From: Alphaproteobacteria bacterium | Lineage (GTDB): Bacteria > Pseudomonadota > Alphaproteobacteria > Rs-D84 | Assembly: GCA_017962125.1 (NCBI GenBank) | Contig: JAGCVZ010000010.1 | Coordinates: 1-64,000 of the forward strand | Reading direction: 5' to 3' | Length of the DNA: 64,000 nt | Shown: one piece after another, positions 1-64,000 of the stretch | Layout: each line of letters opens with the position of its first letter | Numbering within the stretch: the stretch's first letter is position 1 | Position numbers and translations under genes: made by a program | Notes under the pieces: generated by a model | Told to the model about the DNA's origin: nothing | The model's database searches: none | The model's input: only the letters and a program-made list of their open reading frames with translations

Positions 1-1
1 A

Positions 2-229
2 ATCGCCGGTGTTGCAACACTTGGGGCGACGGGTGTTGGTGTGGTTGGAAACATCGCATTGCATAACGAAATTAAAAAAATCGAACAATCCAAAAATGGT
101 GGTGGGTATAGCGGCGGTGGGCGTGGCACCGTAAATGTTGATACACAAACCCAAGAACAGCGCGACGAATCGTCGTGTAGAGAGTTTGAAAAACTTGGAA
201 TCGAGTTGCCAGAAGAATGCAAAAAATAA
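2..229 (+). CDS. C-terminal part of a glycine-zipper protein (cut by window edge)
   Basis: The frame is open from the first bases and ends at the TAA at 227-229, so only the last 75 residues are visible. The visible part begins with a Gly/Ala/Val stretch (GVATLGATGVGVVGNI) that can form a glycine-zipper membrane hairpin. A Gly-rich linker follows, and the tail carries two cysteines (SSCREFEKLG, PEECKK). The same layout of zipper then Cys-bearing tail is seen in the secreted protein at 25943-26785, so this is probably another secreted envelope protein of that kind. No function is recognised. It lies 23 nt before the next gene and may be co-transcribed with it. Confidence 0.6.
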   Translation: MAGVATLGATGVGVVGNIALHNEIKKIEQSKNGGGYSGGGRGTVNVDTQTQEQRDESSCREFEKLGIELPEECKK

Positions 230-252
230 ACAACAAACAAAAGGAGCAAAAA

Positions 253-921
253 ATGAAAAAAACTTTGTTGTCTATGACCGCTGCGTTGGCGGTAATTGGT
301 GCCGCGAATGCGGGAATAAAAGAAACGTGTTTGGAACACCCTGATAAATTGGTATGGGTTGAAAAAACGCAACGGTGTATTCCGATAAATCCGTGCGAAT
401 CGGATGATGTTGAAATAAAGCGTGTATATTGTGATGATATCACATTTGCAGATACCAGTCTTAGTTATGGTTCGGCTATTCAGGTCCTAGAAATTCCGAC
501 TCTTTATGAGATGTGTTTAGGAACTTATAGCGGCGGTAGCGCAACTATAAATGTAAAATATCCTTGGGCTTCAAAACCTAATTACTTGGCAAAACAAGAT
601 GTTGCAGAAGGTACTTATAAAGTATATAAGTTTGCAGATGCATGGCTTGATAGATCGTCTGCGTTTGAATTTTTGAACGCAATTTGTAATGGAATTAGTG
701 GCGCAGGTGGCGCAGGTGGCACATGGGGAACGACATATTATAACAAAGATGGGTTTGCATCAATTACTTGTTCATCGGATTGCCAAGGGGTTTATAAATT
801 GCTCAAAGATACTACTGATTTTATGTTTGATTTTGATATAAATTATGAGAATAACAGTATTACGATTTCTTTCAAATCAGAGCAAGCATGTTATTCATAT
901 GATGATTGTATAAAAAAATAA
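253..921 (+). CDS. Secreted hypothetical protein, Cys-containing
   Basis: The product is 222 aa with a clear Sec signal peptide (MKKTLLSMTAALAVIGAANA|G). The start is set by AGGAG at 242-246, six bases before the ATG; an in-frame upstream ATG at 217 has no ribosome site and would bury the signal peptide. The mature protein has several cysteines (ETCLEH, RCIPINPC, ITCSSDC, ACYSYDDC), which suggests disulfides and a periplasmic or outer-membrane location. There is also a Gly/Ala-rich stretch near residues 150-160. No family is recognised. It ends just before a strong terminator, so it closes the transcription unit entering from the left edge. Confidence 0.75.
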   Translation: MKKTLLSMTAALAVIGAANAGIKETCLEHPDKLVWVEKTQRCIPINPCESDDVEIKRVYCDDITFADTSLSYGSAIQVLEIPTLYEMCLGTYSGGSATINVKYPWASKPNYLAKQDVAEGTYKVYKFADAWLDRSSAFEFLNAICNGISGAGGAGGTWGTTYYNKDGFASITCSSDCQGVYKLLKDTTDFMFDFDINYENNSITISFKSEQACYSYDDCIKK

Positions 922-943
922 TTTAATGTGCATTTGTTTTCCC

Positions 944-967
944 CCCCACCCAATCGGGTGGGGATTT
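944..967 (+). terminator. Intrinsic terminator
   Basis: An 8-bp stem, CCCCACCC (944-951) with GGGTGGGG (956-963), and a 4-nt loop are followed by a short T-rich tract. It separates the secreted protein gene from the LysM gene. Confidence 0.75.
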
Positions 968-971
968 TAGT

Positions 972-999
972 TTGGGAATATTGTTTTTTGTGATATAAT
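972..999 (+). promoter_or_regulatory. Promoter of the LysM/LytM gene, likely leaderless
   Basis: An extended -10, TGA-TATAAT, lies at 991-999 with a possible -35 TTGGGA at 972-977 (16-bp spacer). The ATG at 1006 is only 6 nt after the -10 and has no Shine-Dalgarno, so transcription should start at or next to the start codon. Confidence 0.55.
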
Positions 1000-1005
1000 T
1001 CGGGT

Positions 1006-2601
1006 ATGTGGAATTTTATTCGGGCTTTTGTGGTCTGTGCTTTTGGCGCGTTGGTTGCGTCGTGTGATTTGCAACCTAAAATTGTTGCATTGCCTGATAC
1101 GGTTGGGGAATTTATTTCATCGCGATATCCGACATTACTTGCCGACCCAAAGACCGAGCCGGAAATTTATAACTCTGCGGTTTCGGATTATGGCGTGTAT
1201 GCGTCGCCCGATTTGTATGGAACGGGGGCGGTTGATGAATATATAAACTATTCCGCGGTTGATGATTATGTCTTGCCGGAACAAGTTGAAGAAACAGAAA
1301 ATGCACCGCAAGAGCCGGAATCAATCGCCGAACCGGAAACGTCTGCGTCGGTCGAAAAAGTTAAGGTTGAAACTGAAGAGGTTGCGCCGGTTGAAACCGA
1401 ATCGGATGTCTTGGAGATTCCAGATTACGAACCGGACACGCTTAGCGTTCCCGCACGTGCGGCGGCGGGTACAGTTGTGGTGCGGCACGGCGATACGCTG
1501 TATGCGATTGCGCGTGAACACAATATGACGGTTGATGAAATTGCAAAGATAAATAAACTTTCTGCGCCGTATACAATTCGTGTTGGTCAAGTTCTGAAAA
1601 TTGAAAAGCCAAAACTTGTTGCAGAACAGAAAATCGAACCAAACATTGAAACTAAACCCGAACCTGTTGTGAAAGAAAAAACGAAAGAAACACCAAAGGA
1701 AACAGTAAAAGAAGCGCCGAAAGAAAAGCCTGAGGTGCGCGTGCCGGTGAAAACTATAAAAATAGAAAAGGGCGATACTTTGTATTCTATTTCGCGCGCG
1801 TACGCAGTTCCGGTCAATGATTTGGCAGTGATGAATAACCTTTCTGCACCGTTTGCGTTGCGTGTTGGCGACAGTTTGAAAGTTCCAGATTTAGTGGAAC
1901 GCGTGTCGGCAAAGAAAGACATTACGCAGAAAGCAGAACCAGTAAAGGCGCAATCAAAAATAGAAGCAAAACCCGAACAGCAGGCGAAGCCAAAGGCGAA
2001 AACCGAAACTAAGTCGCAACAAAAGCCACAAGTAAAAACCGAATCGAAAACTGGGGAGAAGTCCACACAAAAATCGGCAAAAAAAACGAATCAGAAAAAG
2101 GTAACGGAAACGAAAAAGACTGTTGATAAAAAAGTGCCAGAGAAAAAAGTTGAGATGAGAAAAACGGAAACTAAAAAAATTGCGCCTGTAAAAACAGAAA
2201 CACCGAAAATTGTGGCGCGTTCATCAAGTAAGTTTTCTTGGCCGGTGCGTGGAAAAATTTTGTCGGCGTTTGGTGCAAAAACTGGTGGGTTATATAATGA
2301 TGGAATTAATATATCGGCGGCGTTTGATTCTATGGTTGTCGCAGCGGAAAATGGTGTCGTTGCGTATGCGGGTAATGAAGTGCGCGGTATGGGCAACCTT
2401 GTTATCATTCAGCATAGTGATGGGTGGATGACGGTATATGCACATTTGAATTCTATGTCTGTGCGTCGCGGTGCGCGCGTTAGTGTCGGCAACAAAATTG
2501 GCACGGTGGGTCAGACTGGAAAAGTGACATCGCCGCAGTTACACTTTGAAATACGTAAGGGAACCAAGGCGTATAATCCAATCAACTATTTAAAAAAGTA
2601 A
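1006..2601 (+). CDS. NlpD/DipM-like lipoprotein: two LysM domains and a degenerate LytM (M23) domain
   Basis: 531 aa. A signal peptide with lipobox VASC (Cys20) predicts an outer-membrane lipoprotein. LysM domains lie near residues 155-198 and 248-292 and would bind peptidoglycan; both carry the GDTLY motif. A long Lys/Glu/Thr-rich linker leads to a LytM/M23 fold (about 408-528: FSWPVRGKILSAFG, YAHL, QLHFEIR). The first zinc ligands of active M23 enzymes (HxxxD) are replaced (YNDGINIS), as in E. coli NlpD, while the later His residues remain. The likely role is therefore to activate cell-wall amidases at division rather than to cut peptidoglycan. The start has no ribosome site and appears leaderless. 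Confidence 0.85.
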   Translation: MWNFIRAFVVCAFGALVASCDLQPKIVALPDTVGEFISSRYPTLLADPKTEPEIYNSAVSDYGVYASPDLYGTGAVDEYINYSAVDDYVLPEQVEETENAPQEPESIAEPETSASVEKVKVETEEVAPVETESDVLEIPDYEPDTLSVPARAAAGTVVVRHGDTLYAIAREHNMTVDEIAKINKLSAPYTIRVGQVLKIEKPKLVAEQKIEPNIETKPEPVVKEKTKETPKETVKEAPKEKPEVRVPVKTIKIEKGDTLYSISRAYAVPVNDLAVMNNLSAPFALRVGDSLKVPDLVERVSAKKDITQKAEPVKAQSKIEAKPEQQAKPKAKTETKSQQKPQVKTESKTGEKSTQKSAKKTNQKKVTETKKTVDKKVPEKKVEMRKTETKKIAPVKTETPKIVARSSSKFSWPVRGKILSAFGAKTGGLYNDGINISAAFDSMVVAAENGVVAYAGNEVRGMGNLVIIQHSDGWMTVYAHLNSMSVRRGARVSVGNKIGTVGQTGKVTSPQLHFEIRKGTKAYNPINYLKK

Positions 2602-2613
2602 AGGAGAAAAATT

Positions 2614-3228
2614 ATGTCGTACACCGAAATGGAGTTACAAAACTCTAAAAAAGCATATGATAGTGCAAACAAATTATCGAAATTGTTAAATGGGAAATTA
2701 AAAGACCTGGGGACGGTTATAGAAATGCCTGCCTGGATTGTTGGTGGAATGATTGCGTTATTTTATATTGGGGTGTCGATTTATGGAACAGCTGGTAATT
2801 CAGCGGTGGCTTTGACTAATTTATATGAAGTTTTACCGAGTATTGCTATGGTGCTTGCACCCGCTATAGGAATTCGTTGTGTGCGTGCTGGGACTCGCGC
2901 AATTATAAATGGTGCAATTTCGCGTAAAATGAAGCGTGCTAGCCTTTATGAAAAGCATAAGGTCGAAAGGATGAATATGCTTTCTCGCGCACGGATTATT
3001 ATTCGGAACATAGATAATGTGATTGCAAAGTCTAATGATGAAGAGGCGTTGAAAGTGGCGGTGATTAAATTGCAAGAAGCTGTTAATGAGGTTGAAAAAG
3101 AAGTTACCCCTGAATCAGAGCAAGAAATAGAACAAATTGTTGAATATCATGTGCAAGATGTGGCCAAAAAGTTGCCGGATGAAGAAAGAAAAAGGCTTGG
3201 ACAAATTTTCAAAGGTATAGAACGTTAA
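2614..3228 (+). CDS. Hypothetical two-span membrane protein
   Basis: 204 aa, starting at an ATG preceded by AAGGAG (2601-2606), 12 nt after the LysM lipoprotein gene and so probably in its operon. Two hydrophobic segments are visible: near residues 34-58 (IVGGMIALFYIGVSIYG) and near 70-95 (LPSIAMVLAPAIGIRCV). The C-terminal half is charged and helical, with many Glu and Lys, and could form a coiled coil (residues 110-204). No family is recognised. The context suggests an inner-membrane protein of envelope or cell-wall function, but that is an inference from position only. Confidence 0.65.
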   Translation: MSYTEMELQNSKKAYDSANKLSKLLNGKLKDLGTVIEMPAWIVGGMIALFYIGVSIYGTAGNSAVALTNLYEVLPSIAMVLAPAIGIRCVRAGTRAIINGAISRKMKRASLYEKHKVERMNMLSRARIIIRNIDNVIAKSNDEEALKVAVIKLQEAVNEVEKEVTPESEQEIEQIVEYHVQDVAKKLPDEERKRLGQIFKGIER

Positions 3229-3234
3229 AGATAT

Positions 3235-3260
3235 AAACCGCCTGCACAGGCGGTTTATGT
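3235..3260. terminator. Intrinsic terminator between convergent genes
   Basis: A 10-bp perfect stem, AAACCGCCTG (3235-3244) with CAGGCGGTTT (3247-3256), has A/T runs on both sides and can serve both strands. Confidence 0.75.
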
Positions 3261-3281
3261 TTTAAGTCTGGTTATTTATTG

Positions 3282-3845
3282 TTATTTGTTCGGTTCGATA
3301 CGTCCCCAAGACGCTTTGTATCCGCCATCACGCGTCAAGACGATTTTCGCGTTCTTGAGTTCTGGACAATCAATTCCTTGGATTTTGTATGTTTTGGTTA
3401 AACGTCCTGGTTCATCAACAGACAATGTCGGCAAGTTCAAATTCATGCATTTTGATGCACAGCAACTGTAATCTCCACAATCACCACATGGATAGATTTT
3501 CATTGTGTAATCTTTACCAGGACGCAGGTCGGTTACGTCTACTGTCATTTTGACACAGTCGTCATCTTGTCTGAATTTTATATATCCCATCGGTGATGTT
3601 GTTCCGCGACCGTTTCGTGTGTGCATTTGTGCTTTCATCCCCATCGGCTTTGTGATAGGTTGCATTTCTACGACTTCAACTGCTTCTGCTTCGTAAACCA
3701 TTATTGGTTGTGGTGTGCCATGTTGTTTGTGATGACTTTTCTTCATATGTTGGTGTGTCCCACATGTGGTTGAACATGCAGACAACAGTGTTGCTGATGC
3801 AATCGCCATTGTGACAGTTGATACTTTTTTAAATATATTTGTCAT
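3282..3845 (-). CDS. Cys-rich lipoprotein, possibly a Cu/Zn-SOD-like fold without metal ligands
   Basis: 187 aa. The signal peptide ends in a lipobox (LLSAC), so the protein is a predicted lipoprotein. SD AAAGGGAG lies before the ATG, and a TATAAT (complement at 3878-3883) is upstream. The region from about residue 80 (GYIKF, MTVDVTDLRPGKDYTMKIY, CGDCGDYSCCASKC) has the order of strands and the L-x-PG-x-x-Y turn of superoxide-dismutase-like or CHRD folds. The HxH copper ligands are absent and cysteines are abundant instead. Function is unknown. The fold suggestion is weak and rests on a local resemblance only. Confidence 0.6.
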   Translation of the reverse strand: MTNIFKKVSTVTMAIASATLLSACSTTCGTHQHMKKSHHKQHGTPQPIMVYEAEAVEVVEMQPITKPMGMKAQMHTRNGRGTTSPMGYIKFRQDDDCVKMTVDVTDLRPGKDYTMKIYPCGDCGDYSCCASKCMNLNLPTLSVDEPGRLTKTYKIQGIDCPELKNAKIVLTRDGGYKASWGRIEPNK

Positions 3846-3925
3846 TTTGGTTTCTCCCTTTGGTTGTTACGTGATGAATTATATTTTATTTTGTTTGTTT
3901 TTTCGTCAGGTATGATTACCTAGTA

Positions 3926-3948
3926 TAAAAATCCCCCATGATGGGGGA
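3926..3948 (-). terminator. Intrinsic terminator of the outer-membrane barrel gene
   Basis: On the minus strand CCCCCAT/ATGGGGG (3933-3947) is followed by a T-run. It sits just past the stop of the barrel gene. Confidence 0.75.
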
Positions 3949-3975
3949 AACAAAGATATTATTATGAACAAAGCA

Positions 3976-4578
3976 TTAGAACATATAGCGCATGCCGATG
4001 TCTCCAGCGAAATTATGAAGGCCTGAATTGACATCTGCGTATGTATAGCGGAAAGCAAGGTCAACCGCAAATATGCGCCAATCAAATGTTACGCCGAGTG
4101 TACCCATTGCGGAAAATTTTGTTGGTTTGTTGGTATTGCTGCCAATGCCTGCAACTTCACGCGTTTGGTCAACGAACGCGACACCGGCACCCATACCGAT
4201 GAATGGACGAATTATTTCATAATCGCCAAAATCCATGTATGCGTTCATTAACAATGTATTCAATTTTGTATCAACATTTAATTGATTCGGTCCGAAAGAA
4301 TTGTTGTCTTTTAGTTTTGTCAGCATTGACCATTCAATTTCGGTTCTTGCTTTGTGGCACCACATAGTCAAACCGAGTGCGGCTCGTGCATGCATTTCTT
4401 GGTCGCTAAGTGATTCTTTATAACCATCAAAACGATAGTTTAGGTTTGAATAACCCGCGCCGACGCGCAATGCAATATATGGGTCGATAGAATCCCAAAA
4501 CGATTCATTGTGATATTGACCCGCCATCGCAGGGCAGGCGACAATTGCAGCTAATACGGGGATTGCGATTTTTTTCAT
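3976..4578 (-). CDS. Outer-membrane beta-barrel protein (Omp25/OmpA-barrel type)
   Basis: 200 aa. The start at 4578 is chosen because AAAAGGAG precedes it and the signal peptide (MKKIAIPVLAAIVACPAMA|G) begins there; a longer frame to 4641 has no ribosome site. The mature protein shows alternating hydrophobic strands typical of an 8-stranded barrel (DPYIALRVGAGYSNLNYRF, ALGLTMWC, AVDLAFRYTYADV). It ends in the aromatic signature of outer-membrane proteins (IGMRYMF). It is a small porin-like or surface barrel; the precise role is unknown. Confidence 0.8.
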   Translation of the reverse strand: MKKIAIPVLAAIVACPAMAGQYHNESFWDSIDPYIALRVGAGYSNLNYRFDGYKESLSDQEMHARAALGLTMWCHKARTEIEWSMLTKLKDNNSFGPNQLNVDTKLNTLLMNAYMDFGDYEIIRPFIGMGAGVAFVDQTREVAGIGSNTNKPTKFSAMGTLGVTFDWRIFAVDLAFRYTYADVNSGLHNFAGDIGMRYMF

Positions 4579-4706
4579 TTTTTCTCCTTTTTGTTTTTTC
4601 TGGGTGTATTCCGCACCCGTTGACATTTTTAATGATAACATGTGTTTTTGATGCTTTACATAGGTATGGATGCCTTTTGCCGTTTTAAGATATATGTTAT
4701 AAAAAC

Positions 4707-4734
4707 TTGCATTTTCGTAAAAAAGATATATAAT
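4707..4734 (+). promoter_or_regulatory. Promoter of tRNA-Lys
   Basis: TTGCAT (4707-4712), a 16-bp spacer and TATAAT (4729-4734). The predicted start near 4741 is 23 nt before the tRNA. Confidence 0.65.
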
Positions 4735-4763
4735 TGGCGGGTCATAAGAGGTTTCTGACCCAT

Positions 4764-4839
4764 GGGTGCATAGCTCAGTTGGTAGAGCAACTGACTCTTA
4801 ATCAGTGGGTCTGGGGTTCGAGTCCCCATGCGCCCACCA
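4764..4839 (+). tRNA. tRNA-Lys (anticodon CTT)
   Basis: A 76-nt cloverleaf. Acceptor GGGTGCA (4764-4770) pairs with TGCGCCC (4829-4835), followed by A and an encoded CCA. The D arm is AGCTCAGTTGGTAGAGC. The anticodon stem ACTGA/TCAGT encloses the loop CTCTTAA, giving CTT (Lys, AAG codons). The T arm contains GGTTCGAGTCC. Confidence 0.97.
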
Positions 4840-4846
4840 TAAATTT

Positions 4847-4872
4847 AAACCGGCCATAGGTCGGTTTTAGTT
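4847..4872 (+). terminator. Terminator after tRNA-Lys
   Basis: A 9-bp stem, AAACCGGCC (4847-4855) with GGTCGGTTT (4859-4867, one G-U), is followed by TTAGTTTT. Confidence 0.6.
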
Positions 4873-4939
4873 TTGGTGTTGGTAAAAAAATTGATAACTA
4901 TGGTGGCGATAAAATGAAGTGTGGTTTGATGCAAATGTA

Positions 4940-5881
4940 TTATAGATATCTGTTTGGGACAGAGTGTTGATTTTTTAGTTGTTGATCGATTACGTCCGTA
5001 GAAAAATTTTTCAAAGACGTATTACATATTCCGTCGTCAGGATATTTTTTTAGTTTGTTTGCTATATCGCACAAGTATGCGATATCTACATCATCTAGGT
5101 TTATTTTAATGTTGGATATCTTATTGTATTCATTAATAACACGACGTGTTAAATTTCGTGATACAAAAGACAATTTATAAAAATCCATGAAACATTTTTG
5201 AATACGCGTATCCCCAAAATCAAATATCCCGACCAGTTCTTTGGTTTGTGGATTAATAGCCATGTTACGTCCATGCATATCAAAGTGACATACGGTATCA
5301 GGGTAATCGATATTTATTTTCATCTTATTGTATTTATTGAATATATTTTGAGGTATATTACGTTTTAGTTCTTCAAAACTGTTTAATCGTATTTGTCCTA
5401 GGAGAAATTTATCATATTCTGTATAATTCGGAATTTGTGGCTTTTTTGCGCATGAGTGTATTGACAATAAAAATTTAGCGATTTTTCTTGCTAGGTTATT
5501 TTTTTGTTTTTCATTGAGTATATTGTATTTATTGGGTAATAAAGTCTCGCCAACTATTGCTTTGTGCCAGAAAAAGGGAAAAGTGTCATCTGGTACATAA
5601 TGTGGTTCAGGAATGTCGAGTCCAGATTTTTTGGATAATTCTTCGGATTGTAAAAAATTTAATATTTTGATTTCTGATAATATATTGTTTAATTTGTATT
5701 CTGTGTTTGGAAATCGTACCGCATATTCTATTCCGTCAATATCTGTACATTTTAATACTAATGCACTGCCACCTTGGCAATACGGTTCAACACTTTCTGG
5801 CTTAAAAGGAATTTTATCTAATTTATAAGCATTGATTAGGATTTGCTTAGCTGTTTCTAGGTCCGGTCTTTGAATCGCCAT
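4940..5881 (-). CDS. Aminoglycoside-phosphotransferase-like kinase (APH/ChoK superfamily)
   Basis: 313 aa, starting at an ATG with AAGGAC upstream. The C-terminal lobe carries the family's catalytic loop HFDMHGRN (about residues 200-207, Asp as catalytic base, Asn as magnesium ligand) and the DFGD metal-binding motif (about 221-224). The N-lobe has a Gly-containing strand (CQGGSALVLKC) followed by an Arg in place of a clear VAIK lysine (YAVRFPN). This family phosphorylates small hydroxylated molecules (aminoglycosides, choline, sugars, fructosamines), and the substrate cannot be told here. It is a single gene, isolated between tRNA-Lys and a divergent surface-protein gene, and there is no sign of a resistance cassette. 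Confidence 0.75.
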   Translation of the reverse strand: MAIQRPDLETAKQILINAYKLDKIPFKPESVEPYCQGGSALVLKCTDIDGIEYAVRFPNTEYKLNNILSEIKILNFLQSEELSKKSGLDIPEPHYVPDDTFPFFWHKAIVGETLLPNKYNILNEKQKNNLARKIAKFLLSIHSCAKKPQIPNYTEYDKFLLGQIRLNSFEELKRNIPQNIFNKYNKMKINIDYPDTVCHFDMHGRNMAINPQTKELVGIFDFGDTRIQKCFMDFYKLSFVSRNLTRRVINEYNKISNIKINLDDVDIAYLCDIANKLKKYPDDGICNTSLKNFSTDVIDQQLKNQHSVPNRYL

Positions 5882-6003
5882 TGATTTGTCCTTCTGTTTC
5901 GGGCAATTGATTATACCATAAATAGTTAAAAAATAAATTCAAAAAATCGTTTAAAGGTTATTTGAAAGTTCTTAATTTTTTTCTTTAAGAAACTTTTCCT
6001 GTG

Positions 6004-6012
6004 TGTTATGAT
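6004..6012 (+). promoter_or_regulatory. Extended -10 directly before the autotransporter-like gene
   Basis: TGT-TATGAT lies at 6004-6012 and is followed by 7 nt and the ATG at 6020. No Shine-Dalgarno is visible, so the mRNA is probably leaderless. Confidence 0.5.
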
Positions 6013-6019
6013 TCCCGAC

Positions 6020-7552
6020 ATGAAAAGGTTTATAACGTATTTTTATGAAGTCTTTGTGTGTTGTTTGATGGTTATTGATGCGTATGCGCTTGTTGTATCC
6101 GATAACTATACCGAAAATAATCCATACGCAGAATCGATAAATATAAATGAGTTGAGTGCAGATACTGACATTATAAATTATGGCGTAATGATTGGGACCA
6201 TAGATATTCAAGACGGGGTTGCGGCAACAATAACAAATTATGGTGTGATAAATAGTGATGTTTATGGTTCTTGTATTGCGGTGCAACAAATTATCACCGA
6301 TAACAGCGCAATAAATCCTATTCCTGGTTTGACTGGACATACTGTGATTGTGCGCAATGGCGCAACAGATATTCATTTGGCGGATGTTATTGCTATTTCA
6401 TCAAATGCCGATGAAATAAAATTAGAAAATTCTGGTGTTATTGTAAGTCCTGGTATTTCAAATCTGCATCCGGTGATAGTTATTGATTCAACAAATGCTT
6501 TGAATTTTATTGTTGAAGGTTTGCCAGATGATTGGGATTCAACTGTGCCATTGTTGACGGGAATTCACTATGGAACTGGGGTGCATGATGTTCAGGTTAC
6601 TGGTACTAATCCGATGTATGTCGCAAATGGTTATATAAGTGGTGGTGGTTTGTATGTTGAACTTGAACGTCAGACAGATTATTCATCTGTGTTTGAAGGT
6701 GAAGTCGGTAATGTTTTGGATATTTTGCAAAATGAAAATCCGGACGATAAATTGCTTGAAGCGTTGGATAATGCAACAACCATGGACGAATTGAATCATT
6801 TGTTGTCGCAATCTGTACGAACCAATCCGATAAACATTATGTCACCATTGCAATCATTTAATACATTTGTACTTGGTGAATATTTACATGATTTATCATT
6901 CGGTATTGTTGCGGAACCTTTTTATATGTATTCTGGTGACTTTTCGGTTTTGGGTGGTGGAATTGGTGTTTCTGGGACTGTCGCTAAAAATCTTGTTGCC
7001 AAGGTTGGTGCGCATTTTGGAAAAATGAATTATTCAAGTGATTTGGACGATTTTAATGGTGTGATATATGGTACGAATTTAGGCGTAATGTATAAAGATT
7101 CTGATTTGTATTTCAAGGCCGTTGGAACATTATCGGTTGTACAATTCAAAAATATAGAAATCTTTGATGATGAAAATATGCGGTCAAATCCAAATGGAAT
7201 TTCTGGGGCCACTTTGTTTGATGGCGGTATGGTGTTTCGGGTATTTGATGAATTAGATATTACTCCATTTGTCGGTATGCGATTTGATTATGCGCATGTT
7301 TCACATTTTACGGATACTGATACTAATTTAAGATTCGGTTTGAATATTGATAAAGAAACGGTTGTGGATGGTAATCGCTATGCGTTTGGTGCACAAATCA
7401 TCGGTCAAACAAATGGTGATATTTATGGTGCAATTTATACCGATATAATGTCAGTTATTGACGGTGTTGGTGGGCGCTTACAGTTTGGTTTTTTACATGA
7501 CGATTGTGGTATGTCTTATCGAATTTCGTTCGATGCAAAGTTTGTGTTTTAA
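6020..7552 (+). CDS. Autotransporter-like surface protein
   Basis: 510 aa. The signal peptide (MKRFITYFYEVFVCCLMVIDAYA) begins at 6020; the in-frame ATG at 6008 overlaps the predicted -10 and is rejected. Residues about 25-220 form a short passenger rich in Asn, Asp, Ile and Val repeats (DIINYGVMIG, TITNYGVINS) consistent with a beta-helix. A linker holds NPDDKLLEALDNATTMDE. The last ~260 residues look like an autotransporter-type 12-strand barrel (VAKVGAHFG, AFGAQIIGQ), ending in SFDAKFVF with terminal Phe. The role is probably a surface-anchored adhesin or autotransporter. The stop overlaps the stop of convergent miaB by 4 nt. Confidence 0.8.
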   Translation: MKRFITYFYEVFVCCLMVIDAYALVVSDNYTENNPYAESININELSADTDIINYGVMIGTIDIQDGVAATITNYGVINSDVYGSCIAVQQIITDNSAINPIPGLTGHTVIVRNGATDIHLADVIAISSNADEIKLENSGVIVSPGISNLHPVIVIDSTNALNFIVEGLPDDWDSTVPLLTGIHYGTGVHDVQVTGTNPMYVANGYISGGGLYVELERQTDYSSVFEGEVGNVLDILQNENPDDKLLEALDNATTMDELNHLLSQSVRTNPINIMSPLQSFNTFVLGEYLHDLSFGIVAEPFYMYSGDFSVLGGGIGVSGTVAKNLVAKVGAHFGKMNYSSDLDDFNGVIYGTNLGVMYKDSDLYFKAVGTLSVVQFKNIEIFDDENMRSNPNGISGATLFDGGMVFRVFDELDITPFVGMRFDYAHVSHFTDTDTNLRFGLNIDKETVVDGNRYAFGAQIIGQTNGDIYGAIYTDIMSVIDGVGGRLQFGFLHDDCGMSYRISFDAKFVF

Positions 7553-8847
7553 TCAATAATTTTTCCACGTAGTGATGCGCGATTCGCCGCTGTGATTTCG
7601 ATTGTCGTCATTTGTTGCGGATTGTTCGCATGTGCAACAATACACTGTTGCATGTATGGTGTGCGATAGAGTAGGTAGTGACCGGTTTTGTCAGCACCCT
7701 CGTAAAGGCAGGTCAGTTTTTTACCAACACATGTTTCATTAAATTCGCGTTGAATTTCATTTAGCGTATTATCAAGTATAGCAAGCCGTTCGCGTTTCAA
7801 CTTTTCAGGAATCTGATCCGGCATCAATGCCGCAGCCGTATGCGGGCGGGGTGAGTACTTGAACGAATATGAATTTATATAACGAACGCGGCGTGCGATT
7901 TCCAATGTTTGATTAAAATCGTCATCTGTTTCGCTGGGGAAACCAACGATAAAGTCCGATGAAATTTGAATGTCCGCACGTGCAGTGCGAAGTTTGTTTA
8001 TGATGTCCATGTACGCGTCCAAACTATATGGCCGATTCATGCGGCGCAAGACATTTGGCGAACCACTTTGAATTGGCATATTCAAAAACGGCAATAGTTT
8101 CTTTTCGACCGCAAACATTTGAATTAAATCATCCGTCATTTCTGTTGGATAACTGGATGTAAAGCGTATACGTTGAATTCCTGGGATTTTTGCGGTCTCG
8201 CGGATTAAATCAGAGAGCCGAAAAGTTTTCCCGGTTTCATCTGTGTATTTATATCCGTTCACATTTTGCCCAAGAAAACAAATCTCTACTGCGCCGGTTT
8301 TTGCCGCATGCAATGTATCGCGCATAACATCGTTGAATGAACGCGAAATTTCTGGGCCACGCGTGTATGGCACAATGCAATAGGTACAGCAATGATTGCA
8401 ACCTTCCTGAATCGGAATATACGATACGGTTGGTGCGGTTGTCATCGGGGGTAATTCATCAAATTTTTCAAGACCGGTTAAATCGATGTTCAAAAGTTTT
8501 GTATCGGGGTCGGACAAAATCTCTGGCAACCGGTGATAACTTTGTGGACCTAAAACAAAGTTTAATTCTGGAATGCGATGAAATGCGTTTGCGCCAACCT
8601 CACGCGCGACACAGCCAACAATGCCGAAAATTGCGTCCGGTTTTTTCGCGTCGCGTACGCGCCCCAGTTCGGAAAATACTTTATTCGTCGCCTTTTCGCG
8701 GACGGAACAGGTGTTCAGTATAATTATGTCCGCGTCGGCGACACTTTTGGTTGCCGTCATTCCGCGCGCATCCAACATGGCGGCAATTCGCCAACTATCG
8801 TACACGTTCATCTGACAACCAAAAGTTTTAATAAAGTATTTTTTCAT
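7549..8847 (-). CDS. miaB: MiaB, tRNA-2-methylthio-N6-isopentenyladenosine synthase
   Basis: 432 aa, full length for the family. The radical-SAM enzyme adds a methylthio group to i6A37 of tRNAs reading UNN codons. The N-terminal MTTase domain carries the auxiliary-cluster cysteines (TFGCQMN, LNTCSVRE, GCVAREVG). The radical-SAM motif CNHCCTYCIVPYTRG supplies the CxxxCxxC cysteines. The C-terminal TRAM domain begins near residue 370. It is the last gene of the long gat unit, 9 nt after the preceding unknown gene, and has no clear ribosome site of its own, which suggests coupling. It makes a functional set with the amidotransferase genes upstream (tRNA maturation). Confidence 0.97.
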   Translation of the reverse strand: MKKYFIKTFGCQMNVYDSWRIAAMLDARGMTATKSVADADIIILNTCSVREKATNKVFSELGRVRDAKKPDAIFGIVGCVAREVGANAFHRIPELNFVLGPQSYHRLPEILSDPDTKLLNIDLTGLEKFDELPPMTTAPTVSYIPIQEGCNHCCTYCIVPYTRGPEISRSFNDVMRDTLHAAKTGAVEICFLGQNVNGYKYTDETGKTFRLSDLIRETAKIPGIQRIRFTSSYPTEMTDDLIQMFAVEKKLLPFLNMPIQSGSPNVLRRMNRPYSLDAYMDIINKLRTARADIQISSDFIVGFPSETDDDFNQTLEIARRVRYINSYSFKYSPRPHTAAALMPDQIPEKLKRERLAILDNTLNEIQREFNETCVGKKLTCLYEGADKTGHYLLYRTPYMQQCIVAHANNPQQMTTIEITAANRASLRGKIID

Positions 8848-8856
8848 TTTTGTTTT

Positions 8857-9804
8857 TTATTTACGTTTTTGTAGACCATAAAGAGCATAGACACATTCTT
8901 TAAAGCGTCGCATTCGTGCCTTGTCTTGAAATTGCGTCCATGCCAGTTGTAAATCTTTTGGAGAAACATGAGATGTATCCGTATCTTCTACAATAGGTGT
9001 ATCTGTATCCTCTGCAATATTGGCGTCCTCGGGTTCACAAAGATCCATCAGTGACAATGATTCGTTCAGCTTTTCTGGCATTAATTGTTTCGCATATCTA
9101 TGATCAGCCCGGATTTGGTTTGTATAATCTTTCGGGTTATTAAATGATTGCTGATGACGTGCAATCAATTGATAAAGATTTTTCTGTGATATATCAAAAT
9201 TTTCTTGAAGCCTATCGATATGCTCTTGACACAACGAAGAATGCTTGGCGGATTTTAATTCTTCCTCGGCTGATTTTAATTTTTTTGCCGCCTTTTGTAT
9301 TTCTTTTTGCCAAGATGGGACAGACCTTTCTTGTGTATCTGATAACGGTAAATCAGAGACATCAATAAAGTATTTGCCAATGTACTGAATGTAACTTGCC
9401 AAGTTATAGCATTTGGAAAGGTCTATGCCAGGGGTATGGATTATGCCGCATGTATGAATCGAATTGCGCATTTGTGCCAACGTTTGTTTGTCACCGTGTC
9501 TTTGACCGCCTGTCATCGGTTGCATACGAGTATGTTTCGGTTTTCTTTTATTTGTTTTTATTTGCGGTTTCGTTTCGGTGCTAATGATAATTGTGTTATG
9601 CGTTTCTTCTTCTGCACTTGGTTTGTCTATTGTGGTTGTTTTTTTATTTGGACGGTGTAAACGGTTTGTTGTAATACGAACTGTTGTATATGGCGACGTT
9701 GGTATTTTGGCATTTTGTGGTATCTGTTTTGAGATATGGCCACTACATACGATGTCGAGTGGACCTGTAATTGAGTTTTGGTTCACGATAAGTGTACTTG
9801 TCAT
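8857..9804 (-). CDS. Hypothetical protein with an N-terminal GHISKQ motif
   Basis: 315 aa. Of two close ATGs (9810, 9804), the second is preferred because AGGA lies 7 nt before it but only 1 nt before the first. The N-terminus (VCSGHISKQ..QNAK) matches the gene at 14525-14938 (VLFHGQISKQ..KNAM), so the two share a small domain. The middle is a Thr/Lys-rich low-complexity linker. From residue 130 a Cys pair (HTCGIIHTPG, LSKCYN) is followed by a long Lys/Glu helix (about 165-200), Glu/Asp repeats (IAEDTDTPIVEDTDT) and a basic C-terminus. No signal peptide is seen, so it is probably cytoplasmic. Function is unknown; it is sandwiched between gatB and miaB. Confidence 0.65.
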   Translation of the reverse strand: MTSTLIVNQNSITGPLDIVCSGHISKQIPQNAKIPTSPYTTVRITTNRLHRPNKKTTTIDKPSAEEETHNTIIISTETKPQIKTNKRKPKHTRMQPMTGGQRHGDKQTLAQMRNSIHTCGIIHTPGIDLSKCYNLASYIQYIGKYFIDVSDLPLSDTQERSVPSWQKEIQKAAKKLKSAEEELKSAKHSSLCQEHIDRLQENFDISQKNLYQLIARHQQSFNNPKDYTNQIRADHRYAKQLMPEKLNESLSLMDLCEPEDANIAEDTDTPIVEDTDTSHVSPKDLQLAWTQFQDKARMRRFKECVYALYGLQKRK

Positions 9805-9817
9805 TTTCATTTCCTTT

Positions 9818-10168
9818 TTATTTATGATTTGTTCGATTAAAAATTCTTTGTTTGTATGTTTGTTTTGTTTGGTTAAATTGTTTTAATGGATGTCGCATAT
9901 TTAATTCTGATTTTGTTTTTTTAGGTTTTTGATTAAGTAACAAAATTTTGTTTGTCTCTACAATTTTTTGTGCATATTCACTAACAAGTTTTTCTGCAAA
10001 ATCTGCGATATCCATCCGTTTCACTGGTTGCCCGACATCAGTAATAATCAGTGTCGCTTTTTTTATGTTATCTGTTGTGTCAAATCCCCGTATACGGAAT
10101 GATCCCGCCAATTTTTGACGTGTGGTGGCATCAACTGTTGGTGCAATAAATACGACAACATTACTCAT
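9818..10168 (-). CDS. Hypothetical small basic-tailed protein in the gat operon
   Basis: 116 aa. The start is 3 nt past the gatB stop, with GGGG seven bases upstream lying in the gatB end. The N-terminal half has a beta-alpha-beta look (VVVFIAP, ATTRQKLAGSFRIRGF, KKATLIITDVG) that could be a BRCT- or Rossmann-like mini-domain. The C-terminal 40 residues are rich in Lys, Arg, Gln and Asn (KPKKTKSEL, KQRIFNRTNHK) and may bind nucleic acid. No family is recognised. It lies 13 nt before the next unknown gene and so must be co-expressed with gatB. Confidence 0.6.
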   Translation of the reverse strand: MSNVVVFIAPTVDATTRQKLAGSFRIRGFDTTDNIKKATLIITDVGQPVKRMDIADFAEKLVSEYAQKIVETNKILLLNQKPKKTKSELNMRHPLKQFNQTKQTYKQRIFNRTNHK

Positions 10169-10171
10169 ATT

Positions 10172-11692
10172 TTACCCCAGTTTCTTTTTAAGAATTTCAT
10201 TTACGACCCCAGGGTTCGCTTTGCCGGCGGATGCCTTCATAACATTGCCGACAAAGAACCCAAGCAATCCCGTTTTGCCGGATTTATATTGTTCAACCTG
10301 GGGCGCGTTTGCGGCGATGACTTCGTCAACGATTTTTTCAATTGCGCTTGTGTCGGTGATTTGCTTCATACCGAATTTGTCAGCAATCGCGTGCGGCGTG
10401 CCGTCCGCCCCGTCCAGCATTTTGATAAATATATCTTTGGCCTGTTTGCCGTTGATTTCGTTTGCCGCGACCATATCGACCAATTCCGCTAAATCAGTTG
10501 GTGTGATAATGCGCATGCCGTCAACAATGCCGGATTTTTTATTTGTAATGTCATAGTTTTCCGGGTGCGCGAACAGTTCAGAAATCATCCAATTTGCAAC
10601 GCCTTTGGCGCGTTCGGTTTTGTCCGCCACCGCCGCATCGAACCAGTGCGAAATATCAACCGTTTCCGTAAGGCGCGCCGCATCGTATTCCGCAAGCCCC
10701 AATTTTTCGATATAGCGCGCGCGTGTCGCCGCCGGCAATTCCGGCATGGTGCGCCGTATGCGTTCGATACGTTCGGGATCGATAACCAACGGCAATAAAT
10801 CCGGGTCCGGGAAATAGCGGTAGTCCAGTGCATCTTCTTTGCTGCGTTCCACAGTTGTTGTTCCGTCGCCTTGGTTAAAACGCATGGTACAACGGTCAAT
10901 TGTTCCGCCGTTTTCAAGAATTTCAATTTGACGTTTGGCCTCGTATTCAATGGCTGTTTTTATGAATTTGAATGAAACCATGTTTTTAATTTCGCAACGT
11001 TCATTAAAATATTTTGCACCAACGGGTCGCACAGAAACATTGACGTCTGCACGCATGGAACCTTCTTCCATATTTGCCTTGGATACACCAAGTGCGCGGG
11101 CAATTTCACGAATTTGTCGCAGGTATTTTTCCGCCTCGTCCGGTGATGTAATAAAGGAATTATTTTCTGGGTTTTTCACGTCCAGTGCCGTCACAATTTC
11201 CAACAGCATGACACCCGACCGGTTAAGGTCAACAAAAGATTTCGATGGGTGCATATCGTGTTTATTCTTTGCCGCATCTTGTTCCAAATGGGCGCGTTCA
11301 ATAAGAATTTTTTTCGGGTTGCCATCATCGCCAATAATTTCAATCCAACCATGATTGACCACTGCGGGTTCACTGGTTGCCTGGGTGATTTGATAACCTT
11401 GTGGCAGGTCGGGATAGAAATACTGTTTGCGGGCAAAACGGCTTTTCTTGGCGATTTCTGCGTTTATCCCAAGGCCAAATTTGATGGCCTGTTCAACGCA
11501 ATATTCGTTCAAAACCGGCAACATTCCGGGCATTGCGGCATCGACCATGGAAACCTGAGTATTCGGGGCGACGGTCGGGTTATAGTCCGCCGATGCGCCA
11601 CTAAAAATCTTGCTTTTGGACAGAACCTCTATATGGGTTTCCAATCCAACAACCACTTCCCAATCGCCTGTTTTGCATTTTATCGTAAACAT
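10172..11692 (-). CDS. gatB: GatB, Asp/Glu-tRNA amidotransferase subunit B
   Basis: 506 aa, with an AAGGAAAAAG ribosome site. GatB activates the side-chain carboxyl of Glu-tRNA(Gln) or Asp-tRNA(Asn) by phosphorylation. The N-terminal cradle carries the family signature (VVVGLETHIEVLS, FYPDLPQGYQITQ), followed by the helical domain and the C-terminal YqeY-like tRNA-binding domain (about 360-506, ending in VVNEILKKKLG). It is separated from gatA by a tRNA-Phe gene on the other strand, and a TATAAT lies on the minus strand just upstream, so it may have an extra promoter. Its presence implies indirect formation of Gln-tRNA and/or Asn-tRNA. Confidence 0.97.
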   Translation of the reverse strand: MFTIKCKTGDWEVVVGLETHIEVLSKSKIFSGASADYNPTVAPNTQVSMVDAAMPGMLPVLNEYCVEQAIKFGLGINAEIAKKSRFARKQYFYPDLPQGYQITQATSEPAVVNHGWIEIIGDDGNPKKILIERAHLEQDAAKNKHDMHPSKSFVDLNRSGVMLLEIVTALDVKNPENNSFITSPDEAEKYLRQIREIARALGVSKANMEEGSMRADVNVSVRPVGAKYFNERCEIKNMVSFKFIKTAIEYEAKRQIEILENGGTIDRCTMRFNQGDGTTTVERSKEDALDYRYFPDPDLLPLVIDPERIERIRRTMPELPAATRARYIEKLGLAEYDAARLTETVDISHWFDAAVADKTERAKGVANWMISELFAHPENYDITNKKSGIVDGMRIITPTDLAELVDMVAANEINGKQAKDIFIKMLDGADGTPHAIADKFGMKQITDTSAIEKIVDEVIAANAPQVEQYKSGKTGLLGFFVGNVMKASAGKANPGVVNEILKKKLG

Positions 11693-11703
11693 TTTCTTTT
11701 TCC

Positions 11704-11732
11704 TTGCTTTTTTGTTTTTTGTATTTTATTAT
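11704..11732 (+). promoter_or_regulatory. Promoter of tRNA-Phe
   Basis: TTGCTT (11704-11709), a 17-bp spacer and TATTAT (11727-11732). The predicted start is about 7 nt before the tRNA. Confidence 0.5.
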
Positions 11733-11745
11733 AACCCCTGCCGAT

Positions 11746-11821
11746 GGCCAGATAGCTCAGTTGGTAGAGCAAGGGACTGAAAATCCCTGTGTCAGTGGTT
11801 CGATTCCACTTCTGGCCACCA
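11746..11821 (+). tRNA. tRNA-Phe (anticodon GAA)
   Basis: 76 nt. Acceptor GGCCAGA pairs with TCTGGCC (11811-11817), then A and an encoded CCA. The anticodon stem AGGGA/TCCCT encloses CTGAAAA (GAA, Phe). It lies antisense to the gatA-gatB transcription unit, ending 5 nt before the gatA stop, with the two genes convergent. Confidence 0.97.
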
Positions 11822-11825
11822 TTTT

Positions 11826-13292
11826 TTATTCCCCCATTATCTTTGTCGGTCTGTTATCTACGTTCGCAAACTGTTCGATATGTTTGGCCAATTGCAGTAC
11901 GTGAACATCATCAAACATTTTCCCAACAACCTGCACGCCCAATGGCAACCCGTCCGACGCCAATCCCGCCGGCACAGATACCGCCGGCACGCCCGCCAAA
12001 TTCATCGCCACCGTAAATAAATCAAGTGCATAATATTCAAGCGGTGTCATGTCCGAATCCAATGGTTTTGCGGTTCCCGCGCCCGACGGACAGACGATTA
12101 AATCGCAACTTTCAAACGCGCGGTTAAATGCGTCGGCAATCATACGGCGAACGCGTGCGGCCTGCATAAAATAAACCTCGTATGATTCAGACGAAAGGAC
12201 CGCGGTGCCGATAATCATACGGCGTTTGACTTCGTCTCCAAATCCGGCGGCGCGTGTCTTTTTATATGTGTCGTAAATGTCGGAACCTTCGACACGCAGG
12301 CCGTATCGCACACCGTCATATCGCGCAAGGTTCGATGATGCCTCTGCCGGGGCGATTATGTAATATGCGGCGAGTGCATCCAAAATATTTGGAATCGAAA
12401 CCTCAATAATTTCTGCACCGATTGATTTCAAATCAGCCACGCGTTTTTCAAACAGCGATTTCATATCATCGGAAATTTTGACATCGTTAAACTCTTTGAT
12501 AACACCGACATGTAATTTTTTCCCGTCACCCAAAATTGGTTGTAGCGGCGTTTGCATATTTAATTTGAAATCCGCACTTGTGGAATCTTTCGGGTCGTGT
12601 CCCGCCATCGCCGACAATAACAGTGCCGCGTCATCAACCGTTCTTGCGATTGGACCAGGTGTATCGAGAGATGATGCAAATGCAACGCAACCCCAACGGG
12701 ACGACAGACCATATGTCGGTTTCATACCCACAAGGCCGGTGATAGAGCAGGGGAAACGTATTGACCCACCCGTATCCGTTCCGGTTGCGCCCATTGCCAT
12801 ACCCGACGCGACCGCGGATGTAGAACCGCCTGATGAACCGCCGGCGGTTAAATGTTTTTCCCTTTGCCATGGATTTACCGGCGCGCCAAAGTACGATGTT
12901 TTCGAAAATGTTCCCATTGCGAATTCGTCCAAATTGGATTTCCCGAGTAGCACCGTTCCGGCATCAATAAATTTTTGTGATACCGTAGATTCATATTCCG
13001 GAACAAAGTTTTCAAGCATGTGTGATGCCGCCGTCGTGCGAATTCCACGCGTTGCGAATAAATCTTTCATCGCAATCGGAATTCCGTCAAGTGTGCGTGC
13101 GTTTCCGTTTTTAATCCGTTCGTCCGCTGCCGCTGCATCCGCCAGTGCGCGTTCTGCGGTGACGGTGATATACGCGTTCAATTCAGGGTTATACTTTTCA
13201 ATCCGCGCCAAGTGCGCCCGCGCAAGTTCGGTCGCAGATATTTCGCGACTGTTTAATTTCTTTAACGCTTCGGTAATGGTTAAATCTATCAT
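11826..13292 (-). CDS. gatA: GatA, amidotransferase glutaminase subunit
   Basis: 488 aa. GatA releases ammonia from Gln or Asn and channels it to GatB. It has the amidase signature with the Ser-cisSer-Lys triad: Lys in PIAMKDLF, the Gly/Ser loop GGSSGGSTSAV, and the nucleophile loop GTDTGGSIRFP. Full length for the family. It starts 14 nt after an unknown gene and is clearly part of the unit that begins with gatC, but four unrelated genes separate it from gatC, which is not the usual gatC-gatA-gatB arrangement. Confidence 0.97.
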   Translation of the reverse strand: MIDLTITEALKKLNSREISATELARAHLARIEKYNPELNAYITVTAERALADAAAADERIKNGNARTLDGIPIAMKDLFATRGIRTTAASHMLENFVPEYESTVSQKFIDAGTVLLGKSNLDEFAMGTFSKTSYFGAPVNPWQREKHLTAGGSSGGSTSAVASGMAMGATGTDTGGSIRFPCSITGLVGMKPTYGLSSRWGCVAFASSLDTPGPIARTVDDAALLLSAMAGHDPKDSTSADFKLNMQTPLQPILGDGKKLHVGVIKEFNDVKISDDMKSLFEKRVADLKSIGAEIIEVSIPNILDALAAYYIIAPAEASSNLARYDGVRYGLRVEGSDIYDTYKKTRAAGFGDEVKRRMIIGTAVLSSESYEVYFMQAARVRRMIADAFNRAFESCDLIVCPSGAGTAKPLDSDMTPLEYYALDLFTVAMNLAGVPAVSVPAGLASDGLPLGVQVVGKMFDDVHVLQLAKHIEQFANVDNRPTKIMGE

Positions 13293-13306
13293 TTTGTTTC
13301 CTCGGG

Positions 13307-13906
13307 TTAAAATGGTCTTGTTTCTTCTTTATATCTTTGTTGCATCATTTGTAGAACAAATTTTTTGTGGAACTTATTTAGCAATGCATAGCTTTTTTGC
13401 AATCTTTTACCATCTGCGGTCGTTGTTAGATTGCCCAGATAGTTATAAAGGTTGCTATCGAGCAATGTAATGTCATAGTATTTATATAGCGCGTGTGACA
13501 AGAACGGTTCAGAATTGGCAATTTGCCGTACCACGGGGGTGTTGATCATATCAATTATTTTTTCCCCATCATTACCGTATTGTTGAAGTTTTTTGATGGC
13601 TGTGTCCGCATGTAATATTTTCCCGCGGCGCGCAATATGTGTTGCAACCAGAAAAAGTGCCGCCCATCGTGCATGGATAATTTTTTGTTGCCGTTCAGTG
13701 TGATACATGTCCTGCTCATCATCGCACGCGCAGTTCCAATCGTTTTCTGTCCATCCTGTCAATTCCCCATCAAGGTATGCATCTGAAAGTTCGTATTCTT
13801 GTTCGCGTTTTTCTGCACGTTCTATACGTGCCTGCTCCAGGTCTTCTATCTGTTGTTCAAGTTCTTTTAATCGTGCTAAACGTTTTTGTGAAATTTTTTC
13901 TGTCAT
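13307..13906 (-). CDS. Unknown protein, IARRGK/LHAD paralogue 1
   Basis: 199 aa. The N-terminus is a charged helix (KRLARLKELEQQIEDLEQ) likely to be a coiled coil, followed by an acidic patch with a CAC pair (NCACDDEQD). The core ATHIARRGKILHADTAIKKL is shared with the adjacent gene (NNIARRGKPLHADVALRKL), and both proteins end in an aromatic and basic region (KFHKKFVLQMM here, KFHKNVIAKQK there). They are therefore tandem paralogues that have diverged strongly. No signal peptide and no membrane span. Function is unknown; it lies 14 nt upstream of gatA in the same orientation. Confidence 0.65.
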   Translation of the reverse strand: MTEKISQKRLARLKELEQQIEDLEQARIERAEKREQEYELSDAYLDGELTGWTENDWNCACDDEQDMYHTERQQKIIHARWAALFLVATHIARRGKILHADTAIKKLQQYGNDGEKIIDMINTPVVRQIANSEPFLSHALYKYYDITLLDSNLYNYLGNLTTTADGKRLQKSYALLNKFHKKFVLQMMQQRYKEETRPF

Positions 13907-13914
13907 TTTCGCGC

Positions 13915-14514
13915 CTATTTTTGTTTTGCTATAACGTTTTTGTGAAATTTTTTAGCAAAATTTTGCCAATGTTCCAATTTGCGTTTGTTATAAAATGCGG
14001 GTTGACTGTACATATTTATCATGCCCTGGCAATATCCATACGCCGTTTTATCCAAAAGTATAACACCAAATTTCTTTTGCAAAAAGTAATGCAAATTGGG
14101 TTCATATGTTTCAAATAAAGATAAATCTGGAAATATACTTTCTTCAATAGCCCATCCTACGGTTTTTGCACACATGCTGCCATGCATTTTGGCTAGTTTC
14201 CTAAGCGCTACGTCGGCATGTAATGGTTTACCGCGTCGTGCGATGTTGTTTGCAATTAGAAAATCTGCCTTAGATTCTGCGATAAGTGGTTTGCATGCAT
14301 TTACAAATTCTTTCATTATTTTTTCAATCTCGGCATTGGTTCTTTCATTTGACTCCTGGAGCATGGTATCATTCATTTGCATAAGTTGTTCGCCTAAATA
14401 ATTCATGCGTTCGGTTCGTCTTTCTTTGCGTGTAATTGTTTCGTATCCCCATCGATGAGAAATTTGTTCGGTTACTGTTTTCATCGGGTCATGATATTTA
14501 CGTTGCTTTGCCAT
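13915..14514 (-). CDS. Unknown protein, IARRGK/LHAD paralogue 2
   Basis: 199 aa, with a good AAGGAG ribosome site. The N-terminal 35 residues are basic (KERRTERMNYL), then come a helix rich in Glu, Asn and Met (MQMNDTMLQESNERTNAEIEKIM) and the shared core NNIARRGKPLHADVALRKL near residues 88-106. The last third is aromatic-rich (YFLQKKFGVILLDKTAYGYC) and ends with KKFHKNVIAKQK. It has the same length as its neighbour at 13307-13906 and the same motif order, pointing to tandem duplication. Function is unknown; it is probably cytoplasmic. Confidence 0.65.
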   Translation of the reverse strand: MAKQRKYHDPMKTVTEQISHRWGYETITRKERRTERMNYLGEQLMQMNDTMLQESNERTNAEIEKIMKEFVNACKPLIAESKADFLIANNIARRGKPLHADVALRKLAKMHGSMCAKTVGWAIEESIFPDLSLFETYEPNLHYFLQKKFGVILLDKTAYGYCQGMINMYSQPAFYNKRKLEHWQNFAKKFHKNVIAKQK

Positions 14515-14524
14515 TTGTTGCTCC

Positions 14525-14938
14525 TTATTTGTGTGCTTCCGACGTTTGTGTGCAAAAATTTTTGATGATATTCATAGCGAATTCATCATGGCATTTATTA
14601 TTTGTTATGTTATGAACACAATTTGTCGTCGGGCATTTATGACAATTTCTAAATTGAATTTCAATGTTTGCGTACCTAGTTTCGCTTTCTTGGATATTTG
14701 TTTGGGTTGTGCCACTTAGTGACATCTTGATACCTTGTTCCGCACGGATAGATACGGTTAAACTATACAAGCACGACGTTTCAGGGATTATTTTATGTTG
14801 TTCGATTTCTTTCATGGCATTTTTCAAGTTTTGTTTTGATATTTGGCCATGAAATAATACCTGGCATTCTGTGCGACCACTTTCACGTTGTGTACTTGTT
14901 ATATCCAAATCATATAGTTTTATACTTGTATCCGCCAT
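14525..14938 (-). CDS. Unknown small protein with GQISKQ motif and Cys/His cluster
   Basis: 137 aa. The ribosome site AAAGGAT precedes the start. The N-terminal half contains VLFHGQISKQNLKNAM, which matches the N-terminus of the gene at 8857-9804 (VCSGHISKQ..QNAK). The C-terminal part has a dense Cys/His cluster (NCHKCPTTNCVH, NKCHDE) that could bind zinc. No signal peptide. It is the second unknown gene between gatC and gatA, with 10-15 nt to each neighbour, so it is tightly co-transcribed. Function is unknown. Confidence 0.62.
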   Translation of the reverse strand: MADTSIKLYDLDITSTQRESGRTECQVLFHGQISKQNLKNAMKEIEQHKIIPETSCLYSLTVSIRAEQGIKMSLSGTTQTNIQESETRYANIEIQFRNCHKCPTTNCVHNITNNKCHDEFAMNIIKNFCTQTSEAHK

Positions 14939-14953
14939 TTTTAATCCTTTATT

Positions 14954-15337
14954 TTACCTGTGCTTTTTGGGTGTGATATTCGTAAACAAATACCCGGAAA
15001 TTTTATATGGACACTTGCCCGCCTGCATACGTTTCAGGCATGTTTGTATTTTATTTTCTGTTGGTTTTTTCGTCTTTTCGGACATACAATCGAATTTGAT
15101 ATCGTCACAGGCGATGAGAATATTATTTCCAAAGTCCATAACCTGAAATTGCAGATGAAGCAAACACGCAGATGCCCTATAATCTCGTATAATATGGTTT
15201 GTACGCACGGGTGTGCCATTGGCAAATTTTACCCATTCGGTTTCACCACAAGGGTCCCATGAGCATTGACGTATTGCAAACTGTACCGGTATCGGTTTGG
15301 AAACTTTGTTTATAATTCTATGTCTGTATCTTGACAT
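14954..15337 (-). CDS. Unknown Cys-rich small protein following gatC
   Basis: 127 aa. The ATG at 15337 is preferred to an in-frame one at 15379 because GGGGA lies just upstream, and the gatC stop is at 15339, leaving one base between the genes. The product is basic with several cysteines (RQCSWDPCGE, ACLLHLQF, ACDDIKFDC, TCLKRMQAGKCPYK), which could form zinc sites or disulfides; no signal peptide is seen, so zinc is more likely. No family is recognised. The one-base spacing to gatC implies translational coupling. Confidence 0.62.
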   Translation of the reverse strand: MSRYRHRIINKVSKPIPVQFAIRQCSWDPCGETEWVKFANGTPVRTNHIIRDYRASACLLHLQFQVMDFGNNILIACDDIKFDCMSEKTKKPTENKIQTCLKRMQAGKCPYKISGYLFTNITPKKHR

Positions 15338-15338
15338 T

Positions 15339-15635
15339 TTAATCCCCGTCCATAACCTTTGGTACCGCAAAGTATCCACGACTTACGCCGGCCTTGTCCG
15401 GTGCGTTCGCCATAACCGCATCGCGAATGCCGCCGTCGGTGACAATGTCTGCGCGCAGTGGTAAATCATGCATCGCCGGCGACAGCATTGGTTCAACGCC
15501 GGTTGTGTCAATCTGTTTTAATTTATCAATCCATTCAATAACGGAATCGATGTTCATCTTTTCAAGTTGTTCATCGGAAATGTCAATCTTTATCAAATCC
15601 GCGAATTTCTGTAATTGTTGCTTGCTAAATGCCAT
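15339..15635 (-). CDS. gatC: GatC, amidotransferase subunit C
   Basis: 98 aa. The start is placed at 15635 (AGGA 8 nt upstream), where the usual GatC N-terminus begins (MAFSKQQLQKFADLIKIDISDEQ). GatC wraps around GatA and GatB and stabilises the complex. The family's C-terminal half is recognisable (GVEPMLSPAMHDLPLRADIV, RGYFAVPKVMDGD). It is the first gene of the leftward unit gatC - four unknown genes - gatA - gatB - two unknown genes - miaB. Confidence 0.93.
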   Translation of the reverse strand: MAFSKQQLQKFADLIKIDISDEQLEKMNIDSVIEWIDKLKQIDTTGVEPMLSPAMHDLPLRADIVTDGGIRDAVMANAPDKAGVSRGYFAVPKVMDGD

Positions 15636-15650
15636 TTCACATCCTATATT
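15622..15650 (+). promoter_or_regulatory. Promoter of ruvX
   Basis: TTGCTA (15622-15627), a 17-bp spacer and TATATT (15645-15650). The -35 lies inside the first codons of divergent gatC. Confidence 0.5.
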
Positions 15651-15665
15651 TAAAGTGCAAAGGTG

Positions 15666-15693
15666 ATTATACAATGATTTTATCAGATTTCAA
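15666..15693 (-). promoter_or_regulatory. Promoter of the gat operon
   Basis: On the minus strand TTGAAA (complement at 15688-15693), a 16-bp spacer and TATAAT (complement at 15666-15671). The -35 lies inside the first codons of ruvX, so the two divergent promoters interleave and probably compete. Confidence 0.65.
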
Positions 15694-16123
15694 GGCTTTA
15701 GAACAAAAAGGTCGGTTGTTAGGCATCGATTGGGGTGCGCGCCGAACGGGTATTGCGGTTTCGGATGCTTCGTGGTCTTTGGTGTTTCCGCGGTCGCCGA
15801 TTTTGCCACGTGATGGGTTGGACTTATTAAAAAAAGTTGAAAAGTTGATAAAGGACGATGGCTTTGCAGGCGTTATTATCGGGTTGCCACTGCGAACGGA
15901 TGGAACTGATTCTGATACTACACTTGCTGTGCGGGCATTTGCCGAAGATTTGTCGAAGTTGGTTGATACGCCGATTGCATTTATTGACGAAGCATTGACG
16001 TCAGTAATTGCTATGGATTATTTGGGTCGTCGTGTACGGCGACATGATATCAAAACGCGCCTTGATTCTTTTGCTGCCAAGGTTATTTTGGAAAACGCGA
16101 TTGCACTGATTAAACGCGGATAA
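15674..16123 (+). CDS. ruvX: RuvX/YqgF, RNase-H-like pre-16S rRNA nuclease
   Basis: 149 aa. The start at 15674 has AAAGGTG eight bases upstream; the longer frame from 15629 overlaps gatC and is rejected. The protein has the YqgF signature (LLGIDWGARRTGIAVSD with the first catalytic Asp), the second-strand motif GVIIGLPLRTDGT, and the third site FIDEALTSV. The family trims the 5' end of 16S rRNA and was once proposed as a Holliday junction resolvase. It is transcribed divergently from gatC. Confidence 0.93.
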   Translation: MILSDFKALEQKGRLLGIDWGARRTGIAVSDASWSLVFPRSPILPRDGLDLLKKVEKLIKDDGFAGVIIGLPLRTDGTDSDTTLAVRAFAEDLSKLVDTPIAFIDEALTSVIAMDYLGRRVRRHDIKTRLDSFAAKVILENAIALIKRG

Positions 16124-16178
16124 TCGGGTGTTTTACCCTTTGGGCAGTTGCGTCGTTTGCGAATTGGCAGATTTTCTC

Positions 16179-16208
16179 TTGACTGGATTTTATGTTTTTG
16201 GTTATACT
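16179..16208 (+). promoter_or_regulatory. Promoter of the structured leader
   Basis: TTGACT (16179-16184), an 18-bp spacer and TATACT (16203-16208). The predicted start near 16215 gives a leader of about 220 nt. Confidence 0.6.
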
Positions 16209-16214
16209 TGAATT

Positions 16215-16435
16215 GCTGGCGGGGGTTCCGTTGGCGGGGTGTAGATACCCTTTTGGGTTGCGTCTTTTTAAAGAGGCGAAAAGTACTCCAACCTGGATTG
16301 GTTGGAGGGTTGTGAATAATGGGGGCTTAGGAGCCCATCAAAATAAGCACACAATTTCAACTCAAATTGTATCTAACCTCCAACCACATGAAGTGTTTTC
16401 AGTGGTTTTTTGCATGCAAAAGAAAGGAGAGCAAA
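16215..16435 (+). ncRNA. Attenuator-like 5' leader RNA, copy B (unclassified)
   Basis: This fills the gene-free stretch after ruvX. In order it holds a small hairpin GGGT/ACCC with loop GTAGAT near 16237-16250, then segment 1 CTCCAACC (16286-16293), segment 2 GGTTGGAGG (16300-16308), the conserved strings GGTTGTGAATA and AATAAGC, hairpin GGGCT/AGCCC (16323-16336), hairpin ACAATTT/AAATTGT (16351-16370), GTATCTA complementary to the first hairpin (TAGATAC), and segment 3 CCTCCAACC (16377-16385). Segment 3 runs into a terminator. Pairings 1:2 and 2:3 exclude each other, and the terminator uses the end of segment 3, so the layout fits transcription attenuation. A homologous leader lies at 49688-49867 on the minus strand. 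The ligand or trigger is unknown. Confidence 0.65.
16382..16411 (+). terminator. Conditional terminator in leader B
   Basis: AACCAC (16382-16387) plus TGAA pairs with TTCA plus GTGGTT (16398-16407), with one bulged A, followed by a T-run to 16411. Its 5' arm shares AACC with segment 3 of the leader. It lies upstream of the AAAGGAG site of the surface gene. Confidence 0.7.
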
Positions 16436-16999
16436 ATGGGGTTAGGAAAAATTTCTGTATTTTTGGCATTGGTGGCTGGGACAGCGGCATACGCGACAGA
16501 ACCGAATGAGGCGACAAAGCGTAAAACGGTAACAAGTCGATATTATGTCGATAATGCGATAGCAACCAAGCAAGGTAAATTGGCGGGCAATGGGAACAGT
16601 GTTGCGGTTACGTATCCGAACAGTCTTGGTGGCACGCCGACAACACGAACAATTAACATTGATTTGGGAACCAGTACTTCGGATACCAGTTTGGCGGAAA
16701 CGGGTGCGATAAATACCGCGTTAAATAACAAGCAAGGCAAATTAACAGGCGCGGCGGATACAGTTATAACATACGGCGCAAACGCTGGCGTAACGGGTTC
16801 CAAGGCGGTGTATCAAAGCAGTGGTTCGTATAATGCAAATGCATTGGCAGAGGTTGGGCATGTGAACACAACTATACAGAATGGGTTTAATGCACATTTA
16901 TCGTGTGTAGAATATGTGACACAAAATGACCCAACGAGTGGATGTTTGCTGTGGAATGTGAACCAGTTATCGGGCACATATGTTCCACATGGAAATTAA
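16436..16999 (+). CDS. Secreted surface protein with YYVD/KQGKL repeats
   Basis: 187 aa. AAAGGAG precedes the ATG at 16436, where a signal peptide begins (MGLGKISVFLALVAGTAAYA). The mature part opens with VTSRYYVDNAIATKQGKL and repeats related blocks (GGTPTTRTINIDLGT, ETGAINTALNNKQGKL). The same blocks occur in the following gene (GGTPGSRDIVGTLGT, RGAINVGINAKQGTL), and the VTSKSYVD opening occurs in the gene at 55237-56535. The C-terminal segment has a Cys pair. This looks like a family of exported, repeat-built surface proteins; tail-fibre-like or adhesin roles are possible but unproven. It is preceded by the attenuator-like leader. Confidence 0.7.
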   Translation: MGLGKISVFLALVAGTAAYATEPNEATKRKTVTSRYYVDNAIATKQGKLAGNGNSVAVTYPNSLGGTPTTRTINIDLGTSTSDTSLAETGAINTALNNKQGKLTGAADTVITYGANAGVTGSKAVYQSSGSYNANALAEVGHVNTTIQNGFNAHLSCVEYVTQNDPTSGCLLWNVNQLSGTYVPHGN

Positions 17000-17024
17000 T
17001 GTTTAACTAAGGTAGGGGGAAGAT

Positions 17025-18185
17025 ATGAAACGAGTATTTATATCCTTGGTTGGAATTATGTTAACCGGTGTGGCGTTTGGTGGAACCGTTGGCGGCGGTG
17101 GTGGTGGCGGTAGTAGTCAGATTATGGTTCAAGATGTGTATTTTCATTGTGGGGAAACGGCATCCGCGGCTTCTTTGGATTCGGTAGCTAATACGGACGG
17201 TGTTATATCAAATACCAATAAATGTATGGGGGTGGATAATCAGACATGTTATTTGCTGATGGACCGTTATGAGCGATGCGCCGGTGTGGTCGCAAGGTGC
17301 GAGGAGGACGAGGAGGAATGTGCGGCAAAGGTTGAAGAGGCAATTGCAAATGGCGAATGCGATGTTCCTGAAGAGTGTGATGTTCCTGAAGGGTGTGATG
17401 TTATTGTTGGGAATACTCCTTCACATTCAGTGTTTTGTTCGGGGTATGATTATTACGTACAAGACGGTGTGTGTGGAAGGGTGTTGAATAATTCATACTA
17501 TGATACTAACGATATGGAAGTTATATGCCAACGTGATGGTTATACCTTTGTAGACTGGATTGAGATTGTTTCTACCAGCACAAATGGCTATGTTGTTCAG
17601 GATGGTATGTTAGTGCCGATGAGAGTAACGAGGGTTGATTCCTATCCAGTTTGGGAGCAGGATAGTAACAGCGGGCAATCCAGTGGGGCAAGTTCTCTTG
17701 CGCCGACATCGGTAAGTTATGTAGAAAACAAATTGGATACGGTTCAAAATGCTTTTGCGGGAATTGGTGAAAATAAATTAATGACATATCCAACGACGGC
17801 GGGTGGAACACCGGGTTCGCGTGATATTGTGGGAACTTTGGGAACACCAAATCCAACAACCGGGTTGTACAGTAATACCAGTGATACAACCGTTCCAACA
17901 CGCGGTGCAATAAATGTTGGTATTAATGCAAAGCAGGGTACGTTAAGTGGTACGTCTGGTTATGCGGTTTTGGGAACCGGGGTGGATGGTGTGGTTAGTG
18001 AAAAAGCAATATACGGTTCACAAACCCAATTTAATAATGCCTTGGTTGAAACAGGTACATTGAATACCGCGATAATAGATGCGGTTAACAGTGAATTAAT
18101 TCGGGTAAATGAAAACGGTGTACCTGATGAAAATGGTAATTTGTGGAAGGTTAATGAGACATTAACGCTGTTACCGGTTCAATAA
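17025..18185 (+). CDS. Secreted surface protein, paralogue of the preceding gene
   Basis: 386 aa. Signal peptide MKRVFISLVGIMLTGVAFG, then a run of Gly (GGGGGGGSS). Residues about 40-205 form a Cys-rich head (CHCGET-type spacing, KCMGV, TCYLL, RCAGVVARCEEDEEECAAK, three ECDVPE-like repeats, CQRDGY). From about residue 230 it shares with its neighbour the SYVENKLD, GGTPGSRDI, RGAINVGINAKQGTL and LWKVNETL blocks. It therefore joins a unique Cys-rich domain to the common repeat module. It lies 25 nt downstream of the first paralogue with GGGGGA before the ATG, so the two share the leader and its regulation. Confidence 0.7.
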   Translation: MKRVFISLVGIMLTGVAFGGTVGGGGGGGSSQIMVQDVYFHCGETASAASLDSVANTDGVISNTNKCMGVDNQTCYLLMDRYERCAGVVARCEEDEEECAAKVEEAIANGECDVPEECDVPEGCDVIVGNTPSHSVFCSGYDYYVQDGVCGRVLNNSYYDTNDMEVICQRDGYTFVDWIEIVSTSTNGYVVQDGMLVPMRVTRVDSYPVWEQDSNSGQSSGASSLAPTSVSYVENKLDTVQNAFAGIGENKLMTYPTTAGGTPGSRDIVGTLGTPNPTTGLYSNTSDTTVPTRGAINVGINAKQGTLSGTSGYAVLGTGVDGVVSEKAIYGSQTQFNNALVETGTLNTAIIDAVNSELIRVNENGVPDENGNLWKVNETLTLLPVQ

Positions 18186-18213
18186 AAAAACGGTTGCAAT
18201 CGCAACCGTTTTT
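18186..18213. terminator. Bidirectional intrinsic terminator
   Basis: CGGTTGC (18191-18197) pairs with GCAACCG (18202-18208), flanked by an A-run and a T-run, between convergent genes. Confidence 0.8.
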
Positions 18214-18225
18214 AAATGAAAAAAT

Positions 18226-19263
18226 TTATTCTTCGCTTTTATCAGGTATCTTGCCGTCGGTGGAAAGCAATATCGCAATCCAGCGCGTTGAATCAAATTG
18301 CGCCGTGATGATGAATGCCGCGACGAGTAACGGAACACTGAAAAACATTCCGGCGACACCCCATATCAAGCCCCAGAATACAAGGTTTATTAAAATCGCA
18401 AGTGTCGAAAGATTTAATGTCTTGCCGGTAAGTTTTGGCTCTATAATATTGCCAAATACAATTTGTAATCCGATTAATCCCATGGCAATTAAAATCAATT
18501 CGTTTAATGTTGCACCCGATATCGCACCAAACAGTATCGGCAATCCGCATCCAATAATTGCACCGATTGTTGGAATATAACTTAAGATAAATATCACAAA
18601 AGCCCATACGCCCGCGAATTCAAGTCCCAATATCGACATCCATGCATAAGATATTAAACCCGTAATCCCAGAAATAAGAGTCTTCATAAACAGGTATTTT
18701 TTCATGTTTTCATCAATACTTTGCAAGATATAGCGTATTTTTTTGCTATGGCTTTTGTTCGGAAAAAGTTCATCAAATTTTTTGTGAAATGTGCTCTGTT
18801 CCACAAACATAAATATCATGTAAACAATAACCATACCCATTGATGCAGCAATTTTTGCAACCGATGAACCGATGCTTGATATAATCGATGTTATGTTCGG
18901 AATCGCGATACTTGTTATGTCAATATCCAATGTTTCAGACAGGTAATTCCAAAGATTGTTTAAACTTGTTTGAATTTCCGGCATCGCGGCAAGAAGTTCC
19001 CTGAACATCGGGCGGACACGTGTAGCAAAAAGGTATATCAAGCCTACAAAAGTTGCGATTGATAAGACCGTTGATAGTAAATTAAATAATCGTTTCGAAA
19101 TTGTGCATTTGCCTTTGTCGCATGTCGGAAAAAGTTTGCGGTAATATGTCGCTGTTGCATTGACCAGATACCATAAAAATGTCGCAACCAGCAATGGGAT
19201 AAATATCGAACTGCCTAGCCAAAGAATAAATATAAACGCAGCAAATAAAATCAATCCGTTCAT
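18226..19263 (-). CDS. AI-2E/PerM-family membrane protein (UPF0118)
   Basis: 345 aa. It has about eight hydrophobic segments in the arrangement of the AI-2E family: three at the N-terminus, a polar domain (about 70-150) and a C-terminal cluster. That cluster carries family-like motifs (LSYIPTIGAIIGCGLPILFGA, VFGNIIEPKLTGKTLNLS, LVFWGLIWGVAGMFFSVPL). Members export or transport varied small molecules, and some act as antiporters. The substrate cannot be told. AAGGTG precedes the ATG. It is the last gene of the suf unit, 23 nt after sufC. Confidence 0.88.
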   Translation of the reverse strand: MNGLILFAAFIFILWLGSSIFIPLLVATFLWYLVNATATYYRKLFPTCDKGKCTISKRLFNLLSTVLSIATFVGLIYLFATRVRPMFRELLAAMPEIQTSLNNLWNYLSETLDIDITSIAIPNITSIISSIGSSVAKIAASMGMVIVYMIFMFVEQSTFHKKFDELFPNKSHSKKIRYILQSIDENMKKYLFMKTLISGITGLISYAWMSILGLEFAGVWAFVIFILSYIPTIGAIIGCGLPILFGAISGATLNELILIAMGLIGLQIVFGNIIEPKLTGKTLNLSTLAILINLVFWGLIWGVAGMFFSVPLLVAAFIITAQFDSTRWIAILLSTDGKIPDKSEE

Positions 19264-19286
19264 GGGTTACACCTTTTTTATACATA

Positions 19287-19967
19287 TTATTCTATCACAA
19301 CTTTGCCTTTTGATAAAGCGGTTGTGTGTGTTGGTGATATTAAATCGGTGAAGTTTTGTTGATGGCTGATAAAGATAAATGTTGTGTCATGCATAGATTT
19401 TATTACGTCTGCTATTTGGGTCTGGGTTTCTGTATCAGCCCCAGAATCAGGTTCGTCTAAAATCGCAAGTTTCGGGTTTGTCATAATAAGGCGCAGTAAC
19501 ATTATACGCTTTCTTTCGCCACCAGAAAAACCCACGTTTATCGAACGATTTAACCATTCGCGCGGTATGTTTAATATGTCGCGCGCGGTTTCAAGTTGTT
19601 CGATAAATTCTGCCATTGGTAAATCACGACCTGTCTGAAAATTGTGATGCGCAGATGCCGAATGTTTAAGAAAACTGGTTATGGTAAGTCCCGGAATTTC
19701 AGGAACATTTTGACTGCCTGTGAAAATTCCACCTAATGCACGAGATGTTGCGTTTTCGTTTGTTATGTCGTTGCCGTCAAAAATAATTCGCCCGTTATCA
19801 ATTTTATATGTTGGATTCCCAGATATTGCACCGACTAATGTTGATTTGCCCGAACCATTATGACCGCAGATTAGATGCCGGGCACCTTTTTCCACATTCA
19901 AATTGATGTCGGATAATAATGTTTTGCCATCAAAAGATACATTAAGATTTTTTATTTCTAATATCAT
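19287..19967 (-). CDS. sufC: SufC, ATPase of the Fe-S cluster assembly complex
   Basis: 226 aa. An ABC-type ATPase with Walker A GHNGSGKST, signature FSGGERKR, and Walker B LAILDEPDSGADT with the SufC-typical Asp-Ser-Gly-Ala-Asp. The start at 19967 is chosen because GGGGGAC lies just upstream and the protein then begins as other SufC proteins do (MILEIKNLNVSF). It overlaps the end of sufB by 26 nt, so translation is coupled. SufC binds SufB and drives the conformational change for cluster assembly. No sufD follows. Confidence 0.94.
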   Translation of the reverse strand: MILEIKNLNVSFDGKTLLSDINLNVEKGARHLICGHNGSGKSTLVGAISGNPTYKIDNGRIIFDGNDITNENATSRALGGIFTGSQNVPEIPGLTITSFLKHSASAHHNFQTGRDLPMAEFIEQLETARDILNIPREWLNRSINVGFSGGERKRIMLLRLIMTNPKLAILDEPDSGADTETQTQIADVIKSMHDTTFIFISHQQNFTDLISPTHTTALSKGKVVIE

Positions 19968-21312
19968 TTTGTCCCCCATTGGTATTTGAAAGCACCATTT
20001 GAATAAGTTGTCTTGATTCAACCAAAAATTCCATGGGCAATCTTGATAGTATCGGTGTTGCCATAGAACCAATAATCAAGGCGGTTGCGGTATCTGTATC
20101 AATGCCCGCCATGTTCAAATAATTTAATTGCGCGGCATCAATTGAACCGGTTGAAGCTTCGTGCGTTTGGACATTATCGCTGTTTTCATAAACTATGTTT
20201 GGTAGCGCGTTCGTTGTTGCATCATCGCCGACAATTCTTGTATCGCACTTTGATACGTTTTTTCCGTTGTGACCCGAAAATAAAACAAGACTGCGAAATG
20301 TTTGACGTGACCAATCCATTGCAACACCGTATGATAATATATTTGATGTCGTATTGTCGCCAATATGCAACATCTTGGTCCCTGTGTCTGATTGTTGTCC
20401 CCCGCGTGTTATGGTTAGTGAATAAAAATCACTTGCGGAACCATCGCCGTACAGAATGGTCGATGGATATTTCCATGTCATAGCAGAGCCAACTTCGAAT
20501 TGTGTCCAATCGAGTCTTGCGTTATCGTAACATTTGCCGCGTTTGGTTACAAAATTTAATATGCCGGTTTTATTATATTCGCCTTTGCTTGGGGCGTTAC
20601 CTGCGTACCAATTCTGAACAGTCGCGTATTTAACATGTGCGTCGTTATGAACGATTATTTCTACTACGCCACTATGCAGTTGATGACTGGGGCGACGGGG
20701 AGCGCTGCAACCTTCCATATAACTTAATTTCGCACCAGTATCCGCGATAATAAGTGTTCGTTCAAATTGACCTATTTTTGCGGTTTCAATTCGAAAATAG
20801 CTTGCTAGGTCAATAGGACACTCTGTATGCGGCGGAATATATACAAATGTTCCATCAGAAAAAACAGCAGAATTTAATGCTGCAAAAAAATTGTCTGATG
20901 GTGGAACAACTGTACCAAGATATTTCCTAACCAAATCGGGGTATTCCAAAACCGCGCGTGAAAATGGCAAGAAAATTATGCCACGTGATGAAAGTTCGGT
21001 TGTGTATGATGTATGAACAGATTCACTGTCTATGACAGTGTCGGTCGCCATCCCCAACAATGCGTTTTGTTCGGATTCGGGCAATCCCATCTTGGTGTAT
21101 GTGCTTTTTAAATCACTGTTGTTAATTGGTTTGGGTGTGTTATAGTAATTTAATGTGTCATAATCTATTGAATTGTAATCTATTTCGCCCCAATGAGGCT
21201 CGGTCATTTTTTGCCATATATCTAACGCAGACAAACGCCAATCTGTTAACCATTTGGGTTCATTACGATGGTGTGATATTTCAAGAATAAGTTCCGGAGA
21301 AAGTAGTCTCAT
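19942..21312 (-). CDS. sufB: SufB, Fe-S cluster scaffold
   Basis: 456 aa. It has the SufB core: YIPPHTECPIDLASYFRI, GQFERTLIIAD, SYMEGCSAP, NFVTKRGKC (cluster-building Cys), WKYPSTIL, QQSDTGTKMLHIG and the C-terminal ALIIGSMATPI. It is the scaffold on which Fe-S clusters are made with SufC. It starts with an ATGA overlap with the upstream membrane-protein gene. In most bacteria a SufBC2D complex is made, but no sufD or cysteine desulfurase gene is in this neighbourhood. Confidence 0.95.
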   Translation of the reverse strand: MRLLSPELILEISHHRNEPKWLTDWRLSALDIWQKMTEPHWGEIDYNSIDYDTLNYYNTPKPINNSDLKSTYTKMGLPESEQNALLGMATDTVIDSESVHTSYTTELSSRGIIFLPFSRAVLEYPDLVRKYLGTVVPPSDNFFAALNSAVFSDGTFVYIPPHTECPIDLASYFRIETAKIGQFERTLIIADTGAKLSYMEGCSAPRRPSHQLHSGVVEIIVHNDAHVKYATVQNWYAGNAPSKGEYNKTGILNFVTKRGKCYDNARLDWTQFEVGSAMTWKYPSTILYGDGSASDFYSLTITRGGQQSDTGTKMLHIGDNTTSNILSYGVAMDWSRQTFRSLVLFSGHNGKNVSKCDTRIVGDDATTNALPNIVYENSDNVQTHEASTGSIDAAQLNYLNMAGIDTDTATALIIGSMATPILSRLPMEFLVESRQLIQMVLSNTNGGQNDIRNKKS

Positions 21313-21860
21313 TTAATATCATCTTCCGTGGTTGCTAATTGATAAGCCTGGGTGAAAAAAGTTAGTGATTGACCCAGCAAGCCATTTAAAAACGTGGTTG
21401 CCAAGATTCCATCTGGTTCGGTGGCATTCAAATTTTCAAGTAACTTTTCAGCACGAGACATATAATTTGATACATTTCGTTTTACATTCGTATCAAGTTT
21501 TATCGCGCGACGCAATTTTTCCATTACAAATGGATTCTTGGCGTATTCGTCCAGCAGTCCACCAAGCGTTCGCCATAGCGGGTGTTCGGATGTGTTGCGT
21601 GGCATTATATCCAGTGTTGCCAAAATCGGGATAAGGTTTTGTAATAAATCTTGGTATATCACTTCTGCGTGTTCGGCAACCGCGTTTGTTGCAGATTTAT
21701 TCTTTAGCGTGTTTTGTATCTTGATAATCATGTCGTGTACGTACGAAACATCTTTTAGTAATGTGGAGTTGCGACGATTTACAATGATGATGGTTAACAT
21801 TGATACTAAACAAATCACAGTTAGAATTGTAAACCATATTGATATTAGTAAAAAATTCAT
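21309..21860 (-). CDS. Hypothetical single-span membrane protein upstream of sufB
   Basis: 183 aa. The start at 21860 has AAAGGGAAAG upstream and opens directly into a transmembrane helix (MNFLLISIWFTILTVICLVSMLTIIIV). The rest is a cytoplasmic helical domain (HDMIIKIQNTLKNK, EHAEVIYQDLLQNLIPILATL, SNYMSRAEKLLENLN). No family is recognised. The stop overlaps the sufB start (ATGA), so it is co-translated with the Suf proteins; whether it contributes to Fe-S biogenesis is unknown. Confidence 0.65.
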   Translation of the reverse strand: MNFLLISIWFTILTVICLVSMLTIIIVNRRNSTLLKDVSYVHDMIIKIQNTLKNKSATNAVAEHAEVIYQDLLQNLIPILATLDIMPRNTSEHPLWRTLGGLLDEYAKNPFVMEKLRRAIKLDTNVKRNVSNYMSRAEKLLENLNATEPDGILATTFLNGLLGQSLTFFTQAYQLATTEDDIK

Positions 21861-22036
21861 TTCTTTCCCTTTGTTTATATGAATAAAGTATAACATAAAT
21901 TTTCCGATTCGCGCGGATTGATATAAAATAAATTTAAAAACCTTGCTGAAATATGTTTTTAGGTCTTGCACAGATTCGGTCAAGTTGTTATAATACATTA
22001 TATAAGGAAAGAAATTTTTAAGGAAAGGAAGGTTTT

Positions 22037-23047
22037 ATGTTTCGCAAGATTTTAATTGCTGCTATGCTTGCAACTGCTGCGGGGTATTGCTTTGCGGCGG
22101 GTGCGCCGGAACAGGTTGTGACTTCGGAAGTGTTTTATACAGAAGAACGCGATGACGAAAGTTCGCAATCAAATGACGGTTATTATGTCCAGGGTTATCA
22201 AGAACCATACAATCAACAAGAATACGAATATCAACAGGTTTCCGTTGCGCCGGCTTGGCCGATTGGGTCCGAGGCAGATGTTACGGTTTCTTGTGATACT
22301 GGGGTTTGTTCTAAAAAATCCCAATCAGATAATATAAAGATTGTGTCGAAAATTGGTTCTGATTTGGTTGTGGAAAATAATTTTAATCTTGGTGCACGTG
22401 ATGGCTCTGGGTGGTCTGGGGGTGCAAATATGTTGCATGGAACACCAATTCCAACTGGGTTTGATAGTGAGTGTGTAAGTGGTGCGGAAATGCCGCTTTT
22501 GCAACGTGAAGTTTTAGAAGATGATGGTGGAAATGTTTTGGCTGTATCACGCAGTGGGCGCAAAAAGTGTGTTCGTTATGCTGATGGTTATGATGCGTAT
22601 TTGGCGCGTAATGGTTTAGTTGAAACAACCGTAAATGGTGACGTTGTCACTGGGGGTGGCGTTATAACTGTAAACAATAATGGCGTGGTTAGTGTTGTCG
22701 ATCCGATGCAGGACACTTTAATTGTATCTGGGGATACGGAAATTGCGGTTGATTTGTCGGCGGATGCGGAACCATCGGTGGCTTTGCAAGATCAGGTTCG
22801 TTCTTGGGTTGTTGCAAGCGGGCAAACTTTGCGTGAAGTTTTGCAATCGTGGTGTGATAAAGAAGGTTGGGATTTGGTATGGACTACTTCGCGCGAATAT
22901 CCAATAGAGGCGAGTGCCGTTTTCAAAGGTCGTTTTGTTGATGTTGCTTCTGCGGTTGTGCGCAATTTTGGACGTGCAATTCCGGTGCCGTACGCAAAGT
23001 TTTATAAGGGAAATCGGGTTTTGGTGATATCTACGACCGAAGAATAA
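22037..23047 (+). CDS. TcpQ/PilL-C-like type IVb pilus protein
   Basis: 336 aa. A signal peptide (MFRKILIAAMLATAAGYCFA) follows AAGGAAAGGAAGG. The N-terminal part is Gln/Glu/Tyr-rich and disordered, with scattered Cys. The C-terminal 85 residues (SWVVASGQTLREVLQSWCDK, WDLVWTTSREYPIEASAVF, VDVASAVVRNF) match the TcpQ/PilL C-terminal domain, which stabilises the secretin of type IVb pili and related systems. The secretin gene follows 27 nt downstream. The domain assignment rests on my recognition of the motif pattern. Confidence 0.75.
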   Translation: MFRKILIAAMLATAAGYCFAAGAPEQVVTSEVFYTEERDDESSQSNDGYYVQGYQEPYNQQEYEYQQVSVAPAWPIGSEADVTVSCDTGVCSKKSQSDNIKIVSKIGSDLVVENNFNLGARDGSGWSGGANMLHGTPIPTGFDSECVSGAEMPLLQREVLEDDGGNVLAVSRSGRKKCVRYADGYDAYLARNGLVETTVNGDVVTGGGVITVNNNGVVSVVDPMQDTLIVSGDTEIAVDLSADAEPSVALQDQVRSWVVASGQTLREVLQSWCDKEGWDLVWTTSREYPIEASAVFKGRFVDVASAVVRNFGRAIPVPYAKFYKGNRVLVISTTEE

Positions 23048-23074
23048 TATAAAAAAGATTGTAGGAGTTTTATA

Positions 23075-24700
23075 ATGATAAAGGCATTTAAATTTTTTGT
23101 TGCACTTTTTGTTTTTGTAACGGTTGCAGGGTGTGCGTATCGTAATTCTGCCAAAGTGGCTGCAACTGTGGATAAAGATTTTGTGAATGTTTATGATGCC
23201 TTTGAAATGGCAAAAAATCCGCGTGCCAAGGTAACGAGTGGTGATACTGTTTCTATGTCTGAGGGTGTATGGTTGGGTGGTAAATCAACGTTGGTTGAAC
23301 ACAAGAATAATTTGCCAAAGCAATATGAGACTGATGCTGGAATTACGATTTTGTTAAACGAGCCTGTAACATTGCAAGTTTTAGCCAATAATATAAATTC
23401 TATTACGCGTATCCCTGTGAAAATCGATAGTCAAATCGCATCTGATAAATTGAAAAGGACAATGAATGTTGCATATACTGGAAAGTTATCTGGTTTGTTA
23501 TCCCAAGTGGCTACGGATTTAGATTTGCTTTGGTATTATGACAAGACTGCTATTGTATTTTATGAAACAGAAACCAAAACGTTCACTTTGTATGCGCTTG
23601 GGACCGATGTATCGTATCAATCTTCGGTGCAAACGGATGACGGAAATCAAGTTTATTTGGAATCTACTTTAAAAGAATGGGACGAAGTTGAAAGTACAAT
23701 TTCTTCTATTATTGGTAAATCTGAAAATTCTAATTTTACTGTATCGCGTAGTTTAGGAACGATAACGGTAACGGCACCGCCTTCGGTCTTGGCTCGTGTT
23801 GGGGATTATATCGCGCGGCAAAATAAACGTTTGTCACAGTTGGTGACCATAGATGTGAAGGTTTTGCAGGTTTCAATTGCAAACGATTCCGCTTTTGGTT
23901 TGAATTTGGCGGCGGCGATAAATTCTGCAAGTGGATTGAACATTGTTGCAAATCCAAAAAATAATTTGGCATCAACCGAGGCAAGTTCTATGAATATTGC
24001 GGTGTTGTCTAACGAATTGTCGGGGTTAACGGGTGCAACGCATTTAGAAAATGGTTCTACGGTTGCTGGGGCGTATACTAATGACCAAATAAACAATGGT
24101 TCGCTTTCGGGTATTGCAGGCAGTACAGCATTGATACAGGCTTTGGCAAAGCAGGGCAAGGTGTCACTTGTTACTAATGTTGGTGTTACAACGCGTAATA
24201 ATCGTGTTGCACCGGTTAATAACACTAAGAGCACAGGCTATATTAAGAGATTTGAATCACGTAATTTTACAACAGTTGAATCAAGTACTGTAGACCAAGA
24301 TAGTTTGGAAACCGGGTTCTCGATGCAATTATTGCCGAACATTTTGGAAAATGGTAAGATACTGCTCTTGTTCCGGATGTCTGTACGTGAATTGTTAAAG
24401 ATGTCTAGTCAAACAATCGGTGAGGTTACTCTTCAGTTGCCAGAAGTTGAAGAACGTAGTTTTATGCAGGAAGTTATTATGGAATCTGGGCAAATGTTGG
24501 TTGTGTCTGGGTTTGAAAAACAGACGAATAATGATACTCGTTATGGGTTGGGTGATCCGGACTTTATGCTTTTGTCTGGTTCGCGCGAAACCGCATCAAG
24601 TCGCGACGTGTTGGTTGTGATTTTGACACCGCAAGTATTGGTTAGTCCGATGGATGCGGAACGAACGATACAGCAACATTGGGGTGCTCCACTCAATTAA
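23075..24700 (+). CDS. PilN-family secretin lipoprotein (type IVb pilus outer-membrane pore)
   Basis: 541 aa. Signal peptide with lipobox (VTVAGC), so the protein is a lipoprotein secretin. Residues about 95-165 hold N-domain-type sequence (PVTLQVLANNINSITRIPVKI, DLDLLWYYD), and 185-250 a second periplasmic module (TISSIIGKSENSNFTVSRS). The C-terminal secretin core follows (VDVKVLQVSIANDSAFGLNL.., TGFSMQLLPNILENGKILLLF, GQMLVVSGFEKQ, DVLVVILTPQVL-like). It would form the multimeric outer-membrane channel for a type IVb pilus or related export system together with the TcpQ-like protein. A strong terminator follows. Confidence 0.88.
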   Translation: MIKAFKFFVALFVFVTVAGCAYRNSAKVAATVDKDFVNVYDAFEMAKNPRAKVTSGDTVSMSEGVWLGGKSTLVEHKNNLPKQYETDAGITILLNEPVTLQVLANNINSITRIPVKIDSQIASDKLKRTMNVAYTGKLSGLLSQVATDLDLLWYYDKTAIVFYETETKTFTLYALGTDVSYQSSVQTDDGNQVYLESTLKEWDEVESTISSIIGKSENSNFTVSRSLGTITVTAPPSVLARVGDYIARQNKRLSQLVTIDVKVLQVSIANDSAFGLNLAAAINSASGLNIVANPKNNLASTEASSMNIAVLSNELSGLTGATHLENGSTVAGAYTNDQINNGSLSGIAGSTALIQALAKQGKVSLVTNVGVTTRNNRVAPVNNTKSTGYIKRFESRNFTTVESSTVDQDSLETGFSMQLLPNILENGKILLLFRMSVRELLKMSSQTIGEVTLQLPEVEERSFMQEVIMESGQMLVVSGFEKQTNNDTRYGLGDPDFMLLSGSRETASSRDVLVVILTPQVLVSPMDAERTIQQHWGAPLN

Positions 24701-24704
24701 AATT

Positions 24705-24735
24705 AAAAGACCGTCGTTTGACGGTCTTTTTTTTT
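24705..24735 (+). terminator. Intrinsic terminator after the secretin gene
   Basis: AAAAGACCGTC (24705-24715) pairs with GACGGTCTTTT (24720-24730), followed by a long T-run. Confidence 0.85.
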
Positions 24736-24903
24736 ATGAGTTTTTAATTGTCATGTCGTTCAAATTTCAGATTCAGAAATTTTAATAGGTTTTGTTGAAT
24801 AAAATTCTGTTCTTTTATCGTGGATAAAGGAATTGGCTGGATTTTCATATACTGTGTAAATATAAAAATTTGGTTTCATGTTATAATGATTTATCACGAA
24901 CAA

Positions 24904-24928
24904 ACGGCGTGCAGAAATGCACGCCAGA
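24904..24928 (-). terminator. Probable terminator of rpsT
   Basis: GGCGTGC (24906-24912) pairs with GCACGCC (24919-24925). The T-run on the minus-strand side is weak. Apart from this hairpin I see nothing in 24736-24948. Confidence 0.5.
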
Positions 24929-24948
24929 ATTTTTACGAAATGTAAGAA

Positions 24949-25209
24949 TTACGCCAACTTTGCGGCGGCACGTGTTAAACGTGAAACTTTGCGAGATGCA
25001 CGTTTTTTCGGCATAACTTTGCCGGCGGCCTTCATCATTTTGCTTTCAGCACTGCGAACCGCAACAACAGCAGCGGCCTTATCGCCAGTAGCAATGGCCT
25101 TTATGGCCTTTTTATTTTCGGTTTTAACGGCACTGCGACGGGCGGTATTTACCGCGTTTTTCTTCGCAGTTACCAATACTCTTTTCTTAGATGATTTGTG
25201 GTTTGCCAC
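24949..25209 (-). CDS. rpsT: Ribosomal protein bS20
   Basis: 86 aa, the normal length. The typical basic N-terminus (MANHKSSKKRVLVTAKKN) and Ala/Lys-rich three-helix composition (SAVKTENKKAIKAI, GKVMPKKRASRKVSRLTRAA) identify bS20, which binds the 5' domain of 16S rRNA and stabilises helix 44 in the 30S subunit. It is a single-gene unit, divergent from plsY. Confidence 0.96.
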   Translation of the reverse strand: MANHKSSKKRVLVTAKKNAVNTARRSAVKTENKKAIKAIATGDKAAAVVAVRSAESKMMKAAGKVMPKKRASRKVSRLTRAAAKLA

Positions 25210-25285
25210 TTTATTTTCCTTTTATTTATTTTGGTTTTCTGATATATTTTATAGAAAACAAAGATAAAATCAAGGAAAAATAACA

Positions 25286-25873
25286 ATGTTATATATTATT
25301 GGTATTTTTGTGGCATACATACTGGGGAGTATCCCTTGTGGTTTGATTGTTTCACGAATTTTAGGGTATGGTGATTTGCGCAAGATAGGCAGTGGTAATA
25401 CCGGTGCCACAAATGCTTTGCGTGCAGGTGGGTTAAGGCTTGCGATATTGGTATGGGTACTTGATATGATCAAGGCAATAGTTGCTGTATTAATTGGGAA
25501 TTGGATTGGTGGTGGCGCATTTGGTGCTTGGTGTGGATTTGCGGCGATGTTCGGACATTGTTTCCCTGTGTGGTTACGCTTTCATGGGGGTAAAGGTGTA
25601 TCATGCCTTTTCGGAATTTTGTTAGCCGTTAATCCGCTGATGTTCGTTATTTGTGGTATTGAATGGTTAGTTGTTGCACTTGGCTTTAGGTATTCGTCAT
25701 TAGGTGCATTAGTCGTATTTTGTCTTGCGCCGGTGCTTGGGTTTGGAATTTCCACAGGTATTGGTTTTGCATTTTTGGCAATGGGTTTATTGTGCTTGTA
25801 TCGACACCTGGAAAATGTAGGGCGTTTAGTTGGCGGAACCGAATCAAAGATTACATGGCGTTGGAAGAAATAA
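25286..25873 (+). CDS. plsY: PlsY, acyl-phosphate glycerol-3-phosphate acyltransferase
   Basis: 195 aa. The integral-membrane enzyme makes lysophosphatidic acid from acyl-phosphate and glycerol-3-phosphate, the first step of phospholipid synthesis. The three conserved loops are present: GSIPCGLIVSR, the GSGNTGATNALRAGG loop, and FHGGKGVS with catalytic residues. About five to seven membrane spans. PlsY works with PlsX, which is not in this window. Confidence 0.95.
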   Translation: MLYIIGIFVAYILGSIPCGLIVSRILGYGDLRKIGSGNTGATNALRAGGLRLAILVWVLDMIKAIVAVLIGNWIGGGAFGAWCGFAAMFGHCFPVWLRFHGGKGVSCLFGILLAVNPLMFVICGIEWLVVALGFRYSSLGALVVFCLAPVLGFGISTGIGFAFLAMGLLCLYRHLENVGRLVGGTESKITWRWKK

Positions 25874-25942
25874 AACTATTTTTGCTTTATTTTTAACTGT
25901 TTTTGTGATATAATATCCCACAGTAAGAGGGAGATTTTGCAA

Positions 25943-26785
25943 ATGAAAAAGTTGTTTTTCTTGTCGCTTTTGGTTTTACCGTGTATGGCAGTAGCAGATT
26001 TGCGTGACCCGCGTGTTGGTGCAACCAGCATGGTTGCAAGTCGTCTTGCCCCCGCGCAGGGCAGGGTGGTTGTTGCAAGTAAGAATCAGATTACAACACC
26101 AGATATTTCTATTAGTACAGAACATTCTCCTAGTATCAAGGCTGATGCGTTGAAACCGTCTTTACCACAAGAGAATAAAGAAAAAGATAAGCGTGAGGCG
26201 GAACGTGCGGCGTGTCTTAATAATAATATAGGTATAGGAAATACTTTTGTTTGGGCTTCTAAATTTAGTAATACAAATAGTTATGCCACAATGCAAGAAG
26301 ATATGGATAATCCTGAAAATAATGTCTGTTTTGTAAAGGTGGATTTGAAATCTGCGGATGCGCGTGTGAATATGTCGGATATTCAAAGTCGCTATTTTCA
26401 ATGGGGGCAAAATATAAATTGTGGATCTTGGGTTGATGAAGAATTGTTGCGGACACGTATTTTAGATGCTAAAAAAACTGGACGCGCATTGGCAACGGTG
26501 GGTGGTGCTGTTGGTGGTGCTGCGGTTGGTGTGGGTGCCATGGAACTTTTCGGAAATAGGCTTATTGGGGGCAAGGTCGAAGGGCAAAAGAATAAGAAAT
26601 TGAATCAAACACAATTGCTGAAATCCCAGTTGTTGACATTGAAAAACAACAAAGATTCTCGATATGATACATTTATGTCTGAATTGCGCAGTTTTAAAGC
26701 GGCTTGTGATAAGTATAAAGAAGATACGGGAAATACGTATTCTAAGTGCGAAAACTTGGATTATGATTCGTTACTTGCTATCTAG
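25943..26785 (+). CDS. Secreted glycine-zipper protein with C-terminal Cys tail
   Basis: 280 aa. The ATG at 25943 (purine-rich AGAGGGAGA upstream) begins a signal peptide (MKKLFFLSLLVLPCMAVA|D); an upstream TTG is rejected. A Lys/Glu linker is followed by a domain with spaced Cys (AACLNNN, NNVCFVKVD, NINCGSWVD). Near residues 178-200 is a glycine zipper (ATVGGAVGGAAVGVGAMEL), and a helical tail ends with Cys residues (KAACDKY, SKCENLD). The layout resembles the gene cut by the left edge. Such zippers insert into or oligomerise in membranes. The function is not known. An extended -10 TGA-TATAAT lies at 25906-25914. Confidence 0.7.
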   Translation: MKKLFFLSLLVLPCMAVADLRDPRVGATSMVASRLAPAQGRVVVASKNQITTPDISISTEHSPSIKADALKPSLPQENKEKDKREAERAACLNNNIGIGNTFVWASKFSNTNSYATMQEDMDNPENNVCFVKVDLKSADARVNMSDIQSRYFQWGQNINCGSWVDEELLRTRILDAKKTGRALATVGGAVGGAAVGVGAMELFGNRLIGGKVEGQKNKKLNQTQLLKSQLLTLKNNKDSRYDTFMSELRSFKAACDKYKEDTGNTYSKCENLDYDSLLAI

Positions 26786-26808
26786 ATATAAAGTCGAAAT
26801 ATAGTTGT

Positions 26809-26834
26809 AAAAACACCCTGTTTGGGTGTTTTTT
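26809..26834 (+). terminator. Intrinsic terminator before dprA
   Basis: AAACACCC (26811-26818) pairs with GGGTGTTT (26824-26831), then a T-run. Confidence 0.75.
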
Positions 26835-26873
26835 CTTGTGATAACGATAAAATGTTTTTATATTATGAATAAT

Positions 26874-27887
26874 ATGAAAAGTTTATTTGAACATCTTTTG
26901 ATTCTGCGTTCTCCTGGGGTTGGACCGGTGACGTATGAAAAATTGCTCGGTCGATTTGGGTCGGTTGAGGCGGTTATAGAATCGCTAAATCCGTCCCAAG
27001 ATTTACGCGATTCGATTATGCGTGAAATAGATACTGCGGCACAGATGGATATCAAGTTTGTTTTTGATACAGATGAATTTTATCCGGCTGGTTTGAGACG
27101 CCTCAAAAATCATCCGCCTATTTTAACTGTACGTGGAAATATGGAAACTTTGCGCCACGAATCGGTTGCGATGGTTGGGACACGCCACGCAACTGCTGTT
27201 GGAATGGAATTTGTTGCAAATATGGCAACCGCTTTTGCAGAGCATAATATATGCGTTGTTTCTGGTATGGCGATGGGGACTGATTCTGCGGCACATATCG
27301 GTGCTTTGCGTGCAAAAGGCGAAACAAATACCATAGCAGTGCTTGCTGGTGGGGTTGATTATATTTGGCCACTAGAAAACGAATCATTGTATTATGAAAT
27401 TCTTGAGCGTGGCGCGGTGGTTAGTGAGATGCCTATTGGTTTTGTTCCAAAAGGAACGAATTTCGTACAAAGGAACCGTTTAGTTGCTGGAATTGGCGAA
27501 AAGTTAATATTATCCGAAGCGGATTTGAAATCTGGCAGTATGAAAACTGCGGAATTTGCACGTGAATATGGACGAATTGTTTATGCGGTTCCTTCACATC
27601 CGGCGGATTCTCGGGCGGCCGGACCAAATTCATTGATTCGGTCTGGACAGGCTTTGTTGTGTCAGGGAGTTTCAGATTTTTTTTCAAATACAAAAATTAA
27701 AGAAAAAAGTTTGCAAAAAAATGAAAGTGAAAATGAAATTTTGAATAAAATAGGAACAGTTCCATTATCAGAATCTGTATTGGCAGAAATTGTCGGAAAA
27801 AGTATTTCGGAAATTAAACGGGAATTAGTAATTTTGGAATTGCAAGGTCTGATTGAAAAACAAGACAATGGATATGTGCGTTTATAA
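26874..27887 (+). CDS. dprA: DprA/Smf, DNA-processing protein
   Basis: 337 aa from the ATG at 26874 (in-frame alternative 26865). DprA loads RecA on incoming single-stranded DNA in transformation. The Rossmann-like core has the family motifs VAMVGTRHATAVG, CVVSGMAMGTDSAAH, LAGGVDYIWP, FVQRNRLVAG and SGSMKTAEFA. A C-terminal winged helix (LAEIVGKSISEIKRELVILEL) is present. TATTAT at 26861-26866 lies 7 nt before 26874 with no Shine-Dalgarno, so the transcript may be leaderless. It lies just upstream of dnaA in the same direction, without obvious coupling. Confidence 0.93.
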   Translation: MKSLFEHLLILRSPGVGPVTYEKLLGRFGSVEAVIESLNPSQDLRDSIMREIDTAAQMDIKFVFDTDEFYPAGLRRLKNHPPILTVRGNMETLRHESVAMVGTRHATAVGMEFVANMATAFAEHNICVVSGMAMGTDSAAHIGALRAKGETNTIAVLAGGVDYIWPLENESLYYEILERGAVVSEMPIGFVPKGTNFVQRNRLVAGIGEKLILSEADLKSGSMKTAEFAREYGRIVYAVPSHPADSRAAGPNSLIRSGQALLCQGVSDFFSNTKIKEKSLQKNESENEILNKIGTVPLSESVLAEIVGKSISEIKRELVILELQGLIEKQDNGYVRL

Positions 27888-28205
27888 AAAAACTTGTGTC
27901 TATACAGTGTATATACAAAGCGCAGAAAACAAGCAAAAAAACGAATCGTGTCAAAAAATAAATTTAAAAAAAATTGGTAAGATTTGGTTGCAAACAAAAA
28001 TCAATCTTATACATTATCAGCCATAGAAAGGTTGATTCAGGTTTTATAGTTTAGAAAAAGATACTAAGAGAGAGTGAGTGTAGGGAACATAAGAAAACGT
28101 TAAATTCAAGAGGATTGATTTTGACGTTTTTATGCGGGTGGCTTTTGCATACTTCGCATAGGGCTTTGCAGGAAACTCTTTGAAAGGAAGGAAAGGAGAA
28201 ACGGC
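27888..28205 (+). promoter_or_regulatory. dnaA upstream region and leader
   Basis: A 318-nt gene-free stretch. A promoter candidate is TTGCAA (27988-27993), a 16-bp spacer and TACATT (28010-28015), giving a start near 28022 and a leader of about 180 nt. The first half is very A/T-rich with runs of A. The only DnaA-box-like words are poor matches (for example TTATACATT), so I do not call an origin here. A strong AAGGAAAGGAG ribosome site precedes dnaA. Confidence 0.45.
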
Positions 28206-29480
28206 ATGCAGGTAGCAATCTTGAACAAACAGGCTTCGGTGGATGCAATTTTGGCTGATATTGCAAACAGAATGGATGCGGCTTGTTTTACCTCGTGGAT
28301 TGCGCCATTGAATGTGGTTATATCTGATTCTGAATTGGTTTTTAATGCGCCAAATCAATTTACCGCGGATTTTGTTAATGCGACGTATACCAATATATTA
28401 AATGCGGTTGCAGATGAATATGGTTTGAAAACACGTGTTTCTGTCGCGTCTTTGGCACCACGTACGGTTAAAACGGCTAATGATAATAATTCGCAAACAT
28501 ATACTGCGCCGGCCATCACAAATGATGCCGGCGATTTTGGTTCTTTTGTTTTGTCCGAAGAAAATTCGTTTGTTGTGTCTGCGTGTAAAAAAATGGCGGC
28601 AGGAACGGCGACATTTTCCCCATTGTTTCTTTATGGACCGGCTGGGTGTGGAAAAACTTTATTGGCGCGGTGTATAAATTCGGCGGCGCATGGGCGAACA
28701 ATCATGATGTCGGGTTCGCAATTCGTGTCTGAATTTGCGCGTGCATTGCATGATAGGACTATTTTTGCGTTCAAAGATTATTGTCGTAATTGTGATACAT
28801 TTATCTTGGACGATGTTCAGGTATTGTCTGGAAAGCGTGCAACATGTGAAGAATTTTTGCAGTTGATTGTTGATTTGCGTAATGCCGGCAAGAATGTTGT
28901 TTTGGTTGCGGATGCGGCGCCAAGTAATTTAACAGGGTTTGATCATCGTGCACAATCTTTGTTAGCGTCTGGTTTGGTTGCGGATGTTGTCGCACCATCG
29001 CGTGCGGTGCGTGCAAAAATGTTTGAACGTGCGGGTGTGGATGTAAATGTTGCAAATATGATTGCGGGGCGTGTGCTTTCTGATGGTCATGTGATTGCGG
29101 GCGTGTTAAATAAAATCAATGCATATCGTGAAATTATGTCCAAATCTATTGATGCGGATGTTGCGGAACATATTTTGGCTGATACACTTAAAAAGTCACG
29201 TTCACCAATTGCCATTGTGAAATCTATGTGTGAAAAATTGGGTGTGTCGTATGATGCGGTTTGCGGGACTGGGCGTGCGCGGGCGTTGGTTCTGGCACGT
29301 CAAATGATGATGGTTGTGCTTAAAAATGCAACAGGGCTGTCGTTGGCTGAAATTGGTCAATATGTTGGTGGGCGCGATCATGCAACGGTGATGTATGGAA
29401 TTGATAGAATTGAAAAATTAAAGATGACTGATTTGGTTTTGTCTGCACAACTTTCTCAAATGATCGATGAATATAAATAA
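28206..29480 (+). CDS. dnaA: DnaA, chromosomal replication initiator
   Basis: 424 aa, short for DnaA. Domain I (about 1-80) includes CFTSWIAPLNVV. A brief linker follows. The AAA+ domain III has Walker A GPAGCGKT (about 144-151), Walker B FILDDV (about 199-204) and SGSQFVSEFARAL. Domain IV carries the helix-turn-helix signature GGRDHATVMYGIDRI near 388. The sequence is diverged (the usual FVVGKSNEFA before Walker A reads SFVVSACKKMA). It is not adjacent to dnaN, which is 11 kb away. DnaA binds DnaA boxes and opens oriC. Confidence 0.93.
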   Translation: MQVAILNKQASVDAILADIANRMDAACFTSWIAPLNVVISDSELVFNAPNQFTADFVNATYTNILNAVADEYGLKTRVSVASLAPRTVKTANDNNSQTYTAPAITNDAGDFGSFVLSEENSFVVSACKKMAAGTATFSPLFLYGPAGCGKTLLARCINSAAHGRTIMMSGSQFVSEFARALHDRTIFAFKDYCRNCDTFILDDVQVLSGKRATCEEFLQLIVDLRNAGKNVVLVADAAPSNLTGFDHRAQSLLASGLVADVVAPSRAVRAKMFERAGVDVNVANMIAGRVLSDGHVIAGVLNKINAYREIMSKSIDADVAEHILADTLKKSRSPIAIVKSMCEKLGVSYDAVCGTGRARALVLARQMMMVVLKNATGLSLAEIGQYVGGRDHATVMYGIDRIEKLKMTDLVLSAQLSQMIDEYK

Positions 29481-29485
29481 TCGTT

Positions 29486-29513
29486 TTGTCTTTCGCGCTT
29501 TTTGTGATACAAT
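29486..29513 (+). promoter_or_regulatory. Promoter of the OmpA-like gene
   Basis: TTGTCT (29486-29491), a 16-bp spacer and TACAAT (29508-29513) preceded by TGA (extended -10). Confidence 0.55.
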
Positions 29514-29538
29514 AGTTGGAAAGTAAGGAGCGAGAGAA

Positions 29539-30588
29539 ATGAAAAAACTGCTTGTATTTTTTATGGTTTTGTTCGGGATAAGTTTGGGTGCGATGGCAAC
29601 ACCACAGGATTATACGTCTGCAGATGGTTATATTTGTGCCAAGGTTGATAGAGAGTTATATTCTGATGGAACCGAAGGGCTTTCATTAAAGGGTCAAAAT
29701 GCAAAGATACAGTTGTTCTTTGATACTGGTAGCAGCACGAGTACAGGTTTACACAGTGGATGCGAAGCGGAATATAGAAAGATATATGCTGATGTTCAAA
29801 AGGTTGCATCTGATATAGAAGAACTTGTTTTTATTGGGTCCGCAGATCAGCAGGGGGCGGCTACTGGTTTTGATAATGTTGATTTGGCACAACGTCGCGC
29901 AGATTATGCAGAAAGTGTTCTTGCGGGGCCAATTGCCTTTAAGAAATTTGTGGTTGGGGATTCGAATGCCAAGGCGTATTCTCCGGATGTTAATAATCAA
30001 GTTGAACGTTCGGTGAATGTTTATGTTATTTGGCGACTTGCGGAGTGCCCGACGAAGTTTGTTGAAAAGTTGTCGGCGTATGAACAAGAATTGAAAAAAG
30101 CACTTAATAATTATCCGGATGATAAAGATAAAATTGAAAAGGCCTTGGCTGGTGTGACAAAGGCAAAGGAACTTTGTCATCCTGGTAAAACGCTAACGGC
30201 GGGCGAAGTTGAACAGTTATTGGATGAAGTTTACGGTTTGTTGATAATTGCAGGTGATATTGTGACATCGGTTCAGGTTATAAATACCGAAATCGGGATT
30301 GATGTTTCGTATCAAGAAAATTCTATCGATTTACAGTGGTCGTCACTTGATAAATTGCGTCTAAAATTTGGACTTTCGGAATGGCGGGATGAAAATGGGA
30401 ACTTTAATACTGCGCGATTGATTTCTGATTCGGTTGCTGGGGTTGTCCTTGGTACCGTTGGGGGAATTGTTACGAGTAGATTGGTTAAGAAAAATCAATT
30501 AAAGAAGGGCTTTGAAGATTTGTCGTGTGCCGTTGGTGGTCAAACTGTTGCAGAATACGGTGATGATTTTACAGTTGGACTTCGATGA
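29539..30588 (+). CDS. Secreted protein with OmpA-like domain and C-terminal glycine zipper
   Basis: 349 aa. Signal peptide MKKLLVFFMVLFGISLGAMA after AAGGAGCGAG. Residues about 55-165 resemble an OmpA C-terminal (peptidoglycan-binding) domain: a strand KIQLFFDTGSS, then EELVFIGSADQQGAAT, LAQRRADYAESVL and a closing strand ERSVNVYVIWR. A helical region with a Glu/Lys stretch follows, and near residue 295 comes a glycine zipper (AGVVLGTVGGIVTSRL). The OmpA assignment is by pattern only. It may tie a membrane-inserting segment to the cell wall. Confidence 0.7.
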   Translation: MKKLLVFFMVLFGISLGAMATPQDYTSADGYICAKVDRELYSDGTEGLSLKGQNAKIQLFFDTGSSTSTGLHSGCEAEYRKIYADVQKVASDIEELVFIGSADQQGAATGFDNVDLAQRRADYAESVLAGPIAFKKFVVGDSNAKAYSPDVNNQVERSVNVYVIWRLAECPTKFVEKLSAYEQELKKALNNYPDDKDKIEKALAGVTKAKELCHPGKTLTAGEVEQLLDEVYGLLIIAGDIVTSVQVINTEIGIDVSYQENSIDLQWSSLDKLRLKFGLSEWRDENGNFNTARLISDSVAGVVLGTVGGIVTSRLVKKNQLKKGFEDLSCAVGGQTVAEYGDDFTVGLR

Positions 30589-30590
30589 AA

Positions 30591-30618
30591 AAAACGACCG
30601 TTTAGGTCGTTTTATTTT
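30591..30618 (+). terminator. Intrinsic terminator
   Basis: AAAACGACC (30591-30599) pairs with GGTCGTTTT (30605-30613), then T-rich; it overlaps the 3' end of the convergent gene. Confidence 0.75.
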
Positions 30619-31031
30619 GAGTTCCTAGCCGTTTGCGCCCAATTCCTGCGCAATGTACATTCTTTTTCCCAGTCTGCTAGTGTGGCGGGATTCATATCGG
30701 TTTCCAGTTTTTTTGAAACAGAACAAGTTCTTCCAGTAGCATATAACCACGCAACGGGTTGTTTGTTATCTCTGTCCCAGAATTCCAAAACGGTCCATAC
30801 GTCTTGCTCGGCTACTACTTTGGAAAGTTTCGGGGCCAGATCTATTAAGTTATATATTCCGTTGCCAGGAAATAGATGTAATGTTGCGTGTTCTATTTTG
30901 TCAGATTGTGCATTATCAGTTTTAATTGGCAACATGTCGCCCGCCAATTTAAAATGGAACACTTGTTCTCTGGTCATGAATTTACTATCAAGTACATATT
31001 CTCGTTTAAAAACTAATCCTTTGTCTGTCAT
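30612..31031 (-). CDS. Hypothetical protein
   Basis: 139 aa, no signal peptide or membrane span. The middle has alternating hydrophobic strands (ATLHLFPGNGIYNLIDLA, WTVLEFWDRDN, PVAWLYATGRTC) and the C-terminus is basic with Trp (DWEKECTLRRNWAQTARNSK). No family is recognised. It lies downstream of parE in the same direction but 75 nt away, and its 3' end overlaps the terminator of the convergent gene. Confidence 0.6.
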   Translation of the reverse strand: MTDKGLVFKREYVLDSKFMTREQVFHFKLAGDMLPIKTDNAQSDKIEHATLHLFPGNGIYNLIDLAPKLSKVVAEQDVWTVLEFWDRDNKQPVAWLYATGRTCSVSKKLETDMNPATLADWEKECTLRRNWAQTARNSK

Positions 31032-31105
31032 ATCTTGGTACCCTTTTTATTAGTCAGTTAACAAACGAGAGAAAGTATAATTAAAAAATGCCAGGTGTCA
31101 ATAAA

Positions 31106-33082
31106 TTATACAAATAAATCTTTTACAAATTGGGCGTGTTCAGTGATAAACCGAAACCGAAATTCCGGCTTTTTGCCCATAAGTTCCGAAACAATTGTCC
31201 GGGTTTTTTCTGTATCTTCGGCACCTTCATCTGTGCGTGGGGGCAAATCAACCCGAACAAGACGGCGTGTCTTTGGTGACATGGTTGTTTCTTTTAACTG
31301 ATTCGGCATCATTTCGCCAAGCCCCTTGAATCGTGAGATTTCAACCTTTTTATTCTTATATTTGCCAGATGTTAGTTTTTCAAGTTCTTCGTCAGAATCG
31401 ATGTAAAACGATTCGGTGCCATGAGTTAATTTGTATAATGGGGGGCAAGACAAATACAAATGACCACCATATATTAATTGTGGCATAACCTGATAGAAAA
31501 ATGCCATGAGTAAGGACGCTATATGGCTCCCGTCCACGTCGGCATCAGTCATTATAATAATTTTTTCATAACGCAATTTCGCATCGTCCCAATTTTTTGC
31601 GGTACCTGCACCGATAATATCGATTAAGTCATTTAGTTCGCGGTTGTTGCCGAATCGTTCGTCCGAATTTGATACGACATTTAAAACTTTACCACGCAGT
31701 GGCATAATTGCCTGAGTCGCGCGGTCGCGCGCTTGCTTTGCAGTGCCGCCCGCTGATTCCCCCTCTACGATAAACAATTCGGTTCCTGCAACACCGTGTT
31801 TTGAACAATCTGCAAGTTTCGCCGGCATGCGGATGCGTTTAGTTGGGGTTTTGCGGGCAACCTCTTTGACCTGTTTTACGCGGATACGCGCGTTGGCAAG
31901 ATTTATTATAAATTCCAACAGCGTGTTTGCCGTTTTGGGATCGGATGCCAAGAACATTTCCCATGGGTCGCGTAGTGCATTTTCTGTGTATTTCGCGATT
32001 TCAGGGTTCGAAAGTTTTTCCTTGGTTTGACCTAAAAATTGTGGTGTTTTATAGAACACTGACACAATCGCTGCAACCGAATCAAACACATCTTCGCCGA
32101 TGATATTTGCCGCAGCCTTGTTATTTACTTTTTCGCCGTATGCCTTTATTCCGCGTGTAATTGCAGATTTGAATCCGGTTTCATGCGTGCCGCCGTCGAT
32201 TGTTGCAATCGTGTTACAATATGAAGCGAAAAATCCATCGTCAGATGCAGCGCCGTTTTCGTCAGTTAAAAAAGTTAACGCCCATTCTACACGACCAGAA
32301 TCATCTGGGAAATCAATCGCGCCTGAAAATAGTTTTGGTAAAATTTTTGGTTTGTCGCGAGTCTTTTCGTCCAAGAAATCCGCCACGCCGTTTGGATAGT
32401 AAAATGTTGTATCGGCCGGAATTTCCATGTCGGCGGTAAGCAATTCCGGATTGCAATGCCAATCAATTTTAACACCGCGCGAAAGAAACGCCTTGGCCCG
32501 TGCCATACGATAAATTTTTATTGGTTTGAAAACCGCCGCTTCGCCAAAGATTTCCTCATCGATTGTAAATCGGATACACGTGCCGTGTGCCTTGGACGGG
32601 TTACCACGTGATATTTTAGTTGTTGGTTTGCCCCGGGAAAAAGATTGGTGCCATTCGTAACCATCGCGCGCAATTGTCACAATCATTTCGGACGAAAGCG
32701 CGTTGACAACTGCACTGCCCACGCCGTGCAGACCGCCACTGGTTTTATACACACTGTTATTGAATTTCCCGCCGGAATGAAGAGTTGTTAAAATAACCTC
32801 TAGTGCGGATTTGCCGGGGAATTTTGGATGTTCGGCAACCGGGATTCCGCGGCCGTCATCGGTAATTTCAATCGTTTTTGAATCAATTAAACGGACGGTA
32901 ATTTTCTTGGCAAAACCGGCGACGGCTTCGTCAATCGAATTGTCCATAATTTCAACCGGCAAATGGTGCCACGCCTTTTCGTCTGTGCCGCCGATATACA
33001 TTCCAGGTCGCAGACGGACGGGTTCCAGGCCTTCTAGTACCTGGATATCTGATGCATCATAAGAATTGTTTTGTTCAACCAT
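31106..33082 (-). CDS. parE: ParE, topoisomerase IV subunit B
   Basis: 658 aa. A GHKL ATPase domain with the ATP-binding motifs (EIMDNSIDEA, TDDGRGIPV, GGLHGVGSAVVNALS), a transducer domain, and the Toprim domain (FIVEGESAGGTAKQARDR, LRGKVLNV, DADVDGSHI). The length fits ParE (about 630-690) rather than GyrB (about 800), and FLGQTKEKLSNPE is ParE-like. The enzyme decatenates daughter chromosomes together with ParC, which is not in the window. Confidence 0.93.
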   Translation of the reverse strand: MVEQNNSYDASDIQVLEGLEPVRLRPGMYIGGTDEKAWHHLPVEIMDNSIDEAVAGFAKKITVRLIDSKTIEITDDGRGIPVAEHPKFPGKSALEVILTTLHSGGKFNNSVYKTSGGLHGVGSAVVNALSSEMIVTIARDGYEWHQSFSRGKPTTKISRGNPSKAHGTCIRFTIDEEIFGEAAVFKPIKIYRMARAKAFLSRGVKIDWHCNPELLTADMEIPADTTFYYPNGVADFLDEKTRDKPKILPKLFSGAIDFPDDSGRVEWALTFLTDENGAASDDGFFASYCNTIATIDGGTHETGFKSAITRGIKAYGEKVNNKAAANIIGEDVFDSVAAIVSVFYKTPQFLGQTKEKLSNPEIAKYTENALRDPWEMFLASDPKTANTLLEFIINLANARIRVKQVKEVARKTPTKRIRMPAKLADCSKHGVAGTELFIVEGESAGGTAKQARDRATQAIMPLRGKVLNVVSNSDERFGNNRELNDLIDIIGAGTAKNWDDAKLRYEKIIIMTDADVDGSHIASLLMAFFYQVMPQLIYGGHLYLSCPPLYKLTHGTESFYIDSDEELEKLTSGKYKNKKVEISRFKGLGEMMPNQLKETTMSPKTRRLVRVDLPPRTDEGAEDTEKTRTIVSELMGKKPEFRFRFITEHAQFVKDLFV

Positions 33083-33203
33083 AACAATGCAATTATTAGA
33101 ACATTATTTCGTTTTGTGCAAGCCTATAAATAAGAATTTTAGGGGCTTGATTTTGTAAAGATACGGACTATATTTTATGCAGATAGAAATATGGACCGTT
33201 AAA

Positions 33204-34331
33204 ATGAATAAAAATCCTTATGAAGTTTTGGGTGTCGCGCGCGATGCGTCTGATGCCGATATTAAAAAGGCTTATCATAAATTGGTGATGAAATACCACC
33301 CGGATAAAAATCCCGGGGATAAAACTGCCGAAGAAAAGTTCAAGGAAGTAAATAACGCCTTTGATATTCTGAAAGATCCGCAAAAGCGCGCGGCGTATGA
33401 CCGCTTTGGTGATGCGGCGTTCGCTGGTGGAAACGGGGCTTCGGCCGGTATGGGCGGAAATCCGTTCGGAAACGGCGCGTTCCACTTTGATATGGGTGGT
33501 GGCGCAGGAATGGAAGATATACTGCGCGAGGCGATGCGTGGTTTCGGCTTTGGTGGGTTCGATGGTGGTGGCCGCGGTGGTCAAACGGCGCAGGCGCGCG
33601 GGCGTGATTTATTGGACGAGGTTGTAATTACCATGCGTGATGCGTATTTCGGGAAAATGCATACTGTGAAATTTGCAAGCAATGTAAAGTGTGAAAAATG
33701 CAACGGATACGGAACGTCTGATGGAAAGCCGGCACCAACGTGTCCGCGCTGTCATGGGACGGGATATGTGAATATGCAGCGTGGTTTTTTTGCAATGCAA
33801 ACACCGTGTCCGGAATGTAACGGACTGGGGCATAAAATCGACAAGAAATGTTCCGAATGCGATGGTACGGGCGCGGTGCATAAAAACCGGACTATCGATG
33901 TTAAAATTCCGGCTGGAATTGAAGACGGCGCGCGGTTAAGGTTGGCGGGGCAGGGTGAGGCCGGCGTTAACGGTGGTCCGGCGGGTGATTTCTATTTGGA
34001 TGTGCGTGTTAAACCCGATAACCGCTTTGAGCGTGATGGGGCGAATCTGATAATGCATGTTGATTTGCCGTTCACGACACTTGCGCTTGGCGGTGAAATA
34101 GAAATCGAAACAATTGATGATAAAAAACTTTCGGTAAAGGTACCGGCGGGAACCCAGGTTGGTGAGAAACTGCGTGTGCGTGGACACGGTATGCCGACGG
34201 GGCGTGGGGCATCATTTGGTGATTTGTATATCAGTATTGGTGTTGTAATTCCAACAAAACTTACCGAAAAACAAAAGAAAATTTTAACAGAATTTGCTGA
34301 TACAAAAAATGCGAAAAAAGGTTGGTTCTAA
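33204..34331 (+). CDS. dnaJ: DnaJ, Hsp40 co-chaperone
   Basis: 375 aa. The start at 33204 gives the normal DnaJ N-terminus ([16 protein letters not shown]); a longer frame from 33177 is rejected. The J domain has the HPD motif ([11 protein letters not shown]). A Gly/Phe-rich region follows, then four zinc-finger repeats CxxCxGxG ([32 protein letters not shown]; about 162-225) and the C-terminal substrate-binding domains. It stimulates DnaK ATPase; dnaK is not in the window. It is followed by two hairpins. Confidence 0.97.
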
Positions 34332-34338
34332 AAAAGTT

Positions 34339-34363
34339 CTATACGCCGGATTTCGGCGTATAG
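34339..34363. repeat. Palindromic 25-bp repeat, copy 1
   Basis: CTATACGCCG (34339-34348) pairs perfectly with CGGCGTATAG (34354-34363) around GATTT. The same unit with three changes lies inside uvrC (35723-35747), and a third, more diverged copy lies at 49449-49473. Confidence 0.6.
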
Positions 34364-34373
34364 AGCAAAATTT

Positions 34374-34399
34374 TGCGCCGAGAAATCGGCGCATTTTTT
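34374..34399 (+). terminator. Intrinsic terminator of dnaJ
   Basis: TGCGCCGA (34374-34381), loop GAAA, TCGGCGCA (34386-34393), then a T-run. Confidence 0.85.
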
Positions 34400-34997
34400 A
34401 TTTTATTTTTTTAAGTTTTTGCGCAAAATCACGTGTATATGAAACAGCCGACCAAATGCTTGCCGCCAGAGCGAACCACAAACTAAATATACCGATGTTA
34501 GGAAGTGCGTAAATTGCATAAACTAATGCGGTGCCATCGGACGATGCGCCGATTGATGCCCCAAGTGCAAACAGTGCAAGGAACGCGGTTATTGAAATCA
34601 TCTGCATCGCAGTTTTGATTTTGCCCATTGAAAAGCGTGCGTGTGGGACGGGCATTGGAATCTTTTGTGTGCCCAGAAATTCGCGCAGGCCACTGATGTA
34701 TAATTCACGCGCAATCATTATTATAATTGGAATTACTGTGAACCAAACCGGCATCATAACGCACAGTAATACAAAAGTGTTCACGACCAATAACTTGTCA
34801 CCGATATGATCCATAACCCCACCGAGTTTTGTGCATACATCATATTTACGGGCAAGGTATCCGTCAAAAAAGTCGGTAAGTGCCGCGATTAAAAATAATA
34901 TAAGTGTCGTCATATACATGCCTGACATTAATGTTCCGATAATTGCGAATGATGCAAAGATTCTAAATGCCGATAAAAAGTTCACGAAAAATTTCAT
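34398..34997 (-). CDS. pgsA: PgsA, CDP-diacylglycerol-glycerol-3-phosphate phosphatidyltransferase
   Basis: 199 aa. Four to five membrane spans and the CDP-alcohol phosphatidyltransferase signature D-x2-DG-x2-AR-x8-G-x3-D-x3-D (from DFFDGYLAR to GGVMDHIGD, about residues 40-64). It makes phosphatidylglycerol phosphate, the precursor of phosphatidylglycerol and cardiolipin. AAAAGGAG lies before the ATG. Within the CDP-alcohol family PgsA is the best fit by length and context, but another head-group enzyme cannot be fully excluded. Confidence 0.88.
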   Translation of the reverse strand: MKFFVNFLSAFRIFASFAIIGTLMSGMYMTTLILFLIAALTDFFDGYLARKYDVCTKLGGVMDHIGDKLLVVNTFVLLCVMMPVWFTVIPIIIMIARELYISGLREFLGTQKIPMPVPHARFSMGKIKTAMQMISITAFLALFALGASIGASSDGTALVYAIYALPNIGIFSLWFALAASIWSAVSYTRDFAQKLKKIK

Positions 34998-35040
34998 TTT
35001 GTTCTCCTTTTGTTTTTGGTCTTTGTATTATAGCACATAT

Positions 35041-36459
35041 CTAGTGAAAATGTTCGTATATTTTTTTTGCAGCCGCATTCCCAAGGCCGGGAACGCATTT
35101 AAGTGTCTTGATGTCTGCGTCCATGATTGCACGTACAGAACCAAAATGATTTAGCAATAATTTTTTGCGCATTGGTCCAATGCCTTCGATTTCATCAAGG
35201 CATGAACCGGTCATTGCCTTGGCGCGAGTGGTGCGGTGATATGTTATAACAAAGCGGTGTGCTTCGTCACGAACGCGACGCAGTAATAAAAATAATTTTG
35301 AATCTTTTGGCATGTCGCGATATTCTGTGCCGTCCGGCATTATAAAGTGTTCATCGCCGTTTCGAACTTCGCCCTTTGTTACGCCAAGAACTGGGATGTT
35401 TGGCGCGGTTTTATGTGCAATGTTCCATTGTGCGCGACCACCATCAACAATTATTAAATCAAGTTCGGTACTGTTCTTTATGGCGCGTTCTACAAATTCC
35501 GCCATCATGGCGGTATCATTTCCTGCGCGTGCGCGATCGCGTAATTTAAAATGACGATAGCCGGATTTTATAAACCCATCATGACCAAATGTTATCATCG
35601 CACCAACAGGGTTTGTTCCAAATAAATGCGAATTATCAAACACGCCAGCATAGGTTATTTTTTTACCAATCCATTTTTCCATATCAATAATTGTATTGTT
35701 CCAATCTTTTTCTGAATTTGTGCTATACGCCGGATTCCGCCGTATACCGCGAATTGATGTTTTTGTCATTGCGGCAATTTTATCACGTAATATAGCGGCA
35801 TTTTCAAAATCCATTTTGTCAGAATATTTTTTCATCAGTACAGATAATTCATTTATAATAGGTTCGCTATCACCTGTTAAAATTCTACGCGCAAGTTTTA
35901 CATTTTTATCATAATCTGGAACAGTTTGTGTGCATGGTGCACTGCATCGGCCAATTTGATAGAGCAGGCATGGTCGTGCGCGGTTTTTCATAAATGTGTC
36001 AGTGCAAGTTCGTAAACGACAAACCTTTTGAATCATTTTTATTGTGTCATTTAATGCGTGAACCGAAGGGTATGGTCCATATACATCACGATTCTGTGAA
36101 ATTTTTCCGCGGAATTTTAAGAGACGTGGGTATTTATGATTGGTTAGCGCCAACATCGGATACATTTTGCCATCGGTTAGCATAATATTGTATTTTGGTT
36201 TTTCTTTTTTTATGATTTTTTCTTCTAAAATAAGAGCATCCGATTCTGTGGGAGTGATTTCCCATTCGACCCGCGCGACAAGTGTGCGCATAATTTGTTT
36301 ATGAATTTCAAGTTTTGAAATATCCACATATTGGTGCAACCGATTCGATAAATTTTTGGCTTTCCCCACATAAAGCAAGTTTCCATCCGCATCGTACATG
36401 CGGTAAATGCCGGGGGAACTTGGAGCGTTCGCAATTAAATCACAGAATTGAATATTCAT
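35041..36459 (-). CDS. uvrC: UvrC, excinuclease subunit C (short form)
   Basis: 472 aa from the ATG at 36459; family members are usually about 600 aa. The GIY-YIG nuclease domain (SSPGIYRMYD, YVGKAKNL) makes the 3' incision. A Cys region (CLLYQIGRCSAPC), the UVR motif (DFENAAILRDKIAAM), the RNase-H-like domain for the 5' incision (FDNSHLFGTNPVGAM, LIIVDGGRAQW) and two HhH motifs (EIEGIGPMRKKLLL, CVPGLGNAAAKKI) follow. The stretch that usually links UVR to the RNase-H domain is missing, and at that junction (about residues 238-246) the coding sequence contains a palindromic repeat unit. The start appears leaderless (TATCAT 7 nt before the ATG). Confidence 0.93.
   Translation of the reverse strand: MNIQFCDLIANAPSSPGIYRMYDADGNLLYVGKAKNLSNRLHQYVDISKLEIHKQIMRTLVARVEWEITPTESDALILEEKIIKKEKPKYNIMLTDGKMYPMLALTNHKYPRLLKFRGKISQNRDVYGPYPSVHALNDTIKMIQKVCRLRTCTDTFMKNRARPCLLYQIGRCSAPCTQTVPDYDKNVKLARRILTGDSEPIINELSVLMKKYSDKMDFENAAILRDKIAAMTKTSIRGIRRNPAYSTNSEKDWNNTIIDMEKWIGKKITYAGVFDNSHLFGTNPVGAMITFGHDGFIKSGYRHFKLRDRARAGNDTAMMAEFVERAIKNSTELDLIIVDGGRAQWNIAHKTAPNIPVLGVTKGEVRNGDEHFIMPDGTEYRDMPKDSKLFLLLRRVRDEAHRFVITYHRTTRAKAMTGSCLDEIEGIGPMRKKLLLNHFGSVRAIMDADIKTLKCVPGLGNAAAKKIYEHFH
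35723..35747. repeat. Palindromic 25-bp repeat inside uvrC, copy 2
   Basis: This is the same unit as 34339-34363 with three differences. The arms TATACGCCGG and CCGCCGTATA pair except at one position. It is read in frame and adds residues such as GIRRNPAY to UvrC. Confidence 0.6.
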
Positions 36460-36466
36460 GTTTTTT

Positions 36467-36476
36467 ATGATAAAAT
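36467..36476. promoter_or_regulatory. Overlapping divergent -10 elements (uvrC / prepilin)
   Basis: On the minus strand TATCAT (complement at 36467-36472) ends 7 nt before the uvrC ATG. On the plus strand TGA-TAAAAT (36468-36476) is an extended -10 for the prepilin gene. Only one polymerase can occupy the site at a time. Confidence 0.5.
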
Positions 36477-36510
36477 AAAAGCGATTAAATAGCAAATAAA
36501 GGAATAAAAA

Positions 36511-36975
36511 ATGAAAATGGAATCTGGACGTTCAATGATAGAAATGCTTGGGGTGCTTGCCATTATGGGGGTTTTGACTGTTGGTGCTATTGGTCTTATA
36601 TCAACCGCGATGCGTACGCAAAAGCGTAATACGGTGAATGAAGAAGTGCTGCAAATGGTGACAGGGGTGCGTCAGTTGCTTGGCGAATACGATGATTTTT
36701 CGCATATAGACAATACGACGATATTTGGTGCTATTGGTATGTCGGCCAAGAATCCGTACGGTGGAACATATGAATTGAATGTTGATCCCGCAAATAGTAG
36801 ACAATTTATTGTAACGATAAATGGTTTGGCGCAGGGGGATTGTGAGTATTTTATTACCAAGGCTTGGTCCGATTCTGTGGGGTATTTAACATCTGATGGA
36901 AAGCAGAGTGGCGCAAGCGGCAATTGTCGAATGGATGATGGTAAAAATGTTGTTAAAATAATTTATGGCGAATAG
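36511..36975 (+). CDS. Type IV prepilin-like protein
   Basis: 154 aa. The class III leader is short (MKMESG), followed by RSMIEMLGVLAIMGVLTVGAI: a prepilin peptidase site after Gly6 with Glu at +5, then the hydrophobic N-terminal helix. The C-terminal part has two cysteines (GDCEYFI, GNCRMDD) that fit the pilin disulfide loop. It is probably a major or minor pilin of the type IVb-like system whose TcpQ and secretin genes are at 22-24.7 kb. AAAGGAAT precedes the ATG. The next gene follows after 5 nt. Confidence 0.85.
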   Translation: MKMESGRSMIEMLGVLAIMGVLTVGAIGLISTAMRTQKRNTVNEEVLQMVTGVRQLLGEYDDFSHIDNTTIFGAIGMSAKNPYGGTYELNVDPANSRQFIVTINGLAQGDCEYFITKAWSDSVGYLTSDGKQSGASGNCRMDDGKNVVKIIYGE

Positions 36976-36980
36976 TTGTT

Positions 36981-37946
36981 ATGGCGGATTCCGTAACTGT
37001 TTCAGCGGTAGAAGATGGAACAAGGCTTTTGCGTTGGTTCGGGCGTAATTACCCGTCTATGCCACATAGAGAATTTTACCGACTTTGTCGTGGTGGGCAG
37101 ATACGAATAAATTCTTCGCGGTGCAAGGGGACTGAAGTTTTGCATGCTGGGGATGTTGTTCGTATTCCTCCAACAATTCGCGAATTTGCCGAAGTACCTA
37201 AAAAGACGGAATCCGGGGAACAGTTTTCTTTGTCCGATTTGGAAAAATTGCGTCATGCTATGATTTATAATGATGATGATATAGTCGTCTTTAATAAACC
37301 TGCGGGACTTGCTGTTCAGGGTGGTAGTGGTATTAGAAAATCTATAGATAAAATGGCGGCGGCTTTGTTTCCTTATCATAAAATTTCTTTGGTACATCGT
37401 CTTGATAAAGAGACGAGCGGATTGTTGGTTGTCGCTAAAAATCAAAGGGCGGCTCAGATTTTGTCTCGTGCTTTTCAAACAAAAACTGCAAAAAAAGAAT
37501 ATGTTGCGTTGTTGAATGGCGATGTAAAAGAAAACCATGGGGTTATAGACAACTATTTGTTAAAAGGACGGGCGTTTGATACCCCAGAACGAGAAAACGG
37601 CACAGGAGCGCATCCGTCACATGCAATTACTGAATATCGTGTGTTGTCCCGTGTTTCTGGGGTGCTTACATGGATTTTGTTTTCACCAAAAACAGGTCGT
37701 ACTCATCAGTTGCGTTTGCATAGTGCTCTTTCGTTGGGGGCTCCGATTGTTGGTGATAGTCTGTATGGTCGAAATAAAAAAATGGTTGATGGGTTAGAGT
37801 CCATGTTTACAACAAATAACTTGTTTTTATTCGCGTATAGAATAACTTTGCAACATCCATCAACGGGGCGCTTGATGACATTTCGTGCACCAGTACCATC
37901 ATTTATGGATGCCGTAATGAAATTGTTGGAACTTGAGTTGCCATAA
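36981..37946 (+). CDS. RluC/RluD-family 23S rRNA pseudouridine synthase
   Basis: 321 aa. An N-terminal S4 RNA-binding domain (RLCRGGQIRINSSRC.., HAGDVVRIP; about 15-70) and the RluA-type catalytic domain with the HRLDKETSGLLVVAK motif containing the catalytic Asp, plus GRTHQLRLH. It isomerises specific uridines in 23S rRNA. RluC is the closest by domain layout, but the target site cannot be decided from sequence, so no symbol is given. The start lacks a good ribosome site and lies 5 nt after the pilin stop, suggesting coupling. Confidence 0.9.
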   Translation: MADSVTVSAVEDGTRLLRWFGRNYPSMPHREFYRLCRGGQIRINSSRCKGTEVLHAGDVVRIPPTIREFAEVPKKTESGEQFSLSDLEKLRHAMIYNDDDIVVFNKPAGLAVQGGSGIRKSIDKMAAALFPYHKISLVHRLDKETSGLLVVAKNQRAAQILSRAFQTKTAKKEYVALLNGDVKENHGVIDNYLLKGRAFDTPERENGTGAHPSHAITEYRVLSRVSGVLTWILFSPKTGRTHQLRLHSALSLGAPIVGDSLYGRNKKMVDGLESMFTTNNLFLFAYRITLQHPSTGRLMTFRAPVPSFMDAVMKLLELELP

Positions 37947-37961
37947 AGGTGAATTAGAAAT

Positions 37962-40055
37962 ATGACAAAAAAGAAAAAATTTTTTGTATTTGCGCGCGCA
38001 ATTTTTTTGTTCTTTGCGGTTATGTTTGTTGCGATAGTTATCGCATTATCTAAAATGGATATGAATGTTTTACGTAAAAATTTACTTGGCGTGTTGCGGT
38101 CATCAACAGGTTTGCAGATTGAAATTCTTGGCGATGTTTCGTGGAAACTTTCATTACGTCCACGTGTTACTATGCGTCAAGTTACTGTACCAAATATCGA
38201 AGGTGCAAAACATAAAAATTTGTTAGAGGCGGAAACAATAGAGGTTAGTTTAGATTTAATTTCGCTGTTTTCAAATCGCCCAACTATTCAGCGTGTAAAG
38301 GTAAATGATATAAAAGTATACATAGATAAAGACAAAAAAGGCAATTTGATTTTGCCAGGGGCGGGCGATGATGATAAAAAGTCTGATGCACCAGAAGAAT
38401 CCGATGTATACACAGAAGACGAGATTTCGGATTATCCATTTGTTGACCCAGGACTTGGGGGGGTGAATGTTGATAATATGGTCATAAATATCGATAATGA
38501 AAAATATAAAGTTCCAGGTATAAATGTGCGGTATATCGCCAGAAATGATTTGCGTGAGTATCGTGGTTGGATAAAATTAAATGATTCTGATTTGATACCG
38601 TTCATAGTTTCTTTGGATAAATATAATTTTGAACGCAAGGTTTACCCAGTAAAATTTGCGTTTTCATCTGATGGTGATGCGCTGATTGCAAATGTTGCTT
38701 TGGAAGCAAAAAGCAAAATGCCGATAGATTTTATCGTTAAAGGTGATATACCTGATATTCGTCCGATTGGAAATTTGTTGAATATCAAATTTCCTAAAAT
38801 GCCTGAAATGCAGGTGGATATATCTGGGAAAATAGATGATAAAAAATTCACATTGCATCAATCATCTATGATTGTCCGTGGTAACGAAATAGATTTGTCG
38901 GGCTTTGTTGATTGGGGTAAGAAAAAGACGAATATAAATTTGAATTTGTCATCAAAAAAGATAAATCTCAAAGAATTATTTCCTGAACTTTATGGTGGAA
39001 ATCCACCAGTAAATCGTGAGTTAAATGTGTTCCATGATATGCCTCTTTTTGGTAAGTACATGTATGATAATCATTTGTCTGTAAATGTTGATTTAGGAAA
39101 GTTTGTTGTTTATCGCAATTTGTCGCTTGATAATTTCAAGGTAAAATTTAATGCGCACGATGGCAAGGTGCACGTTGATGCAAATACAAAATTTGCAGCA
39201 GGAAAAGTAAAAGCAGCAATCGATGGAAATGTAGAGCCAGACGGACATTTGTATCTGCAAATGGGCGGGATAGGGAAAAGTATTACTGTTGGTCAAATAC
39301 TGCGACAGATAAATATAAATAATTTCATATCTGATTTGCCACTTGATTTTGAAATGTATGTTCGGGCTGATGGTTTTGATATGTCAGACATAATGAAAAC
39401 GATAACAGGGCCTGTTCGCGTTTATTCTACCGCCAAGGGGTATGCGCATTCTGATTTGGTTGCTTATATGTATGGGACGGATTTTCTTACTTCTTTGCGG
39501 CACAGTATTCAAGATATGTTTACTTCGGACAAAAAATATAATCAAATGACAATAAATGGTGCTGTGGCGAATCTGATGTTGCGTAATGGTGTGGCAGAAA
39601 TAAAAAATGGTGTTGCTATTGAGACAAATGCGATAAATATCCGGCTCGGAGGTGAATTGAATTTGGGCGAAGAAACATTGAATTTATCTTTGACAACTGT
39701 GCCAGTGCGCGGAATAAAATTGTCTATCACAGGCAGTATCGTTAATACGATAACTATATCGGGAAATTTAGCGGAACCGGATATTCAAATAAGTGGTGCC
39801 GCGGTTGCAGGCAAGGCGATTTCTGCAACTGGGATTGGGTTGTTGCTTGCGCCTCTTACAGGTGGTTTAGGGCTTGTTGCTGGTGCGGGCGTTGGATTGC
39901 TTGCGGGTGATTTATTAGAAAATTGGTTGGCAGATGACCATCCTTGTGAGACCGCATTAGAAAAGGGGGCCGCCCCGCGTCGGCACGATCCGGAATGGAT
40001 GCACGAATCCGCGGAAAATTTGGCGAATAGTGTGTTAAATAGCGGTGTCAAATAA
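37962..40055 (+). CDS. AsmA-family protein
   Basis: 697 aa. A single N-terminal membrane helix (FFVFARAIFLFFAVMFVAIVI) anchors a long periplasmic beta-rich body. The AsmA N-terminal signature is visible (SSTGLQIEILGDVSWKLSL, RVTMRQVTVPN, EVSLDLISLF), and the C-terminal AsmA_2-like part has NLSLTTVPVRGIKLS and TISGNLAEPD. AsmA proteins bridge the periplasm and are linked to phospholipid transport to the outer membrane. An acidic insert (DDDKKSDAPEES) lies near residue 135. It lies 15 nt after the pseudouridine synthase gene. Confidence 0.88.
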   Translation: MTKKKKFFVFARAIFLFFAVMFVAIVIALSKMDMNVLRKNLLGVLRSSTGLQIEILGDVSWKLSLRPRVTMRQVTVPNIEGAKHKNLLEAETIEVSLDLISLFSNRPTIQRVKVNDIKVYIDKDKKGNLILPGAGDDDKKSDAPEESDVYTEDEISDYPFVDPGLGGVNVDNMVINIDNEKYKVPGINVRYIARNDLREYRGWIKLNDSDLIPFIVSLDKYNFERKVYPVKFAFSSDGDALIANVALEAKSKMPIDFIVKGDIPDIRPIGNLLNIKFPKMPEMQVDISGKIDDKKFTLHQSSMIVRGNEIDLSGFVDWGKKKTNINLNLSSKKINLKELFPELYGGNPPVNRELNVFHDMPLFGKYMYDNHLSVNVDLGKFVVYRNLSLDNFKVKFNAHDGKVHVDANTKFAAGKVKAAIDGNVEPDGHLYLQMGGIGKSITVGQILRQININNFISDLPLDFEMYVRADGFDMSDIMKTITGPVRVYSTAKGYAHSDLVAYMYGTDFLTSLRHSIQDMFTSDKKYNQMTINGAVANLMLRNGVAEIKNGVAIETNAINIRLGGELNLGEETLNLSLTTVPVRGIKLSITGSIVNTITISGNLAEPDIQISGAAVAGKAISATGIGLLLAPLTGGLGLVAGAGVGLLAGDLLENWLADDHPCETALEKGAAPRRHDPEWMHESAENLANSVLNSGVK

Positions 40056-40166
40056 ATTGTTTTGTCAAAGCGTGTGTTGTATCTTTTGCCCTTGCACCGA
40101 ATCGGCATTTTTTGATAAAATACCGTCTGAGAATGTAGAAACAGGAATAACAAACAGGAGTGTGAA

Positions 40167-41285
40167 ATGGAATTTTCTGTGTTTCGTCAGGTTTTGATTC
40201 GTGCACTGGGGCACATGCAATCTATTGTGGAAAAGCGTGCGACTTTGCCGATTTTGATGAATGTAAAGTTGGATGTTTCGGACGATTTGGTGTTGTCTGC
40301 GACAAATGTGGATTTAGAGTTGATAGAGCATGTTGTTGCTGATGTTACATTGGGCGGAAAAATCACAGTGCCTGTTCAGATGTTGTATGATATTGTGCGT
40401 AAATTGCCGGATGATGCCGAAATCTCGTTCAAGCAATCTGGGGATTCATTGATTGTGTCCAGTGGTCGTGCTGTGTTTCATTTGCCTACTTTGCCCGCGG
40501 AAAATTTCCCGGCCATGGCGGGCAGTAATCTCACAACTAAATTTCAGATGACAACAGGTGATTTGGCACACCTTATCAATCAAACAAAATTTGCTATCCC
40601 GACGGACGATGTGCGTTATCACCTGGGTGGAATTTATTTTCATATTGCAAATGATGATGGTTCAAATAAATTGACTGCGGTTGCTACGGATGCTCAGCGT
40701 ATGGCGTTGTGCGCGATGCCGGCACCGGCGGGGTCTGCGGATATGCCTGCGGTGATATTGCCACGACGGGTGATTGGCGAATTGTCAAAGTTGTTGGAAG
40801 ATGCAACGGTTGATGATGTAAATGTTGAACTTTCTGATACCAAGGCGCGTTTTACAATTGGTGCGGCAATTTTGACAAGTAAACTTGTTGATGCGCAATA
40901 TCCAAACTATCGCGTTGTTATTCCAAAGGGCAACGATAAAATCGCAATTATGGATCGTAAGCAATTCCTTAACGCCGTCGATTTGGTTTCGGTGGCCAGT
41001 GTCGATAAAACCAAGTCTGTTCAGTTGACTTTTTCAATGAATAAATTGGTTGTCAATGCGTCAAGTCCTGATGCCGGTACTGCAACCCAGGAATTGGATG
41101 TTGAATATAATGGCGATGCATCGTTTACGGTTACATTTAATGTAAAGTTCCTAATGGATGTTGCTGGTCAAGTGGAAGGGGATAAATTCCAAATGGAAAT
41201 GCAAGACCCGCTTTCGCCGACAATTATCAAATCTACGAACAAGGATACGGATGCTTTGTTCATCCTTATGCCGATGCGGATGTAG
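40167..41285 (+). CDS. dnaN: DnaN, DNA polymerase III beta sliding clamp
   Basis: 372 aa, the family's length. Three clamp domains are recognisable (MEFSVFRQVLIRALGHMQS, LPILMNVKLDV; AVATDAQRMAL; the C-terminal motif ALFILMPMRM). The clamp encircles DNA and tethers the polymerase. AACAGGAGTG precedes the ATG. It is its own unit with a terminator, away from dnaA. Confidence 0.96.
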   Translation: MEFSVFRQVLIRALGHMQSIVEKRATLPILMNVKLDVSDDLVLSATNVDLELIEHVVADVTLGGKITVPVQMLYDIVRKLPDDAEISFKQSGDSLIVSSGRAVFHLPTLPAENFPAMAGSNLTTKFQMTTGDLAHLINQTKFAIPTDDVRYHLGGIYFHIANDDGSNKLTAVATDAQRMALCAMPAPAGSADMPAVILPRRVIGELSKLLEDATVDDVNVELSDTKARFTIGAAILTSKLVDAQYPNYRVVIPKGNDKIAIMDRKQFLNAVDLVSVASVDKTKSVQLTFSMNKLVVNASSPDAGTATQELDVEYNGDASFTVTFNVKFLMDVAGQVEGDKFQMEMQDPLSPTIIKSTNKDTDALFILMPMRM

Positions 41286-41310
41286 TGAGTGTGAGTATTT
41301 AATGTCAGTG

Positions 41311-41335
41311 AAACGGCGCATTGCGCCGTTTTTTG
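41311..41335 (+). terminator. Intrinsic terminator of dnaN
   Basis: AAACGGCGCA (41311-41320) pairs with TTGCGCCGTTT (41321-41331), then a T-run. Confidence 0.85.
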
Positions 41336-41450
41336 TTATACCCAATGATATTACTAATTATGTTATTGAAACTAGTAACTCTGCGGGGTATGCGCATTGT
41401 AATAATTTTGTAATTATAAAAATATAAAAAACGCTAGCCTTTAACGCCGA

Positions 41451-42722
41451 TTAAGGGCACATTGTAATTTGATTTAAAACATTGTGAACATCGTTGTTTA
41501 TAGAAACTGTTACTTCGCGTTGCAGACCGTCAATGTATGTCCAATAAAACGGTGATTGTTCAAATTCTGGACTTGCATTCCACAAATCCACAAACGGTGC
41601 AAGCATAGCAGTAAACCATTGGCGACCGCGACACAGGCAACCATTGCGCACATCTGCAATCACAGATGCCGTTGCTGTTTCTGGATAATTTTCATCTATT
41701 TCTGCATCTGACATCATTAGGCAACGCCCACCGATGTTATAGAAATTTGCATCGTCCGCAAGGAATTTATAAACCAGCCCATCAGATGCGCCTGCCTGTT
41801 TTAATGAGTATTTCATCCCTTCGGTGCAACATGCCGCTGCCGAACGCATTAACATTTTATATCTGTTTAATAACGGGGCCGCGGTTGTAGAGCTTGCATC
41901 CAAGTTCCCAGTTTGATTAAACATGAATAAAATTTCTGCCATGTTTATATCGCGAATTTTTGGGCTGCGCGGGGAAACGGTTTCGCGGATAATAGGCTTG
42001 CGCCGCCAAATATTGCATTCCGTTTCTGTTTCAAACGGGCAACCATCATCGGCATTAAAATTACCAACGCCAAAAGCAGTCTGAACCGGTATCGTTAAAT
42101 CTTGAGCCGTATAGCGTGCATTGCAAGGTGTGGGAAATGTCGTGGTCATTGAAATATCCGGTTCTTGACCACATTTGTTACATGTATTACAGTTTTGTGT
42201 ACCCAGCAATTCTTCGATTCTTGCGCGTGTGGCATTTGCATCGCACATTGTGTCATTGTACAAATTTACTAATTCTGTATCATTTGAGTCGCGAAAATAA
42301 ACCTCTGGTAATGGTTTTAACATCCAATCACTAAAATCTTTTTTGCGATAGTCAGAAATTGAATCATCCCAGATTGGGACACCGCTGCGCCAATCCACAG
42401 TTTTTACATGTGCCGTAGATTTATAATTTCCGTTTGTTCCGTCCCAAACCGGTGCACGATTGTCAATTGGTGCCGGCTTTATCGATAGCAATTTAACATT
42501 GCGCATAGGTGTTAGACTTGATGACGGGTAATCAGATTCAACATATTCGTAAGTTGTGATTGGTTGTCCCGGTACGTTGATATAATCCGCATCAGTATAT
42601 TCAGCATTCGTTGTTGGTTCGTCCACCATTATGGAATCGTCCCATTCGTATTCAGAAGCAACCGCACCGCCCGCCACAGTAGCGCACAACAATAATGGTA
42701 AAATAAAAACTCTTTTTCTCAT
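41451..42722 (-). CDS. Secreted Cys-containing hypothetical protein
   Basis: 423 aa. Signal peptide MRKRVFILPLLLCATVAGGAVA. The N-terminal third is acidic with Tyr/Asp repeats (EYTDADYINVPG, YEYVESDYP). The middle has a Cys cluster (QNCNTCNKCGQEPD, TPCNARYTAQ), and the C-terminal half has RSAAACCTEGMKYS and RNGCLCRGRQWF. The regular Cys pairs suggest disulfides. TATAAT (complement at 42730-42735) lies 7 nt before the ATG and there is no Shine-Dalgarno, so the transcript should be leaderless. No family is recognised; periplasmic or surface. Confidence 0.68.
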   Translation of the reverse strand: MRKRVFILPLLLCATVAGGAVASEYEWDDSIMVDEPTTNAEYTDADYINVPGQPITTYEYVESDYPSSSLTPMRNVKLLSIKPAPIDNRAPVWDGTNGNYKSTAHVKTVDWRSGVPIWDDSISDYRKKDFSDWMLKPLPEVYFRDSNDTELVNLYNDTMCDANATRARIEELLGTQNCNTCNKCGQEPDISMTTTFPTPCNARYTAQDLTIPVQTAFGVGNFNADDGCPFETETECNIWRRKPIIRETVSPRSPKIRDINMAEILFMFNQTGNLDASSTTAAPLLNRYKMLMRSAAACCTEGMKYSLKQAGASDGLVYKFLADDANFYNIGGRCLMMSDAEIDENYPETATASVIADVRNGCLCRGRQWFTAMLAPFVDLWNASPEFEQSPFYWTYIDGLQREVTVSINNDVHNVLNQITMCP

Positions 42723-42729
42723 GTTTTGA

Positions 42730-42738
42730 ATTATATCA
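42730..42738 (-). promoter_or_regulatory. Extended -10 of the 41451-42722 gene
   Basis: TGA-TATAAT on the minus strand, 7 nt before the start codon. Confidence 0.55.
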
Positions 42739-42778
42739 TAAATTAATCAAGAAAAAAAGATGAAATTATTGTTATTTT

Positions 42779-45469
42779 TTATAGCCCTAGTGCTTCTGCT
42801 ACAATTGATGCAACAGTCTTTCCAACATCGCGAGCCTCTTGTTCAATGATTTGTTTTTTATAGTACTCATAATTAATTTTAGGGTCTACGTAGTTTACGT
42901 TTGACCAACTGATAAAAGGTTGTGGAATTGTCGTGCGCCCTAAACCTTGATATAAGTGTGTATTTTCGTGAAATATTGTACGAAGTACCTCAATGACATC
43001 ATTTCTATCGATATTGTACTCAAATATGTTTTTACCATCTTCAAGTTGATATGATCCATGCTTGTGTTCTGGTAAAACTTTACAGTTTACGATTGTTTTA
43101 TAAGTACGCTGTCTACGTAATGAGGTAAAAATGTTATGGACAAATTCTATAAGGCATATGCGACTTTCTAAACTTTGTTTCTTCCAATGTTGTAATCCTT
43201 CCATAAGAACCTTTTTCGCCTCTGGCATAGTACTCAGCTCTTGCAAAAAAGCTCGTGCAAGATCAACACCCATTTCTTTCGCAACATCTGGGTCATATAT
43301 TCCAGTTTTTATTAGTGCATCTATAGCATCATATTTTGTTGCACTGTTTTTAGCCACGTAATTAAATTTTTCAATTATTACTTCATTGGGCATATTATCA
43401 TAAACTTTTGCAAAAACATCTGATCTGTCTATTGTTTTGGTAAATACTTTCCAATGAATATTGTTGTTATCAACATAATTTTTTAGTTTTACACCATAAG
43501 GGCTCAGGTAGCCATTTAACTTGTCCCATTCTTCAAAACTTAACCTGTCAGGATCAAGCATTTTCCTCTTTCCTTGTGTAATAAGGTCGTTCATGTACGT
43601 TCCAAATCGCGAACTGGCTTTTAGTTGTAATTGTGTAAATTCTGCAAGCATTCGTTTTGATTTTGAAAACCATGTTTCTGGTTTAAATATTAAAAGCATT
43701 CCAAATAATGAGAAACTCGCAAAATTTCGTATTTTTTTATCGATAGAAATTTTTGACTTATCAACATACGCGATTGATTTATCACCAACAACACTAACGA
43801 TTTGTTCAATTTTATAGAACAGTTGTTCCTGAACATCTGGGGCAAGATCCTTCATTTCACTGGTCATCAAAGCTGAGTATTGATACAGAACATTTCCCAT
43901 ACACCATTTTTTTATGTCGCTAATTGGATCATCACCGATGATATCCCCTTTGGCAATTTGTTCGCATTCATCTGTGGCGGCGATAAATTCTTTGAAATCT
44001 TTGTATGGGATTCTGTCTTGCCATATTTGAATATCTTCAAAAGCTAGGTCGGTTCCAATTGATATAATCACAGGCCATGTTGCTGTCCCTTCAGTAACTA
44101 AGGTAAGGACAACACCAGCGACGATTTCTTTAATTAATTTTTCTGTGTATTCAGCAACAGCGGCACTCAGAACACAACCCCCTTTTTCGGATAGATATTT
44201 TGTGCCTTTTTCGCCACGTGCGACCAAGCGGTTTCCTAATGTTTCGCATTCTTGTTCTTTTAAACCACGACAATTTTTTTGATCAACTTTGCCACCCAAT
44301 TGAACACAAGCCATTTTCGATAATCCGCTTTCCCTGGAACGTTCGTTGCTTTCTGATAAATCTGCAAAAACAAAATCTATGGGTTTGCCGTTGACATAGC
44401 AGGTTTGGATCTCTTTGGGATTAAGACCGTGAATTATATTTGTTGAGTCGGCGCAATAAAAACCTCGTTCATCAAACGGTATTTTTTGTTTTTGCAATTG
44501 TTGCCGAACATAGTTTTTTATTTGTTTATCGGTTTCTTCGCCTGCAACGTATTGAACATCTTTGAATACGGTGTTGTCAATACCATATGCTGTACGAAGG
44601 TCTGATGTCTCTGAGATTATTTGCGAAATAACGCAAGACGAAAAAGAACTGGATGGATTAGCATCATTTCTTACACTGCCAATTTCAGATTTATATGAAA
44701 ATCGGCTTAATGATTTGTTAATGTTTGTGCAGATTTGTTTATCCTTAGTTAAACATGATGATGGCCATGAATAACTTGGGTTTACAATGGTGCCCGGATT
44801 AACACCGCTTGTACGGTATTCTGTGCTATGTATTTTACAAACAGCCGCAAGTAAAGAATCAGATATGTCGGCATCTATTGTTTCATGAATATCATTAAAT
44901 TTAAATTCGTAAAAATGTTCTTGGTCTAAACTGGTGCACCATATTGTATTTGTTTTTTTTGATTTGGCTTTGTTGGATATGCATACGACCTTTTGGTTGT
45001 CTTTGATCAATGCATATTCTTGTGCAAGGCCGATCGCTTCCTTTATCCGAACGTGTGTTCCGCTTATATTAAGCGCAGTTCCAACAATGTTTGAAAAAAA
45101 ATCTTTGTTTACACAGTGTTCTTTTTTGCGGGATTTACCTTTTTCATTGTCACATACATCGTAATAGTATATCATCAGCGCATCGGTGAACTCTTTACAA
45201 CGTGTTTTATCCATACCGCCTGCGGGGCAAACTTTTTGTTGCAGATTTTCCAACGTGATTGTTCCGTCATTTTGATTCATGTATTGCTCGTATGCCGCGG
45301 TTACTTTGTTTGGGTCATATGGTGCAACAACATATTTTTTAATGGCATATTCAACAACATCTGGGTGCGCATAAATCGGTGGAATTTGTGGGATAAAACC
45401 ACCCGCCGGTTCGGCAAAAGTTTTACCGCAAGCAAGTGTTATAAAGAGTGCGATTAAAATTTTCTTCAT
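42779..45469 (-). CDS. Large secreted protein with C-terminal HExxH (zincin-like) motif
   Basis: 896 aa from 45469, where GGAGG precedes the ATG and a signal peptide begins (MKKILIALFITLACGKTFA). Residues about 20-420 are rich in spaced Cys (QKVCPAGGMDKTRC, QTCYVNG, NCRGLKEQECE), then come possible membrane segments (about 450-470 and 600-620) and a helical region. Near residue 835 is FHENTHLYQG, an HExxH zinc motif, with Glu candidates downstream (IIEQEARDVG) for a third ligand. This suggests a metallopeptidase domain at the C-terminus. The start overlaps the stop of the upstream glycine-zipper gene (ATGA), so the two are co-translated. Function is unknown; a secreted effector or envelope protease is possible. 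Confidence 0.72.
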   Translation of the reverse strand: MKKILIALFITLACGKTFAEPAGGFIPQIPPIYAHPDVVEYAIKKYVVAPYDPNKVTAAYEQYMNQNDGTITLENLQQKVCPAGGMDKTRCKEFTDALMIYYYDVCDNEKGKSRKKEHCVNKDFFSNIVGTALNISGTHVRIKEAIGLAQEYALIKDNQKVVCISNKAKSKKTNTIWCTSLDQEHFYEFKFNDIHETIDADISDSLLAAVCKIHSTEYRTSGVNPGTIVNPSYSWPSSCLTKDKQICTNINKSLSRFSYKSEIGSVRNDANPSSSFSSCVISQIISETSDLRTAYGIDNTVFKDVQYVAGEETDKQIKNYVRQQLQKQKIPFDERGFYCADSTNIIHGLNPKEIQTCYVNGKPIDFVFADLSESNERSRESGLSKMACVQLGGKVDQKNCRGLKEQECETLGNRLVARGEKGTKYLSEKGGCVLSAAVAEYTEKLIKEIVAGVVLTLVTEGTATWPVIISIGTDLAFEDIQIWQDRIPYKDFKEFIAATDECEQIAKGDIIGDDPISDIKKWCMGNVLYQYSALMTSEMKDLAPDVQEQLFYKIEQIVSVVGDKSIAYVDKSKISIDKKIRNFASFSLFGMLLIFKPETWFSKSKRMLAEFTQLQLKASSRFGTYMNDLITQGKRKMLDPDRLSFEEWDKLNGYLSPYGVKLKNYVDNNNIHWKVFTKTIDRSDVFAKVYDNMPNEVIIEKFNYVAKNSATKYDAIDALIKTGIYDPDVAKEMGVDLARAFLQELSTMPEAKKVLMEGLQHWKKQSLESRICLIEFVHNIFTSLRRQRTYKTIVNCKVLPEHKHGSYQLEDGKNIFEYNIDRNDVIEVLRTIFHENTHLYQGLGRTTIPQPFISWSNVNYVDPKINYEYYKKQIIEQEARDVGKTVASIVAEALGL

Positions 45470-46422
45470 TTCAACGCCTCCGTACATTTTGCGGCAACAT
45501 TTGCGACTTTTTTAATTGCGGATATTTGCGTTGCATTAAATACCGTTGCAACGCCCGATGCCACCGTTGACGCACCCGCCAAAACATTTGATGCGGTGTT
45601 AAGGTTTTTCTCTTTATCCGTTCTTGTCCCGCCTTCACCTTGGTTACGTACGGAATCACTGTTTGCGATGCCACTGGTTATCGTTCCTGTAAGGCCAGTT
45701 GTTGCACCAATCGCACTTGAAATCATTGCACTCTTTGCACGGGTATTTATCTTTGATGTATCAACGGTTTCAAAACCTTCACATGCCGAAATAATTGCAT
45801 TAGCTTCACCAACATCCACGCCATCAATCCTTGCACGACCACGGGCACGACGAAGTTCACTAATTGCGGTTTTGCAATTATCAATTTGATTTTGTAAATC
45901 ACCATCGGTTGTATTTTTGCCCGCAATAATTGCCCCGGCAACATTGGTTACGGTATTACCAGCAAGTAAACCAGTTCGCCAATGCCCCAAACTTTTTGAT
46001 TGTTTGTCTAATTTTTCAATTTCTGAATCTGTATTTTTATCGTCGGTGGTTTTGCCCCACAAATTGTCAAATTCGCGCTTTGCCACATCGAGTTCTTCGT
46101 TTGATGTCGGGGGCGTTTCATTTTGCATACGGCGTTCTTCGATTGTACGCAATTTTTCAAGTTTAAGTTTATCGGCCAGTTGGTCTTTCTGTTCTTTTAC
46201 AATACCAACAATAGTCGCACCTGCGCCAAGTCCAGTTCCAACACCGGTAATCGCAGTATTGATTCCCGCCATCTTTTTCAAATCGGCAAGTGCTTCATCA
46301 ATTCCAACACATGCGGAATAAGTTTTTTGCAATGCGGTAACTAAATCCGCTTCGTCAGCATGCGCGAACGCCGGCGCCATTATCGTTAGTAAAAAAATTC
46401 CCCATTTTCGTGACATTCTCAT
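45466..46422 (-). CDS. Secreted protein with repeated glycine-zipper segments
   Basis: 318 aa. Signal peptide MRMSRKWGIFLLTIMAPAFAHA; a second ATG at 46416 is possible. At least four Gly/Ala/Ser/Thr-rich hydrophobic stretches alternate with polar parts (GVGTGLGAGATIVGIV, TVTNVAGAIIAGKN, SAIGATTGLTGTITSG, LAGASTVASGVATVF). These resemble glycine-zipper hairpins that can insert in membranes. Three Cys residues lie at regular distances (SACVGID, DNCKTAI, SACEGFE). TATAAT ends 7 nt before the ATG with no ribosome site, so the mRNA should be leaderless. It is the first gene of an operon with the large HExxH protein. Confidence 0.7.
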   Translation of the reverse strand: MRMSRKWGIFLLTIMAPAFAHADEADLVTALQKTYSACVGIDEALADLKKMAGINTAITGVGTGLGAGATIVGIVKEQKDQLADKLKLEKLRTIEERRMQNETPPTSNEELDVAKREFDNLWGKTTDDKNTDSEIEKLDKQSKSLGHWRTGLLAGNTVTNVAGAIIAGKNTTDGDLQNQIDNCKTAISELRRARGRARIDGVDVGEANAIISACEGFETVDTSKINTRAKSAMISSAIGATTGLTGTITSGIANSDSVRNQGEGGTRTDKEKNLNTASNVLAGASTVASGVATVFNATQISAIKKVANVAAKCTEALK

Positions 46423-46525
46423 GCGTGAAATTATATCATAAATTTTAATACATTGGAATATGGTAAATTCTTGGTTGATATTTTTTTACGTTTGTTTTAT
46501 TTTTCCAAAAGGAGGAATTGTTTCA

Positions 46526-47314
46526 TTGTGTAAATTTATAGGAATTTTTTTTGTTTCTTGTTTTGTGCTCTGTGGTGCAAATGCTTATCCAACTGGAAGT
46601 CAGTTCGGTGTCGGTTTTTCGGCAACGAGTGGTTTAAATGCTTTTATTGGGTATATGAACAAAAACGCAGAATCTTTCTTTGGTCGACGTGTCGGTTATC
46701 GTATTGATTTTGCGGGAACCAAGGTTGTGCGTTCTGGGGTAAATTCGGCTATTAACCATGCAATAGGTGATCGTGATATAGAAATCGGCGATTCTTTAAA
46801 TGTTAATGGTGCAGAAATAGAAGCGAAACATTTTGGTGGTGTAATAGATTTATACCCTTTTGGTGATACATGGTTTCTTGGTGGTTGGCGGCTTAGCGGT
46901 GGATATTACAGTGGGCAGTTCGATGTTACGGCGCATGTGGCGGGTGGCGATGGTGATGGCGAATTTGGTTTGGGGCATAATCGATATAAGTATGCTGATG
47001 GTGCGTTTCAGGCAATGGCAATCGCTGATTGGAGATACAATGGTCCATATGTGGGAACTGGGTTTGATTTAGGATTGTTTGCAGGGTTAAAAATTTATTT
47101 TGATGCAGGTGTTGTTTTTACGCGTAAAGTGGCACAGTTAAGTTTGAATGTGCCGGCGGGCGACCTTTATAAATGGAATGGTGCGGATTGGGCGCTGGTT
47201 GACCCTGATGAATTAGAACAAGATAAACAAGATGCATTACGTGATGCGCAAAATGAAGCGGATAAGATAAAATTTTTCCCGATTGTAAAGTTGGGGCTAA
47301 TGTATCGTTTTTAA
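46526..47314 (+). CDS. Outer-membrane beta-barrel protein (TTG start)
   Basis: 262 aa. AAAAGGAGG (46507-46515) lies 10 nt before a TTG at 46526 that opens a signal peptide (CKFIGIFFVSCFVLCGANA|Y). The upstream GTG at 46460 would add 22 residues and contains the ribosome site inside the coding sequence, so TTG is preferred. The mature protein has alternating strands (FGVGFSATSGLNAFIGYM, WRLSGGYYSGQFDVTAHV) and ends with a barrel signature (VKLGLMYRF). It carries an acidic helical insert near the end (PDELEQDKQDALRDAQNEAD). It is divergent from the glycine-zipper operon. Confidence 0.72.
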   Translation: MCKFIGIFFVSCFVLCGANAYPTGSQFGVGFSATSGLNAFIGYMNKNAESFFGRRVGYRIDFAGTKVVRSGVNSAINHAIGDRDIEIGDSLNVNGAEIEAKHFGGVIDLYPFGDTWFLGGWRLSGGYYSGQFDVTAHVAGGDGDGEFGLGHNRYKYADGAFQAMAIADWRYNGPYVGTGFDLGLFAGLKIYFDAGVVFTRKVAQLSLNVPAGDLYKWNGADWALVDPDELEQDKQDALRDAQNEADKIKFFPIVKLGLMYRF

Positions 47315-47386
47315 TCAAAAAAACTTGCGTTTTAAATAGAATTCTTTTAACATTTGTCGCGTTAAATTAAAACAAAAGGAATAAAA

Positions 47387-47956
47387 ATGGCATCTGTGAC
47401 AGCAAATGATATGCGGGTCGGTTGGGTTATTTTGCACAATGGACGTCGCTATACTGTAACATCTATTACAAAAGTAAAACCAGGTAAAGGGGGCGCATTC
47501 GTTCAAGCGGATTTGCGCGATATTGATACGGGAAACAAGGGTGGTGATCGTTGGCGTGCCGAAGACAAGGTTGAAAAGTTGATGGTCGAAGATGTGGAGT
47601 GCCAATACCTTTATTCCGACGGAACGGATGCGTATTTTATGAATCTTAATGATTATGAACAATTTACGTTGCCACTTGATTCATTAGGTGAACAGGTTAA
47701 ATTCCTTGCACCGGAAATGACCGTAAAGACGAATTTTGTAGAGGGCCAACCGGTGTCTATGTCATTGCCGAAAACCGTAATTGCGACGGTCGAAGAAACC
47801 GAGCCGGCGTTAAAGGGGCAAACCGCGACAGGCAGTGGTGGCAAGCCGGCAATTCTTGATAATGGTGTTCGTGTTCAGGTTCCGGTTTTTATAGAGCAGG
47901 GCGAAAAGATTGTTGTGAATACCGAAACGCTTGAATATGTAGAACGGGCAAAATAA
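47387..47956 (+). CDS. efp: EF-P, translation elongation factor P
   Basis: 189 aa. Three-domain factor that relieves ribosome stalling at proline runs. The loop PGKGGAF has the modifiable Lys34. The KOW-like N-domain (MRVGWVILHNGRRYTVTSI) and the C-terminal OB domain (GQTATGSGGKPAILDNGVRVQVP, GEKIVVNTETLEYVERA) are standard. AAAAGGAAT precedes the ATG. A terminator follows at 47974-47999. Confidence 0.97.
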   Translation: MASVTANDMRVGWVILHNGRRYTVTSITKVKPGKGGAFVQADLRDIDTGNKGGDRWRAEDKVEKLMVEDVECQYLYSDGTDAYFMNLNDYEQFTLPLDSLGEQVKFLAPEMTVKTNFVEGQPVSMSLPKTVIATVEETEPALKGQTATGSGGKPAILDNGVRVQVPVFIEQGEKIVVNTETLEYVERAK

Positions 47957-47973
47957 ATTATAACGATACATTT

Positions 47974-47999
47974 ACGGGCGCAGATTGCGCCTGTTTTTT
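47974..47999 (+). terminator. Intrinsic terminator of efp
   Basis: ACGGGCGCA pairs with TGCGCCTGT (one G-U) across a GAT loop, followed by a T-run. Confidence 0.8.
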
Positions 48000-48014
48000 G
48001 TATCAATAATTAGA

Positions 48015-48043
48015 TTGACAATAATTATTTTTTGTGTTAATAA
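48015..48043 (+). promoter_or_regulatory. Promoter of the HExxGH gene
   Basis: A consensus -35 TTGACA (48015-48020), a 17-bp spacer and TAATAA (48038-48043), ending 8 nt before the ATG at 48052. Another leaderless candidate. Confidence 0.65.
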
Positions 48044-48051
48044 TCATTGCT

Positions 48052-49409
48052 ATGAAAAGTATGTTTAAACACATTTTGGGTACAAAGAAACCGTCGACTG
48101 TAAAAAATGTCGTTGCGGGGTCGGGCAATGGTGCAAAAAATCTTGATAAATTGCGTCAATATGCTGAAAGTTTGTACAATTTTGTTTGTGATTCTTGTGG
48201 TCAGATTTCTGATATGATGAAATCTTGTGGTCTTGATGTTTTGACGGATGGCGATGGGAATTTGTTGCCAGAGGTAGATAATTACCCCGAATTAAAAAAA
48301 TTAGTTTTTGAACGTTTGGACAAGAAAAAAGAACTTCAAAAGATATTGTATACTCACCCAGAGTTGTGGCGACCAATCGAAGATGATGCATCTATGTATT
48401 ATGATGAAGAGAACATATGTCAACAGATTGATGCAGTGCATGATAATGATGCAAAATATATAGAAAATCTAAGACAAAGGATTGATAAATTAGCGGTTAA
48501 GTTTGGTGGGCATATTGATGGTGCGACCATACTAATGGATAAAGATGCGGATTTAGGTGATGCGCCAACTCAGGAAATGGCGGATTCAATGAACGAATAT
48601 TTTTATCTGTATAATTTATATCTTGATGCGTTGGCGACAGTTGCTGATAAACAAGACAAAATTCTTTGGGATGCAGTACCAAAGGTTATCAAAGATAAAT
48701 ATGTTCAGTTTGTAAATGACAAGATGGTGGAAATTTTGGCATCTGATGATGAATTGGCATACTGTGTAAAGAATTTTGATGCTAATCAAATGGATCCTGA
48801 TGCGTATGAGCGTTTTGCAAGATTGCTTGAAAGAAAATTAAATTCTGGTATTTTCAAAAATGCAAAGAGACCAATCAAAATTGATTTGTATTTTAATAAA
48901 TATGCTATAGAAAGTGGGCTTTATAATGAAATGACAAACGAACTGAAATTTAATACTGCTAATTGGGGACTGGCAAATGCTAAGTCTTTGGTGCAAGATA
49001 TTAATATCGTCGTTGGAAATATAAAGCATGAAATTTTTGGTCACTATGCAAATTCAAATTTGTCGGAACTTGGGTTGTATGGAACGCGTATGAAAGAATA
49101 CATGTTGGGAATACAATCGTGTTCGCACGCTAGTTTGGTAAAAGCTATGGACATTAGGACGATTGTGGTAAAGTCACCTTGGTTGAAACAGCATTATTCA
49201 ATAAGTATGCCACCGCAAAAGTTCAACAAGAAATGGATAAATACGGTTGGAAAATGTTTTCAACCATGCTTCGTGATGATTTTGATATGTATCAAATTTG
49301 TTTCGAAGAACGTTCTGCATGGCTTTTGACACCAACTTATGATATTGAAAAACAAATTGATGATTATCGTGCGAAACATGGGCTGAGCGTGATAGAAAAA
49401 AGTAGGTAA
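48052..49409 (+). pseudogene. HExxGH (zincin-like) protein gene with a frameshift near its 3' end
   Basis: The first frame (from ATG 48052) encodes about 370 plausible residues, then runs out of register and ends at 49329 with non-protein-like sequence. The -1 frame carries the continuation from about 49158 to 49409 (VETALFNKYATAKVQQEMD, MYQICFEERSAWLLT, EKQIDDYRAKHG). One base was probably lost or gained between about 49150 and 49200. The readable part is helical and charged, and near residue 325 has NIKHEIFGHYAN, an HExxGH motif like those of DPP III and of some phage or mobile-element zincins. No signal peptide. It may be an inactivated or mis-assembled metallopeptidase; no slippery heptamer is seen. 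Confidence 0.6.
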
Positions 49410-49439
49410 ATTTATCTCAATAAGTGTTAGTAGTTAGTG

Positions 49440-49464
49440 AAAATCCGCCTATACGGCGGATTTT
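49440..49464. terminator. Bidirectional terminator hairpin
   Basis: AAAATCCGCC (49440-49449) pairs with GGCGGATTTT (49455-49464). It serves both the HExxGH gene and the convergent HTH gene. Confidence 0.75.
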
Positions 49465-49473
49465 GTCATATAG
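49449..49473. repeat. Possible third copy of the palindromic repeat
   Basis: It matches 34339-34363 at 21 of 25 positions by eye. It overlaps the terminator and the last codons of the HTH gene, so the similarity could partly be due to hairpin constraints. Confidence 0.35.
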
Positions 49474-49687
49474 AGCCATCGCGCTGACAACGCAACATAC
49501 AAAAGCCACGATTAAATAAACATAGCAAAATATGTTCCGGCACAGGGTCAAGTCCGTGTTCATAACGGCGCAACTGTCTTTCAGAAACACGAAAAACTTT
49601 TGCGGCATCACGTGCTTTTATTTTCTGATTCTTTCGCGCTCTGTGCAATATCTCTCCATAATATCTTGTATCAACCAATACAACCAT
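49466..49687 (-). CDS. Small helix-turn-helix DNA-binding protein
   Basis: 73 aa. The region KARDAAKVFRVSERQLRRYEHGLDPVPEHILL (about 23-54) reads as an XRE/Cro-like helix-turn-helix, with the second helix SERQLRRYEHG contacting DNA. GGAGGAAAG precedes the ATG. The gene is preceded by a 180-nt structured leader with an intrinsic terminator that is homologous to the leader of the surface genes at 16.4 kb. It could be a regulator, possibly autoregulatory; its targets are unknown. Confidence 0.72.
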   Translation of the reverse strand: MVVLVDTRYYGEILHRARKNQKIKARDAAKVFRVSERQLRRYEHGLDPVPEHILLCLFNRGFCMLRCQRDGSI

Positions 49688-49867
49688 TTTCTTTCCTCCA
49701 TAGTTTTTTTATTGTGAAAAAAAATACCGTCAATAAAAATTGACGGTTGGAGGCTAGAAAACTGTCGGAAACAGTGTCGCTTATTCGATATATTCGCAAC
49801 CCTCCAACCCAGTGGAGTTATATTCCGAGAGGTTTTCTAGACCTCGCATTAGGCACCGCCTTTTGCA
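49688..49867 (-). ncRNA. Attenuator-like 5' leader RNA, copy A (unclassified)
   Basis: Read on the minus strand: hairpin GAGGT/ACCTC with loop CTAGAAA, then segment 1 CTCCA (complement 49813-49817), segment 2 GGTTGGAGG (complement 49801-49809), conserved GGTTGCGAATA and AATAAGC, hairpin ACTGT/ACAGT (49761-49775), GTTTTCTAG complementary to the CTAGAAAAC around the first loop, segment 3 CCTCCAACC (complement 49745-49753), and a terminator that reuses ACC. The order and the two conserved strings are the same as in leader B at 16215-16435. The stems differ in sequence but keep pairing, which argues for a selected RNA structure. This accounts for the gap between the HTH gene and the aldolase. Confidence 0.65.
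49717..49747 (-). terminator. Conditional terminator in leader A
   Basis: On the minus strand ACCGTCAAT/ATTGACGGT (49726-49747) is followed by A and eight T. Its 5' arm shares bases with segment 3 of the leader. Confidence 0.8.
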
Positions 49868-49873
49868 GTGGGC

Positions 49874-49902
49874 ATTATAATAAAACAACAAACGGCTTGC
49901 AA
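49874..49902 (-). promoter_or_regulatory. Promoter of leader A / HTH gene
   Basis: On the minus strand TTGCAA (49897-49902), a 17-bp spacer and TATAAT (complement at 49874-49879). Confidence 0.65.
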
Positions 49903-49962
49903 CGAAAAAACGAAACGGTGCAAATGCACCGTTTCACTAACACTAATCACTAACACTACCCA

Positions 49963-50910
49963 CTATCTCAACCTATTCGCTGAATCCATAATGTTTGTGA
50001 TTTCTGCGATTGTGTTTTCGTAGACCGCACTTTGCCCCAGCCCCAGATATTTGCGTGGATTAAATTCATTTGGGTTTTCAGACATTTCTAGACGAACGCC
50101 GGCGGTAAAGGCAAGGCGCGAATCACTATCCACATTTATTTTACAAATTCCCATTAAAATAGCCTGGCGTAATTGTTCTGTTGGAATGCCGCGTGCGGTG
50201 TTTATATCCCCACCATTTTCATTTATTGTATCTACAAGGATTCTTGGAATATTGGATGCGCCGTGTAAAACGAGCGGAAAACCCGGCAAGCGATACGAAA
50301 TTTCACGCAGTATATCGAAACGCAACTGTTCAAAATCAGAATGGCGTTTGTATGCACCATGGGTTGTACCGATTGCAATAGCGAGAGAATCTATACCTGT
50401 GCGCGCGATAAATTCTACCGCGTCGTTTTGGTTTGTGTAAATTTGGTTTGTGGCGTGCGTGTTCTCGTCTTCGTGACCGCCGATTATGCCAAGTTCCGCT
50501 TCGACTGTTGCGCCATGGGCATGTGCGTATTTTGCAACACGCGCGGAAAGCGCAAGGTTTTCATCAAAAGACAGCGTGCTTGCATCAATCATGACACTTG
50601 AAAACCCGATGTCCAGCGCATGTGCGCAGGATTCAAACGAATGTCCGTGGTCCAAGTGCAATGCGATTTGCTCGTGCGGTGATAATTTTAATCCTGTAAT
50701 CATCGCCATTAACATATCGTCCCCCATGTATTCCAATGCCGATTCGGATACAGCCAATATAATTGGTGAACGCATATCGCGTGCAGCGGACGATATTGCA
50801 ACCAAGGTTTCCATGTTATAGAAGTTAAACGCGCCGACCGCATACCGATGTGCCATCGCCTGCGCGAACATTTTTGTTGTATTTACAAGACCAAACTTTT
50901 CATAAAGCAT
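49963..50910 (-). CDS. Class II fructose-bisphosphate aldolase family enzyme
   Basis: 315 aa from the ATG at 50910 (GAGGGAAG upstream). The zinc and substrate residues of the class II family are visible: the LHLDHGHSFE motif, DASTLSFDEN, AELGIIGGHEDE, GTTHGAYK and VLHGASNIP. The enzyme cleaves fructose-1,6-bisphosphate in glycolysis or forms it in gluconeogenesis. Within class II it could instead be a tagatose-bisphosphate aldolase; fructose-bisphosphate is more likely for a lone housekeeping copy. Confidence 0.92.
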   Translation of the reverse strand: MLYEKFGLVNTTKMFAQAMAHRYAVGAFNFYNMETLVAISSAARDMRSPIILAVSESALEYMGDDMLMAMITGLKLSPHEQIALHLDHGHSFESCAHALDIGFSSVMIDASTLSFDENLALSARVAKYAHAHGATVEAELGIIGGHEDENTHATNQIYTNQNDAVEFIARTGIDSLAIAIGTTHGAYKRHSDFEQLRFDILREISYRLPGFPLVLHGASNIPRILVDTINENGGDINTARGIPTEQLRQAILMGICKINVDSDSRLAFTAGVRLEMSENPNEFNPRKYLGLGQSAVYENTIAEITNIMDSANRLR

Positions 50911-51095
50911 GAAACTTCCCTCGCCATAGAAGGTAGAGTAGATTTGGTTTTTATGCAAGATGTTTTTTTGTTAATGTTGGTGTGTGTGTCCGTTAACCAC
51001 TTACACTAAAAAATCATTGACATGGCGGACGTTTATGCAAAAATATGATTGAACGAATCGGGGGCCGGAGAGACTAAACAAACAAAGGAAAAAAA

Positions 51096-51491
51096 ATGCA
51101 AAAAATTTTATCTTTTATGATTGTCGCCGGCGTTATCACTGGTTGTTCATACTATGATTATTACAAGGGTGGTGTTCGCTATGCCCAAGAAGGGGAAAAC
51201 TGTGTGTACTATTCTAATGAATCTTCGGAACAGTTTTCTGAAAAAATCGGTGAATTTGATGATGAAAATCGCATTGTTTATAGCAATACCCGCTGTGAAG
51301 ATTTGTTTGCGCGTGATAATGCGGCTCGTATGGACCGTAATAACCGCCATATCTTGGTTCCGGCATCGGTTGCAAATCGTAAACCAAAACCGGCATCGGT
51401 TGTGGCAAAGCCGGCGGCAAAACCATGCTGTGATTGCCCAGAAAAAACGGCCATGGTTTCACGTCAGTTTTATTCTTTGACTGAAAAATAA
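51096..51491 (+). CDS. Small Cys-containing lipoprotein
   Basis: 131 aa. Signal peptide with lipobox (VITGC, Cys17). The short mature part has NCVYYSNES and a Cys before an acidic helix, then a Pro/Lys/Ala-rich linker (KPKPASVVAKPAAKP) and a CCDC group near the end (PCCDCPEKT). AAAGGAAA precedes the ATG, and a terminator follows. It is probably an outer-membrane or periplasm-facing lipoprotein; function is unknown. Confidence 0.75.
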   Translation: MQKILSFMIVAGVITGCSYYDYYKGGVRYAQEGENCVYYSNESSEQFSEKIGEFDDENRIVYSNTRCEDLFARDNAARMDRNNRHILVPASVANRKPKPASVVAKPAAKPCCDCPEKTAMVSRQFYSLTEK

Positions 51492-51511
51492 GTTTTTTGG
51501 GTTATTATTCG

Positions 51512-51536
51512 CCGCCCGCATGGGCGGTGTTTTTTT
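51512..51536 (+). terminator. Intrinsic terminator
   Basis: CCGCCC (51512-51517) pairs with GGGCGG (51522-51527), then TG and a long T-run. Confidence 0.8.
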
Positions 51537-51591
51537 GTTTGAAAAGGTGTTTTTTTTATGATAGAATTACCCAAAGAAAAGGAGATTTATT

Positions 51592-51948
51592 ATGAAAAGT
51601 AAGATTTCGAAATATTTTTTGGTTGTAACGACTTTTATTATGGCGAATGTTTCGGCGTTTGCGGTGGACAACGGTGGTGCGTGTGACTTGATAGAACAGT
51701 TGAAACCAGTTATTGATACGTTGAGGACATTGGCGTTCATTGGCGCGGCGTTTGTGTTAATGGATATTGCGTGGAAGTGGATTAAAGAGCCGGAAAAAGT
51801 CTCTAAGGATGATATAAAGGATAAAGGTATCGGTCTGTTTGTCGGATTCTTTTTGCTGTTTGCTGTCGGCTTTATCTTGCAATTTGTTGGTTCAGAAGCG
51901 GGTTCTGATTATTTCGGTTGCGTAAGAGATGTGTTGAATGCAAAGTAG
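51592..51948 (+). CDS. TrbC/VirB2-like small exported membrane protein
   Basis: 118 aa. Signal sequence (KYFLVVTTFIMANVSAFA), then ACDLIEQLKPVIDTLRTLAFIGAAFVLMD, a polar turn (KWIKEPEKVSKDD) and a second span (GIGLFVGFFLLFAVGFILQFV). A cleaved signal followed by two spans around a short polar loop is the layout of VirB2/TrbC pilins, but no other type IV secretion genes are in the window. A Cys pair (ACDL, GCVRD) flanks the spans. AAAAGGAG precedes the ATG; an extended -10 (TGA-TAGAAT) lies near 51559-51567. Confidence 0.6.
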   Translation: MKSKISKYFLVVTTFIMANVSAFAVDNGGACDLIEQLKPVIDTLRTLAFIGAAFVLMDIAWKWIKEPEKVSKDDIKDKGIGLFVGFFLLFAVGFILQFVGSEAGSDYFGCVRDVLNAK

Positions 51949-51968
51949 AAAACAACATAAAAAAATTA

Positions 51969-51993
51969 ACGGCGCGTTTTGCGCCGTTTTTTT
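51969..51993 (+). terminator. Intrinsic terminator
   Basis: ACGGCGC (51969-51975) pairs with GCGCCGT (51981-51987), then a T-run. Confidence 0.85.
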
Positions 51994-52005
51994 GCGTCTA
52001 TATTT

Positions 52006-52944
52006 TTATCTTGATAGGTCTTGTTTAACATATGCGCCTATGTATTTGTTTATGAACACCTGTTCGCGATGTTCGCGGTCTTTTTGAACATCTGCAACCG
52101 ATGTGTTGCACATATTTAATGCGGGGTCGTCATCGTTGTTTGTAAAATATTGGCGTGCCGCCAGCATTTCTTTTTTTGCAATCTTGCACAGGTTTTCATA
52201 GTTTTTTTGACGCTGGGGTAAACGGTTGTATTGGGTTACTGTATTTTCCAGAGCGTTGGCAAATACGGTAATCAATGTGTCGTTCATATAGTCCGCCAGT
52301 GGTTTGTTTTCTGGAATATGATAATACTGCTGAATTTTGGTGATATTTGTATTTGCAAATAGCCATCCAGATAATTTGCTATGAAAATCAGCAAAATAGT
52401 ATTTTTGTTTGGTCAAACTGCCCAAAATTCCGTTTATATGCGTGTTGCTGTTGGCGACTTTTTCGCGTGTGGCGATTCGCGAGATGTGGCGTGTGCGCGC
52501 AAAAATATTCATCAAATTAGGTTGTGGGGATAAAAGGTATTCTGTTTGGAATATAGTATCGTTTTGATTTCCGACTTCCTTCATAATTGCCCACATGCCA
52601 TATCGCGACAAGTTTGCGGTCAGGCTATCTTCGTTGATGCGAACAATGTTGACGTGATTGTCAAAAAGTTTGAATTTGTTTGCCGGAGACATTGTATTCG
52701 GAGCATATTTACGCAAAATTTGTTCGATTGTGGCACTGCTTTGGTATATTTCGGTGTCTAAATTCTTTACTGTCCCAAGGACCTCGTTCATAGGCCAGAA
52801 CTCGTGGCATGTAACATTTAGTTTTTCCATTGGGATTTCATTTGGCCAAATCGACAGGATTTTGTATTCCTGGGTTGTGTTATGCGTGGCACCCAATGTC
52901 TCAAAAATGTCTTTGTATTTGTCTGGAATCATTATATTTTGCAT
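52006..52944 (-). CDS. Unknown 312-aa partner of a ribbon-helix-helix protein
   Basis: 312 aa, soluble, with AAAAAAGGAAC before the ATG. It is the second gene of a two-gene unit after a ribbon-helix-helix regulator (14-nt gap). The sequence is helical and polar (TIEQILRKYAPNTM, RTRHISRIATREKVANSN, KPLADYMNDTLITVFANALENTV). It has a faint likeness to C-terminal parts of DinD/BRO-type phage proteins, too weak to name. Context (autorepressor first, partner second) suggests a toxin-antitoxin-like or phage-derived module, but the partner is longer than usual toxins. Function is unknown. Confidence 0.62.
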   Translation of the reverse strand: MQNIMIPDKYKDIFETLGATHNTTQEYKILSIWPNEIPMEKLNVTCHEFWPMNEVLGTVKNLDTEIYQSSATIEQILRKYAPNTMSPANKFKLFDNHVNIVRINEDSLTANLSRYGMWAIMKEVGNQNDTIFQTEYLLSPQPNLMNIFARTRHISRIATREKVANSNTHINGILGSLTKQKYYFADFHSKLSGWLFANTNITKIQQYYHIPENKPLADYMNDTLITVFANALENTVTQYNRLPQRQKNYENLCKIAKKEMLAARQYFTNNDDDPALNMCNTSVADVQKDREHREQVFINKYIGAYVKQDLSR

Positions 52945-52958
52945 TTTTGTTCCTTTTT

Positions 52959-53186
52959 TTATTGTTTGTCGTCATCTGTGTTTGCAATCGAAAACAGCAC
53001 CGATGAAATAAGTGATTGATACGGAACGTGGTGTGTATCGGCGATTTCTTTTATCTTGTCCAATATCGGGCGTGGAATTCGCATATTTATAACCGTATCG
53101 GATTTATGAAACGCACGATACGCCGCGTAGTCCCGTAACAGCGGGTCCATGTTCATAACAAAAAGTTGTTGCATCACGTTTGGCAT
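52959..53186 (-). CDS. Ribbon-helix-helix (CopG/BrnA-like) regulator
   Basis: 75 aa. The C-terminal half is a CopG-type fold: strand TVINMRIPRP, helix ILDKIKEIADTHHV, turn, then helix PYQSLISSVLFSIA. The YQSLI motif is as in BrnA-like antitoxins. The N-terminal 30 residues are an extension. The gene is preceded by a strong promoter whose -35 is inside a palindrome, so it most likely represses its own unit. The downstream gene at 52006-52944 is its partner. Confidence 0.8.
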   Translation of the reverse strand: MPNVMQQLFVMNMDPLLRDYAAYRAFHKSDTVINMRIPRPILDKIKEIADTHHVPYQSLISSVLFSIANTDDDKQ

Positions 53187-53214
53187 AATTTATCTCTATA
53201 CGATGTTCAATACC

Positions 53215-53285
53215 TTTGTATCTACGAGACACTATACCATTGTATTTACAAATGTCAATACAAATGTATAACATTTTGTATTTAC
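53215..53285 (-). promoter_or_regulatory. Promoter and operator of the ribbon-helix-helix unit
   Basis: The minus-strand promoter is TTGACA (complement 53253-53258), a 16-bp spacer and TATAGT (complement 53231-53236). Three direct copies of TTGTATYTAC lie at 53215-53225, 53239-53249 and 53275-53285 (spacing 24 and 36, multiples of 12). An inverted half-site at 53254-53264 makes with the second copy an imperfect palindrome that covers the -35. This is a good operator for a ribbon-helix-helix repressor. Confidence 0.7.
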
Positions 53286-53430
53286 TGTAATATATACCTG
53301 TGTAATGGCGTTTGTGTTGGTTGACAAGGCTTTGATTTTGTAAGGTGCTTTTTATGTTTTGTCTGCTTGCACTTTTTTTATTTGTAATCTAGAATGCGAT
53401 GCGAAGGTAATTTCATAAAAGGAAGGAAAA

Positions 53431-54750
53431 ATGTTAAAACGAATTCTTGGATTGGCGTTCGCCATATTATCATACGTAAATATAGCACATGCGGAATTAA
53501 AGGTAGATATTGTTGCGGGCGGAATGGAACCAACATCTGTTGCGGTGCAAAAGTTCGAATTGGCATCGGGGGCGGCGACATCGGATGCGGCGACAATACG
53601 TGAAGTGGTAGAATCTGACCTGAAACGTACTGGATTTTTTCACATTGTGAATCATAACGCGTTCCCGGAATTTGTAAAGTTGGACAAGGTTCCGACCTTT
53701 AAATCGTGGGCGGCGATAAAGACGCAAATTTTGGTTACAGCGAAACTTACCAAGGAAAGTGGCGGAAAATATAAACTTGATTTCTTTGTATGGGATATCC
53801 AATCCCAAGAACAGATAGAGGCGCAAAGTTTGGTTGCGTCGAAAAAATCTGTGCGGCGGTTGGGACATATTATGGCAGATGCGATTTATGAACGGCTTAC
53901 GGGCGAAGTCGGATATTTTGATACCCAGATAGTCTTTATTGCGGAAACAGGGGCGGTGGATAATCGAACAAAACGCATGGCGATAATGGACCAAGATGGT
54001 TACGGATTGCGTTACCTGTCGGATACCAAGACATTGGTTATGTCGCCACATTTTTCGCCGAATATGCAATCGGTGGCGTTTCTTTCTTATTATAATGATG
54101 ACCCGATGGTTTGGATTTTGGATTTGAACACAGGGGCACAGCGGCGACTTGGAAAATTCGGTGGCATGAATTTTGCACCGCGTTTTTCGCCAGACGGTTC
54201 GCGTGTTGCGCTTTCTTTGGTCAAGAACGGAATTACACACTTATACGAATACGATATTGAAAACAATTCGTTGCGCCAATTAACCAGTGGTAATTCGATA
54301 AACACCAGTCCATCGTATTCCCCGGATGGTCGTAAAATCGCATTTAATTCTGATCGCAGTGGCAGTCAACAAATTCATGTCTTGGATCTTGACACATTGT
54401 CCGAAGAACGCATCACATACGGGGCAGGGCGTTATGCTACGCCTGCGTGGTCACCTGACGGTCAATTTATTGCATTTACGAAAATAGCAGATGATACTTT
54501 CTATGTCGGTGTGATGGATCCGCGCGGGAAAAACGAAAAGATTCTTGCCGGTGGTTGGTTTATGGAGGCGCCGTCTTGGGCACCTGGGTCGCGCCGAATC
54601 GTTTACTATGAAACCGAGCGCGCCGACGACGACATCGAACGCGTAAGTCATATTCGCACTGTTGATATTACCGGTCAGAATTTATATGAAATTGATTTGC
54701 CTGAGGGTGTAAATGGTTTGGAACCAACCTGGTCGCCAAGGTTGCCGTAA
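53431..54750 (+). CDS. tolB: TolB, Tol-Pal system periplasmic protein
   Basis: 439 aa. Signal peptide (MLKRILGLAFAILSYVNIAHA) after AAAAGGAAGG. The N-terminal domain (VESDLKRTGFFHIVNHNAF, AAIKTQILVTAKL) is followed by a six-bladed propeller with TolB repeats (PRFSPDGSRVAL, PSYSPDGRKIAFNSDR, PAWSPDGQFIAF). TolB binds Pal and links the Tol machine to the outer membrane during division. The other tol/pal genes are not in the window. Its stop overlaps the start of the next gene by one base. Confidence 0.96.
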   Translation: MLKRILGLAFAILSYVNIAHAELKVDIVAGGMEPTSVAVQKFELASGAATSDAATIREVVESDLKRTGFFHIVNHNAFPEFVKLDKVPTFKSWAAIKTQILVTAKLTKESGGKYKLDFFVWDIQSQEQIEAQSLVASKKSVRRLGHIMADAIYERLTGEVGYFDTQIVFIAETGAVDNRTKRMAIMDQDGYGLRYLSDTKTLVMSPHFSPNMQSVAFLSYYNDDPMVWILDLNTGAQRRLGKFGGMNFAPRFSPDGSRVALSLVKNGITHLYEYDIENNSLRQLTSGNSINTSPSYSPDGRKIAFNSDRSGSQQIHVLDLDTLSEERITYGAGRYATPAWSPDGQFIAFTKIADDTFYVGVMDPRGKNEKILAGGWFMEAPSWAPGSRRIVYYETERADDDIERVSHIRTVDITGQNLYEIDLPEGVNGLEPTWSPRLP

Positions 54751-55160
54751 TGAATAAAATTTGTGTCGCCATCTTGGGGGTTGCCTGGTCGGTTACGGCG
54801 CTTGCGTTGCCGGCGCGTGTGGAATATATCTTGGACGGTGATACATTTTCCGCGGTGGCCAGTTTGGATAAAAGCACAACTGTTCCGGTGCGTGTTCGTA
54901 TTCGTAATGTTGATACGCCGGAAATAAAGGGCGATTGTGAATACGAACGCACGCGTGCACGTGCGGCGCGTGACAGATTGGCGGAAATAATTCCGGTTGG
55001 GTCGGTTGTTGAACTGACGAATGTCAAGGATGATAAATACCTTGGGCGGATTGATGCGAATGTAAAAAATTCACGTGGTGATGATGTGGGTGATATTTTA
55101 ATTCGTGAAAAATTTGGTCGTAAATATAATGGTGGTCGTCGCAGGTCTTGGTGTGGATAA
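54750..55160 (+). CDS. Secreted thermonuclease-family (SNase-like) protein
   Basis: 136 aa. Signal peptide (MNKICVAILGVAWSVTALA), then an OB-fold nuclease domain: ILDGDTF, VRVRIRNVDTPEIKG (catalytic Arg and the Asp ligand region), CEYERTRARAARDRLAEI (with the conserved Glu), and KYLGRIDANV (second Arg). The family hydrolyses DNA and RNA with calcium. It overlaps tolB by one base (TAATG), so it is co-translated. It may serve in nutrient or DNA turnover in the periplasm. Confidence 0.85.
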   Translation: MNKICVAILGVAWSVTALALPARVEYILDGDTFSAVASLDKSTTVPVRVRIRNVDTPEIKGDCEYERTRARAARDRLAEIIPVGSVVELTNVKDDKYLGRIDANVKNSRGDDVGDILIREKFGRKYNGGRRRSWCG

Positions 55161-55185
55161 AAAAACTTTTTTCAATAAGAATTAG

Positions 55186-55209
55186 AAATGGCGGGTTTCC
55201 CCGCCATTT
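55186..55209. terminator. Stem-loop between convergent genes
   Basis: AAATGGCGGG (55186-55195) pairs with CCCGCCATTT (55200-55209). There is no clear T-run, so termination is likely but weaker. Confidence 0.5.
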
Positions 55210-55236
55210 GCATATTTAACACCAAATATGTGGTTA

Positions 55237-56535
55237 TTATGGATTTTCTGGTTGTGTTCCTTGGCTACCCGCAAGGACTGTCCATTCCAGAGTGCCATTG
55301 GAATTAGAAACCAAAGCACAAACCGCACCGGTAAGCAAGCAGTCAGTGTTGGTGCTAAGCGCCGGGATGGTCATACCATTCATTTGTGATTGGACATAGT
55401 CAACAACTGCGTTTTCGGTTGTCAATCTTTGACCAGAGTCAGCCAAGTTGGAATCCGCAATTTGACCGCTGGCAAGGTTGATTGTGTAAACACCATTGTT
55501 TTGGGTCATTGTTACGTATGCTGTATTTGCCGCTGTTGTCCCGGTTGTTGCCGCTGCTCTGATTTCATTCCATGTGGAATCTGTATCACCGGCATTACGT
55601 GCACCAACATATACACCTGTTGAACCCGCTGCTACTTTCGTCTGGTATGTTGCCGCATCCGTAGTGGCTTGTGAACTTACATAATCATACACCGCTTTGG
55701 ATGTTGCAACCGTGGTATCGTCATCGGTCGAAGCAATCGTTCCTTTGAGCAAACTCTTTACCGCACCGGCGGTTACCAATTTAGCCTGACCAGTGGCATC
55801 CAACGTTCCGGTGATCTTTGCGTTGTTATCGGCAAGGTTAGCGGTGATTACGTTAACTTGTTTTGCGTAAACAGGTGCCTGTTCTGTACCAGTGTTAACC
55901 GTCGTTACGTTTGTATATGTTCCGTCACCTTGGATATTGTTAACAGCGGATAAATCCGATTCCAAACTGTCAACATAGGTTTTAACCGCAAGTGATGTTG
56001 GGAATGTCGAATTGTCTTCTGATGCCCCGATACTTGTGTCAATCAAACTGCTCACTGCACCGGCGGTTACCAATTTATCCGCATCATAGCCTGTTGCGCT
56101 TGTATTTGTAACTAACTCGTTTGTATCGGCAAGGTTACCAGTTATAATAGAGACTCTTTTACCAACGACATTATTTTGTGCATCGAGAATATCCGATGTG
56201 GTAATATAGTCCGTATCGCCTTGGATATTATTTGCAATGGTTCCTGCCGCACTCAATGCTTCCGCAACAGCTTTACCAGTTACCAACTTGCCATCGCCAG
56301 CGGTAGCATCGATTGCCGAGGCTGAATTCCCTGGGGTTTCATAAGTTGTCGTACCGGCCGTTGCACCTTGTTTAATGATTTGACCTTCGGTTCCACCGAA
56401 TGCCGTATTGAATTTGCCGTCAACATATGATTTAGATGTGACGGTATTCAAATTGGTTTGAGCCGCCATTGCATTGGCCGCAAAAATGGCCGCCGCAAAT
56501 CCTGCAAAGACCAATCCTTTCACTTTTACTTTCAT
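55237..56535 (-). CDS. Secreted repeat-built surface protein
   Basis: 432 aa from 56535 (AAAGAGG upstream), beginning a signal peptide (MKVKVKGLVFAGFAAAIFAANAMA). The N-terminus has TVTSKSYVDGKF, as in the genes at 16.4 and 17.0 kb. Two long tandem repeats of about 95 residues follow (each with NNIQGD.., ..VITxNLAD.., KLVTAGAV.SL, TS.AV..YV.S). The C-terminus has a Cys pair (DCLLTGAVCAL) before LEWTVLAG. It is rich in Ala, Thr, Asn and Val and poor in charge, as expected for an extracellular fibre. The family role is unknown. A 130-nt leader with alternative stems precedes it. Confidence 0.72.
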   Translation of the reverse strand: MKVKVKGLVFAGFAAAIFAANAMAAQTNLNTVTSKSYVDGKFNTAFGGTEGQIIKQGATAGTTTYETPGNSASAIDATAGDGKLVTGKAVAEALSAAGTIANNIQGDTDYITTSDILDAQNNVVGKRVSIITGNLADTNELVTNTSATGYDADKLVTAGAVSSLIDTSIGASEDNSTFPTSLAVKTYVDSLESDLSAVNNIQGDGTYTNVTTVNTGTEQAPVYAKQVNVITANLADNNAKITGTLDATGQAKLVTAGAVKSLLKGTIASTDDDTTVATSKAVYDYVSSQATTDAATYQTKVAAGSTGVYVGARNAGDTDSTWNEIRAAATTGTTAANTAYVTMTQNNGVYTINLASGQIADSNLADSGQRLTTENAVVDYVQSQMNGMTIPALSTNTDCLLTGAVCALVSNSNGTLEWTVLAGSQGTQPENP

Positions 56536-56668
56536 TTTTTTTCCTCTTTGGTTTATTTGTTGTTTTGTATTTGGATTTGTGGCCAAACGTGGTACAACCC
56601 AACTACTTTTCCTTTGGGTTTCCACCAATTTTCATTGATTTTAACCCTCCTACTTTGTGTCCCTTACG
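56536..56668 (-). promoter_or_regulatory. Long 5' leader with alternative stems (copy C, uncertain)
   Basis: From a predicted start near 56668 (TGA-TATACT, complement 56675-56683). It holds GGGTT (complement 56643-56647) pairing with AACCC around an inner hairpin ATCAAT/ATTGGT (56624-56639), and AACCCAA (complement 56614-56620) that can instead pair with TTGGGTT (complement 56596-56602). There is no T-run. The motif GGAGGGTT is shared with leaders A and B, but homology is not clear. Confidence 0.4.
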
Positions 56669-56793
56669 GGTGATAGTATATCATAAATTTGGGTTCCAAA
56701 AAAGCCCTTTTTGAAAAAAAGTTAAAAAAATTTTTATTATGTTGTTTTTTTCTCTCTCGTCATGCGGTTCATTTACCCGGTGAATGGGGATTT

Positions 56794-56856
56794 GTCTGCG
56801 ACGCAGGTGCTTCACATACGTTCGCACTGGATACCGCACCAAGTGCGGTATGACGG
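56794..56856. repeat. 63-bp direct repeat, copy 1
   Basis: Identical to 56970-57032. Its last part holds a palindrome, ATACCGCAC / GTGCGGTAT. Confidence 0.85.
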
Positions 56857-56969
56857 CAGAAGAAATCCCAGAGAACCGTCACACCGCGGAAGCGCGGTGC
56901 CCAGGCATCGCGACAGCGATGACTTGCCCCGCCGGGGATTTTTCATTGTAAAACAATGAAAAACATGAT
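56857..56969. repeat. Hairpin array between the direct repeats
   Basis: Tandem small palindromes: CACCGCG/CGCGGTG, CATCGC/GCGATG, CCCC/GGGG and TTTTTCATTGT/ACAATGAAAAA. No real gene is seen; small open frames here are products of the palindromes. The stretch resembles REP-type intergenic repeats. Confidence 0.6.
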
Positions 56970-57032
56970 GTCTGCGACGCAGGTGCTTCACATACGTTCG
57001 CACTGGATACCGCACCAAGTGCGGTATGACGG
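56970..57032. repeat. 63-bp direct repeat, copy 2
   Basis: Base-for-base the same as 56794-56856. Together with the hairpin array it fills most of the 600-nt gap between the surface gene and clpB. Confidence 0.85.
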
Positions 57033-57135
57033 TATTCTGGAAACCATTGCGTTATTACGGTAATCTTGTCATTGTATTAAAATAAAAACGGCTGCATATA
57101 TGCGGCCGTTTTTCACTAACCATCAATATAATTTA

Positions 57136-59193
57136 TTACTTTACAACCAATTCTTTGCCGTGGGTTGTAATGTGAACGGTGTCGCCTTCGTTGATTGCAT
57201 CTGATAATATAAGGTCGGCAATTTTATCTTCGACCATTGATGTTATCAACCTTTTCAATGGGCGTGCACCAAACACCGGGTCATATCCGTTTTCGCCAAG
57301 CCATTTGATGGCTTCATCGGATACATCCAATTCAATGCGTCTTGCGGCAAGTCGCGCACGCAATCCACGCAGTTGTATCTTTACAATGTCCGCCATTACA
57401 TCTTTGCCCAGTTGATTAAAGAATATAATTTCATCGATTCGGTTGATGAATTCTGGACGGAAATGTTTGCGAACTGTATTCATATCGGGCAGGTTGCTGG
57501 TCATTATTATTATTGTGTTTGTAAAGTTCACAATGTGACCTTGACCATCGGTAAGGCGCCCGTCGTCCAGTATTTGCAAAAATACATTGAACACATCAGG
57601 ATGAGCCTTTTCTATTTCGTCAAACAATAACACTTGATATGGCCGACGACGAACAGATTCTGTTAGGACACCGCCTTGGTCATATCCAACATACTCCGGA
57701 GGCGCACCGATTAAACGCGCAACAGAATGCGGTTCCATATATTCACTCATATCAATTCTTGTCATTGCGGTATCATCGTTAAACAGGTATTCTGCCAATG
57801 CTTTTGCAACCTCGGTTTTGCCGACACCGGTTGGCCCAAGGAACATGAAACTGCCCGAAGGGCGACGTGGATCCGAAAGACCTGCGCGTGAACGACGAAT
57901 CGCACGCGACACAACCGAAAGCGCTTCGTCTTGACCGACAACACGTTTGCGTAATTCGTCTTCGATATTCAATAATTTCGATTGTTCTGCAACAGTCAAT
58001 CTTTCCGCCGGTACACCTGTCCATTTACTGACCACAGCCGCGATATGTTCAGGCAGAACTGTTTTGTATTCGCGTGATTCTGTGTTCATCTTTTTTATTT
58101 TCTCTTCCAATTCTGGAATTTTTCCATATTGCAATGCGGATGCTTTTTCATAGTCGCCGTTTCGCATCGCAGATGCGACTTCGGCTTTCGCCGCATCAAG
58201 TGCCGCCATTGCATCCGAAAGACCACGCATTTTTTCTTGCTCTGCGCGCCAAGCAGCAGTCATTTCTTCGGACTTTTTCGTTGTTTCCGCAATCAGTTTT
58301 TCCAAATCGGCAAGACGTTTTTTTGATTCTTCGTCTTTTTCTTTCTTTAACGCTTGTTGCTCGATTTTAAGTTGCATTAAATGACGGTCAACTTCGTCCA
58401 ATGCTTCGGGTTTTGATGCAACCTCTATACGAACACGCGCTGCGGCTTCGTCAATAAGGTCAATCGCCTTGTCGGGCAAGAAACGGTCTGTGATATACCG
58501 ATTCGATAAACGCACCGCTGCAACAAGTGCACTGTCTGAAATACGTACACCATGGTGACCTTCATATTTTTCTTTAAGACCGCGCAGGATAGAAATTGTG
58601 TCGTCAACCGTCGGTTCATCAATATAGACCGGTTGAAAACGTCGTGCAAGCGCCGGGTCTTTTTCAATGTATTGCCGATATTCATCCAATGTTGTTGCAC
58701 CCAGGCAATGTAATTCGCCACGCGCTAACATTGGTTTAATAAGGTTTCCGGCATCCATGCTGCCTTCGCCTTTGCCGGCACCAACAAGTGTGTGTAATTC
58801 ATCAATGAACAAAATGATGTTGCCATTTGCATCTTTGACGGCTTTTAAAATCGCTTTGAATCGTGCTTCAAATTGACCGCGGAACATCGCGCCAGCCATT
58901 AATGCACCCATATCCAGTGACAATAATTTCTTGTTCTGTAGGTTTTCTGGAATATCGCGAGAAATGATTCTTTCCGCAAGACCTTCTACAATTGCGGTTT
59001 TACCAACACCGGGGTTCCCGATAAGAACCGGGTTGTTTTTTGTGCGGCGGGACAAGACCTGAATCGTGCGCCGAATTTCTTCGTCACGACCAATCACTGG
59101 GTCTAATTTCCCTTCGGATGCAAGTTTCGTAAAATCTGTCGTATATTTTGCAATCGCCTGTTCTGGGGTTTCTTGCATTTCTTCTGGATTCAT
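57136..59193 (-). CDS. clpB: ClpB disaggregase without N-domain
   Basis: 685 aa; usual ClpB is about 860. AAAAGGAG precedes the ATG and the protein begins just before the first AAA+ module, so the N-terminal Clp-N domain is absent by design rather than cut. NBD1 has Walker A GNPGVGKT (about 59-66). A ClpB-type coiled-coil middle domain follows ([19 protein letters not shown].., [14 protein letters not shown]). NBD2 has GPTGVGKT (about 452-459) and [11 protein letters not shown]. The middle domain marks ClpB rather than ClpA/C. It rescues aggregated proteins with DnaK. A CTTGAAA box (complement 59246-59252) upstream could be a heat-shock -35. Confidence 0.93.
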
Positions 59194-59245
59194 TTTGTGA
59201 CTCCTTTTTATATCGTTGCCGTATATATAATTATCAAAATATCCT

Positions 59246-59252
59246 TTTCAAG
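59246..59252 (-). promoter_or_regulatory. Possible heat-shock (sigma32) -35 of clpB
   Basis: CTTGAAA on the minus strand, followed after about 14 nt by ATTATATAT rather than a clean CCCCAT. It is suggestive only. Confidence 0.3.
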
Positions 59253-59281
59253 CATATCGGAACAAAAACCGAAAAGATTAC

Positions 59282-59308
59282 TTGACTTTGCACGTTTTTT
59301 GTTATAAA
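59282..59308 (+). promoter_or_regulatory. Promoter of rpmB
   Basis: TTGACT (59282-59287) and TATAAA (59303-59308), with a short 15-bp spacer. Confidence 0.5.
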
Positions 59309-59336
59309 TTATTCCGGCAATTATAAAGGATTAGAT

Positions 59337-59708
59337 ATGCCACGTGTATGTAAAGTTACAGGTAAAAAAACAGAAGTTGGTATGAATGTTTCACATTCTG
59401 AACGTCACACAAAGCGCACGTTCTTGCCGAATCTGCATGTTTTAAAGTTCCATAGTGATATTTTGGGACGCGATTTTTCGTTACGTCTTTCTACTGCGGG
59501 TTTGCGGACGTTGACTAAACATGGGGGATTGGATGGCTATGTCATGGCAAAGCCAATTTCTCGTCTGACACCGGAAATGGCGGAAATTAAACGCGCGATT
59601 ATCAAGAAAAACGGCACACCGGCAAAACCGGCCAAGAAACCGGCACATAAGGTGAATCGTAGTGCGCGCTTGGTGAAAAAGGTTGCGGCAAAGAAAACCG
59701 CAAAATAA
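59337..59708 (+). CDS. rpmB: Ribosomal protein bL28 with basic C-terminal extension
   Basis: 123 aa, against about 70-100 in most bacteria. The bL28 core (MPRVCKVTGKKTEVGMNVSH, RTFLPNLHVLKF, SLRLSTAGLRTLTKHGGLDGYV) is followed by a Lys/Ala/Pro tail (KPAKKPAHKVNRS..KKVAAKKTAK). It is part of the 50S subunit. The tRNA-Leu gene begins 9 nt after the stop, so the two are co-transcribed. Confidence 0.95.
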   Translation: MPRVCKVTGKKTEVGMNVSHSERHTKRTFLPNLHVLKFHSDILGRDFSLRLSTAGLRTLTKHGGLDGYVMAKPISRLTPEMAEIKRAIIKKNGTPAKPAKKPAHKVNRSARLVKKVAAKKTAK

Positions 59709-59717
59709 AAGTCGTTT

Positions 59718-59802
59718 GGCCCTGTGGTGGAATTGGTAGACGCGCTTGACTCAAAATCAAGTTCCGCAAGGAGTGTCGGTTCAAGTCCGACCAGGGCCAC
59801 CA
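59718..59802 (+). tRNA. tRNA-Leu (anticodon CAA)
   Basis: 85 nt with a long variable arm (class II). Acceptor GGCCCTG pairs with CAGGGCC (59792-59798), then A and an encoded CCA. The anticodon stem CTTGA/TCAAG encloses CTCAAAA, giving CAA (Leu, UUG). It is in one transcript with rpmB. Confidence 0.96.
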
Positions 59803-59817
59803 CCAATTTTCGTTAAT

Positions 59818-59844
59818 AAAAAATCGCCGTTCGGCGATTTTTTG
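59818..59844 (+). terminator. Terminator of rpmB-tRNA-Leu
   Basis: AAATCGCCG (59821-59829) pairs with CGGCGATTT (59832-59840), flanked by A- and T-runs. Confidence 0.85.
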
Positions 59845-59937
59845 TTTAAAAAAATTGAGTGCCTCGCCGCAGCATTGGTCGCAACCAAAGAAATAAACTT
59901 CACACCTGTCGGCGGAGGCGGGCAGTGGTCATTGTTT

Positions 59938-59963
59938 AACCCGCATGTAACATGCGGGTTTTC
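59938..59963 (+). terminator. Second terminator hairpin
   Basis: AACCCGCATG (59938-59947) pairs with CATGCGGGTT (59951-59960). The 22 bp at 59924-59945 recur with one change at 60401-60422, on the other side of the small membrane gene. Confidence 0.65.
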
Positions 59964-60020
59964 CTTATGAAAAATTGTTTTTTTGTGATACAATCTTTCA
60001 TGTATAGAAAAGGATAAAAT

Positions 60021-60341
60021 ATGAAAAAATCAGTTAAAAATGAAAATTCAAAAAATATATGGCGGTGGGTTGCGTTGGCGCCGGTGGTTTGGCTTGCGTG
60101 GATTGTTACGGTTATGTTGTGTGCATATGTGGACGGTTTGTTTTTCTCGGCAGAATTGTGGGATGAATTGGGCGTATATCTTTTAATTTCTGATTTTGTT
60201 ATTTTGCCAAGTGTCGCTATATTTTTTGTGGCAAGGTGGATTGCGCCTAAGTATAAAAATATAACGGCTATTTCTGCGACTGTGTTAAGCGTTTTGTGGG
60301 GAATATATTTTCTTTATGGTTTAAGTCATATGGCGTATTGA
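60021..60341 (+). CDS. Small three-span membrane protein
   Basis: 106 aa. AAAAGGAT precedes the ATG. After a basic N-terminus (KKSVKNENSKNIWRW) three hydrophobic segments follow: VALAPVVWLAWIVTVMLCAYV, LGVYLLISDFVILPSVAIFFV and ITAISATVLSVLWGIYFLY. No family is recognised. Its extended -10 is TGA-TACAAT (59986-59994). It is flanked on both sides by similar terminator sequences and on the right by a copy of the DedA 3' end, so the gene may sit in a small rearranged segment. Confidence 0.65.
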   Translation: MKKSVKNENSKNIWRWVALAPVVWLAWIVTVMLCAYVDGLFFSAELWDELGVYLLISDFVILPSVAIFFVARWIAPKYKNITAISATVLSVLWGIYFLYGLSHMAY

Positions 60342-60348
60342 GATTCCC

Positions 60349-60408
60349 TTACAATATCAAAAATATTCCAATTCCGGCGATGATGATTGCGCCGATGGTT
60401 AGTGGCCA
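60349..60408 (-). pseudogene. Copy of the 3' end of the DedA-family gene
   Basis: Read on the minus strand it encodes WPLTIGAIIIAGIGIFLIL and a stop, the same C-terminus as the DedA-family gene at 61344-61916. A 35-bp core (60374-60408) is identical to 61375-61409. No upstream part of the gene is present, so it is a fragment. Confidence 0.75.
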
Positions 60409-60414
60409 TTGTTT

Positions 60415-60439
60415 AACCCGCACATAATGGGCGGGTTTT
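60415..60439. terminator. Terminator hairpin
   Basis: AACCCGC (60415-60421) pairs with GCGGGTT (60431-60437), then a short T-run; it stands between convergent genes. Confidence 0.6.
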
Positions 60440-60462
60440 AAAATTCAATCGTAGGAATAATG

Positions 60463-61293
60463 TTATTTTTGTTCCCTTGCATTATAATCCGACATCATTT
60501 TTTTCACCGCGGTGGGCAAATCGGTTCTTATCACTTCTGGGGTTATATATGCATTTGCGAACGAATCTTTGAAATCTTCGCGGACGGGTCTTTGTATGAA
60601 TTCATAACAAATCAGGTCAACTATGCGTTCTTTTAAATCTTGGGGAACGCCATATTCACGAATAATCGGGATTTCTATAAGTGTGTGCACAAATTCATGA
60701 AATACCAGACTAAATATTTTTTCTTTATCATCAAAAGGATTTTCCGCGCTAAAAGACGGGTTGTTCACACCAAAAACTATTAGTGCCGGTTCTTCGGTTT
60801 CTGGATTATAATAACTGCTGTAATCCGGGGAATATAGTATATTTAATTTTTCAGGCAACCGCGTATTCCATGACGACAAAAGTGGCACAAGATATTCATT
60901 GGTTTTTTGTTCCAACGTCGGTATCACATACTGCTGAAACACGTCATCCAAACGCAGTAAAGCATTGGCATCATACAATTCGTTCATGAAAATATTGCGA
61001 TAATGTTCGATATCTTTATCTGTTAATTGTTCCTTGTTGAACATTTCTTCCATGTCTTTATTGCCGGGCACCGGAATAAATGTATCTGGTTTGTGATAGA
61101 ATTGTTTTAGGTGCGTGTGATACATTGTATGATTATTTGAAATCATATCCCAGGATTCTTCTGCATCTAGGGGTCGTATGGTTATTTCCATAACGTCGTT
61201 TTCTGTTTTTAAGATGTGTTTACTGGTATTCGTATCAACATTATCGCATGCGGTTAAACACAGCGCGCCGAGCAGAGCAATTGTTTTTTTCAT
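60463..61293 (-). CDS. Lipoprotein with HExxH motif (putative zinc metallopeptidase)
   Basis: 276 aa from the ATG at 61293 (AAAGGGAATC upstream). Signal peptide with lipobox (CLTAC), so it is a lipoprotein. Near residue 190 is SLVFHEFVHTLIEIP, an HExxH motif, with downstream acidic residues (IVDLICYEFIQ) for a third ligand. The rest is Asp/Glu-rich and helical. The pattern suggests a periplasm-facing zinc peptidase of unknown family. It is next to the DedA-family gene in the same direction. Confidence 0.7.
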   Translation of the reverse strand: MKKTIALLGALCLTACDNVDTNTSKHILKTENDVMEITIRPLDAEESWDMISNNHTMYHTHLKQFYHKPDTFIPVPGNKDMEEMFNKEQLTDKDIEHYRNIFMNELYDANALLRLDDVFQQYVIPTLEQKTNEYLVPLLSSWNTRLPEKLNILYSPDYSSYYNPETEEPALIVFGVNNPSFSAENPFDDKEKIFSLVFHEFVHTLIEIPIIREYGVPQDLKERIVDLICYEFIQRPVREDFKDSFANAYITPEVIRTDLPTAVKKMMSDYNAREQK

Positions 61294-61343
61294 TTTGATT
61301 CCCTTTTGTTTCACAGGGTGATTTTATCATATGTTTTCAATAA

Positions 61344-61916
61344 TTACAAAGCGAACATTAGTAAAATCCCGATGCCGGCGATGATGATTGCGCCGATGGT
61401 TAGTGGCCAAAAGAATTTTTTTACTATCGCGTTCGCGCGTTCTTGAAATCGCCAGAGCAGGTAGCCAACGATTGCAAAGCGCCCCGTACGCAAGATTGCA
61501 GATAGCCCCAGAAATAAAATCGCTGGAAATCCCATAAAGCCCGCGCATATTGCCATAAGTTTATATGGAACCGGGGTTACCGCACTAAGGAATATGATTA
61601 GAACGCCATGTTCGATAAATAAACTTTGCGCAAGTTCGAATTTTTCCATACTTGCGAAATTATTGATAAGCCATACGCCAACCGAATCGAACAGCCACAT
61701 TCCAATGCAATACGCGATAATTCCGCCGACAATTGACCCAAGTGATGCGGCCAAAACGACCGGAACGGCGCGTTTTTTATTTGCGATAATTGGTGGGGTC
61801 ATAAAGACTTCGGGGGGAATAAACAAAAACACCGATTCACATACAGTTAAAATGAAAACAATCCATGTATATGCTTTGGTTTCCGCGCGTGATAACAAGT
61901 ATTCAGAAAATTTCAT
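61344..61916 (-). CDS. DedA/VTT-family membrane protein (YqaA-like)
   Basis: 190 aa. About five hydrophobic segments with family-like motifs: ESVFLFIPPEVFMTPPIIAN, ASLGSIVGGIIAYCIGM, the VTPVPYKLMAICAGF loop, and RFAIVGYLLWRF. DedA-family proteins are linked to membrane lipid (undecaprenyl or phospholipid) transport and proton-dependent envelope homeostasis. The 3' end is duplicated 1 kb away at 60349-60408. Confidence 0.88.
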   Translation of the reverse strand: MKFSEYLLSRAETKAYTWIVFILTVCESVFLFIPPEVFMTPPIIANKKRAVPVVLAASLGSIVGGIIAYCIGMWLFDSVGVWLINNFASMEKFELAQSLFIEHGVLIIFLSAVTPVPYKLMAICAGFMGFPAILFLGLSAILRTGRFAIVGYLLWRFQERANAIVKKFFWPLTIGAIIIAGIGILLMFAL

Positions 61917-61981
61917 AATTTTATCCCCAATATAAAAAATTTTTCTTGATTATAGTTGAATATCTTATACCTTAGAATACA

Positions 61982-62362
61982 ATGATAGCAATGGATTCGT
62001 CAATGCCAAAAAAACATACTGATTCAAATAGGAACGAGCGCGTCGCCGCCAAGGTACAAACCATTGTGGCGGAAATTTTGCGTAAAGATTATGCCGATGA
62101 CCCGATAATTTCCAAGGTGTCGCTGGTTGGGGCTGATGGACGTGGTGGGTTGCAGTTCGTGCGGCTGTTCTTTCATTGTCCGATTGATGATATTGATGCG
62201 GCAAAGCGTGCATTGGACATAGAAACGCGGACGATTCGTTTCAAAATGGGGCAACAGATTGACCAGAAATATGTCCCACAGATACGGTTCACTTATGATG
62301 ATACGTTAGAGAGGGCAGAGAGGATAGAAGAACTTTTGGAGAGAGTAAGCAAAGAAAAATGA
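61982..62362 (+). CDS. rbfA: RbfA, 30S ribosome-binding factor
   Basis: 126 aa. The KH-type fold with the RbfA pattern ([63 protein letters not shown]). It matures 16S rRNA ends in the 30S subunit. Three in-frame ATGs occur at 61982, 61991 and 62003; none has a good ribosome site, so the start is uncertain. The stop overlaps lepA (ATGA). Confidence 0.9.
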
Positions 62363-64000
62363 AGCAGGAAAATATACGAAATTTTTCAATTGTTGCGCAT
62401 ATCGATCATGGAAAATCGACTCTGTCGGATAGGCTTATTGAAATGACAGGTGGGTTGGAATCGCGCGAAATGAAGGCTCAGGTTTTGGATTCTATGGATA
62501 TAGAGCGCGAACGCGGAATTACAATAAAAGCCCAGACGGTGCGGTTGAACTATCGGGCCAAAGATGGCCAGGTTTATCAGTTGAATTTGATGGATACGCC
62601 GGGACATGTCGATTTTTCTTATGAGGTATCGCGGTCACTCGCGGCGTGTGAAGGCGCGCTGATACTGGTGGATGCGACCCAAGGAGTCCAGGCGCAGACG
62701 CTTGCGAACGCATATCTCGCATTGGATAATGATTTAGAAATGTTGCCGGTGTTGAACAAGATTGATTTGCCATCAAGTGATGTTGATGCGGTGCGTGCGC
62801 AAATTTCTGATGTAATTGGACTTGATGCGGCGGATGCGATTGCGGTTTCGGGCAAGACTGGTGCAGGTGTGCCGGAACTGTTGGAAGAAATTGTGCATAA
62901 ATTGCCGGCCCCAAGTGGTGATGAAAATGCGCCAACGCGTGCGTTGTTGGTGGATTCGTGGTATGATTCTTACCTTGGGGTTGTTGTGTTGGTGCGCGTT
63001 GTGGACGGTACCTTGTGGCGTGGGCAAAAGATAAAGTTTATCGCGACAGGTGCTGAATACACAGTGGAAAAAATTGGATACTTTACTCCCAAGATGGTAA
63101 ATGTCGATTCGCTTTCTACTGGTGAAATTGGGTTTATTATCACAGGTATGAAGACTATTCATGATTGCAAGGTTGGCGATACGATTGCGGATGCGCGCGC
63201 CGATGTTGATGTGTTACCAGGGTTCAAACCGTCGGTGCCGGTGGTGTTTTCTTCGTTCTTTCCGGTGGAATCGGACGATTATCCAACGTTGCGCGAAAGT
63301 GCGGAAAAATTGGCATTGAATGATGCGTCATTTGTGTTTACAACTGAAAAATCTTCGGCGTTGGGTTTCGGACTTCGCTGTGGATTTTTGGGTTTGTTGC
63401 ATATGGAAATAATTAGTGAAAGACTCAATCGCGAATTTAATCTTTCATTGATAAATACTGTCCCCAGCGTGTTGTATAAAATTCATATGCGTAATGGCGA
63501 AGTTGTTGATTTGGAAAATCCTGCCGATATGCCTGACATTACAAAGATAGAATATATTGAAGAACCATGGGTGCGTGCGACAATAATGATGCCTGATAAA
63601 TATATGGGTGGAATTATGCAACTTTGTGCCGACCGGCGCGGTGTCCAAGAAAATATATCCTATGTCGGTAATCGTGCGGTGTTGGTGTATCAACTGCCAT
63701 TAGCGGAAATTGTATTTGATTTTTATGATCGTGTTAAATCAATTTCTTCGGGTTATGCGTCGTTTGATTATGCGGTGAACGGGTATCGGCAATCTGATTT
63801 GGTAAAGGTTTCAATTCTTGTGAACGAAGAAAATGTTGAACCGCTGTCATTCATGTGTCATCGTTCCAGCGCAGAAAAGCGGGGCAGGGCGATTGTGGAA
63901 AAATTAAAAGACCTGATTCCGCGGCATCAGTTTAAAATACCATTGCAGGCGGCGATTGGGGGCAAGATTATTGCGCGTGAAACGATTGCGGCGTATCGCA
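62359..64000 (+). CDS. lepA: LepA/EF-4 translation GTPase (3' end outside the window)
   Basis: At least 547 aa, still open at the window edge. The ATG overlaps the rbfA stop. The GTP-binding motifs are intact: AHIDHGKST (G1), ERGIT (G2), MDTPGH (G3), NKID (G4) and SGKTG (G5). EF-4-specific parts follow ([67 protein letters not shown]). LepA acts in ribosome biogenesis and back-translocation. Its coupling with rbfA fits a ribosome-maturation unit. Confidence 0.97.

Follow-up and report, generated by a model that had tools for sequence, protein, structure and literature searches.

The 64,000-nucleotide stretch of DNA analysed here (the window; contig JAGCVZ010000010.1 of an Alphaproteobacteria bacterium) carries on its plus strand a leader of about 200 nucleotides in front of a probable two-gene operon. 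A sigma70-like promoter, TTGACT-N18-TATACT, was found at 16179–16208, with TTGACT at 16179–16184 and TATACT at 16203–16208. It is followed by segment 1 (CTCCAACC, 16286–16293), segment 2 (GGTTGGAGG, 16300–16308) and segment 3 (CCTCCAACC, 16377–16385), where segment 2 can pair either with segment 1 or with segment 3. Segment 3 overlaps the 5' arm of an intrinsic terminator at 16382–16411, which is composed of AACCAC (16382–16387), GTGGTT (16402–16407) and a T-run (16406–16411). The ribosome-binding site (AAAGGAGA) is located at 16423–16430 and the start codon at 16436. The first gene of the operon (16436–16999) encodes a 187-aa protein with a signal-peptide-like N-terminus, and the probable second gene (17025–18185) encodes a 386-aa protein; neither protein has a Pfam match. 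The operon is located after ruvX and is convergent with a gene for an AI-2E transporter. A perfect 12-bp inverted repeat, AAAAACGGTTGC/GCAACCGTTTTT, just after the second gene (18186–18213) is probably a terminator shared with the transporter gene. Thus, the observation behind the original prediction is confirmed, as the promoter, the three segments, the terminator and the ribosome site are all located where it had placed them.

Segment 2 occurs four times in the window on both strands (0.2 expected, a count that none of 100 shuffles reach), and these occurrences are exactly the segment 2/3 pairs of this leader (leader A) and of a second leader (leader B). Leader B is a second copy of the RNA core at about 49,743–49,847 on the minus strand, and it precedes a 73-aa ORF (49466–49687) with weak helix-turn-helix matches. 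The folded leader A is more stable than shuffled sequences (z = -4.1). A generic terminator scan did not list the terminator of leader A, because its loop of 14 nt exceeds the limit of 8 used in the scan.

Leader A belongs to a large family of structured RNAs, here called class A. A BLASTN search with the leader found copies in 47 of 99 genomes searched. A pattern scan of named genomes for segment 2, 44–74 bases and segment 3 returned at least 118 stretches, nearly all from gut, rumen or termite Alphaproteobacteria, including Candidatus Enterousia. One pattern hit, L126, did not match the covariance model described next and was treated as a chance occurrence. We further built a covariance model (R1; 67 sequences, 132 positions), for which E-values are rough because of a short calibration. 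It finds eight strong copies in the genome of the window, up to 53 in other genomes of the genus, which are about 1 Mb in size and belong to gut Alphaproteobacteria of the Candidatus Enterousia group, 1 to 21 in some genomes of other genera, and essentially none elsewhere in 398 genomes of the phylum. The genomes include draft metagenome assemblies. At several loci, namely L117:2360–3000 (minus strand), L087:753–1149, L146:396–765, L049:6905–7273 (minus strand) and L168:601–954, two or three complete copies of the RNA stand in tandem at a spacing of roughly 220–290 nt.

Side-by-side comparison of the copies revealed a larger fold than that of the original prediction, which had not listed the helices P1, P2, P3, P4, P6 and P7. 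The presumed 5' end forms the P1 hairpin (16215–16222 with 16228–16235), which scores 17.0 in relatives against 11.1 in shuffled sequences. P2 is a 7-bp helix between the loop of the first conserved hairpin and the seven bases just before segment 3; in leader A, TAGATAC (16242–16248) pairs with GTATCTA (16369–16375). All seven P2 pairs are present in 190 of 205 hits with 62 different heptamers, although this test chose the best of several start points. The P3 helix (7–10 bp, no conserved sequence) pairs the stretch after P2 with the loop of P7, giving an H-type pseudoknot; in leader A it is formed by TTGGGTTG (16253–16260) and CAACTCAA (16358–16365). Since a MAFFT alignment of the P3 columns was unusable, P3 was tested by an anchored helix search against shuffled partners, where own pairs score 18.0 and shuffled pairs 9.5 +/- 0.2 over 192 units. 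The P4 hairpin (16261–16278) shows double changes in four of four pairs in relatives. P5 is formed by segments 1 and 2. P6 (16310–16350) carries a strongly conserved motif, GAATA...GAATAAG, seen in leader A as a GAATAAT ... AAAATAAG loop with an extra hairpin at about 16320–16338, whereas P7 is formed by ACAAT (16351–16355) and ATTGT (16366–16370). Segments 2 and 3 form the closing stem of this core.

Two alignments were used to assess the fold, of which the first (A1) was built from sequences with good P2. The second (A2) is the cleaner test, since it comprises 38 hits that were not selected by the segment pattern, though it was aligned by the model itself. In A2, 96.1% of the cells of 25 modelled pairs are paired, 22 pairs show double changes (P4, P5, P6 and P7 all do), none of 500 shuffles is as good, and all slid versions remain at 36–44%. 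The nulls used throughout are simple shuffles that ignore relatedness.

Both alternative pairings of segment 2 covary across relatives. In 38 units whose segment 3 departs from the consensus (e.g., L029, with CTCCTGATC/GGTCAGGAGG/CCTCCTGACC), the 2:3 pairing scores 22.7 against 15.3 +/- 0.6 and the 1:2 pairing 16.1 against 12.5 +/- 0.4, so both appear to be kept by selection. The segments were located by their best complement, which inflates both sides of the comparison, but the null uses the same segments dealt to other sequences. The 2:3 pairing extends to 10 bp in many relatives. A hairpin that uses segment 3 as its 5' arm followed by a T-run is present in 160 of 190 units (25 expected from shuffling). 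A TATAAT-like box peaks 31–32 nt upstream of the RNA core, and 170 of 192 units have one within 20–50 nt (58 in shuffles), so that the RNA should start with the P1 hairpin. In some divergent relatives (L169, L180 and L176), there is no terminator, and segment 3 instead pairs exactly with the Shine-Dalgarno stretch TTGGAGG or TTGGGAG, e.g., CCTCCAA with TTGGAGG. However, 32 of 192 units lack a recognizable segment-3 terminator, and only seven of those show such an anti-Shine-Dalgarno pairing.

The start codon follows the class A RNA at a median distance of 49 nt. The 197 first genes fall in 88 sequence clusters, and 134 of them have a signal- or membrane-like start by a crude rule. Among Pfam domains, only HTH domains, Listeria-Bacteroides repeats and a few others recur. 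A variant subgroup (L057, L081, L128 and L133), which has a shifted P2, a short or absent P3 and CTGAGCA in place of the usual P7 region, precedes small HTH-like ORFs. Three contigs from a viral collection (L156, L157 and L158) carry class A itself, one of them before an ABC-transporter-like gene.

Searches of leader A against Rfam at gathering and relaxed thresholds gave only chance-level hits, and no Rfam riboswitch, T-box or other leader class fits. However, at relaxed thresholds the sRNA-Xcc1 model (RF02221) matched a typical class A member, L050 (32.5 bits), and a very divergent one (27.2 bits), on the right strand and at the homologous place. In its alignment, the outer Rfam stem is segment 2:3 and the two inner hairpins are P6 and P7. 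RF02221 also finds a second set of elements in the genus (class B; L198–L217) with the same scaffold, terminators and mostly exported-protein genes. One of these class B copies reaches 57.8 bits and thus exceeds the gathering cut-off (53 bits), while another, L204 (37.9 bits), is in the genome of the window (contig 12, 80921–81014) before an exported-protein start, so that both subclasses stand before similar genes in one cell. RF02221 loci above the cut-off were found in 39 of 398 genomes of the phylum, and they carry P2 and P3 strands upstream of the Rfam model (upstream P2 18.6 vs 14.0 +/- 0.4) and the same GAATA...GAATAAG motif. In the search of these 398 genomes, the only R1 hit outside the genus, at G135:C29:10293 (genome, contig and position), is one of these RF02221 loci (71 bits), and several loci are hit by both models independently. 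This reciprocal recognition supports common descent for the class as a whole, not for leader A alone. Leader A itself has no RF02221 hit and is below the family cut-off, and we therefore consider it a sister subclass rather than a filed member.

A conserved P6 pattern drawn from the RF02221 loci hits at least 120 stretches of viral or prophage contigs. In 79 distinct prophage units and 30 other loci, the ribosome-site region repeats the P2 and P3 5' strands around the Shine-Dalgarno sequence, so that the P3/P2 3' strands can pair with either copy. In the prophage units, the ribosome-site P3 scores 17.2 vs 12.4 +/- 0.3, the ribosome-site P2 15.2 vs 12.4 +/- 0.2 and the upstream P3 16.7 vs 13.8 +/- 0.2, and the median distance to the start codon is 45 nt. 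The genes at RF02221 loci include antirepressors (Bro-N, Rha, KilA-N and P22_AR_N) and SymE; a published survey likewise places sRNA-Xcc1 upstream of symE in Xanthomonas integrons (PMC12444791). Among the prophage units (L254–L333 and others), 74 of 79 carry a run of at least five T in the leader before segment 2, in the examples after a GC-rich hairpin, suggesting a second, internal terminator.

Altogether, we consider it likely that leader A is a promoter-proximal, cis-acting RNA switch of the ON type and a sister of the RNA whose 3' ~88 nt are called sRNA-Xcc1 in Rfam. In this view, transcription starts at P1. If the core fold (stem 2:3 closing P6 and P7, with P2 and the P3 pseudoknot docked on it) forms in time, segment 3 would be held by segment 2, the terminator could not form and the exported-protein operon would be read. 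If segment 1 keeps segment 2, segment 3 would be left free and transcription would stop at the terminator. The three expression platforms, namely the segment-3 terminator of class A, the direct pairing of segment 3 with the Shine-Dalgarno sequence, and the repeated strands at the ribosome site of RF02221 loci, agree in sign, since in each of them forming the core would free the gene. The pairings and their covariation, the terminator, the promoter position, the gene context and distribution, and the homology are shown by the sequence comparisons, whereas the interconversion of the two states, the assignment of the core to the ON state, the existence of a trigger and any binding of a small molecule are inferred in the absence of transcript, reporter or binding data. 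Nested-fold energies favor the OFF state of leader A by about 10 kcal/mol (-76.7 vs -66.2), which counts against the model in that the ON state would need help; this fits a switch that needs a signal but leaves out the pseudoknot energy. The most simple trigger would be a ligand or protein recognized by the conserved P6 loop and pseudoknot, and tens of copies per genome would let one signal set a whole set of surface and secreted proteins.

The interpretation in the original prediction is therefore partly supported. Its attenuator-type logic with mutually exclusive 1:2 and 2:3 pairings, its terminator built on segment 3 and its placement before genes for exported proteins agree with our results, and the absence of homologues or covariation in related genomes, which it had named as grounds for rejection, was not observed. 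Its statement that no known class is recognized is not quite right given the homology to the RF02221 core, and its description is incomplete with respect to the pseudoknot (P2/P3/P7 plus P6). The term riboswitch, in the strict sense of a bound metabolite, remains a hypothesis.

Among the possible triggers, direct binding of a small metabolite or second messenger to the P6/pseudoknot core, which is a special case of the above model, is possible but somewhat less likely than not. The large, covarying, aptamer-like core with one strongly conserved loop, its coupling to three different platforms with mutually exclusive structures, the tandem copies and the many copies in one genome, as in c-di-GMP switches, are consistent with this proposal. 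On the other hand, the downstream genes, mostly unannotated exported proteins, HTH proteins and, in RF02221, antirepressors and SymE, do not point to a pathway for a ligand. Control by a trans-acting protein or sRNA that binds the P6 loop or the P3/P2 strands is a less likely alternative. The short conserved loop motif could be a protein site, the variation of P2 and P3 from locus to locus suits RNA-RNA addressing, and the RF02221 strands complementary to the ribosome site recall phage c4 RNA; however, class A strands show no match to their own ribosome-site region (11.25 vs 11.39 in the null), and no candidate protein was found.

It is improbable that the element is mainly a source of a stable trans-acting sRNA, namely the terminated leader, with an incidental downstream gene. 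sRNA-Xcc1 was published as an 88-nt RNA by RACE and of ~100 nt by Northern analysis in Xanthomonas (PMC2996969), so a trans role of the leader piece is not excluded, and its expression has been reported in Xylella and E. coli O157. A published table for Xylella fastidiosa Temecula1 lists five sRNA-Xcc1 homologues at ~381-nt spacing (1,313,466–1,315,082), similar to the tandem copies seen here, which were interpreted as vesicle-borne sRNAs (PMC12189769). This scenario does not readily explain the fixed position before a start codon, the covarying strands upstream of the 88-nt core, the complementarity to the adjacent ribosome site in RF02221 loci, or the overlap of the class A terminator with segment 3. 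A constitutive terminator or structural leader without regulation, or attenuation by a translated leader peptide, is very unlikely. The default nested fold is indeed the terminating one, but the 2:3 pairing is conserved by compensatory changes that a plain terminator does not need, and core lengths vary without keeping a reading frame, as seen from the spacing in alignment A1 without a dedicated ORF conservation test. An integron attC site, suggested by AC...GT strands, was rejected, since the heptamers do not fit the RYYYAAC/GTTRRRY consensus and the copies are dispersed. An HDV-like ribozyme, suggested by a 5' GGCCGG, was rejected by visual inspection, since the 5' strand pairs with the 3' end rather than the middle.

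Compared with RF02221, class A shares the outer stem, the P6 and P7 hairpins with the conserved AATA...GAATAAG loop, the upstream P2/P3 strands and the position before a gene. It differs by segment 1 and a terminator on segment 3, where RF02221 loci have a ribosome-site mimic and often a T-run before segment 2, and by preceding mostly exported proteins rather than, as often in RF02221, antirepressors or SymE. Transcription-attenuating riboswitches such as SAM-I and c-di-GMP-I likewise combine a 5' leader, a conserved folded core, an antiterminator/terminator exchange and many copies, but no ligand is known for class A, and the closing stem of its core would itself be the antiterminator. The c4 antisense RNA of phages P1 and P7 (RF01695) resembles the RF02221 loci as a small RNA upstream of an antirepressor on the same transcript, with two strands complementary to the ribosome site. 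However, none of our covariance model scans reported a c4 match, class A lacks the ribosome-site match, and the fold differs.

Rfam files sRNA-Xcc1 as an sRNA gene, and the literature has treated it for over a decade as a trans-acting sRNA of unclear mechanism. Within the open-access literature searched, which leaves out preprints and most subscription papers, we found no report on riboswitches in Enterousia or before antirepressor genes, and no treatment of sRNA-Xcc1 as a cis switch in the text examined. What appears new is the full pseudoknotted architecture, the cis-acting reading with three platforms and named strands that can be tested, and the extreme amplification in reduced genomes of gut bacteria. 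It is about as likely as not that sRNA-Xcc1 and its relatives, including leader A, form one widespread superfamily of orphan pseudoknotted ON-switch RNAs sensing a still unknown signal, used by prophages before antirepressor genes and by integron cassettes before symE, and amplified in Enterousia-type bacteria to about 50 copies per megabase genome to control the exported proteome. The identity of the signal would indicate what these bacteria, and the prophages that use the same core before antirepressors, are listening to.
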